Assembly (NCBI GenBank): GCA_040757085.1
Contig: JBFLXJ010000012.1
Span: 1 to 33,919, forward strand
Direction of reading: 5' to 3'
Source of the DNA: Bacillota bacterium
GTDB taxonomy: Bacteria > Bacillota > Sulfobacillia > JACIYH01
Length of the DNA stretch: 33,919 nucleotides
This document shows positions 1 through 33,919 of the stretch, piece by piece. The first letter of the stretch is position 1; every line of letters begins with the position of its first letter. The notes beneath the pieces were generated by a model that worked only from the letters and a program-made list of their open reading frames with translations, ran no database searches and was not told the DNA's origin. The position numbers and the translations under genes are program-made.

Positions 1-6
1 GGGCGG

Positions 7-1953
7 TTGGGGGTGGCGGGACGCGGACAGGCCATAATAGGTACGGCGGGGCACGTGGATCACGGGAAGACGGCCCTCATCCGGGCTCTCACCGGGGTCG
101 ACACCGACCGTTTGCCTGAGGAGAAGCAGCGGGGGATATCCATCGAGCTCGGATTTGCCCCCCTGCGTCTCCCGTCGGGCAGGCGAGCCGGTGTGGTGGA
201 CGTACCCGGCCATGAGCGGTTCGTCCACCACATGGTGGCGGGTGCGGCGGGGATGGACCTGGTGATCCTGGTAGTGGCGGCAGACGAGGGCATCATGCCC
301 CAGACCCGGGAACACGTGGATATCCTGTCCCTGCTGGGCATACGTCACGGGCTGGTGGCACTGACCAAGGTGGACCTGGTGGACTCCGAATGGTTGGAAC
401 TGGTGGGTGAGGAGGTGCGCCGGTACCTGGCTGGTACCTTCCTCGGGGATGCTCCCATCATCGGGGTCTCCAGCGTGACGGGGCAGGGGCTGGAGGCGCT
501 GCGTCAGGAGTTGGACCGCCTGCTGGGCCGGGTGCCCCCTCGGGATCCCGGTGGGCCGGTGCGCCTTCCCGTGGACCGGGTCTTCACCGCCCCGGGGTTC
601 GGCACCGTGGTGACGGGTACCCTGGTGAGCGGCACGGTGCGCACGGGGGACACGGTGGAAGTGCTGCCCGGGGGGAGGCAGGCCCGGGTACGCCAGGTGC
701 AGGTGCACGGCGAGCGAGTGGAGGAAGCTGTTGCGGGTCAGAGGGTAGCACTGAACCTGGCCGGGCTGGAGCACCGCCGGGTAGAGCGAGGGCAGGTGGT
801 GTGCACCCCCGGCGTGTTTTCGTCCACCTCCCGGCTGGCGGGGCGCCTGGAGCTGTTGCCCGGTGCTGCACCCCTGAGGTCGGGAACCCGCGTACACTTC
901 CACCTGGGGACGGCAGAGGTTTCCGCCCGCGTGGTGCTGCTCGACCGGGAGGAACTTCTGCCGGGGGCGGAGGGCCTGGCCCGCTTTCGCCTCGAAGGGG
1001 AAGTGGTGGCGGCGCGGGGGGACCGTTTCGTGGTCCGCTCCTGGTCTCCCCTTCGTACCGTGGGAGGAGGCAAGGTGCTGGCACCTCACTCCTGGCATCG
1101 GCGCTATGCGGCCGCCCACCTGGAGTCTCTTCGCGAACTGGAGGAGGAGGGAATTTCGGGGGAAGTGCTGGCTGCCCTGGAAGGGGGGGAGGTGTTACGC
1201 ACGGCTGAGGACCTGGCAGGCAGGTCGGGCCTGGGAGCTGCCGAGGTGGAGGCGAATCTGACGGAGCTTCTGTCCCAGGGCAGGGTGGTGAGGATTTCGG
1301 CGCCGGGGGAGACGGGTGGTGCCGCCCAGTGGTGGGGTTCCGCAACCCGGCTGGCGGACCTGGAGTCGCGGGCGCTGCATCTTCTGGACGGGTACCACGC
1401 CCGTCATCCCGCCCGGGCGGGCATGCCGCGGGAGGAGTTGCGACAGCGGCTGGGTATGGCGGACTCCCGCGCCTTTGCGGCCCTTCTGGCGGAATGGGAA
1501 GGAAAGGGGGTTCTGGGAACCGGGGGTGACCGCGTCTGGCGGGCCGGTTTCCGTCCCGCTGCCGGCGGTGCCCTGGGCCGGGCCCGCCAGCTGGTGGTGG
1601 AGAAGCTGACGGAAGGCCGGTTCTCCCCTCCCCTGGGTGGCGAGTTAGTGGAGGAGGTGACGCGGTTGGGGGTGGCACGCGAGGATGCAGCGGACCTGCT
1701 GGAGGTGCTTGTCCGGGAAGGAGAAATCGTCCGCATCACCGCAGAATTGTACCTGGCCGCGCCGGTATACCGGGAACTGGAGCAGATGGTGAGAGAGTTC
1801 CTGCAAGAACACGGCTCCATGACGGCTGCCCAGTTCCGCGATCTGCTGGGGACCACCCGCAAGTACGCCATCCCGCTGCTGGAGCATCTGGACGCGGTGA
1901 GGTTTACCAGACGCTTGGGTGATCAGCGCGTGCTGTACGGCGGTGCGGGCTGA
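7..1953 (+). CDS. selB: Selenocysteine-specific translation elongation factor SelB
   Basis: SelB is the GTPase that delivers selenocysteinyl-tRNA to the ribosome at UGA codons followed by a SECIS hairpin. The N-terminal GTPase motifs are clear: GHVDHGKT (about residues 15-22), DVPGHERF (G3) and TKVDLVD (G4). EF-Tu-like beta-barrel domains II and III follow to about residue 350. The C-terminal ~270 residues have the repeated winged-helix character that binds the SECIS element. About 648 residues matches the usual bacterial SelB length of 610-640. The TTG at 7 is used here, but GTG at 13 is equally possible and the ribosome binding site lies outside the window. No selA, selD or tRNA-Sec was found nearby. 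The function implies that selenoproteins exist elsewhere in the genome. Family assignment is secure. Confidence 0.95.
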   Translation: MGVAGRGQAIIGTAGHVDHGKTALIRALTGVDTDRLPEEKQRGISIELGFAPLRLPSGRRAGVVDVPGHERFVHHMVAGAAGMDLVILVVAADEGIMPQTREHVDILSLLGIRHGLVALTKVDLVDSEWLELVGEEVRRYLAGTFLGDAPIIGVSSVTGQGLEALRQELDRLLGRVPPRDPGGPVRLPVDRVFTAPGFGTVVTGTLVSGTVRTGDTVEVLPGGRQARVRQVQVHGERVEEAVAGQRVALNLAGLEHRRVERGQVVCTPGVFSSTSRLAGRLELLPGAAPLRSGTRVHFHLGTAEVSARVVLLDREELLPGAEGLARFRLEGEVVAARGDRFVVRSWSPLRTVGGGKVLAPHSWHRRYAAAHLESLRELEEEGISGEVLAALEGGEVLRTAEDLAGRSGLGAAEVEANLTELLSQGRVVRISAPGETGGAAQWWGSATRLADLESRALHLLDGYHARHPARAGMPREELRQRLGMADSRAFAALLAEWEGKGVLGTGGDRVWRAGFRPAAGGALGRARQLVVEKLTEGRFSPPLGGELVEEVTRLGVAREDAADLLEVLVREGEIVRITAELYLAAPVYRELEQMVREFLQEHGSMTAAQFRDLLGTTRKYAIPLLEHLDAVRFTRRLGDQRVLYGGAG

Positions 1954-2040
1954 CCTCCATAACACCGGCGACGCGGTCCGGAGGGTGCGAGGTCGTGGAC
2001 TTGCTCGCCGGTGGTGGGGCACGAAGGGGGTGATGGGCGG

Positions 2041-2709
2041 TTGGCGAACCAGGTGACCCTGGAGACGGTGAAGGCTGACCCACGGGTACATGCCTACCTT
2101 CAGGCCGTGGACGATTACCTGGAGGCGGTGGGTTACACGGAGCACGGCCGGCGTCACGCCGGCCTGGTGTCCAGCATCGCGCGCAACATCCTCACCCACC
2201 TGGGCCATCCCGAGCGGCAGGCGGAGCTGGCTGCCATTGCGGGCTATCTGCATGACCTGGGAAACCTGGCCGGCCGTCCCCGTCACTGGCAGACCGGGGC
2301 CCTGCTGGCCGCCCAGTTGTTGACGGGGATGGGGATGCTCCCGGAAGAGGTGGCTGCCATCGTGGCGGCCATAGGCAACCACGACGAGCTGGACGGGGAG
2401 CCCACCAATACGGTGGGGGCGGCGCTCATCCTGGCCGACAAGTCGGATGTACACCGCACCCGGGTGCGCAATCGCGACCCCGCCACCTTCGACATCCACG
2501 ACCGGGTGAATTATGCCGTCACCCGGTCGTTCTTGCGCGTGGACCCGGCCCGCCGTTCCCTGCGGCTGGAATTGACCATCGACACCCAGGTTTGCGGCGT
2601 GATGGACTACTTTGAGATATTCATGGACCGCATGCTCCTGTGCCGGAGGGCGGCTCGGTTCCTGGGCTGCCGCTTCGAACTGCAGTTCAACGGCATTCCC
2701 CTCGCCTGA
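2041..2709 (+). CDS. HD-domain metal-dependent phosphohydrolase-like protein
   Basis: This is a 222-residue soluble protein with an HD-superfamily fold. A first metal-ligand His (His39) is followed by the signature YLHDLGNL (His71-Asp72), then by NHDE and a later ADKSDVHRTRVRN stretch that fits the downstream conserved Asp. HD proteins usually hydrolyse phosphomonoesters, phosphodiesters or nucleotides. The substrate here cannot be read from sequence. The TTG at 2041 was chosen because AAGGGGGTGA (2024-2033) sits about 7 bases upstream. An in-frame GTG at 2011 would add ten poorly conserved-looking residues. It lies between selB and secD. The consensus secD promoter starts just after its stop, so it is probably transcribed from upstream. 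Confidence 0.8.
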   Translation: MANQVTLETVKADPRVHAYLQAVDDYLEAVGYTEHGRRHAGLVSSIARNILTHLGHPERQAELAAIAGYLHDLGNLAGRPRHWQTGALLAAQLLTGMGMLPEEVAAIVAAIGNHDELDGEPTNTVGAALILADKSDVHRTRVRNRDPATFDIHDRVNYAVTRSFLRVDPARRSLRLELTIDTQVCGVMDYFEIFMDRMLLCRRAARFLGCRFELQFNGIPLA

Positions 2710-2716
2710 CCTTGCG

Positions 2717-2745
2717 TTGACACCCCGGAGGACAGGCCATATAAT
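2717..2745 (+). promoter_or_regulatory. Perfect sigma-70/sigma-A promoter for secDF
   Basis: TTGACA (2717-2722), a 17-bp spacer and TATAAT (2740-2745) match the vegetative consensus at every position. The predicted transcription start is near 2752, giving a leader of about 27 bases before the secD GTG at 2779. The AAAGGGGGG ribosome binding site (2761-2769) falls inside that leader. Confidence 0.85.
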
Positions 2746-2778
2746 CCCCCTGGTGAGATAAAAGGGGGGTACTTCTGC

Positions 2779-4110
2779 GTGTTTTCCTGGATTAAGACCG
2801 TGGCCTCCCAGCCGCTCTACCTGGTAGCCGTGCTGCTGGGGGCGGGCCTGGTGGTCCTGGGGTGGGTCCTGGGGTACCGGCGCACCCGCGGAGCCGCCAG
2901 GTCGCGCCTGGTGCTGTTCACGGCAGTCGTCCTGGTCCTGGCGGGCGGCTTTTATTTTACCCACGTGCAGCCCCTGCTGGGCATGGTGAATCTGGGACTG
3001 GACCTGCAGGGCGGCATCCACGTGGTCATGGAGGGAGTGGATACTCCCGAGCGCCCCGTGACCGAGGAGGGCATGCGCAAGGTGGTCGAAGTGATCCGCC
3101 GGCGCGTGGATGGCATGGGGGTAACGGAGCCCATCATCCAGAGGCAGGGGGCGCGGCGCATCATTGTGGAACTCCCCGGGATCAAGAATCCTGACCAGGC
3201 GGTGCAACTCATCGGGCGAACCGCCGTTCTTGCCTTCAAGGATCCCGAGGGTAACACGGTGGTCACCGGTGACGATCTGCTCTCTGCCGACGCCCAGGTG
3301 GGTCCGGGTGGAGAATACGTAGTGGCCCTCAAGTTCAAGGGCGAGGGGGCGCGCCGGTTCGCCGACGCCACCACCAAATTCGTGGGGCAGCAGATCGCCA
3401 TCTACCTGGATGAGGAACTGGTCCAATCACCCGTGGTGCAGGGACCCATCCCCACCGGAGAGGCGATCATCAGGGGGTACGACACTTACGAGGAGGCCAA
3501 GCGGGTGGCGGCGGTTCTGACCTCGGGCGCCCTGCCCGTCAAGCTTCAGATCGTGGAGAACCGCACTGTCTCTGCTACCCTGGGTTCGGACTCCATCGCG
3601 CGGTCCAAGGTGGCCGCCGCGGTAGCGGTGACCCTTATCCTCCTCTTCCTGATCGTGCACTACCGGGTGCCGGGGCTGGTGGCCGCCTTCGCCCTGGGTA
3701 TATATGCCCTGCTCTTCCTGGGAGCACTGGTAGTTCTGGACGCCACCTTGACCCTTCCCGGCATCGCCGGGGTGTTGCTGGGCATGGGCATGGCCGTGGA
3801 CGCCAACATCATCATCTTCGAGCGGGTGAGGGAAGAATTGCGCACCGGGCGCACGGCCCGTTCCGCCATCGACACCGGGTTTGCCCACTCCCTCCGCACC
3901 ATCATCGACTCCAACGTCACCACCATCATCGCCGCCGTGGTGCTGTACTACTTCGGTACCGGCCCCATCCGGGGTTTCGCAGTCACCCTGCTCGTGGGTG
4001 TGGCGGCGACCGTCGTCACGGGGGTGTTCATAACCCGATACCTTTTGCGTCTGGTCATGGATTCTGCCTTGTTCGGCAACGTCAGGGCGTTGTGGGGCCT
4101 TAAGGGGTGA
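2779..4110 (+). CDS. secD: Protein translocase subunit SecD
   Basis: SecD with SecF forms the membrane complex that uses the proton motive force to help SecYEG/SecA export. The diagnostic motif LGLDLQGGIHVV is at about residues 74-85. The large extracytoplasmic P1 region follows, then a block of five hydrophobic segments (about 275-435) containing GMAVDANIIIFERVREEL. At 443 residues it is normal for a separate Firmicute SecD. The GTG start follows AAAGGGGGG and a consensus promoter. Odd point: two hydrophobic segments (about 10-33 and 43-63), separated by an Arg-rich loop, precede the LDLQGG motif, where SecD normally has one. The stop overlaps the secF start by 4 bases, so the two are coupled. 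Confidence 0.95.
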   Translation: MFSWIKTVASQPLYLVAVLLGAGLVVLGWVLGYRRTRGAARSRLVLFTAVVLVLAGGFYFTHVQPLLGMVNLGLDLQGGIHVVMEGVDTPERPVTEEGMRKVVEVIRRRVDGMGVTEPIIQRQGARRIIVELPGIKNPDQAVQLIGRTAVLAFKDPEGNTVVTGDDLLSADAQVGPGGEYVVALKFKGEGARRFADATTKFVGQQIAIYLDEELVQSPVVQGPIPTGEAIIRGYDTYEEAKRVAAVLTSGALPVKLQIVENRTVSATLGSDSIARSKVAAAVAVTLILLFLIVHYRVPGLVAAFALGIYALLFLGALVVLDATLTLPGIAGVLLGMGMAVDANIIIFERVREELRTGRTARSAIDTGFAHSLRTIIDSNVTTIIAAVVLYYFGTGPIRGFAVTLLVGVAATVVTGVFITRYLLRLVMDSALFGNVRALWGLKG

Positions 4111-5186
4111 GGGTTTTGTACAGAATCGATTTCATTGGTCGGGCCAGGCTGTGGATGAGCATTTCCCTCGCCCTGGTCGTGGTCGGCATAGCGTCCATGG
4201 TGGTGGGGATGGCCACCGGCCGGGGAGCATTGAACTTCGGGATCGACTTCACGGGCGGAACCATCCTGGATCTGAAGTTCGAGCAGCCCGTGGATCTGGG
4301 GCGCGTACGCAACGTGGTCCTGGGACAGGGCCTGGGCGAAGCCGTCATCCAGCAGGACCAGACCGACCCCCGTGTCGTCCTGATCCGTACCCGTTCTCTA
4401 ACCCCGGAGGCTCGGGACGCCCTGCTGGGAGCCCTGGAAAAAGATCTGGGCAGGCACACCGTCCTGCGCGTGGAGGACGTGCACGGCGTGATCGCGCGCA
4501 ACCTGATTATGCAGGCCGTGCTGGCGGTCCTCATCGCCCTGGTGGGTATCCTCATCTACCTGGCATTCCGATTCGAGCATCGCTTCGGGGTAGCGGCAGT
4601 GCTGGCCCTGTTCCACGACGCCATCATCGTCCTGGGCGCCTTTGCCCTCTTCCGGGTGGAGGTGGGGGCGCCATTCGTGGCGGCCGTGCTCACCATCGTG
4701 GGTTATTCGGTTATGGACACGGTGGTGGTGTTCGACCGCATCCGGGAGAACCTGAAGTTGAAGCAACGGGGCCAGAGTTTCGCCGACGTGGCCAATCTCA
4801 GTATCAACCAGGTGGTGGGTCGTTCCATTAAGACGTCCCTCACGGTCTTCTTTGCGGTGATGGCGGTACTGCTTTTCGGGGGCAAGACCACGCGGGACTT
4901 CGCGCTCGCCCTGGCCATCGGCGTCATCAGCGGTACCTACTCTTCGATTTTCATCGCCAGTCCCATCTGGGTCTGGTGGCGCGAACGGGAAGAGCGGGCC
5001 CGGCGCCGGGCCGCTGAGCCCACCCGGCTCCGGCCTGCCGAAGGCGGCCGTCTCCGTCCGGCTCCGGCGACCCGGCCTGCGTCGGCTGGCGGTTGGCCGG
5101 CGGAGGGCACGCGGCAGGCGGTGGCTGGCGGTCGCCCCGCGGCAGGAAAGAAGCGGGGTGGCAAGAGAAAGAGGAAGAAGCGTTAA
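4107..5186 (+). CDS. secF: Protein translocase subunit SecF with a basic C-terminal tail
   Basis: This is the partner of SecD in proton-driven protein export. It has an N-terminal membrane segment, then the motif FGIDFTGGTILDLKFE (about 37-52), a periplasm-facing P1 domain and five further hydrophobic segments that include HDAIIVLGAF and DTVVVFDRIREN. It starts at a GTG whose last bases form the secD stop (GTGA overlap). The membrane core ends near residue 290. About 65 residues follow that are rich in Arg, Ala, Pro and Gly and end in a run of Lys/Arg. This is a highly basic, probably disordered cytoplasmic tail longer than in most SecF proteins. It could contact the ribosome or acidic lipid, but that is inference. 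Confidence 0.95.
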   Translation: MRVLYRIDFIGRARLWMSISLALVVVGIASMVVGMATGRGALNFGIDFTGGTILDLKFEQPVDLGRVRNVVLGQGLGEAVIQQDQTDPRVVLIRTRSLTPEARDALLGALEKDLGRHTVLRVEDVHGVIARNLIMQAVLAVLIALVGILIYLAFRFEHRFGVAAVLALFHDAIIVLGAFALFRVEVGAPFVAAVLTIVGYSVMDTVVVFDRIRENLKLKQRGQSFADVANLSINQVVGRSIKTSLTVFFAVMAVLLFGGKTTRDFALALAIGVISGTYSSIFIASPIWVWWREREERARRRAAEPTRLRPAEGGRLRPAPATRPASAGGWPAEGTRQAVAGGRPAAGKKRGGKRKRKKR

Positions 5187-5205
5187 TCCGGGGGAGGGGT
5201 TCGCG

Positions 5206-6375
5206 ATGGGCGACCGCACGCTGGTGTTGATTCCCGGGCCGACGCCGGTGGTGGACGAGATACTGGAAGGCCTGGCCCGGCCCGTGCTTGCCCATACCGA
5301 TCCGCGTTTCGTGGAAGTTTTCCGGTGCGTGATCGCGCGGGTGCGCCAGCTGATGGGGGCCCGGGAAGCCTTCGTGGTGGCGGGCACGGGTACCCTGGCC
5401 ATGGAGATGGCCCTGGTGAACACGGTGGCCCCCGGGGAACGGGTGCTGGTGGTATCCCACGGGTACTTCGGGGACCGCTTCGTGCCTCTGGCGCAGGCTT
5501 TCGGCATCGAGGTGGACGTCCTGCGCGCCGAATGGGGCAAGCGTGTCCCGGTGGAGGAGATCAGGGCCCAACTGGGGCGCCGGCGGTACCGGGCGGTGAC
5601 GGTGACCCATGTGGACACCTCCACCGGGGTGGCGGCAGACATAGCTGCGGTTGGCCCCGTCATTCGGGAAGCGGGAGCGCTGTTCATCCTGGATGGCGTG
5701 TGCGCCACCGGCGGTATAGACGAGGATATGGAAACCTACGGCATCGACGTGGTGCTCACCGGGTCTCAAAAGGCATTGGGGGTTCCGCCCGGGCTGGCCC
5801 TGGTGGGATTTGGTCCGCGGGCACTGGAGGTGCGGGCTGCCCTGGTGCGGGTCCCCGCCTACTACTGCGACATCGCCAACTGGCGCCCGGTGATGGAGGA
5901 GCCCAGTCGCTACTTTGCCACCCCGGCCGTGAACATGGTGGTGGCTATGGATGTAGCCCTGGACATCGTCTTCCGTGAGGGGCCTTCCCGCCGGTACCAG
6001 CGTCACCTGGCTTACGGACGGGGGATGCGGGCAGCCATGCGGGTCCTCGGTTTCGAACCCCTGGCCGCGGAGGAGGAAGCAGCTCCCACTACTACGACGG
6101 TGCGGTACCCCGATGGACTTGACGATGCTACCTTCCGCAATCTCATGGCCGCCCGGGGCGTAACCGTGGCCGGTGCCCTGGGATCCCTGGCTGGAAAAGC
6201 ATTCCGGGTTGGCCACATGGGGAACGTCACCGTCGCTGAACTGGAGCAGGCCGTGCAGGCTATGGCCGACTGCCTGGGCGAGATGGACCGTCACGCCGAC
6301 GCTGCGGCGGCCCGGCAGGCCCTGCTGGAAGCCACCGGCCCTTACGCCGATTTCCGCCCCACCGCCCGGGGGTGA
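5206..6375 (+). CDS. Class V PLP aminotransferase (serine/alanine-glyoxylate aminotransferase family)
   Basis: This is a 389-residue fold-type I PLP enzyme. It opens with LIPGPTPV, typical of the alanine-glyoxylate/serine-glyoxylate/serine-pyruvate aminotransferase group. The pyridine-contacting Asp lies in LFILDGVCATGG (about 159-170). The Schiff-base lysine is in TGSQKALGVPPG (Lys189). Members transfer the amino group of serine or alanine to glyoxylate or pyruvate. Similar sequences have also been annotated as purine-catabolic ureidoglycine aminotransferase or 'soluble hydrogenase subunit', so the substrate is open. ATG at 5206 was chosen because GGGGGAGGGG lies just upstream. An in-frame GTG at 5158 would run inside secF. 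It probably shares the secDF transcript. The next gene is convergent, and I see no T-tract terminator in the 74-base gap. Confidence 0.9.
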   Translation: MGDRTLVLIPGPTPVVDEILEGLARPVLAHTDPRFVEVFRCVIARVRQLMGAREAFVVAGTGTLAMEMALVNTVAPGERVLVVSHGYFGDRFVPLAQAFGIEVDVLRAEWGKRVPVEEIRAQLGRRRYRAVTVTHVDTSTGVAADIAAVGPVIREAGALFILDGVCATGGIDEDMETYGIDVVLTGSQKALGVPPGLALVGFGPRALEVRAALVRVPAYYCDIANWRPVMEEPSRYFATPAVNMVVAMDVALDIVFREGPSRRYQRHLAYGRGMRAAMRVLGFEPLAAEEEAAPTTTTVRYPDGLDDATFRNLMAARGVTVAGALGSLAGKAFRVGHMGNVTVAELEQAVQAMADCLGEMDRHADAAAARQALLEATGPYADFRPTARG

Positions 6376-6449
6376 GTGGGCACCCCGGGCCTGAGCCGTT
6401 TCTTGGAGGGAGGTTACCGGCGCCGATGCCTGCCGGGCGAAAAGCGCGG

Positions 6450-6890
6450 TCAGTGGGCGCCGGCGCCCAGCAAGAAGCTTACGGCCAGGACGACGAGGAC
6501 CAGGCAGGTTATGACGGCGTAGGTGCGGTCGCGGTCGCGCAGGAACACAGCCAGAGAAGCGGCTACCCGCACGATGGGCGTGAGGATGAGGAGCATGAGC
6601 CCCAGGGCGATTACGGAGTACGGCTGCGGGGGCACCAGGCCCCGTATCGCTTCCCTGGGGCCGGTGGGCCCCTGACCCAGGTAGGGTAGCAGCTTTCCGG
6701 GGGCAAACGCCAGGGGAGCGGTACCGGTGCTGCCGGTAACCAGGAGCAACACCACCCCCACCCCCACCACTGCGGCACTGATGAACACACCCCAGCGTAA
6801 GATGGCGGATATCACGTCCTCGATGTCGCGTCGCGCCCGGCAGGAGCCGGTGGGATGTTCCTCCTGGCTGCGAGCGGACAAAGGTGTCAC
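6450..6890 (-). CDS. DUF1634 family membrane protein
   Basis: This is a 146-residue protein with three hydrophobic segments (about 31-53, 93-113 and 122-142), matching DUF1634 proteins. These are characteristically encoded next to TauE/SafE transporters, as here. Its role is unknown, and an accessory part in anion export is inferred from gene context only. The GTG start at 6890 overlaps the stop of the upstream tauE-like gene by four bases (TCAC on the plus strand), indicating translational coupling. The N-terminal ~25 residues are polar and probably cytoplasmic. It converges on the aminotransferase gene. Confidence 0.85.
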   Translation of the reverse strand: MTPLSARSQEEHPTGSCRARRDIEDVISAILRWGVFISAAVVGVGVVLLLVTGSTGTAPLAFAPGKLLPYLGQGPTGPREAIRGLVPPQPYSVIALGLMLLILTPIVRVAASLAVFLRDRDRTYAVITCLVLVVLAVSFLLGAGAH

Positions 6891-7732
6891 CCCCTGATTC
6901 CCCGTAAAAACATCTGGATGGCCACATACAGCAGGATGGGGATGAAGGCCTTGCGCAGCAAGGTGTTGCGTAGCCGGGTCATCAGGTGGGCTCCTGCCCG
7001 CGCCCCCAGGAGCACTCCCAGGGCCACCGGGCCGGCCAGGATCGGGTTCACGTCCCCGCGGGCAAAATAAACGCCGGCCGAAGCCGCTGCGGTAACGCCG
7101 ATCATGAAGTTGGAAGTGGCGGTGGAGACCTTCATGGGCAGGCGCATGAGCCCGTCCATGGCCAGGACCTTGAAGACGCCGCTGCCGATCCCCAGGAGTC
7201 CGGAAGCGATGCCGGCCCCGTACATGGTGGCGAGGGCGGGCAGGGCACGGGTGGCCCGGTACGACACTCGCTGGCCCAGCGCTTGATCGTAATACTCACC
7301 CTGCAGGTTCAGGCGTCGGGAGAACCGGTCGGGCTCTACGGGGGCGGGCAGTTCCTGCTGGCGTCTCTGGAAGAGGGAACAGGCGGAATAAATGAGGAGC
7401 AGCCCGAACAACAGGTACAGTCCCCGCGTGGGGACGAGACCCGCCAGCAGGGCGCCGGTGACAGCACCCGCCGTGGTACCCAGCTCCAGGAACATGCCCA
7501 CCCGCAGGTTGGTCAGGCGGTCGGCGACGTAAGAAGAGGCCGCCCCGCTTGAAGTGGCGATGACCGACACAATGCTGGCTCCCAGGGCCAGGCGGATGGG
7601 TACTCCCAGGACCAGGGTGAGAAAGGGGATCACGATGATCCCCCCGCCCAGCCCCATGATCGATCCGATCAGCCCCGCCACTGCCGAAACGGCCACCAGG
7701 AGCAAGACGAAAAGAAAGGCCGTCAACGTCAT
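6887..7732 (-). CDS. TauE/SafE family sulfite/anion exporter-like permease
   Basis: This is a 281-residue polytopic membrane protein. It has the two half-repeats of the TauE/SafE family, each with a glycine-rich motif: LIGSIMGLGGGIIVIP near the N terminus and GIASGLLGIGSGVFKV in the middle, followed by STATSNFMIGVTAAAS. Family members move sulfite, sulfoacetate or other small organosulfur anions; the substrate here is not identifiable. A longer-than-usual hydrophilic loop (about residues 115-155) links the halves. ATG at 7732 is taken as the start, but the GGGGGG just before it is very close, so TTG at 7726, six bases further in, is a real alternative. The open frame extends upstream to 8164 but overlaps the DUF1540 gene and has non-protein-like composition there. 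It is followed by a coupled DUF1634 gene. Confidence 0.88.
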   Translation of the reverse strand: MTLTAFLFVLLLVAVSAVAGLIGSIMGLGGGIIVIPFLTLVLGVPIRLALGASIVSVIATSSGAASSYVADRLTNLRVGMFLELGTTAGAVTGALLAGLVPTRGLYLLFGLLLIYSACSLFQRRQQELPAPVEPDRFSRRLNLQGEYYDQALGQRVSYRATRALPALATMYGAGIASGLLGIGSGVFKVLAMDGLMRLPMKVSTATSNFMIGVTAAASAGVYFARGDVNPILAGPVALGVLLGARAGAHLMTRLRNTLLRKAFIPILLYVAIQMFLRGIRG

Positions 7733-7775
7733 CCCCCCAACGCCTGCTGCGTGGACTGCTGCCGGGCTAAATTGC

Positions 7776-7804
7776 AATGTATCACACCTGGTTCCCGACA
7801 GCAA
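7776..7804 (-). promoter_or_regulatory. Candidate promoter for the tauE-like gene
   Basis: Read on the minus strand, TTGCTG (7804-7799), a 17-bp spacer and TACATT (7781-7776) lie about 45 bases before the proposed start. Each hexamer matches consensus at four of six positions. An 8-bp palindrome ATTGCAAT overlaps the -10 (7771-7778). The evidence is moderate. Confidence 0.5.
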
Positions 7805-7877
7805 GCCAAGTGGCGATTGAGAGGCGCCTGGCGGCCTCCGACGGCACTCCCACAGTGCCCGGGTGCGCGTGGTGGCG

Positions 7878-8231
7878 CTAGCTGCGCCGCCGGAAGGTGC
7901 GGCAGCAGGTGTGTTCGGACTTGCGGGCCTCTGCCCTGCCTCCGCCTGCCTGCCCGCCCACCCGCGCGCCTGCTTCCAGATCACCCACTTCGTAGGCGGT
8001 GCCCTCGGGCTCCACCACTCCCCGGCGGTAGACACCCACCTCGCCGATCTCCATGCCCGCGCCTGCTCGCCGGGCAGCCGTTCCTGTCGCACCTGCTCCC
8101 GCGGCACCTGCTCCCTCTCGACCGATCCCGGTGTGGTTGATGTCCACCTCGATCTTGGGAGCATCGCAACTGTTGGGGGGAACCCAGAAGTGACAACTGT
8201 CCACCGTGCACTTGACTCCGGAAAGGGCCAC
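7878..8231 (-). CDS. DUF1540 protein with a large Gly/Ala-rich insertion
   Basis: The N terminus reads VKCTVDSCHFW...NSCDAPKIEVD, the Cys-patterned first half of a DUF1540 domain (Cys8, Cys13, Cys22). The last residues, HTCCRTFRRRS (Cys109, Cys110), match the closing Cys-x-T-F element of the same domain. In most DUF1540 proteins these two parts lie within about 45 residues. Here ~75 residues separate them, the first part very rich in Gly, Ala and Arg. The domain probably binds a metal through its cysteines, but its function is unknown. GTG at 8231 is chosen because GGGAGGT (8245-8239 on this strand) is optimally spaced; a GTG at 8240 sits inside that site. It is divergent from the amidohydrolase. 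Confidence 0.75.
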   Translation of the reverse strand: MALSGVKCTVDSCHFWVPPNSCDAPKIEVDINHTGIGREGAGAAGAGATGTAARRAGAGMEIGEVGVYRRGVVEPEGTAYEVGDLEAGARVGGQAGGGRAEARKSEHTCCRTFRRRS

Positions 8232-8412
8232 GTCCTTCACCTCCCGGCCTTATTTTCCCGGACCGACCCCTCCTTCATGTATGGGCGGGTGCGAACGCAG
8301 CGTGTACGGGCGGGGGCCGTTCCCTGTATGCGGGCAGGCGGGCCGGGCCTGTTCCCGGCAGGAAAAGGGGCCGCAGCAGAAGAAGCGACAGGCGGAGAGG
8401 AGGGGGATCCCT

Positions 8413-10020
8413 GTGCAAGCCGACCTTGTGCTCCTGGGCGGACGGGTGAGCACGCTCGATGCCGAGCGACCTCAGGCTTCCGCGGTGGCCTGCCGGGCGG
8501 GGCGCATCCTGGCGGTGGGGTCCGACCAGGAGGTGACGCCCCTGGCCGGCCCTGGTTCTCGGGTCATCTTCCTGGGCGGCCGCCGGGTAACGCCCGGATT
8601 CATTGACAGTCACATGCACCTTTCCTGGTTTGGCCTGGGCCTGGGTTACATCGACCTGGTGGGAGTTCGTTCCCTTGAGGTCTTGCAGGATCTGGTGCGA
8701 TCGCGCGCCGCAGGAGAGGCCGGGGAGACCTGGATACTGGGACGGGGTTGGGACCACGAACTCCTGGGCGTGTTGCCCTCCCGCCATCACCTGGACGCGG
8801 TGGCACCGCGACACCCCGTCCTTTTGACCAGGGTTTGCGGGCACGTGGCCGTGGCCAACACCCGCGCCCTGGAGGTGGCCGGCATTTCCCGCGGGACACC
8901 GGACCCCCCGGGAGGCGTGATCGACCGCGATGCGGGGGGAGAACCCACCGGCGTGCTGCGGGAGGAGGCCATGGATCTGGTCCGCTCCAGGATTCCCGCG
9001 CCCGGGGTGGAAGAAATGGCGCGGGCACTGGCGGCCGGGGCTGAGCGTGCCCTCGCCGCCGGGATTACTTCGGTGCATTCCAACGATGGCAGCCTGGGTC
9101 AGGGGTTGGGGTTTGTCCCCGAGGCGTACCGGCGGGCATTCGAACTGGGGATGCGCCTGCGGGTGTGGTGGGATTTTCCGGGCGAGATGCTGGCCGAGGC
9201 CCGCGAGCGGGGGTGGAAGTCCGGCCAGGGTGACGAGTGGTTCCGGGTGGGATCTGCCAAGTTCTTCGCCGATGGTTCCCTGGGAGGGGGAACGGCAGCT
9301 CTATCGGAGCCGTATGCGGACGAGCCGGGTTCCCGGGGCGTCCTCACCATGGATCCCGCCGAACTGGCCGTTCGGGTGAGGGAGGCGCGGGATGCCGGCG
9401 TCCAGGTGGCCATCCACGCCATCGGGGACCGCGCCATCGAGGTGGCGCTGGACGCCCTGGAAGGGGCGGGTCCCTGGGATGCCCGGGCCGGTGCGCGGGG
9501 GCGTCCCCGCCTGGTACACTGCCAGGTGATGCGCCCGGACCTGTTCCGGCGCATGAAGGCCTGCGGGGCGGTGGCGGACCTGCAGCCGCGTTTCGTTTCC
9601 AGCGACAAGCGCTTCGCCCAAAAGCGCCTGGGACCGGCAAGGGCGCCCCTCTCCTACGCTTGGCGGTCTTTCCTGGACGCGGGCGTACCGGTGGCTTTTG
9701 GCAGTGATTGCCCGGTAGAACCCATCGATCCCATGCTGGGCGTGTACGCGGCCGTGACCCGGTGCGACACGGACGGCGATCCCCCGGGTGGCTGGTACCC
9801 GGAGCAAAAACTCACCGTCGAGGAGGCTATCCAAGGTTTCACGGTGGGGGCGGCCCGGGCGGTGGGCGAGGAAAGCGAAAAGGGAACCCTTACTCCGGGC
9901 AAGCTGGCCGACCTGGTGGTCTGGGACCCCGACCCCATGATCGCGGATCCATTTCAGCTAAAGGATGTGCGCCCGCTCCTGGTGGTGGTGGGCGGGCAGG
10001 TGGTGTACGAGCGCGGTTGA
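8413..10020 (+). CDS. YtcJ-like amidohydrolase (amidohydrolase family 3)
   Basis: This is a 535-residue metal-dependent hydrolase of the YtcJ/NfdA group. The beta-sandwich start (LVLLGGRVSTLD) leads to the metal-binding GFIDSHMHL (His67, His69). HAIGDRAIEVALDALE in the middle, VAFGSDCPVEPIDPMLG and a final ADLVVWDPDP are all typical of the family. Relatives hydrolyse N-substituted amides or formamides, but the physiological substrate is rarely known. GTG at 8413 is favoured because GGAGAGGAGGGGGA precedes it and the homologous N terminus (QADLVLLGG) begins there. The open frame runs back to 8206, but that part resembles no protein. The ~180 bases between this start and the divergent DUF1540 gene show no promoter I would defend. 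Confidence 0.9.
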   Translation: MQADLVLLGGRVSTLDAERPQASAVACRAGRILAVGSDQEVTPLAGPGSRVIFLGGRRVTPGFIDSHMHLSWFGLGLGYIDLVGVRSLEVLQDLVRSRAAGEAGETWILGRGWDHELLGVLPSRHHLDAVAPRHPVLLTRVCGHVAVANTRALEVAGISRGTPDPPGGVIDRDAGGEPTGVLREEAMDLVRSRIPAPGVEEMARALAAGAERALAAGITSVHSNDGSLGQGLGFVPEAYRRAFELGMRLRVWWDFPGEMLAEARERGWKSGQGDEWFRVGSAKFFADGSLGGGTAALSEPYADEPGSRGVLTMDPAELAVRVREARDAGVQVAIHAIGDRAIEVALDALEGAGPWDARAGARGRPRLVHCQVMRPDLFRRMKACGAVADLQPRFVSSDKRFAQKRLGPARAPLSYAWRSFLDAGVPVAFGSDCPVEPIDPMLGVYAAVTRCDTDGDPPGGWYPEQKLTVEEAIQGFTVGAARAVGEESEKGTLTPGKLADLVVWDPDPMIADPFQLKDVRPLLVVVGGQVVYERG

Positions 10021-10048
10021 CGGAGACAATAAGGGGGGCGGTGGAAGG

Positions 10049-10369
10049 ATGCCCAGCGGTAGCGGGGGCCCCGAGCTTCCGGATGCCACGGAGCGCCTGG
10101 AGCACCGCCTGCAGGAGGTCCTGGTGGCCCTGCAGAGAGCCCGGCTGGCCGAGTACCTGGAACTCCTGCAGCGTCCGGGCCGGCTCGTTTACCTCAACCT
10201 GCTGGCCGGTCTGGCCCGGGGGCTGGGCATGGCCATCGGGTTTACCATCCTGGGGGCAGCGGTGATCTGGTTCCTGCGTTCCAGTTTCCTGATCAATATG
10301 CCAGTGATCGGGTCCTGGATCGCCCAGCTGGTGCGCATCGTGGAGATGGAACTCCGTGCCCCCCATTGA
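10049..10369 (+). CDS. DUF5665-type small membrane protein
   Basis: This is a 106-residue protein. A polar, probably helical N-terminal half (about 12-45) is followed by YLNLLAGLARGLGMAIGFTI and a hydrophobic stretch to about residue 80, then a short amphipathic end. The pattern and local sequence resemble DUF5665 proteins of spore-forming Firmicutes, whose function is unknown. The ATG start has AAGGGGGG (10031-10038) and GGAAGG upstream. It lies 28 bases after the amidohydrolase and its stop is followed within 84 bases by the YteA-like gene, all on one strand. The family call is from memory and is moderately sure. Confidence 0.65.
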   Translation: MPSGSGGPELPDATERLEHRLQEVLVALQRARLAEYLELLQRPGRLVYLNLLAGLARGLGMAIGFTILGAAVIWFLRSSFLINMPVIGSWIAQLVRIVEMELRAPH

Positions 10370-10452
10370 CGCCGCAAGATGAAACGGCGCCTCACTGGCG
10401 CTCCGGACAGAACCGGTGCTCCGTCGTATTCCCACCCGGGGAGGTGAACCCG

Positions 10453-11079
10453 GTGTCACCCCTTGGAGATTCGGATCTGAGCTATTTCCGCACCCGCCTC
10501 GGTGAGGAACGGGCGCGTGCCCTCCTGGAATTGCAGGATCTGCACGAGGGCCTGCGCGACCCTCTGGGTGCGTCCATCGGAGAATTTTCCGTCTACGATA
10601 ACCATCCCGGCGACGTGGGGTCGGAGACGTTTGAACGGGAGAAAGACCTGGGACTCACCGACAACGCTCGCTTCCTCCTGCGCCAGATCGACGAGGCCCT
10701 GCGGCGGATGGAGGCGGGGTCATACGGCAACTGTACCCGCTGCGGGCAGGAGATTCCCCGGGAAAGGCTGGAGGCCGTACCCTGGGCTACCCTCTGTATC
10801 GGCTGCCAGCGGGATCGGGAACGAAGGGTCCGGGCGGCCCGCGAGCTCCGTGGGCGTCCCGGTCGGCCGCCGGAGGAAGAGGTGATATCGGCCCACTACG
10901 GGCACCTGCGCGGACTGCGCCGCCCGGGGTCCATGTACGACGCCGAAGATGCCTGGGAGGACGTGGCACAGTACGGGACGGCCCAGGGGCCTCAGGACGA
11001 CCCCAGTATGGTGGACTACGACGCCACCCGCCGCCATCCGCCCGGCAGGCCCCGTTACCGGGGCCAGCGCCCCCGCTGA
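10453..11079 (+). CDS. YteA-like DksA/TraR C4 zinc-finger protein
   Basis: This is a 208-residue protein of the YteA sporulation-associated group. A helical N-terminal region holds YDNHPGDVGSETFEREKDLGL, broken here as YDNHPGD / SETFEREKD, which is a hallmark of the group. A C4 zinc finger follows with Cys94-x2-Cys97 and Cys115-x2-Cys118. The C-terminal 80 residues are rich in Arg, Pro and Asp and probably disordered. DksA-like proteins act in the secondary channel of RNA polymerase, but YteA proteins have no established molecular role. GTG at 10453 is chosen for the GGGGAGGTGA site about seven bases upstream. The open frame extends back to 10366 without a better ribosome binding site. Confidence 0.85.
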   Translation: MSPLGDSDLSYFRTRLGEERARALLELQDLHEGLRDPLGASIGEFSVYDNHPGDVGSETFEREKDLGLTDNARFLLRQIDEALRRMEAGSYGNCTRCGQEIPRERLEAVPWATLCIGCQRDRERRVRAARELRGRPGRPPEEEVISAHYGHLRGLRRPGSMYDAEDAWEDVAQYGTAQGPQDDPSMVDYDATRRHPPGRPRYRGQRPR

Positions 11080-11109
11080 GCGGGCCCGGTGGTGGGTGTG
11101 CGGGCGATG

Positions 11110-11118
11110 TGTTATGCT
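11110..11118 (+). promoter_or_regulatory. Possible extended -10 promoter at lspA
   Basis: TG-T-TATGCT (11110-11118) fits an extended -10 element. The -35 position holds only TGGTGG. A start of transcription near 11125 would fall just before ATG 11127 and leave almost no leader. The evidence is weak. Confidence 0.25.
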
Positions 11119-11126
11119 TTATCGCG

Positions 11127-11621
11127 ATGGGTGTGACATCGCGACTGCGAGCAGGCACCGGCGCGGGAAGGGCACGGTCCCTGGGGGTCATGGGGGCCTG
11201 GGCCCTGCTGGCACTGGCACTGGATCGGGTGAGCAAGGTGGTGGTTGCCCGCAGCATCCTGCCCGGGGAATCAGTGCCGGTGTGGCAGGGAGTTTTCCAC
11301 CTCACCCACGTGCGCAATCCCGGCGCTGCCTTTGGGTTGCTGCCCGGATGGGACGGGCTGCTCGTGGTCCTGCCCGCGGCGGTTGCGCTGGCCGCCGTCT
11401 GGCTGGTGCCCGCCCTGGTGGGGCAGCACCCCGTGGCACCCCTGGCGGTCGGGCTGATCGTGGGGGGGGCACTGGGGAATCTGGTTGACCGGGTCACCAC
11501 CGGGCTGGTGACAGATTTCCTGGACTTCCGCGTCTGGCCAGTGTTCAATCTGGCCGATACCTTCATCGTGGCGGGGGCGGGGCTGCTCCTTTTATCCCTG
11601 CTGCGCAGGGGGGCAGACTAA
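11127..11621 (+). CDS. lspA: Lipoprotein signal peptidase LspA (signal peptidase II)
   Basis: This is the membrane aspartic protease that removes the signal peptide of prolipoproteins after Cys lipidation. About 164 residues with four hydrophobic segments match the family. The conserved blocks are LALDRVSKV, HVRNPGAAFG (62-70), GGALGNLVDRV with catalytic Asp121, and FNLADTFIV with catalytic Asp144. The start is uncertain: ATG 11109, ATG 11127 and ATG 11190 are all in frame and none has a strong ribosome binding site. ATG 11127 is a compromise, and the conserved protein begins near residue 22. The rluD-like gene starts one base after the stop, the common Firmicute lspA-rluD order. Confidence 0.92.
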   Translation: MGVTSRLRAGTGAGRARSLGVMGAWALLALALDRVSKVVVARSILPGESVPVWQGVFHLTHVRNPGAAFGLLPGWDGLLVVLPAAVALAAVWLVPALVGQHPVAPLAVGLIVGGALGNLVDRVTTGLVTDFLDFRVWPVFNLADTFIVAGAGLLLLSLLRRGAD

Positions 11622-11622
11622 C

Positions 11623-12564
11623 GTGGCTCGCCGCTTCGCCACCGTGGTGCCGGCGGGCGCAGGAGGGAGACTGGACCGCTTCCTGGCCGCCCTGAGTGAA
11701 TTGGGACTCAGCCGTTCCCGCTTGCACCACCTCATCACCGAGGGACTGGTCGCCGTGGACGGTGCTCCCCGCAAGCCCTCTTTCCAGGTCCAGCCGGGCC
11801 AGGTGGTGGAAGTGCTCATCCCCGATCCCGAACCGTCCCACCTGGAGCCGGAGGAAATCCCCCTTGACATCGTGTACGAGGACGCCGACGTGCTGGTGGT
11901 GAACAAGCCCCGCGGTCTGGTGGTGCATCCGGGGGCGGGAAACCCCCGCGGTACTCTGGTGAACGCGGTGCTTCGGCATTGCCCTGACCTGGGAGCGGTG
12001 GGGGACAGGATCCGGCCCGGTATAGTGCACCGGCTGGATAAGGATACCACCGGGCTCCTGGTGGTGGCCAAGAACCAGGAGGCGCTGGCTGCCCTGCAGG
12101 GGCAACTGAAAGGCCGGTGGCTAGGACGGTACTACCTGGCGGTGGTGGCAGGGGACATGCCCGCTGACCGGGGGGAGGTGAATGCTCCCATAGGCCGGCA
12201 TCCCGTCCACCGGCAGCGCATGGCGGTGGTGAAGACAGGGCGGCCCGCCATCACCGGGTGGCAGGTGCGGCAGCGCTTCGGAAAGGCCACCCTGCTGGAG
12301 GCCCGTCTCGTAACCGGGCGCACCCACCAGGTGCGGGTGCACATGGCCCACCTGGGTCATCCCGTCCTGGGGGACCGCGTGTACGGGGGGCAGCGTGCCT
12401 GCCCGCCCGGCTTGCCCCTGCCGAAGGGTCAGGCCCTGCACGCATGGCGCCTGGAGTTCTTTCATCCCCGCACGGGAGACCGGATGGAGTTCACCGCTGA
12501 TCCCCCGGAGGACTTCCAGCAGCTCGTGCGGGCATTGCAGGAATGTGCTTGCCGTCTGACGTAA
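11623..12564 (+). CDS. rluD: RluD-family 23S rRNA pseudouridine synthase
   Basis: This is a 313-residue enzyme converting uridine to pseudouridine in large-subunit rRNA. An N-terminal S4 RNA-binding domain (about 13-75; RLDRFLA...SRSRLHHLITEGLVAVDG) precedes the catalytic RluA/RsuA domain. The motif GIVHRLDKDTTGLLV contains the catalytic Asp139. Other family blocks are VVNKPRGLVVHPG and TGRTHQVRVHM. GTG at 11623 begins one base after the lspA stop, so the two are almost certainly cotranscribed. Firmicute paralogs such as YlyB occupy this same position beside lspA, so exact target uridines cannot be assigned from sequence. Confidence 0.92.
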   Translation: MARRFATVVPAGAGGRLDRFLAALSELGLSRSRLHHLITEGLVAVDGAPRKPSFQVQPGQVVEVLIPDPEPSHLEPEEIPLDIVYEDADVLVVNKPRGLVVHPGAGNPRGTLVNAVLRHCPDLGAVGDRIRPGIVHRLDKDTTGLLVVAKNQEALAALQGQLKGRWLGRYYLAVVAGDMPADRGEVNAPIGRHPVHRQRMAVVKTGRPAITGWQVRQRFGKATLLEARLVTGRTHQVRVHMAHLGHPVLGDRVYGGQRACPPGLPLPKGQALHAWRLEFFHPRTGDRMEFTADPPEDFQQLVRALQECACRLT

Positions 12565-12582
12565 TTTTGCAGGGGTGTTGGA

Positions 12583-14277
12583 TTGCCGGTTTCAGAATTG
12601 ATGGGACAGATGGCGATCCGCATGTGTGTGATCGCCACCATAGCCTTCATCTTCACCAGGTGGCGACCCTTCCGGCGGCTGGTGGTTTCCTGTGCCGACC
12701 GGCGGGAGAAGGTGGCTCTTACCTTCATTTTCGGTGCCCTGGGGATCATGGGGACTTATTCGGGCGTGCCGGTGCTGGGTGCTATTGCCAACCACCGGGT
12801 GGTGGCGGCAGCGGTGGCGGGTCTCCTGGGCGGACCCTGGGTGGGCCTGGGGGCGGGGGCGATCGCCGGGCTGCACCGGTACGCCCTGGGGGGTTTCACC
12901 TGCCTGGCCTGCGGCAGTGCCACCGCGGTGGAGGGCCTCCTGGCCGGTCTGGTGCGGGCGGCCATAGACCGGCGGCGCGGTTCCTGGCGGTTGCGGCCCT
13001 GGATGGGTTGGCTGGTGGGCCTGGTGGGGGAGAGCCTGCACATGGGAATGGTGGTGCTGTTCTCCCGGCCCCTCCTCGAGGCGGTGGCGTTGGTGCAGGT
13101 GATCGCCGCCCCCATGATCCTGGTGAACTCCCTGGGCGTGGCTATCTTCCTCGCTATGCTGGAAGGGGTGCGCGCGGAGGAGGAAAAGGCACAGGCCGTC
13201 CAGACCCACAGGGTACTGGAGGTGGCCGGTCTTACCTTGCCCCACCTCAGGCGGGGACTGGACGAGACCAGCGCCTCTGCGGTGGCCGGGCTCATCGTGG
13301 AGCACACCGGGGTGAGCGCGGTGGAGATCGGGCGGGACGGGGAGGCTCTGGGGAAAGCGGGAGAGATCCCTCCGGGTGCAAGGCCGGTGGAGGCCGAGTT
13401 GCGCTGCGGCCGCGACCCGGTGGGGTGGGTGCGGCTGTACGGATCGTCGGCGGGCGAGCCCGGTTCCACCGAAGTGGCTCTCGCCCGCGGGCTGGCCAGC
13501 CTTTTCTCCGTGCAGCTTGAACTGGGCCACATGGAGCGCCGGGTGGCGCTGGCCACCCGCGATTGCTTGCGGGCGCTCCGCGCCCAGGTCAACCCGCACT
13601 TCCTCTTCAACACCCTGAACACCGTGGTTCACTACTGCCGCTCCGACCCAGAGACGGCGCGACGGCTGATCCTGGACATAGCGGCATTCCTGCGACGCAC
13701 CCTGGTCGAGGAGGCCGATGTGGTACCCCTGTCCCGGGAACTGGAGTACCTGGACGCCTTCCTGGCCATAGAAAGGGCACGCTTCGGGAACAACCTGCGC
13801 GTGATAAAGCGGGTGGCTCCGGAGGTACTGGCCGTGCCCATCCCTTCCTTCAGCCTGCAGCCCCTGGTGGACAACGCCCTGCACCACGGCCTGTGGCCAC
13901 GGGGGGGGCGGGGTACCATCTGGATAGAGGGTGAGCGGGCCGGCCGCCGGGTGCGCCTCACCGTCCGGGATGACGGTGTCGGTTTCGCCACTCGGCCGAT
14001 CACGACCTCCAGTAACGCGTGCGTGTTTCCGGACCATGCCGGTGATGCGTCCACCGGTGCGGCGACGGCGGGTGCTGACGGACATTGCGGCGTGGGACTG
14101 AAGAATTTGCGGGAACGACTGGCGGCGTGTTACGGTAGCGATTTCGGGTTTGAGGTGAAGAGCAGGCCGGGGAAAGGCACAGCCGTGACCATCGCGATCC
14201 CCCTGGCGCCCGTAAATGCCGGGGGAGTGCGGAAGTGGGAGGATGCTTCACTCCAGGCTGCGGGTGGTGGTGGCTGA
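12583..14277 (+). CDS. LytS-type membrane sensor histidine kinase
   Basis: This is a 564-residue sensor kinase. The N-terminal ~190 residues hold the 5TMR-LYT membrane sensor, with the family pattern around ANHRVVAAAVAGLLGGPWVG and a glycine-rich GLHRYALGGFTCLACG. A GAF-like cytoplasmic region follows (about 200-325). The histidine-kinase motif QVNPHFLFNTLN gives phospho-acceptor His339. The HATPase has an N box (LVDNALHHG) and DDGVGF and GVGLKNLRERL glycine boxes, with about 30 residues between the last two, slightly longer than usual. The TTG start has AGGGGTG five bases upstream. The 3' end overlaps the response regulator by 35 bases. LytS/BtsS/YpdA-type kinases respond to pyruvate-like carbon signals or cell-envelope state. 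The CstA neighbour favours the former. Confidence 0.92.
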   Translation: MPVSELMGQMAIRMCVIATIAFIFTRWRPFRRLVVSCADRREKVALTFIFGALGIMGTYSGVPVLGAIANHRVVAAAVAGLLGGPWVGLGAGAIAGLHRYALGGFTCLACGSATAVEGLLAGLVRAAIDRRRGSWRLRPWMGWLVGLVGESLHMGMVVLFSRPLLEAVALVQVIAAPMILVNSLGVAIFLAMLEGVRAEEEKAQAVQTHRVLEVAGLTLPHLRRGLDETSASAVAGLIVEHTGVSAVEIGRDGEALGKAGEIPPGARPVEAELRCGRDPVGWVRLYGSSAGEPGSTEVALARGLASLFSVQLELGHMERRVALATRDCLRALRAQVNPHFLFNTLNTVVHYCRSDPETARRLILDIAAFLRRTLVEEADVVPLSRELEYLDAFLAIERARFGNNLRVIKRVAPEVLAVPIPSFSLQPLVDNALHHGLWPRGGRGTIWIEGERAGRRVRLTVRDDGVGFATRPITTSSNACVFPDHAGDASTGAATAGADGHCGVGLKNLRERLAACYGSDFGFEVKSRPGKGTAVTIAIPLAPVNAGGVRKWEDASLQAAGGGG

Positions 14278-14968
14278 CGACGAGCTCCCGGCCCGGGGGG
14301 AGCTGCGCCACCTGCTGGAGGAAACGGAGCTGGCGGAAGTGGTCGCCGAGGCAGAGTCGGCACAGGAGGCCCTGGCTGCCATCCTGCGCTACCGCCCCGA
14401 TGTTGTGTACCTGGACGTGCGCATGCCCGGGCTGAGTGGCATGGACCTGGCCCGTACGCTGGGCCAGATGACTCGGCCCCCGGTGGTGGTGTTTGCCACG
14501 GCCTACGAGAACTATGCCGTGGAAGCGTTTGGGGTGGGGGCGGTCGATTACATTCTGAAGCCTTTCGAGCCCGCGCAGGTCCTGCGCTCCCTGCTCCGCA
14601 GCCAGGAACGGCTTGGGGGACGGCCGCGGGCGCGCAGCCCCTTGCCCGTCCCCGTGCAGGGGGATGGCGGCATCCGCTTCCTGCGCCCCGAGTCCCTCGT
14701 GTACGTGCGGGCGCGGGGTAAACGGTGCCTGGTGCGTGCGTGCGGGCAGGAGCACGTCTCCCGGCTGAGTCTGCGGGAACTCGAGCGGCGGTTACCTCCC
14801 CAGTTTTTGCGCGTGCACCGCAGCTACATAGTGAACCTGCACCGCGTGGTGGAAGTGCATCCCTGGTTCAGCGGGTCGGTGATTTTGACCCTCGAGGACG
14901 GGGGAAGGGTGCAGGTACCGGTGGGACGCAAGTATACCAGTACTGTACGGGCTGCGCTAGGGATCTGA
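14243..14968 (+). CDS. LytTR-family response regulator
   Basis: This is a 241-residue response regulator. The receiver domain (about 6-120) has the acidic pair Asp12-Asp13, phospho-acceptor Asp58 in VYLDVRMPG, and Lys in DYILKPF. The C-terminal ~100 residues are a LytTR DNA-binding domain, with IRFLRPESLVYVRARGKR, FLRVHRSYIVNL and a final VPVGRKY. ATG at 14243 lies within the kinase gene. Its GGGAGG is immediately adjacent, and ATG 14216 is an upstream in-frame alternative with no ribosome binding site. LytTR domains bind direct repeats about 21 bp apart. Such a pair starts seven bases after this gene's stop, upstream of cstA, so cstA is the likely target. Confidence 0.93.
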   Translation: MLHSRLRVVVADDELPARGELRHLLEETELAEVVAEAESAQEALAAILRYRPDVVYLDVRMPGLSGMDLARTLGQMTRPPVVVFATAYENYAVEAFGVGAVDYILKPFEPAQVLRSLLRSQERLGGRPRARSPLPVPVQGDGGIRFLRPESLVYVRARGKRCLVRACGQEHVSRLSLRELERRLPPQFLRVHRSYIVNLHRVVEVHPWFSGSVILTLEDGGRVQVPVGRKYTSTVRAALGI

Positions 14969-14974
14969 TCCACT

Positions 14975-15007
14975 GGCGTTCGTGCCGCGGTGAGCGCTGT
15001 TCGTGCC
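14975..15007 (+). promoter_or_regulatory. Candidate LytTR operator: two direct repeats 21 bp apart
   Basis: GTTCGTGCC occurs at 14978-14986 and again at 14999-15007. The 12-base blocks 14975-14986 and 14996-15007 match at 10 of 12 positions. The centre-to-centre spacing is exactly 21 bp, two helical turns, which is the arrangement used by LytTR-domain regulators. The core GTTCGT agrees with the GTT-N-R-K core of the general LytTR site. The pair lies about 28 bases upstream of the candidate cstA -35, a position suited to activation. Confidence 0.65.
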
Positions 15008-15034
15008 CCCGCCGTGCTCTTTGTTCCCAGACCC

Positions 15035-15063
15035 TTGAGAGGAGTGTGACTGTACTGTAAACT
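15035..15063 (+). promoter_or_regulatory. Candidate cstA promoter
   Basis: TTGAGA (15035-15040), a 17-bp spacer and TAAACT (15058-15063) match consensus at five and four of six positions. The predicted transcription start is near 15070. An imperfect -10 with an upstream activator-like repeat pair is consistent with regulated rather than constitutive expression. Confidence 0.55.
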
Positions 15064-15149
15064 CGGAGCGGGAGGTGGGAATGAGCAGGCAGAAATGCGG
15101 GAAGCAGGTCGGGCAGCCGGAAAATTGGTCAGAAAGGAGCGAGAGAACT

Positions 15150-16853
15150 GTGAACAGTGCGCTGGCTCTGGTATTGTCCCTGGCGGCAGGTCTGTTCACG
15201 TACCACGTCTACGCTCGCTACGTTGACCAGCGGATCATCCAGGCTGACGCCCGCAGGGCGACGCCGGCCCGGCTGTATATGGACGGAGTGGATTTCATGC
15301 CCACGAGCAAGCACGTGCTTTTCGGTTACCAGTTCAAGTCCATTGCTGCCCTGGGTCCGGTCACGGGTCCCATCATCGCCATGCAGTGGGGATGGTTGCC
15401 TGCCTTCCTCTGGGTCATTCTGGGTACCATGTTCATCGGATGGGTGCAGGACTACACCAGTTGTATGATCGGAGTGCGGAACGAGGGCCAGACTTTCGGC
15501 GCCCTCAGCTACCGCCTCATTTCTCCCCGGGGCCGCATTACGCTCCTGGCCTTCATTTTCTTCTATCTGATCCTCATCGTGGCGGCATTCGGGAAGATAG
15601 TGGGCGATATGATGGCAGCCGTCCCGTCCGTACCGGTGGCCATCGTGGCCCTTGTGGTGGTAGGGCTGGGAGCCGGCTACCTGATCTATCGGAAGCATGC
15701 CGACATCGTGTACACCACCCTGGGCATGGTGGTGCTGGCCCTGCTGGCCATATGGCTGGGGACCGGTGTCCCGATCAAGGCATCGCCCATGACGTGGGTC
15801 ATATTCGCCCTGGCGTTCTCCTACGCTGGCGCGGTGTTGCCCATATGGCTTTACGGCCAGCCCATCAACTACATCTCATTCTACCTGGTTTTCCTGGGCA
15901 TGATCGGGGCGGGCATCGGTGTCTTCGTGGGACACCCCACCTTCACCATCCCGGCCTTCACCAAATGGACCATCCCCCTGGGCCCCATTTGGCCGCTGCT
16001 GTTCGTCACCGTGGCCTGCGGTGCCATCTCCGGGTGGCACAGCCTGGTCTCCAGCTCGGGTAGTGCCCGCCAGCTGGAGAAAGAAACCGACGCCCGTTAC
16101 GTGGGGGCGGGGGCCATGATTTCGGAGATGGTGCTGGCCACCCTCTCCATCATCATCGCGGCTGCCACCTTCGCCAGTTTCAAAGACTATGGGGCGGCCC
16201 TGGCCAAGGGACCCGCATACATCTTCGCGACGGGGATGTCTGGCCTGCTCAACTTCCTGGGCATTTCCCAGGAGTTCGGCAAGGCTTTTGCCGGTGCCAT
16301 GTACGTCATCCTGGCCATCACCGTCATGCAACTGGTGCTGCGGGTGGCCCGCCTGTCCACCACCGAACTGCTGGGCGACTATATCCCAATCATGCGTAAT
16401 ATGTACGTGACCGCGGCCCTGGTGGCCATCATCTGCTGGGCCCTGATCGCCACCGGTACCTGGCAGTACATCTGGACCCTGTTCGGTGGTTCCAACCAGC
16501 TCATGGCTGCCCTGGCCCTCATGCTGGTGTCGATCTGGCTCAAGCAAACCGGCCGCAACTGGCACTTCACTTTCTGGCCCATGCTCTTTATGTTCGCGAC
16601 CACGGTGTGCGCCCTCGTCCTCACCGGCATCAAGCTATTCAGGGCCCCGGCCCTGCTCCTGGCGGGGAAGATCAAGCCTCCCGCCGGGCAGACCGTTGCC
16701 ATGGCCATCGGTGGTAACTACGTGTCGGGCGTGATCGCCTTCCTGCTGGTGCTGGCAGCCCTGGTCCTGGTGGTGGACGGGTTGCGGGTGTTCTTCGCTG
16801 CCCGGCCCTCGGCGGAAGCGGGGGCGACTCAGGCTTCCAGCACTGCCGACTGA
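15150..16853 (+). CDS. cstA: CstA-family transporter (carbon starvation protein A)
   Basis: This is a polytopic membrane protein of about 567 residues. The family blocks are clear: FMPTSKHVLFGYQFKSIA, ALGPVTGPIIA, WVQDYTSCMIGVRNEGQTFG, GWHSLVSSSGSARQLEKE, and a C-terminal hydrophobic part with FGGSNQLMAALALML. CstA and its relative BtsT import pyruvate or peptides when carbon is scarce, so a pyruvate or peptide role is inferred. GTG at 15150 follows AGAAAGGAGC and gives the usual N terminus (MNSALALVLSL). An in-frame ATG at 15081 with GGAGGTGGGA directly upstream would add 23 polar residues and cannot be excluded. It sits next to a LytS/LytTR pair. The usual small partner YbdD/YjiX is not recognisable downstream. 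Confidence 0.93.
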   Translation: MNSALALVLSLAAGLFTYHVYARYVDQRIIQADARRATPARLYMDGVDFMPTSKHVLFGYQFKSIAALGPVTGPIIAMQWGWLPAFLWVILGTMFIGWVQDYTSCMIGVRNEGQTFGALSYRLISPRGRITLLAFIFFYLILIVAAFGKIVGDMMAAVPSVPVAIVALVVVGLGAGYLIYRKHADIVYTTLGMVVLALLAIWLGTGVPIKASPMTWVIFALAFSYAGAVLPIWLYGQPINYISFYLVFLGMIGAGIGVFVGHPTFTIPAFTKWTIPLGPIWPLLFVTVACGAISGWHSLVSSSGSARQLEKETDARYVGAGAMISEMVLATLSIIIAAATFASFKDYGAALAKGPAYIFATGMSGLLNFLGISQEFGKAFAGAMYVILAITVMQLVLRVARLSTTELLGDYIPIMRNMYVTAALVAIICWALIATGTWQYIWTLFGGSNQLMAALALMLVSIWLKQTGRNWHFTFWPMLFMFATTVCALVLTGIKLFRAPALLLAGKIKPPAGQTVAMAIGGNYVSGVIAFLLVLAALVLVVDGLRVFFAARPSAEAGATQASSTAD

Positions 16854-16868
16854 CACCTGATGGGTGGG

Positions 16869-16906
16869 ACGCCGGGGGTATCGTGGCTGCCCCGTGCCCC
16901 CGGCGT
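16869..16906 (+). repeat. Inverted repeat after cstA
   Basis: ACGCCGGGGG (16869-16878) and CCCCCGGCGT (16897-16906) form a perfect 10-bp stem with an 18-base loop. No run of T follows, so it is not an intrinsic terminator. It may stabilise the cstA mRNA end or tune read-through into the next gene. Confidence 0.5.
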
Positions 16907-16931
16907 TGCCCCCGGGGAAAGGAGAGAGTCG

Positions 16932-17297
16932 ATGCGCTTCTGGAAACGAGCCTCGCGTCCGGAACCGTCTGGCGAGGGTGGGCAGGTTTCCGGGCGTCCG
17001 GCTGCTGAGCAAGGTCGGGGACGGCAGACCTCGGAGCAGGCGCCCAGGGAGACGGTGGGATCCGCCATCAAGGAGTTCATCTACGGGATGGCTGCCCACG
17101 ACATGGCCCGTTTCGCCCTCAAGACCAGGTCGAGCATGGAACACCTCTTCATCCTCATCACCATGGGCGACCTGCTGGGGGTTCCCATCCTGCCCCCCTA
17201 TTATTCCCTGCGCCTCTTGCCCTATGTGGTGCCCCAGATATCCACCTGGAAGCGCCGGATGCTGAGAGAGAAGGATCTCACGGACGCCATCTACTGA
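16932..17297 (+). CDS. Unrecognised 121-residue membrane-associated protein beside ArsA-like ATPases
   Basis: I do not recognise a family. Residues 1-42 are polar and basic (Arg, Gly, Gln, Glu, Pro) and probably disordered. Residues 43-68 look amphipathic (IKEFIYGMAAHDMARFALK). Residues 69-100 are hydrophobic with internal prolines (HLFILITMGDLLGVPILPPY, then LRLLPYVV). The end is charged (WKRRMLREKDLTDAIY). This suggests a monotopic or hairpin membrane protein. ATG at 16932 follows AAAGGAGAGA with good spacing. Codon use resembles the neighbours, so I believe it is coding. It lies 78 bases after cstA and 131 bases before the first ArsA-like gene, on the same strand, and is a candidate client, receptor or anchor for those ATPases. 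Confidence 0.75.
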   Translation: MRFWKRASRPEPSGEGGQVSGRPAAEQGRGRQTSEQAPRETVGSAIKEFIYGMAAHDMARFALKTRSSMEHLFILITMGDLLGVPILPPYYSLRLLPYVVPQISTWKRRMLREKDLTDAIY

Positions 17298-17428
17298 GGG
17301 GCAGGCGGCCGCAGCCGGCCCGGTGACTGCAGGTGACCGGGGCATAGCAGCGGGGCAGGAACGCGCCGCGGTTCCCCCCGCCGGGCCCTGCAAAGCGGCA
17401 CACGCGATCCCAAGGGAGGTTCGCAACC

Positions 17429-18403
17429 TTGTCACTGGCTCAGTTTTTCCGGGATAATCCCGGCATCCGCTACATCATGTTCGGAGGGAAGGGTGGCCTC
17501 GGTAAGACCACTTTCTCCGCTGCCGCCGCCCACTGGCTGGCCGGTCAGGGCCACCGGGTGCTGGTGTTCTCCGTGGATCCCCAGGCTTCCCTCTCGGATA
17601 TCTTCGAACGGGACATCTTCGGTAAGGGCGAGGTGGAGATAGCACCCAACCTTTATGCCTGCGAGATCGACGCCGACCGGCGCATCCAGGAGTATCAGGA
17701 AGAGGTGCGGCAGAAGATCCGGGACATGTACGGGATAGACCAGATCCCCGACGAGATCGAGAACTACATCAGGGCCGCCTCCGCCGAGCCGGCCATGGAG
17801 GAAAGCGCCATTTTCGACCAGGTGGTGGACATCGTGGTCAAGGGGGGATATGACTACTACATCTACGACCTGGTTCCCCTGGGCCACGCCCTCTACTACC
17901 TGAGCATGGCTTCGGTGTACGATGCCTGGATCACCAAGATCACCGGGCTGCGGGAAGAGATGCGCAAATACGATGCCGTGGTGGCCACCATCCGCCGGGA
18001 GAAGGAAACAGAAGAAGACCGCATCCTCAACGAGCTGATATACATCCGTGACCGCATCAATAAGTCATCTTCCATCCTGACTGACCCCCAGCGCACGGCG
18101 TTCTTCTTCGTGGTAACTCCCGAGGAGATGGTCATCGAGGATACGCTTAAGGCGGCCTCCCTGTTCAGTAAGTATGATGTACCCATCAGGGGGTACGTGG
18201 TAAACCGGGTGGTGCCTTCCGCTCTCCTGGAGCAGGACATCCCCGAGTACCTGCGCAACCGCATCCTCATGCAAAGGGGCAACATGGAGCGCATTCACAG
18301 GGAATTCGCCGGGCGTATCCTGGCCGAGGTGCCGGAGATGGAACGCGACATCCGGGGCATGACCATGATCGCGAAAATGGCCGGCGTCCTGTTCGGCCGG
18401 TGA
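17429..18403 (+). CDS. ArsA/Get3-like ATPase, first of a pair (switch I Asp retained)
   Basis: This is a 324-residue cytoplasmic P-loop ATPase of the SIMIBI/ArsA-Get3 class. The deviant Walker A is MFGGKGGLGKTT, with signature Lys21. Switch I reads FSVDPQASLSD, retaining the Asp (Asp50) equivalent to the catalytic Asp57 of yeast Get3. Switch II reads YDLVPLGHALYYL (Asp147-His153) instead of the usual DTAPTGHTLR. It keeps Asp, Pro and Gly-His but loses the Thr-Ala and Thr. The only cysteine is in YACEID, so the arsenite-binding triad of ArsA and the CxxC of Get3 are absent. TTG at 17429 follows GGGAGG with eight-base spacing. Its stop overlaps or adjoins the second ATPase gene. The role is unknown, and arsenic resistance is unlikely. 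Confidence 0.85.
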   Translation: MSLAQFFRDNPGIRYIMFGGKGGLGKTTFSAAAAHWLAGQGHRVLVFSVDPQASLSDIFERDIFGKGEVEIAPNLYACEIDADRRIQEYQEEVRQKIRDMYGIDQIPDEIENYIRAASAEPAMEESAIFDQVVDIVVKGGYDYYIYDLVPLGHALYYLSMASVYDAWITKITGLREEMRKYDAVVATIRREKETEEDRILNELIYIRDRINKSSSILTDPQRTAFFFVVTPEEMVIEDTLKAASLFSKYDVPIRGYVVNRVVPSALLEQDIPEYLRNRILMQRGNMERIHREFAGRILAEVPEMERDIRGMTMIAKMAGVLFGR

Positions 18404-18420
18404 GGAAGGGGATGGGTCGC

Positions 18421-19445
18421 GTGAGCACCGTGCCAAAGATTTCATTCATCTCGTGGGAGGAATTGGTAAAGGACAGTCTGCTCGAGTTTACCCGCCGCCA
18501 CCCCGATCTGAAATACGTGTTCTTCGGCGGCAAGGGTGGGGTGGGCAAGACGGTCATGGCGGGGGCCGCCGCCCTCTGGTATGCCCGGCAGGGACGCAAG
18601 ACCCTGCTCGCTTCCACCAACCCCGTTCACAGTCTTTCTGCCCTGTTGGGCCAGAACGTCTTCGGGGCAGAGCGCCAGGTGGGGGGTGTCCCGGGGTTTT
18701 ACGCTTACGAGATTGACACTGCCGATACGATTAAGCGGTCCAAGGAGGAGATCCGCGAGAAGATCCGCTGGTTCCTGAAATACGCCGACATCCCCACCGA
18801 GTCGGACGCGTTCGTGGAAACCGCTACCATGAACCCGTCCTTCGAGGAATCGGCCATGTTCGAGAACATGATCAACATCATGTTCGAGGACAAGTATGAC
18901 GTGTACGTCTTCGACACCGCCCCCACGGCCAACGCCCGCAGGCTCCTGGGCATGTCCAGGGTATACTCGCTCTGGGTGGAAAAGATGGTGGAGAGCCGCA
19001 AAGAAGCTCAGGCCATGCGGCTGGCCCTTTCCTTCCGGAAGAAGCAGGAGAAGGATCCCCTCATGGACTACCTGATTTCCTTCCGGAGTCGCATAGTCCA
19101 GGCCAACCGTCTGCTCACGGACGCCTCTCGGACGGCGTTTTACTTCGTGACCCTGCCGGAGGCTCTGCCCATCGCCGTGATCCGGCGGTTCATTGGGTGG
19201 TTCCACGATTTCGGCATCCCCGTGGGGGGCGTGGTGGTCAACGGAGTGATCGATCCCGGAGTCATTTCCACCAGCACGTCGGAGTTCGTGCTCAACCGGG
19301 TACTCATGCAGCAGGAGTACCTGGCCCAGATCAGGGACCTGTTCCCGGACGTGCGGGCGGTGGTGCCTCTCTTCGAAACGGAAGTGCAGGGCCTGAGAAT
19401 GCTGGAAAGAGTCGCGCAAGTGCTCTTCCGCAACAGCTCTTCCGC

Positions 19446-19449
<4 letters not shown>
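18421..19449 (+). CDS. ArsA/Get3-like ATPase, second of a pair (switch I Asp replaced by Asn)
   Basis: This is a 342-residue paralog of the preceding gene. Walker A is FFGGKGGVGKTVMAG (residues 36-44, signature Lys38). Switch I reads LASTNPVHSLS, so Asn67 occupies the position of the catalytic Asp (Get3 Asp57, Asp50 in the neighbour). Codon AAC at 18619-18621 is plain in the sequence. Switch II starts canonically as FDTAPT (from Asp165) but continues ANARRLL, losing the Gly-His. The protein contains no cysteine. It probably binds ATP but hydrolyses it poorly, and may pair with the first ATPase. GTG at 18421 is used because AGGAAGGGG lies nine bases upstream. GTG 18400 (overlapping the previous stop) and ATG 18412 are in-frame alternatives. 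The pyr promoter begins inside its stop codon region. Confidence 0.85.
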
Positions 19450-20146
<697 letters not shown>

Positions 20147-20150
20147 AGGC

Positions 20151-20180
20151 CCTTTAAGACGGCACCGCGAGGCCGGCAAG
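20151..20180 (+). promoter_or_regulatory. PyrR-binding RNA element (attenuator 2, before pyrB)
   Basis: CCTTTAAG (20151-20158) is followed by GGCACCGCGAGGCCGG (20161-20176) and an AAGG. This is the same layout as the leader before pyrR, with a GNGAGGCC loop core. It begins five bases after the pyrR stop and is followed by a terminator. Confidence 0.85.
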
Positions 20181-20191
20181 GGCAGGAAGGA

Positions 20192-20219
20192 CCCCCCGGC
20201 CTGCAGGCCGGGGGGTTTT
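20192..20219 (+). terminator. Attenuator terminator between pyrR and pyrB
   Basis: CCCCCCGGCC (20192-20201), loop TGCA and GGCCGGGGGG (20206-20215) form a perfect, very GC-rich 10-bp stem followed by TTTT. It ends 20 bases before the pyrB start. The short T run suggests that hairpin strength compensates. Confidence 0.88.
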
Positions 20220-20239
20220 GATAGAAGGGGGGAATTGGG

Positions 20240-21169
20240 GTGAAGCTGGCGAGCCGGGACATCCTTTCCCTGGAGGAGATGCCCCGAGAGGACATCGAGT
20301 TGATCCTGGATACGGCCCATTCCATGAAAGAGATCATCTACCGCCCCATCAAGAAGGTGCCCACCCTGCGGGGAAAAACGGTGGTCACCCTGTTCTATGA
20401 AGCGAGCACCCGCACACGCACCTCGTTCGAGCTGGCGGCCAAGTACATGTCGGCCGACACCGTATCAATCGCGACCGCCACTTCCAGCGTGCAGAAGGGT
20501 GAGACCCTCAAGGACACCGCCCGTACCCTGCGGGTGATGGGGTCGGACTGCGTCATCATGCGCCATCCGGTGTCCGGGTCGTGTCACTTCCTGGCCCGGG
20601 TCCTGGACATCCCCGTGATCAACGGGGGGGACGGGATGCACGAGCATCCCACTCAGGGGCTGCTGGACATGTTCACCATGCGGGAGAAAAAGGGTCGCCT
20701 GGAAGGTTTGCGGGTGGCGATCATCGGCGATATCTACCATTCGCGGGTGGCGCGCTCCAATATCTGGGGTCTGGGGAAGATGGGGGCGAAAGTGGTAGTG
20801 TGCGGCCCGGCCACCCTGCTGCCGCCGGAGATAGAAAGGATGGGCGTGCAAGCCACCACCCGGGTGGAGGAGGCGGTGGAGGGCGCCGATGTGGTCATGG
20901 TCCTCCGGTTGCAACTTGAGCGTCAGCAGCGGGGGCTCTTCCCCAGCAGCCGGGAATACTCCCGCCTGTGGGGCATCACCCGGGAACGGCTGAATCTGGC
21001 CAAGCCCGATGCCCTGCTCATGCATCCCGGTCCCATGAACCGCGGCATCGAGATATCTACCGAGGTGGCCGATTCGCCCCAGTCCACCATTGAGGATCAG
21101 GTTACCAACGGCGTGGCGGTGCGCATGGCCATCCTCTACTTGCTGCTGGGAGGGGGAGAGGAGAAATGA
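20240..21169 (+). CDS. pyrB: Aspartate carbamoyltransferase catalytic subunit PyrB
   Basis: It condenses carbamoyl phosphate and aspartate to N-carbamoyl-aspartate, the committed step of UMP synthesis. The 309 residues carry the carbamoyl-phosphate loop STRTRTSFE (56-64), [25 protein letters not shown] and [10 protein letters not shown]. No regulatory pyrI gene is present, as usual for Firmicutes. The GTG start has AAGGGGGG seven bases upstream. The final ATGA overlaps pyrC, giving translational coupling. Its expression depends on read-through of the second PyrR attenuator. Confidence 0.97.
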
Positions 21170-22482
21170 AACTGCGGGGTAAGCCGGAACCGCTGCTCAT
21201 CCGGGGCGGGCGCGTGATCGATCCCGCCCAGGGTATCGACGCCGAACTGGACCTGCTGCTCGAAGATGGCCGGGTCAAGCAACTGGGGCACGGCCTGGAA
21301 CCCGATGGGGCACGGGTGGTAGAAGCCCGGGGCCTGTGGGTCGTGCCCGGGCTGATCGATATGCACGTCCACCTGCGGGAGCCGGGCGAAGAATGGAAGG
21401 AGGACATCGCCTCCGGCACGCGGGCGGCGGCTGCGGGGGGGTTCACCACCGTATGTGCCATGCCCAACACCAGGCCGCCCGTGGACGACGCCCCCATGGT
21501 GAACTCCGTCCTGGCCCGGGCGGCGGAGAAGGCGGTGGTGCACGTGCTGCCGGTGGGGGCCGTCACCCGGGGCCTGGAGGGCAAGGAACTGGCAGAGATG
21601 GGGGACATGGCCGAAGCGGGGGCGGTGGCTTTTTCGGATGACGGGCACCCCATCGCCGATGCCGAAGTCATGCGCTGCGCCCTGGAGTACGGGCGTATGT
21701 TCGGGAAGCCCATCATAGATCACTGTCAGGACCCGTCCCTTTCCCGGGAGGCGGTCATGCACCTGGGGTACTGGTCCACGGTGCTGGGGCTGCGCGGCAT
21801 GCCGGCCGCCGCCGAAGAGGTGATGGTGGCCCGGGACATCATCCTGAGCCGTCTGACGGGTGGGAAGGTCCACATCGCCCACGCCAGCACGCGGGGCACG
21901 GTGGAACTGCTGCGTCAGGCCCGGGCAGAGGGGCTGCCCGTGACCGCGGAGGTAACCCCGGTGCACCTTTGCCTGACCGATGCCCTGGTGCATGAGATGG
22001 CTTATGACACCCGCACCAAGGTGAACCCGCCCCTGCGCTCGGCCGAAGACGTGGCTGCCCTGCGCCTCGCCCTGGCCGGGGGAATCATCGGGGTGGTGGC
22101 TACAGACCATGCTCCTCATCACCAGGACGACAAAGAGGTCGAGTACAACTACGCCGCCTTTGGTATTTCCGGTCTGGAAACGGCGGTGCCGTTGCTAATA
22201 ACAGAGCTGGTCCACACGGGCATCATCTCCCCTGAGATCCTGGTAGAGCGCATGACGGCCGGGCCCGCCCGCGTGCTCTCCCTGTCCGCCGGTACCTTGC
22301 GGGTGGGCAGTACCGCCGACGTGACCCTGATCGATCCCGGCCTGGAAAAGGCGGTGGAGCCCGAGCGCTTCTACTCGAAGGGCAAGAACACCCCCCTGGC
22401 GGGCAGGTTGCTCAGGGGATGGCCTGTCCTCACCGTAGTGGCAGGACACATAGTGATGCGGGACGGGGAGGTCCTCGTCTGA
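21166..22482 (+). CDS. pyrC: Dihydroorotase PyrC
   Basis: This zinc amidohydrolase cyclises N-carbamoyl-aspartate to dihydroorotate. The 438-residue length matches type I dihydroorotases. The metal site is [13 protein letters not shown] (His67, His69). Later ligands fit IIDHCQDPS and VHIAHAST, and the catalytic Asp lies in [10 protein letters not shown]. The C-terminal ADVTLIDP closes the small beta domain. The ATG start overlaps pyrB by four bases. It ends 176 bases before carA, a gap that contains a separate promoter. Confidence 0.96.
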
Positions 22483-22548
22483 TGCCGCACCCCTGGGTTC
22501 ACACCCGCTGGCTGCGGCTCTGCTTCGGAGGGTCCGGGCGATGACCCG

Positions 22549-22577
22549 TTGCCAAGGTGTCCTGTCGCGAATATAAT
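22549..22577 (+). promoter_or_regulatory. carAB promoter
   Basis: TTGCCA (22549-22554), a 17-bp spacer and a perfect TATAAT (22572-22577). The predicted transcription start is near 22584, about 75 bases before the carA start. It makes carAB expression independent of the upstream PyrR attenuators. Confidence 0.75.
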
Positions 22578-22584
22578 GTGAGCG

Positions 22585-22602
22585 CATGCATAAGTATGCA
22601 CT
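22585..22602 (+). promoter_or_regulatory. ArgR/AhrC-like ARG box over the carAB transcription start
   Basis: TGCATAAGTATGCA (22587-22600) is a near-perfect palindrome with arms TGCAT and ATGCA. The 18-base window agrees with the Bacillus AhrC box, as I remember it, at 14 positions and with the general TG-N-AT-W4-AT-N-CA pattern except for one centre base. It lies just after the -10 and over the predicted start, where a bound repressor would block initiation. Arginine repression of carbamoyl phosphate synthesis is well known in bacteria. Confidence 0.7.
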
Positions 22603-22658
22603 ACCCCGAGCGACCGGGCGGACGGTAGCAGGGGGCGTGAGCCGGGGGGGCGGGAACG

Positions 22659-23765
22659 GTGACGGGTGCCCTGGTTCTGGAAGATGGCACGGTATTCCGG
22701 GGGGAGGCTTTCGGGGCCGCGGGGACGGCAGGGGGCGAGGTGGTCTTCAACACGGGGATGACGGGCTACGGGGAAATCCTCACCGACCCGTCGTATTGCG
22801 GACAGATCGTCACCCTCACCTATCCCCTGGTGGGCAACTACGGCATTTCCGGTCGCGACCTGCAGGCTGTGCGCCCCCTGGTGCGCGGGCTGGTGGTGCA
22901 CGAGGCCTGTTTCTCGCCCAGCCACCGGGAAGCGTGCTGGAGCCTGGATGACTTCCTGCGCGCCCACGGCATAGTGGGACTGCAAGGTGTGGACACGCGT
23001 GCGCTGGTACGTCATCTGCGCCGGCACGGCACCATGCGCGGGGTGATCACCACCGGAGCGGTGACCGCGGTAGGGGCACTGGTGGAGATGGCAAGGGGGG
23101 TTTCCCTGCAGGGGGTGGTCTACCAGGCTACCTGCTCGCGCCCGTACCGCCTCTACGGCCGGGGCCCCCACGTGGTGGTGGTGGACCTGGGAGTGAAGGC
23201 CGGCATCCTCCAGGCTCTGCAGGCGAGGGGTTGCAGCCTCACCGTGGTACCGGCCACCGCTACGCCGGCGGAGATCGTGGCCTTGCGGCCGCAGGGGGTG
23301 GTTCTCTCCAACGGCCCCGGCGACCCCGCCGATGCCCGCGAGGCCATCGGCGCCGCTCGCGCACTGCTGGGGCGGGTGCCCATGTTTGGGATATGCCTGG
23401 GCCATCAGGTGATGGCCCTGGCGGCAGGGGCGCGTACCTACCGTCTGAAGTACGGTCACCGCGGAGCCAACCACCCCGTATGCGACCTCGCCCTGGGCCG
23501 GGTGTTCATCACCTCCCAGAATCACGGCTACGCGGTGGCGGAGGAGGGGCTACCACCGGAGGTGGAGGTAAGCGCCCGCAATCTAAACGACGGTACTGTG
23601 GAGGGCCTGGAATTCGTGGGGCTGGACGCATTCAGCGTGCAGTATCATCCCGAAGCCGGTCCCGGCCCCAGGGACAGCAGCTATCTCTTCGACCGTTTCC
23701 TGGGCATCATCACGGGGCAGGAGTGGCGGAGCGGGGGACATGCGGATGAGCGGAAGGCCGGCTAA
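22659..23765 (+). CDS. carA: Carbamoyl-phosphate synthase small (glutaminase) subunit CarA
   Basis: This is a 368-residue subunit that hydrolyses glutamine and channels ammonia to CarB. The N-terminal CPSase domain (about 1-145) includes [17 protein letters not shown]. The C-terminal class I glutamine amidotransferase has GICLGHQ with nucleophile Cys246, an oxyanion stretch LSNGPGDP, and [12 protein letters not shown] carrying the catalytic His and Glu. The GTG start follows a G-rich stretch (GGGGGGGCGGG). It overlaps carB by 26 bases. It has its own promoter and ARG-like box. Confidence 0.96.
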
Positions 23766-26700
23766 AGTGCTGGTGATTGGGTCCGGGCCCATCGTGATCG
23801 GGCAGGCGGCCGAGTTCGACTACGCGGGCAGCCAGGCCTGCCAGGCACTGCGGGAGGAAGGGGTCGAGGTCGTCCTCTGTAACCCCAACCCCGCCACCAT
23901 CATGACCGACGTTCACCTGGCCGACCGCGTTTACCTGGAACCTCTTACCGTGGATGCGGCTGCGGCTATCCTGGCCCGGGAGAGGCCGGATGGAATCCTT
24001 GCCACCCTGGGAGGGCAGGTGGGCCTCAACCTGGCCGTGGCCCTGCACCGGGCTGGGCTCCTCGAACGGTTCGGGGTGCAGCTCTTGGGAACCCCCCTGG
24101 AAGCCATTGAACAGGCAGAAGACCGGGAGAGATTTCGAGCCGCGATGGGGGCGCTGGGAGAGCCGGTTCCGCCCAGCGGTACGGTCTCCTCCGTTCCCGC
24201 TGCCCTGGAACTGGCCAGTCGCATCGGCTATCCGGTGGTGGTACGCCCCGCGTTCACGCTGGGTGGCACGGGGGGTGGCGTGGCGCACGGGCCGGAGGAA
24301 CTCGAGCAGGTGGCGGCGCGGGGTCTCCGGTTCTCCCCCATCAGCCAGGTACTGGTGGAAAAGAGCCTGTTGGGATGGAAGGAAATCGAATACGAGGTCA
24401 TGCGGGACGGCCGGGACAACTGCATTACCGTGTGCAGCATGGAGAACCTGGACCCCATGGGCGTCCACACCGGGGACTCCATCGTGGTTGCCCCCACCCA
24501 GACCCTTTCCGACCGTGAGTATCAGATGCTGCGCAGCGCCGCCCTGCGCATCATCCGTTATCTGGGAATCAGGGGCGGCTGCAACATCCAGTTTGCCCTC
24601 GACCCCCGCAGCGGCGAGTACTTCGTCATCGAGGTGAACCCGCGCGTGAGCCGGTCCTCGGCCCTGGCCTCCAAGGCCACCGGTTACCCCATCGCGCGGG
24701 TGGCGGCCAAGCTGGCCCTGGGCCTGAACCTGGACGAGATCGTCAACCCCGTGACCGGCTACACGCGGGCCTGCTTCGAGCCCTCCCTCGACTACGTGGT
24801 GGTGAAGATACCGCGCTGGCCCTTCGACAAGTTCCCGTCTGCCGACCGGTGCCTGGCCACCCAGATGAAGTCAACCGGGGAAGTCATGGCCATCGGGCGC
24901 ACCTTCCTGGAGGCCCTGGGGAAGGCCGTGCGGGCCCTGGAGGACGGCACGGCGCTGCTGGGTGCCGGCGAAACCGATCTGGAGAGGGCACTGGCGCGGC
25001 CAGACGACCGGCGGTTGTTCCTGCTGCTGGAAGCGTTGCGACGCGGTTACCCGGTCAGTGAACTGGCGCAGCGGACGGGGATCGATCCCTGGTTCCTCCA
25101 TGCCCTGGCGACCCTGGCCGACACCCTGGGGGAAGTGGCCCGGAGGGGGGTGGCGGGGCTGCAAACCCTCGACGCGCGCGGGTGGAGGCGCCTCAAGGCT
25201 GCCGGCTTGTCCGATGCTGACCTGGCACACCTGACGGGCGTGCAGCTGGATACGGTGCGCCGGTGGCGCCTGGCGGCCGGGGCCCACCCGGTATTCAAGA
25301 TGGTGGACACCTGCGCCGGAGAGTTCGAGGCGGCCACGCCATACTTCTATTCCACTTACACCAGCTCGGGAGCGGAGGGGGAAGACGAGGCCGGCCCCCT
25401 CCCCGGGCGTCGGGTGCTGGTGCTGGGGTCGGGTCCCATCCGTATCGGGCAGGGGATCGAGTTCGATTACTGTACCGTGCACGCTGTGCGGGCCCTGCAG
25501 GAGATGGACTACCGGGCCATCATCGTCAACTGCAACCCGGAGACCGTTTCCACCGACTACTCCACGGCGGACCGCCTGTACTTCGAGCCTCTCGCCCTGG
25601 AGGACGTGCTGGCGGTGTGCGACCGCGAGCGTCCCGAAGGGGTCCTGGTCCAGTTCGGCGGGCAAACAGCCATCAACCTGGCCGGAGGGCTCGAGCGTTC
25701 TGGAGTGCCCGTCCTGGGTACGCCTCCGGAGGCCATCGCCCTGGCGGAGGACCGGCGTCGCTTCGACACCCTGCTGGAGAGCCTGGGTATCCCCCGGCCC
25801 CCCGGGGGGGCGGCCACCTCGGTCGCGGAAGCAGTGGCCATCGCCCGCCGCGTGGGATTCCCCGTCCTCGTGCGCCCATCATGGGTGCTGGGGGGCCGGG
25901 CCATGGAGATCGTGTACGACGAGCGGGACCTGGAACGGTACATAGGGCAGGCTGCCCGGGTATCCCATGACGCTCCCGTCCTGGTGGATCGGTACCTCCC
26001 GGGTAAAGAGGTGGAGGTGGACGCCGTCTGTGACGGCGAGGAGGTGCTGGTGGCGGGGGTGATGGAGCACCTGGAGCCGGCCGGTATCCACTCCGGCGAC
26101 TCCACCGCCATATATCCGCCCCATTCCCTCACCCCCGGTCAGGTGGACGTGGTGGTGGAGTATACCACCCGGCTGGCCCGTGCCCTGGGGATATGTGGCC
26201 TCCTCAACGTGCAATACGTCGTCTACGGGGGACAGGTGTGGGTACTGGAAGCGAATCCCCGCGCCAGCCGTACCGTCCCCTTCCTCACCAAGGCGACGGG
26301 TGTCCCTCTGGTAAGACTGGCCACCGCGGCCATGCTGGGGCGGAAGCTGCAGCATGAGGGGTACCGGGGGGGACTGTACCCTCCTCCCCCCGGGGTGGCG
26401 GTGAAAGCCCCCGTGTTTTCCTGGTCCAAGCTGCTGGGGGTGGATACCACTCTGGGGCCGGAAATGAAATCAACCGGTGAGGTGATGGGGATAGGTCCGG
26501 ACCTGCCCTCGGCCCTCGTCAAGGCATATCGGGCAGCGGGAATCGACCTTCCTCCCGGGGCGGGTGTGCTGGTCAGCCTGGCCGACGACGACAAAGAGGG
26601 CTGCCTTGACGCCGTGCGTCAACTCCATGGGCGGGGGTGCCGGCTGTACGCCACCCGGGGAACGGCTGCCTACCTGGGGCGCCGGGGTCTCCCCGTGCAG

Positions 26701-27003
26701 GCCTGGAACAAGGTGAGCGAGGGCAGCCCGCACGTGCTCGACCTTTTGGCAGGGGGAGGCGTACACCTGGTGATCAATACGCCGAGCCGCAGCCAGAGGG
26801 CGGAACGGGACGGTTTTGCCATCCGCCGCGCTGCCGCCGAGATGGGCATCCCCTGCCTCACCTGCCCCGAAACCGTGCGAGCTCTGGTGCGGGCCTGGGC
26901 GGCTCATTCTGGGCCGGGCGAGCCCGTCTGCCTGCAGGACCACCTGTTTGCCCCCGGCCCACGCGCAGGCGGCCGTGGACCCGCGGGTGCCGGCACGCCG
27001 TGA
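23740..27003 (+). CDS. carB: Carbamoyl-phosphate synthase large subunit CarB
   Basis: This is a 1087-residue ATP-dependent ligase making carbamoyl phosphate from bicarbonate, ammonia and two ATP. Each half has the expected pre-ATP-grasp start, [19 protein letters not shown] near residue 10 and [19 protein letters not shown] near 560. Two ATP-grasp domains follow, with [18 protein letters not shown] and [18 protein letters not shown]. The oligomerisation domain lies between them. The last ~140 residues form the MGS-like allosteric domain ([26 protein letters not shown]), where UMP or ornithine would bind. The start overlaps the end of carA. The length is normal and it supplies both pyrimidine and arginine synthesis. 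Confidence 0.97.
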
Positions 27004-27042
27004 CTGTGAGCACGTGAGGGCCTGTGCCGCTGGGGCGAGCGG

Positions 27043-27071
27043 TTGTGGGACGTGCGGGGCCCCGGTATAAT
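27043..27071 (+). promoter_or_regulatory. Candidate promoter for pyrK-pyrD-pyrF-pyrE
   Basis: TTGTGG (27043-27048), a 17-bp spacer and a perfect TATAAT (27066-27071) lie in the 103-base gap after carB. Transcription would start near 27078. No PyrR-binding loop or terminator hairpin is visible here. Confidence 0.6.
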
Positions 27072-27106
27072 CACAACGCAGGCGGTCTCTCCGGAGGGCG
27101 GGGGAA

Positions 27107-27964
27107 GTGAGGAAGTTGCCGGATTGGGTACAGGAAGCCGGTCGGGTGCTGGCGTGGAGGGAAGTAGTACCCGGACATGGGCGCCTCGACGTGCGGGCTC
27201 CCGCCCTGGCGGCCCGGGCTCGGCCCGGGCAGTTTGCCATGGTGAGAGCTGCCCCCGCCTTGAGGGGCGGGGCCGTCGGTATGGCACCTTTCCTGGGACG
27301 CCCCCTGAGTTTTTTCGACATGGATACCACCGGTGGGGTGGTATCCTTTCTCGTGCGGGTGACGGGTGAAGGAACGCGGGCCCTGGCAGCCTGCCGGCCC
27401 GGCGATGTCCTGGTGTTGCTGGGGCCTTTCGGCAACGGGTTTCCCGCCGCGAACTCCGGTACGCTGTTGCTGGTGGCGGGCGGGGTGGGGGTGGCCCCCT
27501 TCCCTCCCGTGGCCCGGGCCGCGGTTTCCGCCGGCGCCAGGGTGACGGCCCTGGTGGGCGCCCGATCGGCCCCACTGGTGCTGGGTGTCCGGGAACTGCG
27601 CGATGCCGGGGCCGAGGTGGTGGTGTGCACCGAGGACGGTTCCCGGGGAAGGTGCGGGATGGTGACCGACGTGCTGCCGCAGTTGCTGGACGGCTTTGGT
27701 GCGGGCCCCTCGGCCGCATTTGCCTGCGGCCCGCCCGCCATGCTGGCCCCGGTCGCCCGGCTGCTTGAGCAGGCGGGCCTGGAACTGCACGTTTCCCTGG
27801 AAGCCCGCATGGGCTGCGGATTCGGGGTGTGCCGGGGATGCGCTGTTCCTGCCGCCCGGGGTGGTTACCTGCACGTCTGCCAGGATGGACCCGTGTTCCC
27901 GGCCCGCGCGGTGGACCTGGAGGCGGTGGCCCGCCTGTGGGGGGCAGGTACCCGTGCCAGATGA
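27107..27964 (+). CDS. pyrK: Dihydroorotate dehydrogenase electron-transfer subunit PyrK
   Basis: This is a 285-residue FAD and [2Fe-2S] subunit that passes electrons from type 1B dihydroorotate dehydrogenase to NAD+. The FAD site is GRPLSFFDMD, the NAD-binding region is LLLVAGGVGVAPF, and the iron-sulfur ligands are Cys237, Cys242, Cys245 and Cys258 in MGCGFGVCRGC and HVCQDGPVF. GTG at 27107 follows GGAGGGCGGGGG. Its stop lies 14 bases before the chosen pyrD ATG. The DhoD-PyrK pairing points to an anaerobe or facultative Firmicute using NAD+ as acceptor. Confidence 0.95.
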   Translation: MRKLPDWVQEAGRVLAWREVVPGHGRLDVRAPALAARARPGQFAMVRAAPALRGGAVGMAPFLGRPLSFFDMDTTGGVVSFLVRVTGEGTRALAACRPGDVLVLLGPFGNGFPAANSGTLLLVAGGVGVAPFPPVARAAVSAGARVTALVGARSAPLVLGVRELRDAGAEVVVCTEDGSRGRCGMVTDVLPQLLDGFGAGPSAAFACGPPAMLAPVARLLEQAGLELHVSLEARMGCGFGVCRGCAVPAARGGYLHVCQDGPVFPARAVDLEAVARLWGAGTRAR

Positions 27965-27978
27965 TGGGAGTGACAGCG

Positions 27979-28932
27979 ATGACACCGCGTGGCGGGGCGG
28001 ATCTGGAGGTTAACCTGGCCGGCATCCGCCTGGCCAACCCGGTGCTGGTGGCTTCCGGCACCTTCGGATACGGGCGGGAAATGGTGCGCTGGTTTGACCT
28101 GCGCCGGGTAGGGGGCATCATCACCAAGGGTACCACCCTGGCCCCGCGGGCGGGGAATCCGCCGCCCCGCATCGCCGAGACTCCGGCCGGTCTGCTTAAC
28201 TCCATCGGCCTGGAGAATCCGGGCGTCGACGCGGTGGTGAGGGAGGAAATCCCCTTTTTGCGCGAGTTCGGGATTCCCGTCATTGTTAACATAGCCGGTG
28301 AGACGGTGGAGGAGTATGCTGCGCTGGCGGCAAAACTGGACAGAGTGGAAGGCGTAGCGGGCCTCGAGGTGAACGTCTCCTGCCCCAACGTGCGCGCCGG
28401 GGGCATGGCCTTTGGCACGGATCCCCTTGCCACTGCTGCCGTGGTGCGAGCCGTGCGGAACGCCACCTCGCTGCCCGTAATGGTGAAGCTGACGCCCAAC
28501 GTGACGGACATCGTGGCCATCGCCCGGGCGGCGCAGGAAGCGGGTGCTGACGCGATTTCGCTCATCAACACTCTGAAGGGACTGGCCATAGACGTGCGCG
28601 GGCACCGTCCGCTGCTGGGCGCCGTTACCGGGGGGTTGTCGGGACCCGCCATCAAGCCTGTTGCCTTGCGCATGGTGTGGGAGGTAGCGGGGGCGATCGA
28701 CGTTCCCATCCTGGGTTGCGGGGGCATCATGACGGGTCTGGATGCAGTGGAATTCCTCATGGCCGGCGCAAGTGCGGTGGCAGTTGGCAGTGCTACCCTG
28801 GTTGATCCACTGGCCGCGCCCCGCATAGTGGAGGAGATAGCTGCCTACCTGGAAGAAGAAGGTTTTGCGCGGGTGGGCGACCTGGTGGGGCTGGCCCGTC
28901 GCACACTGGCAGGCGGGGGTGAGAATTCATGA
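27979..28932 (+). CDS. pyrD: Dihydroorotate dehydrogenase type 1B catalytic subunit PyrD
   Basis: This FMN enzyme oxidises dihydroorotate to orotate. The 317 residues include LANPVLVASGTFGYG, the catalytic Cys135 in EVNVSCPNVRAGG (Cys is typical of class 1), KLTPNVTD, LINTLKG and GCGGIMTGLDAVEFLMAGA. ATG at 27979 follows GGGAGTGA. In-frame ATGs at 27961 and 27964 overlap the pyrK stop and are possible alternatives. It works with PyrK just upstream. The stop overlaps the pyrF start (ATGA). Confidence 0.95.
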   Translation: MTPRGGADLEVNLAGIRLANPVLVASGTFGYGREMVRWFDLRRVGGIITKGTTLAPRAGNPPPRIAETPAGLLNSIGLENPGVDAVVREEIPFLREFGIPVIVNIAGETVEEYAALAAKLDRVEGVAGLEVNVSCPNVRAGGMAFGTDPLATAAVVRAVRNATSLPVMVKLTPNVTDIVAIARAAQEAGADAISLINTLKGLAIDVRGHRPLLGAVTGGLSGPAIKPVALRMVWEVAGAIDVPILGCGGIMTGLDAVEFLMAGASAVAVGSATLVDPLAAPRIVEEIAAYLEEEGFARVGDLVGLARRTLAGGGENS

Positions 28933-29840
28933 GCGCACCATCACGACCACCACGCGGAGCCGGGGTTTCCCCCGACCATTCCGCACCTGCCGCGGATTCC
29001 GCATCGTCCCCATCTGGCGGGGTCAGGCCCCGCAGGCCCGAGGACCGGCTGGTGGTGGCCCTGGACGTGCCCGCGCTGGATGAGGCGCGGTCGCTGGTGG
29101 CCACGCTGCGCCCGGTGGTGACCTGGTTCAAAGTGGGGCTGGAACTTTTCGCGGCGGCGGGGCCTGCCGCCCTGGCGATGGTGAAGGAAAGCGGGGGGCG
29201 GGTGTTCGTCGACCTCAAGCTCCACGACATCCCCCACACCGTGGCGCGGGCGGCGGCCGTCCTCACCCGGCAGGGGGTGGACATGATCAGCCTTCACGTG
29301 GCGGGCGGGGAGCGCATGATGGCGGAGGCGGTGGCGTCCGTGCGGGAAGCAGCCGCGTGTGCCGGGCAACCTGTCCCCATTCTGGTCGGGGTCACCGTTC
29401 TCACCAGCCTGGGCGAGGCAGACCTGGCTGCCCTGGGCGTGGGTCGTGCCCCGGCCGATCAGGTTTTGGTCCTGGCCCACCTGGCCCGGCAGGCCGGACT
29501 GGACGGCTGGGTGGCTTCGCCCCGCGAGGCGTCCCTCCTGAGAAAGGAGCTGGGGCCGGAGCCGGTGATCGTAACCCCCGGTATCCGCCCGCTGGGTTCT
29601 TCTGCTCCCGGGCGGGGCGTGGTAGCGGTAAGTGTGTCCGAGGCCACGGCTCTGTCTTCCCGGGATGACCAGGTGCGGGTGGCCACGCCGGCGGAGGCGG
29701 TGGCGAACGGGGCGGACTGGCTGGTGGTGGGGAGGCCTGTCACGCGTGCTGACGATCCCGTCCGGGCAGCGCGGGCCGTGGTCGAGGAGATCAGCGCCGC
29801 TGTGGACGGCCGCCGGGCGGCGACCACACCACACCGGTGA
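28929..29840 (+). CDS. pyrF: Orotidine-5'-phosphate decarboxylase PyrF with an inserted segment
   Basis: It decarboxylates OMP to UMP. The catalytic D-x-K-x-x-D array is Asp95, Lys97, Asp100 in VFVDLKLHDIP. LVVALDVP, MISLHVAGGERM and VTPGIRP support the family. Two oddities: about 38 residues rich in Pro, Ser and Ala precede the first strand, and about 20 residues (APGRGVVAVS and the following ten) are inserted between GIRPLGSS and DDQVRVATPAEA. These two elements are nearly contiguous in most homologs. The insertion lies at the phosphate-gripper region and is in frame. At 303 residues the protein is longer than the usual ~240. The start overlaps pyrD and the end overlaps the frame of pyrE. 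Confidence 0.94.
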   Translation: MSAPSRPPRGAGVSPDHSAPAADSASSPSGGVRPRRPEDRLVVALDVPALDEARSLVATLRPVVTWFKVGLELFAAAGPAALAMVKESGGRVFVDLKLHDIPHTVARAAAVLTRQGVDMISLHVAGGERMMAEAVASVREAAACAGQPVPILVGVTVLTSLGEADLAALGVGRAPADQVLVLAHLARQAGLDGWVASPREASLLRKELGPEPVIVTPGIRPLGSSAPGRGVVAVSVSEATALSSRDDQVRVATPAEAVANGADWLVVGRPVTRADDPVRAARAVVEEISAAVDGRRAATTPHR

Positions 29841-29863
29841 TCCTGGCAGGGAGGGTTTTGCTA

Positions 29864-30436
29864 GTGACAGAACAGGAGATTGTGGATCTGCTGCGGCGTA
29901 CGGGCGTGATCATGGAAGGGCATTTTCGGTTGACGTCGGGGAGGCATAGCCCGACATTCCTGCAGTGTTCCCAGGTGCTCCAGTATCCCCAGTACGCCGA
30001 GATACTGTGCCGGCAACTGGCGGCTCCCTTTGCTGGGAGCGGAGTGCAGGCGGTGATCGGCCCTGCGGTGGGAGGCATCATCCTGGCGTACGAAACGGCC
30101 CGGGCCCTTGGGGTGAGGGCCATCTTTGCGGAAAGGGAAGAGGGCCAGATGCGCCTGCGGCGCGGGTTCTCCATTTCTCCCGGGGAGCGTTTCCTGGTGG
30201 TGGAGGATGCCGTGACCACCGGGGGTTCGGTGAACGAGGTGCTGGAATTGCTGGCACAGGCCCGGGCACGGGCGGTGGGCGTGGCCGTGATGGTGGATCG
30301 CAGCGGGGGAAAGGTGGGGTTCGGCGTGCCCCAGGTGGCCCTGGTCACCCTGGACATCCCCTCGTACTCTCCCGCCGAATGCCCGCTCTGCCGTGCCGGT
30401 GTCCCCCTTACCTACCCCAAGGGCGCAGCGGTCTAA
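29864..30436 (+). CDS. pyrE: Orotate phosphoribosyltransferase PyrE
   Basis: It transfers phosphoribose from PRPP to orotate, giving OMP for PyrF. The 190 residues carry the PRPP motif FLVVEDAVTTGGSV (110-123), TSGRHSPTFLQC at the orotate end, and GPAVGGIILAYETAR. GTG at 29864 is chosen for CAGGGAGG about nine bases upstream. GTG 29837 overlaps the pyrF stop and TTG 29858 is too close to the same site. Last gene of the pyrimidine cluster; no terminator hairpin with a T run is seen in the short gap to the next gene. Confidence 0.95.
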   Translation: MTEQEIVDLLRRTGVIMEGHFRLTSGRHSPTFLQCSQVLQYPQYAEILCRQLAAPFAGSGVQAVIGPAVGGIILAYETARALGVRAIFAEREEGQMRLRRGFSISPGERFLVVEDAVTTGGSVNEVLELLAQARARAVGVAVMVDRSGGKVGFGVPQVALVTLDIPSYSPAECPLCRAGVPLTYPKGAAV

Positions 30437-30468
30437 CCCGGAGAGGGGCTGGGGGGCGGTGATTCAAA

Positions 30469-31302
30469 GTGGGACACGAGACGGGTGCCCTGGCGGGAGC
30501 GAGAGGGGCAGAACTGTTCTGGCAGTGCTGGCGTGTTCCCCGGCCGCGAGGGGTACTGGTCATCGTCCACGGCCTGGGGGAACACAGCGGTCGCTATCAG
30601 AACGTGGTGGACGCCCTGGAGGGCACGCCCCTGTCCATCTGGACCCATGACCTGCGCGGGTTCGGCCGGTCAACGGGACCGCGCGGGCACGTGGACTCCT
30701 TCTGGGACTACATGGAGGACCTGGATTGTTTCCTGGAGTACATCGTGGCGATGGAAGGAGACCTCCCCGTATTCCTCCTCGGGCACAGCTACGGAGGACT
30801 CATCGCCCTGCATTACGCCCTGTGTCGGCCCGGACGCCTGGCGGGCCTGGTGCTGTCCAGCCCCTGTCTGGGGTTGGCGGTACGGGTTCCCCCGTGGAAG
30901 CACGGGGCGGGGATGGTGTTATCCTGGCTTCTTCCCCGTTTTTCCATGCCCAGCGGCATTGATCCCGGACTGCTTTCCCACGATCCCCAGGTAGTTGAGA
31001 GATACCGCAATGACCCGCTGGTCACCGACCGGGTGAGCGCCCGGCTTTACACGGAGATGCTGGCCGCCATGGAGCGGGTGGCCCGCAAGGCGGTGCAACT
31101 GCGGGTCCCCTGCCTGCTTCTTCTGGCGGAGGAGGACGCCCTGGTGTCGGTACCGGTGGCCGAGAACGTTTTCGTGCGGCTGGGGAGTTCCGAGAAGGAG
31201 GTCCACACTTACCCAGGCTATTACCACGAGCTTTTTAACGAACAAGGCAAGGAAGTGCCCCTCGCCTGCCTGCGCCAGTGGCTCGAGCGCCGTCTAACGT
31301 AA
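30469..31302 (+). CDS. Alpha/beta hydrolase, lysophospholipase/monoacylglycerol lipase-like
   Basis: This is a 277-residue serine hydrolase. It has the oxyanion block IVHGLGEHSGRY (32-43), HDLRGFGRSTGPRGH, the nucleophile elbow LLGHSYGG with Ser107, and a late His in YPGYYHELFNE. The HGxGEHSGRY and S-x-G-P-R-G-H blocks are those of the YtpA/PldB lysophospholipase and monoacylglycerol lipase group. The substrate is probably a lipid ester, by inference. There is no signal peptide. The GTG start follows GGGCGGTGA. It lies 32 bases after pyrE and converges on rqcH, with no clear terminator in the 65-base gap. Confidence 0.88.
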   Translation: MGHETGALAGARGAELFWQCWRVPRPRGVLVIVHGLGEHSGRYQNVVDALEGTPLSIWTHDLRGFGRSTGPRGHVDSFWDYMEDLDCFLEYIVAMEGDLPVFLLGHSYGGLIALHYALCRPGRLAGLVLSSPCLGLAVRVPPWKHGAGMVLSWLLPRFSMPSGIDPGLLSHDPQVVERYRNDPLVTDRVSARLYTEMLAAMERVARKAVQLRVPCLLLLAEEDALVSVPVAENVFVRLGSSEKEVHTYPGYYHELFNEQGKEVPLACLRQWLERRLT

Positions 31303-31367
31303 GCCGGGGCGGCTTCGAGCTTGACCGCCGCCAGGGTGAGCGCGGCGGGGCAGAGGGCTGACCGCAA

Positions 31368-33047
31368 CTACGGTGAACCCGGCGGGGGAGCGGGCCTGAC
31401 CAGCAGGGTGCGTTCTTCCCGGTACACCACCTGGCCCGGTTTGGCACCCGGCTTGCGCCGCACGTGCTTGCGCAGCGTCCAGTCCACCTCCACCTTGGGG
31501 GCCAGGCGGGCCTGACTGAAGTGGGCGGCGATGGTTGCCGCCCGGGCGATGGCCTCAGGGCTCGGCGGCCGACCGGCGGGGGGACGGAGGATGACGTGGC
31601 TCCCCGGGATTCCGCGCACGTGCAGCCAGATGTCGTCGGGCCGGGCCAGGACGAAGGTCAGAAAATCGTTGGCCTCGGCCCCCCTGCCCACCAAGACCTC
31701 GTCGCCCCCGGGAAGTGAAAACCGCAACACCCGGTGCTGCCCGGTAACCGGACGTTCCCGAGCGGCGTTTGCGGGCGCGGCCCGGGCAGGCGGTGTGGCC
31801 ACGATCCCCGCCGCCTCCATTTCCCGCTGGAGGACCTCCAGCGTGTCCCGGTCCGAGGCACGGGAGAGTGCTTGCTCGAGCTGTTCCAGGTAGGCCAGGT
31901 GAGTGGCCTCCTGATCCAGGCGTTGCCGGAGGGGATCCAGGGCGCGGCGAGCCTTGCTATATTTGCGAAAATACTCACGGGCGTTGTCCTTGCCGGAAAG
32001 GGCGGGGTTGAGGGGGATCTCGACCTGACGTGGTTCCTCCGAGTAATAGTCGGTAACCTCAACCCGGTCGTGACCCGCCGGCAGGTGGGCGGCCTGGGCC
32101 ATCAGCAGTTCCCCCCAGACGCGGTAGCGGAGGGCCTCCCGAGCCCGGGCCAGGTCCTCCCGCAGGGACTCTGCCAGGCGCTCCTGTCGCTCGCGGTGCC
32201 GCCGTAAGGCCCGCGCCAGGCGGTCGTGCCACTCCCGGAGGTGCTCTTCCTCTCCCAATCGGCAGTAGAAGTCGTCCAGCAACCGGCTCATGGCCGAATA
32301 TTCCTGCCCCACGGGCCCGTGCGCCACGGGGATCAGGCACCAGTAGTCCTTCGGCTGACCGCTTTCATCGGTGATGACCACCGGCCGGGGCCTGCTCCTG
32401 GCCTCCTGCCACATTTCCTCCGCTACCTCCTCCGGGGTGCGTTGGCCGCCGGTCGGAGCCGACCGCTCGCCGGTGGGGGTGGCCCGGGCCCGGGCGGCGA
32501 GTTCCCGTGTGCTGAACGGCCCCCACCGTCCGGCCGGCGGGGGCAGTGGGGGCTCGTATTCCACGCCGGGCAGCAGGATGCGTCGCCGGGAGGCGTCCCG
32601 GTCCGGGCGGGGTCCTTCTTCCCTCCATGCCGCCAGGACGCGAGCGTCCTGGTCGAGCAGGATGAGGTTCGACCCCGGGCCCATGATCTCGACCACCAGA
32701 CGGGGGCGGGAGCCCAACGGGGTGCAGAAATCCAGGATCAGGACGCGGTCCCGGTCGTGCTGTTGCGCGGCCACCAGATGGGCGCCCTCGAGATGCTTGC
32801 GCAGGAGGAGGACGAATGGCGAGGGGGCAACTGGCCGGTGCTCTCGGAAACTGAGGTGTACGCGGGCGAAGCGCGGGTGCATGGAGATGAGCAGTTGGGT
32901 GCGTATTCCCGGCCTGAACACCACCAGCACCGCTTCGGACGGTGCCTGCTGCGCAAACCCGGCAGAGTAGATCCTGTCCACCCGGGCCGGAAGGACATCC
33001 TGGATTTCCCGGGTCACGGCGGCCATCACCAGGGCATCAAAGGGCAC
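31368..33047 (-). CDS. rqcH: Rqc2/RqcH-like NFACT ribosome quality-control protein
   Basis: This is a 559-residue NFACT protein. RqcH binds stalled 50S subunits and recruits tRNA-Ala to add C-terminal alanine tails that mark the peptide for degradation. The NFACT-N domain starts PFDALVMAAVTREIQ and contains ARVDRIYS and GPGSNLILLD. A long charged helical region follows (about 280-400). The C terminus holds the NFACT-R/DUF814 domain with DDIWLHVRGIPGSHVILR. Older annotation calls these fibronectin-binding proteins. GTG at 33047 has GGAGGA six bases upstream. The open frame continues to 33827, but that part opposes the zinc-ribbon and cupin genes and is not protein-like. Confidence 0.93.
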   Translation of the reverse strand: MPFDALVMAAVTREIQDVLPARVDRIYSAGFAQQAPSEAVLVVFRPGIRTQLLISMHPRFARVHLSFREHRPVAPSPFVLLLRKHLEGAHLVAAQQHDRDRVLILDFCTPLGSRPRLVVEIMGPGSNLILLDQDARVLAAWREEGPRPDRDASRRRILLPGVEYEPPLPPPAGRWGPFSTRELAARARATPTGERSAPTGGQRTPEEVAEEMWQEARSRPRPVVITDESGQPKDYWCLIPVAHGPVGQEYSAMSRLLDDFYCRLGEEEHLREWHDRLARALRRHRERQERLAESLREDLARAREALRYRVWGELLMAQAAHLPAGHDRVEVTDYYSEEPRQVEIPLNPALSGKDNAREYFRKYSKARRALDPLRQRLDQEATHLAYLEQLEQALSRASDRDTLEVLQREMEAAGIVATPPARAAPANAARERPVTGQHRVLRFSLPGGDEVLVGRGAEANDFLTFVLARPDDIWLHVRGIPGSHVILRPPAGRPPSPEAIARAATIAAHFSQARLAPKVEVDWTLRKHVRRKPGAKPGQVVYREERTLLVRPAPPPGSP

Positions 33048-33087
33048 GCTCGATCCTCCATCGCGTGTTCGCCAGGCGCCGGCGGGC

Positions 33088-33116
33088 TTGTCCGGGGGGC
33101 GCCTGCGCTGTACAAT
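33088..33116 (+). promoter_or_regulatory. Promoter for the zinc-ribbon gene, with a palindromic -10
   Basis: TTGTCC (33088-33093), a 17-bp spacer and TACAAT (33111-33116). The -10 lies in the perfect palindrome GTACAATTGTAC (33110-33121), which presents TACAAT on the minus strand too. No matching -35 for the rqcH direction is seen. Confidence 0.55.
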
Positions 33117-33156
33117 TGTACCAGATCGAGGGGGATTGGGGGAGGAGGTCGAGGGC

Positions 33157-33264
33157 ATGGCGGTGTGGCGCTGTTCATCCTGCGGCTTTGAGAAGGAGGC
33201 CCGGTGCAAGCCCAAGAAGTGCCCGCAGTGTAACGGCAAGGACACCTTTGTCAAGAAGGCGTAA
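33157..33264 (+). CDS. 35-residue zinc-ribbon (rubredoxin-like) protein
   Basis: A very short gene with strong signals. GGGGGAGGAGG lies upstream and the ATG opens MAVWRCSSCGFEKEAR, followed by CKPKKCPQCNG and a basic end. The cysteines are Cys6-x2-Cys9 and Cys22-x2-Cys25, with an extra Cys17. The A-R-C-K-P-K-K-C-P pattern recurs in small Firmicute zinc-ribbon proteins that I recall as unannotated or 'rubredoxin-like'. It probably binds Zn or Fe through four cysteines. Its role is unknown. It has its own candidate promoter and lies divergent to rqcH and 111 bases upstream of the chosen cupin start. Confidence 0.8.
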   Translation: MAVWRCSSCGFEKEARCKPKKCPQCNGKDTFVKKA

Positions 33265-33375
33265 GTCGGGACCGGGATGAGGGTCGAGCGCCGGACCGGG
33301 ATGTTCGGTGGCGGAGTACAAGTAGGGCGGGCAGTGCCCATCAGGATTTGGGAGGGGAGGGCGGGGAGGGTGTAT

Positions 33376-33762
33376 GTGACACACGTGTCGCAGGTGCCAG
33401 AAAGCAGCATCGTCGAGGGGCAGGTGCCGGGCGGCAAGCGTGCCACGGTGCGGTGGGTGATTTCCCAGGAACAGGGGGCGCCCAACTTCGAGATGCGCCT
33501 GTTCCACCTTGACGAGGGCATGAACACCGAGTGGCACCAGCATCCGTGGGAGCACGAGGTGTTCGTGGTGGCCGGCCGCGGGTCGGTAAGGAGCGAGGCC
33601 GGGGACATTCCCCTTGAACCGGGCAGTGTGGTGTTCGTCCCCGCCGGGGAAATGCACCAGTTCCGCTCCGCACCCGACCAGGCCATCGAGTTCATCTGCG
33701 TGGTGCCACGCGGCACCAGGGCCTGCCAGGTTCCTGGCAGTGCCTCTCCCTGCTGCCGCTGA
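33376..33762 (+). CDS. Cupin-domain protein
   Basis: This is a 128-residue single-domain cupin. Motif 1 is G48 to G67, including HQHPWEHEVFVVAGRG (His54, His56, Glu61). Motif 2 is PGSVVFVPAGEMHQF (His94). These residues form a typical mononuclear metal site. Small cupins of this type may be isomerases, dioxygenases or binding proteins, and the function cannot be assigned. GTG at 33376 follows GGGGAGG with six-base spacing. An open frame from ATG 33277 would add 33 residues that do not fit the domain. The C-terminal ~20 residues contain three Cys. Near the 3' end CTGCCAGG/CCTGGCAG (33723-33740) forms an 8-bp hairpin without a T run. Confidence 0.85.
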   Translation: MTHVSQVPESSIVEGQVPGGKRATVRWVISQEQGAPNFEMRLFHLDEGMNTEWHQHPWEHEVFVVAGRGSVRSEAGDIPLEPGSVVFVPAGEMHQFRSAPDQAIEFICVVPRGTRACQVPGSASPCCR

Positions 33763-33795
33763 AAGGGGCGTCGTCCGGGGGGTCCTGAGGGGCCA

Positions 33796-33860
33796 TGTTG
33801 CCTCAGAATAAAAAGTACTTGTACCACGGATCGTTGCCTCAGAATGAAAGGTACTTGTAC
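33796..33860 (+). repeat. Two 28-bp direct repeats, possible left end of an IS21-like element
   Basis: Copies at 33797-33824 and 33833-33860 match at 26 of 28 positions, separated by eight bases (36-bp period). Each begins GTTGCCTCAGAAT and ends GTACTTGTAC. The local base composition is lower in GC than the genes around it. IS21-family elements begin with TG (TG at 33796-33797) and carry multiple similar repeats just inside their ends. The transposase genes would lie beyond the window. The repeats are certain, but the IS assignment is inference. Confidence 0.5.
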
Positions 33861-33919
33861 TCAAGTGGGTTAACCCCTTTCTGCGAGGACTGGGGTTTGA
33901 GCGGAGACGACTGAGTCGA

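Follow-up and report, generated by a model that had tools for sequence, protein, structure and literature searches.

Two adjacent Get3/ArsA-type ATPase genes

Two neighbouring genes in the window (the whole stretch of 33,919 nucleotides that was analysed) encode ATPases of the Get3/ArsA type, here called A and B. They are preceded, in order, by genes for a LytS-type kinase, a LytTR regulator, a CstA-family transporter and a CstX-like small protein, and are followed by pyr genes. The relevant features are as follows.

12583..14277, plus strand: LytS-type histidine kinase, BtsS-like (context gene)
14216..14968, plus strand: LytTR response regulator, BtsR/LytR-like (context gene)
15075..16853, plus strand: CstA-family carboxylate transporter (PF02554, 3.8e-124)
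16932..17297, plus strand: CstX-like small protein, a distant relative of cory-CC-star (NF041419); a conserved hydrophobic segment lies close to the C-terminus, and a role as membrane adaptor is proposed
17429..18403, plus strand: protein A, Get3/ArsA-type ATPase of 324 amino acids with a TTG start; canonical switch I Asp and switch II Gly-His
17483..17512, plus strand: P-loop of A, GGKGGLGKTT, with the intradimer ('deviant') Lys21
17576..17578, plus strand: switch I Asp50 codon of A (GAT), in SVDPQAS
17867..17887, plus strand: switch II of A, DLVPLGH (Asp147 to His153)
18421..19449, plus strand: protein B, Get3/ArsA-type ATPase with a switch I Asn; open frame from GTG 18400
18526..18552, plus strand: P-loop of B, GGKGGVGKT (GGKGGVGKTV with the next residue), intact, with the intradimer Lys38
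18619..18621, plus strand: switch I Asn67 codon of B, in STNPVHS, at the position of the catalytic Asp
18913..18933, plus strand: switch II of B, DTAPTAN, with Ala170-Asn171 in place of Gly-His

The open frame of B extends from 18400 to 19449 and comprises 349 amino acids when counted from GTG 18400. The GTG at 18421, preceded by GAGGAAGGGG, is the likelier start because its ribosome-binding site is better, and the numbering of Asn67 is counted from this codon. CstX probably begins at ATG 16932, where a ribosome-binding site is found, rather than at ATG 16860, so that the 24 residues at the head of the longer frame are probably untranslated.

Both proteins score far above the cut-off of the PF02374 profile (24.3 bits), with 226.7 bits for A (5e-67) and 206.5 bits for B (7e-61), and also exceed that of TIGR00345 (GET3_arsA_TRC40; A 221 bits, B 211 bits, cut-off 135). 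Across the genome they are the only strong, full-length matches to PF02374, the other seven being short, weak and of the P-loop type. The solved structures nearest to each in sequence are archaeal Get3 proteins.

An earlier, sequence-only reading of this DNA had reported that both proteins keep GGKGG-x-GKT, that A has Asp50 in SVDPQAS together with DLVPLGH, and that B has Asn67 in STNPVHS, retains DTAPT and loses the Gly-His that follows; all of these motifs read as described. That reading regarded switch II of A as a variant, which is correct in so far as T-A-x-T is lost, but both the Asp and the Gly-His are kept. It had also noted that the Get3 CxxC and the arsenite-binding cysteines are missing. 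In accordance with this, neither column of the CxxC is occupied by Cys in any aligned A or B, and the alignments of A and B contain no conserved Cys at all.

Conservation of the active-site asymmetry

In order to sample homologous loci, we scanned one genome per species, which yielded 80 loci from nine named phyla with B proteins of 60-94% identity, and added loci retrieved from three phyla, namely that of the window, Chloroflexota and Thermodesulfobacteriota. The resulting 142 B and 140 A proteins include repeats; the distinct sequences number 129 for B and 126 for A. The A-B pairing is found in at least nine bacterial phyla.

At the switch I position in question, 142/142 B proteins have Asn, and all 136 A proteins that cover the site in the alignment have Asp. 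Two residues past the PT or PL of switch II, every A protein (140/140) carries Gly-His and every B protein (142/142) carries Ala-Asn. The P-loop is intact in all 142 B proteins, and in both A and B the GKGGxGKT form with the intradimer Lys is present wherever the sequence extends over it. The 27 further ArsA/Get3-like proteins of the same set have the switch I Asp without exception. In the most divergent pairs, in which A is 45-49% identical to that of the window, switch II reads DMPPFGH in A and DTAAVAN in B; the remainder of the motif varies, with the Gly-His, the Ala-Asn and the switch I positions staying constant. Asp, whose frequent presence at the Asn position of B would have spoken against the sequence-only reading, never occurs there, and the Asn and both switch II dipeptides are conserved down to 40% identity. 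The occurrence of Asn in 142/142 B proteins across many phyla excludes a chance or lineage-specific substitution.

Among 123 distinct pairs, identity within A and within B falls to 40%, and A and B of the same locus are about 35% identical. At fourteen alignment columns A and B each have an invariant residue, but not the same one, and six of these columns belong to the P-loop, switch I or switch II. As the nucleotide motifs account for 28 of 318 columns, this corresponds to an enrichment with a hypergeometric p of 5e-4, a value that serves as a guide only, since the columns are not independent of phylogeny.

A separate family of adjacent ArsA-like pairs occurs in the window's phylum (L134-L137); here each of the two proteins has Asp and DTAPTGH. 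Asymmetry as a general trait of adjacent ArsA-like pairs is excluded by this family.

Pairing and descent of A and B

An adjacent A gene on the same strand accompanies B at 127 of the 129 distinct B loci, and at the other two A is cut by a contig edge. In a few loci the two genes lie further apart than is usual, with a gap of at most 1.3 kb (L023). Searches with A as the query, which are unbiased towards B, recovered A in 8 genomes of the window's own phylum, about 37 of Chloroflexota and about 26 of Thermodesulfobacteriota; B was present in every one of these genomes except one, in which A is cut by the contig end. The genes therefore do not occur alone; frequent solitary occurrence would have spoken against the sequence-only reading.

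In the phylogenetic tree A and B each occupy one side of a branch (support 100/99 and 100/100) and group jointly as sisters (100/98), and the same deep internal split recurs inside A and inside B. The A and B distances are strongly correlated (r = 0.95, 123 pairs), although a high value is also expected of genes that merely travel together. A and B are thus monophyletic sisters, and a single old duplication, after which the two genes were inherited or transferred together, accounts for the pattern.

The CstA-CstX setting

The genes that are retained with A and B in other loci are those for CstA and for between one and three CstX-like proteins. No other neighbour of the pair is as constant as CstX, which lies immediately 5' of A in 108 of the 111 loci whose sequence reaches far enough. 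In two of the three exceptions CstX is located inside a long open frame of A, and in the third (L036) it is absent. The retrieved DNA includes CstA in 86 of 95 loci; in the other nine CstA lies outside it. With its ArsA homologues, CstA and CstX and without arsR, the locus of the window has the make-up of a CstA-CstX-ArsA operon. This operon context, which the sequence-only reading omitted, is the main clue to the function of the pair.

Operons of CstA, CstX and ArsA, the same gene set as that of the window, were described in 2010 by Castillo and Saier (PMC2963123). In two organisms these authors found ArsA genes arranged as adjacent pairs, one of them archaeal, with identities of 25% and 31%; in single-domain proteins, Asn was the only residue that they saw replacing the Asp of the SXD motif. 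They suggested that the ATPases form homodimers and that CstA is energised through CstX. The operon and the Asp-to-Asn change are therefore already known. PMC2963123 treats the CstA-linked ArsA proteins as one kind, whereas we find two invariant subfamilies with reciprocal active-site changes. Our literature search found no later paper on these operons and, as far as the literature found shows, the novelty lies in the two reciprocal subfamilies, in the fact that they always occur as a pair, and in the way they differ from a single-gene form.

The single-gene form, which was not set apart from the paired one in PMC2963123, consists of CstX relatives accompanied by one ArsA-like protein (L115-L123) with the canonical motifs STDPAH and DTAPTGHT. 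In 8 of 9 of these loci CstX ends in Cys-Cys, which fits the NCBI name cory-CC-star, a name for which our search found no paper. None of the common C-termini of CstX proteins from paired loci is Cys-Cys. Comparison of the sequences suggests a link between the Cys-Cys tail and the presence of a single ATPase. The CstX of the window ends in AIY and matches the cory-CC-star profile (NF041419) with 33.7 bits (E 2.7e-8), below the cut-off of 80, and is only a distant relative.

Two further arrangements were observed. Loci L131 and L133 (genomes G068 and G190) represent a third subtype, in which CstA is accompanied by a CstX-like protein and by a single ArsA-like protein that has the motifs GKGGTGKT and SxDPAHN; switch II is DTPPTGLT in L133, and the frame of L131 looks broken. 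An extra CstX gene directly 3' of B, in addition to two upstream, is present in loci L056, L058, L059, L065-L067, L069, L070, L072 and L086-L088, which are mostly from Chloroflexota.

The hydrophobic segment of CstX lies about 31 residues from the C-terminus. Its hydropathy peak of 1.59 is moderate, and it contains a conserved Asp and a conserved Arg; the AlphaFold model of the protein is poor (pLDDT 62). From the hydropathy and the proposal of Castillo and Saier, it is likely that CstX provides the membrane contact.

The LytS/LytTR pair directly upstream of CstA in the window is as a rule absent beside the cassette in other loci and is outside the conserved cassette. We compared the kinase with the pyruvate site of E. 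coli BtsS (PMC10653868). Arg72, Arg99 and Cys110 are kept at the same numbers and Ser113 is replaced by Ala. Because the adjacent kinase keeps three of the four pyruvate residues, pyruvate is, by inference, the likeliest substrate of the CstA of the window.

Structural model of the pair

For modelling we used the closest relative of the window locus (L009), in which A and B lie in one frame separated by a single stop, which was read as Ser. The AlphaFold model of this read-through protein has a mean pLDDT of 78 and a pTM of 0.74, obtained with tethered halves and a 33-row alignment. It can be superimposed on the two-domain ArsA of E. coli (1ii9) with both halves aligned (Z 28.4, 3.1 A over 518 residues), and Foldseek gives TM scores of 0.63/0.78 against two-domain ArsA. 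Since the halves were tethered and the alignment was shallow, the model serves as a consistency check, and the A-B contact in it is no independent evidence for a heterodimer.

Comparison with known systems

The best sequence and fold matches of each half are Get3/TRC40 proteins (archaeal 3zq6 and 3ug6, and yeast Get3), with which A and B share the P-loop containing the intradimer Lys. Get3, which hands tail-anchored proteins over to Get1/Get2, is however homodimeric, with the Asp at each site and a zinc CxxC at the dimer interface, whereas A and B are asymmetric and have no CxxC. The Get3 signature of a switch I Asp together with DTAPTGH in every protomer is split here, the Asp and Gly-His occurring only in A and DTAPT only in B. 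ArsA, as known from E. coli and L. ferriphilum, is a two-halved pseudo-heterodimer on which the A-B model overlays; unlike A and B, it is a single polypeptide with arsenite-binding Cys residues, encoded in an ars operon.

Two adjacent Get3-like genes are likewise present in Mycobacterium. Their products BagA and BagB (Rv3679/Rv3680) were solved together (PDB 6bs3, 'bacterial Get3-like A and B') and provide a precedent for a bacterial Get3-like pair. They are distant relatives, the 6bs3 chains matching A at E values of 3e-9 and 7e-4, and on A and B the BagA/BagB models reach at most 54 bits (NF053622, cut-off 400) and 38 bits (NF053621, cut-off 521). We know of no link between BagA/BagB and CstA or CstX.

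In heterodimeric ABC transporters with a degenerate site, an obligate pair combines one hydrolytic with one ATP-holding site. The analogy with A and B is one of working only, as the ABC and SIMIBI classes do not share the ancestry of their dimers.

A proposed asymmetric ATPase acting on CstA

The switch I Asp serves to align the attacking water, and the intradimer Lys to stabilise charge in the active site (PMC10248533). Asp57 of yeast Get3 is essential for hydrolysis, and the D57N protein binds ATP without hydrolysing it, which traps the ATP state (PMC12506534); D57N is in effect a laboratory mimic of B. The asymmetry, its invariance, the obligate pairing, the single duplication and the operon are established by the sequences; beyond these we infer a heterodimer with a hydrolysis-dead B, for which CstX would be the adaptor, CstA the effector and pyruvate the transported compound. 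Asn in place of Asp does not always abolish activity in P-loop ATPases of this class.

We consider it probable (roughly 0.6) that A and B form a heterodimer in which A hydrolyses and B holds ATP, and which acts through CstX on CstA. The duplication would have taken place before the present spread over phyla, giving rise to two subunits that divide the work. A, which keeps the water-activating Asp and the switch II Gly-His, would provide the hydrolysing site. B should bind Mg-ATP by its intact P-loop and, because Asn replaces the catalytic Asp and Ala-Asn replaces Gly-His, is expected to hold the nucleotide or to hydrolyse it very slowly; it would also supply Lys38 in trans to the site of A. 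The asymmetric dimer would then dock on the small membrane protein encoded just upstream, CstX, and so gate, energise or assemble CstA, whose substrate here is probably pyruvate. The obligate heterodimer with one hydrolytic and one ATP-trapping site, already put forward in the sequence-only reading, fits the ancient duplication, the mirrored trees, the fused model and the behaviour of Get3 D57N.

Alternatively, the heterodimer may be a Get3-like targeting chaperone that binds CstX by its hydrophobic C-terminal part, perhaps CstA as well, for delivery to the membrane and is inactive during transport. The distance of the CstX segment from the C-terminus is near to a tail-anchored layout, CstX is the neighbour most faithfully kept, and among solved structures each half comes nearest to archaeal and eukaryotic Get3. 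Nevertheless, the segment is only moderately hydrophobic and has conserved charged residues within it, both proteins lack the zinc CxxC, and confinement to one operon is not expected of a general targeting factor, so that we regard this role as possible but rather doubtful.

It is unlikely that A and B are separate homodimers with different jobs, conserved together only through a shared operon. Castillo and Saier suggested homodimers for the CstA-linked ArsA proteins (PMC2963123), and a natural A-B fusion, which would prove a heterodimer, was sought among the loci and none was found. Yet neither gene is found without the other, the changes in the two sites are reciprocal, and a homodimer of B would have no catalytic Asp in any site despite its intact P-loop.

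An arsenic or other metalloid pump ATPase split over two genes, as the family name, the overall fold and the resemblance of the fused model to two-domain ArsA might suggest, is ruled out for practical purposes by the lack of conserved Cys in A and B, by the absence of arsB, acr3, arsD and arsR among the neighbouring genes examined, which include CstA and CstX instead, and by scores of 86 and 93 bits against the arsenical pump equivalog (TIGR04291, cut-off 650), with other adjacent ArsA-like pairs in the phylum having Asp in both halves; the sequence-only reading had rejected such a pump as well.

Returning to the A/B heterodimer that acts through CstX, the reason why ArsA-type ATPases are found beside CstA transporters has been a standing question since 2010. 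The pair represents a natural and ancient copy of D57N fixed in one subunit, so that the roles of each site in a Get3-like dimer can be dissected without engineered asymmetry, and it offers clear mutations for finding out what ATP does for a pyruvate-type transporter, be it driving, gating or assembly. More tentatively, the system may be an ATP-controlled secondary transporter, in which an asymmetric Get3-like heterodimer with a timing and a hydrolysing site energises or gates CstA-family pyruvate uptake via CstX. If this is true, ATP-controlled CstA would be to the SIMIBI class what transporters with one degenerate site are to the ABC class.
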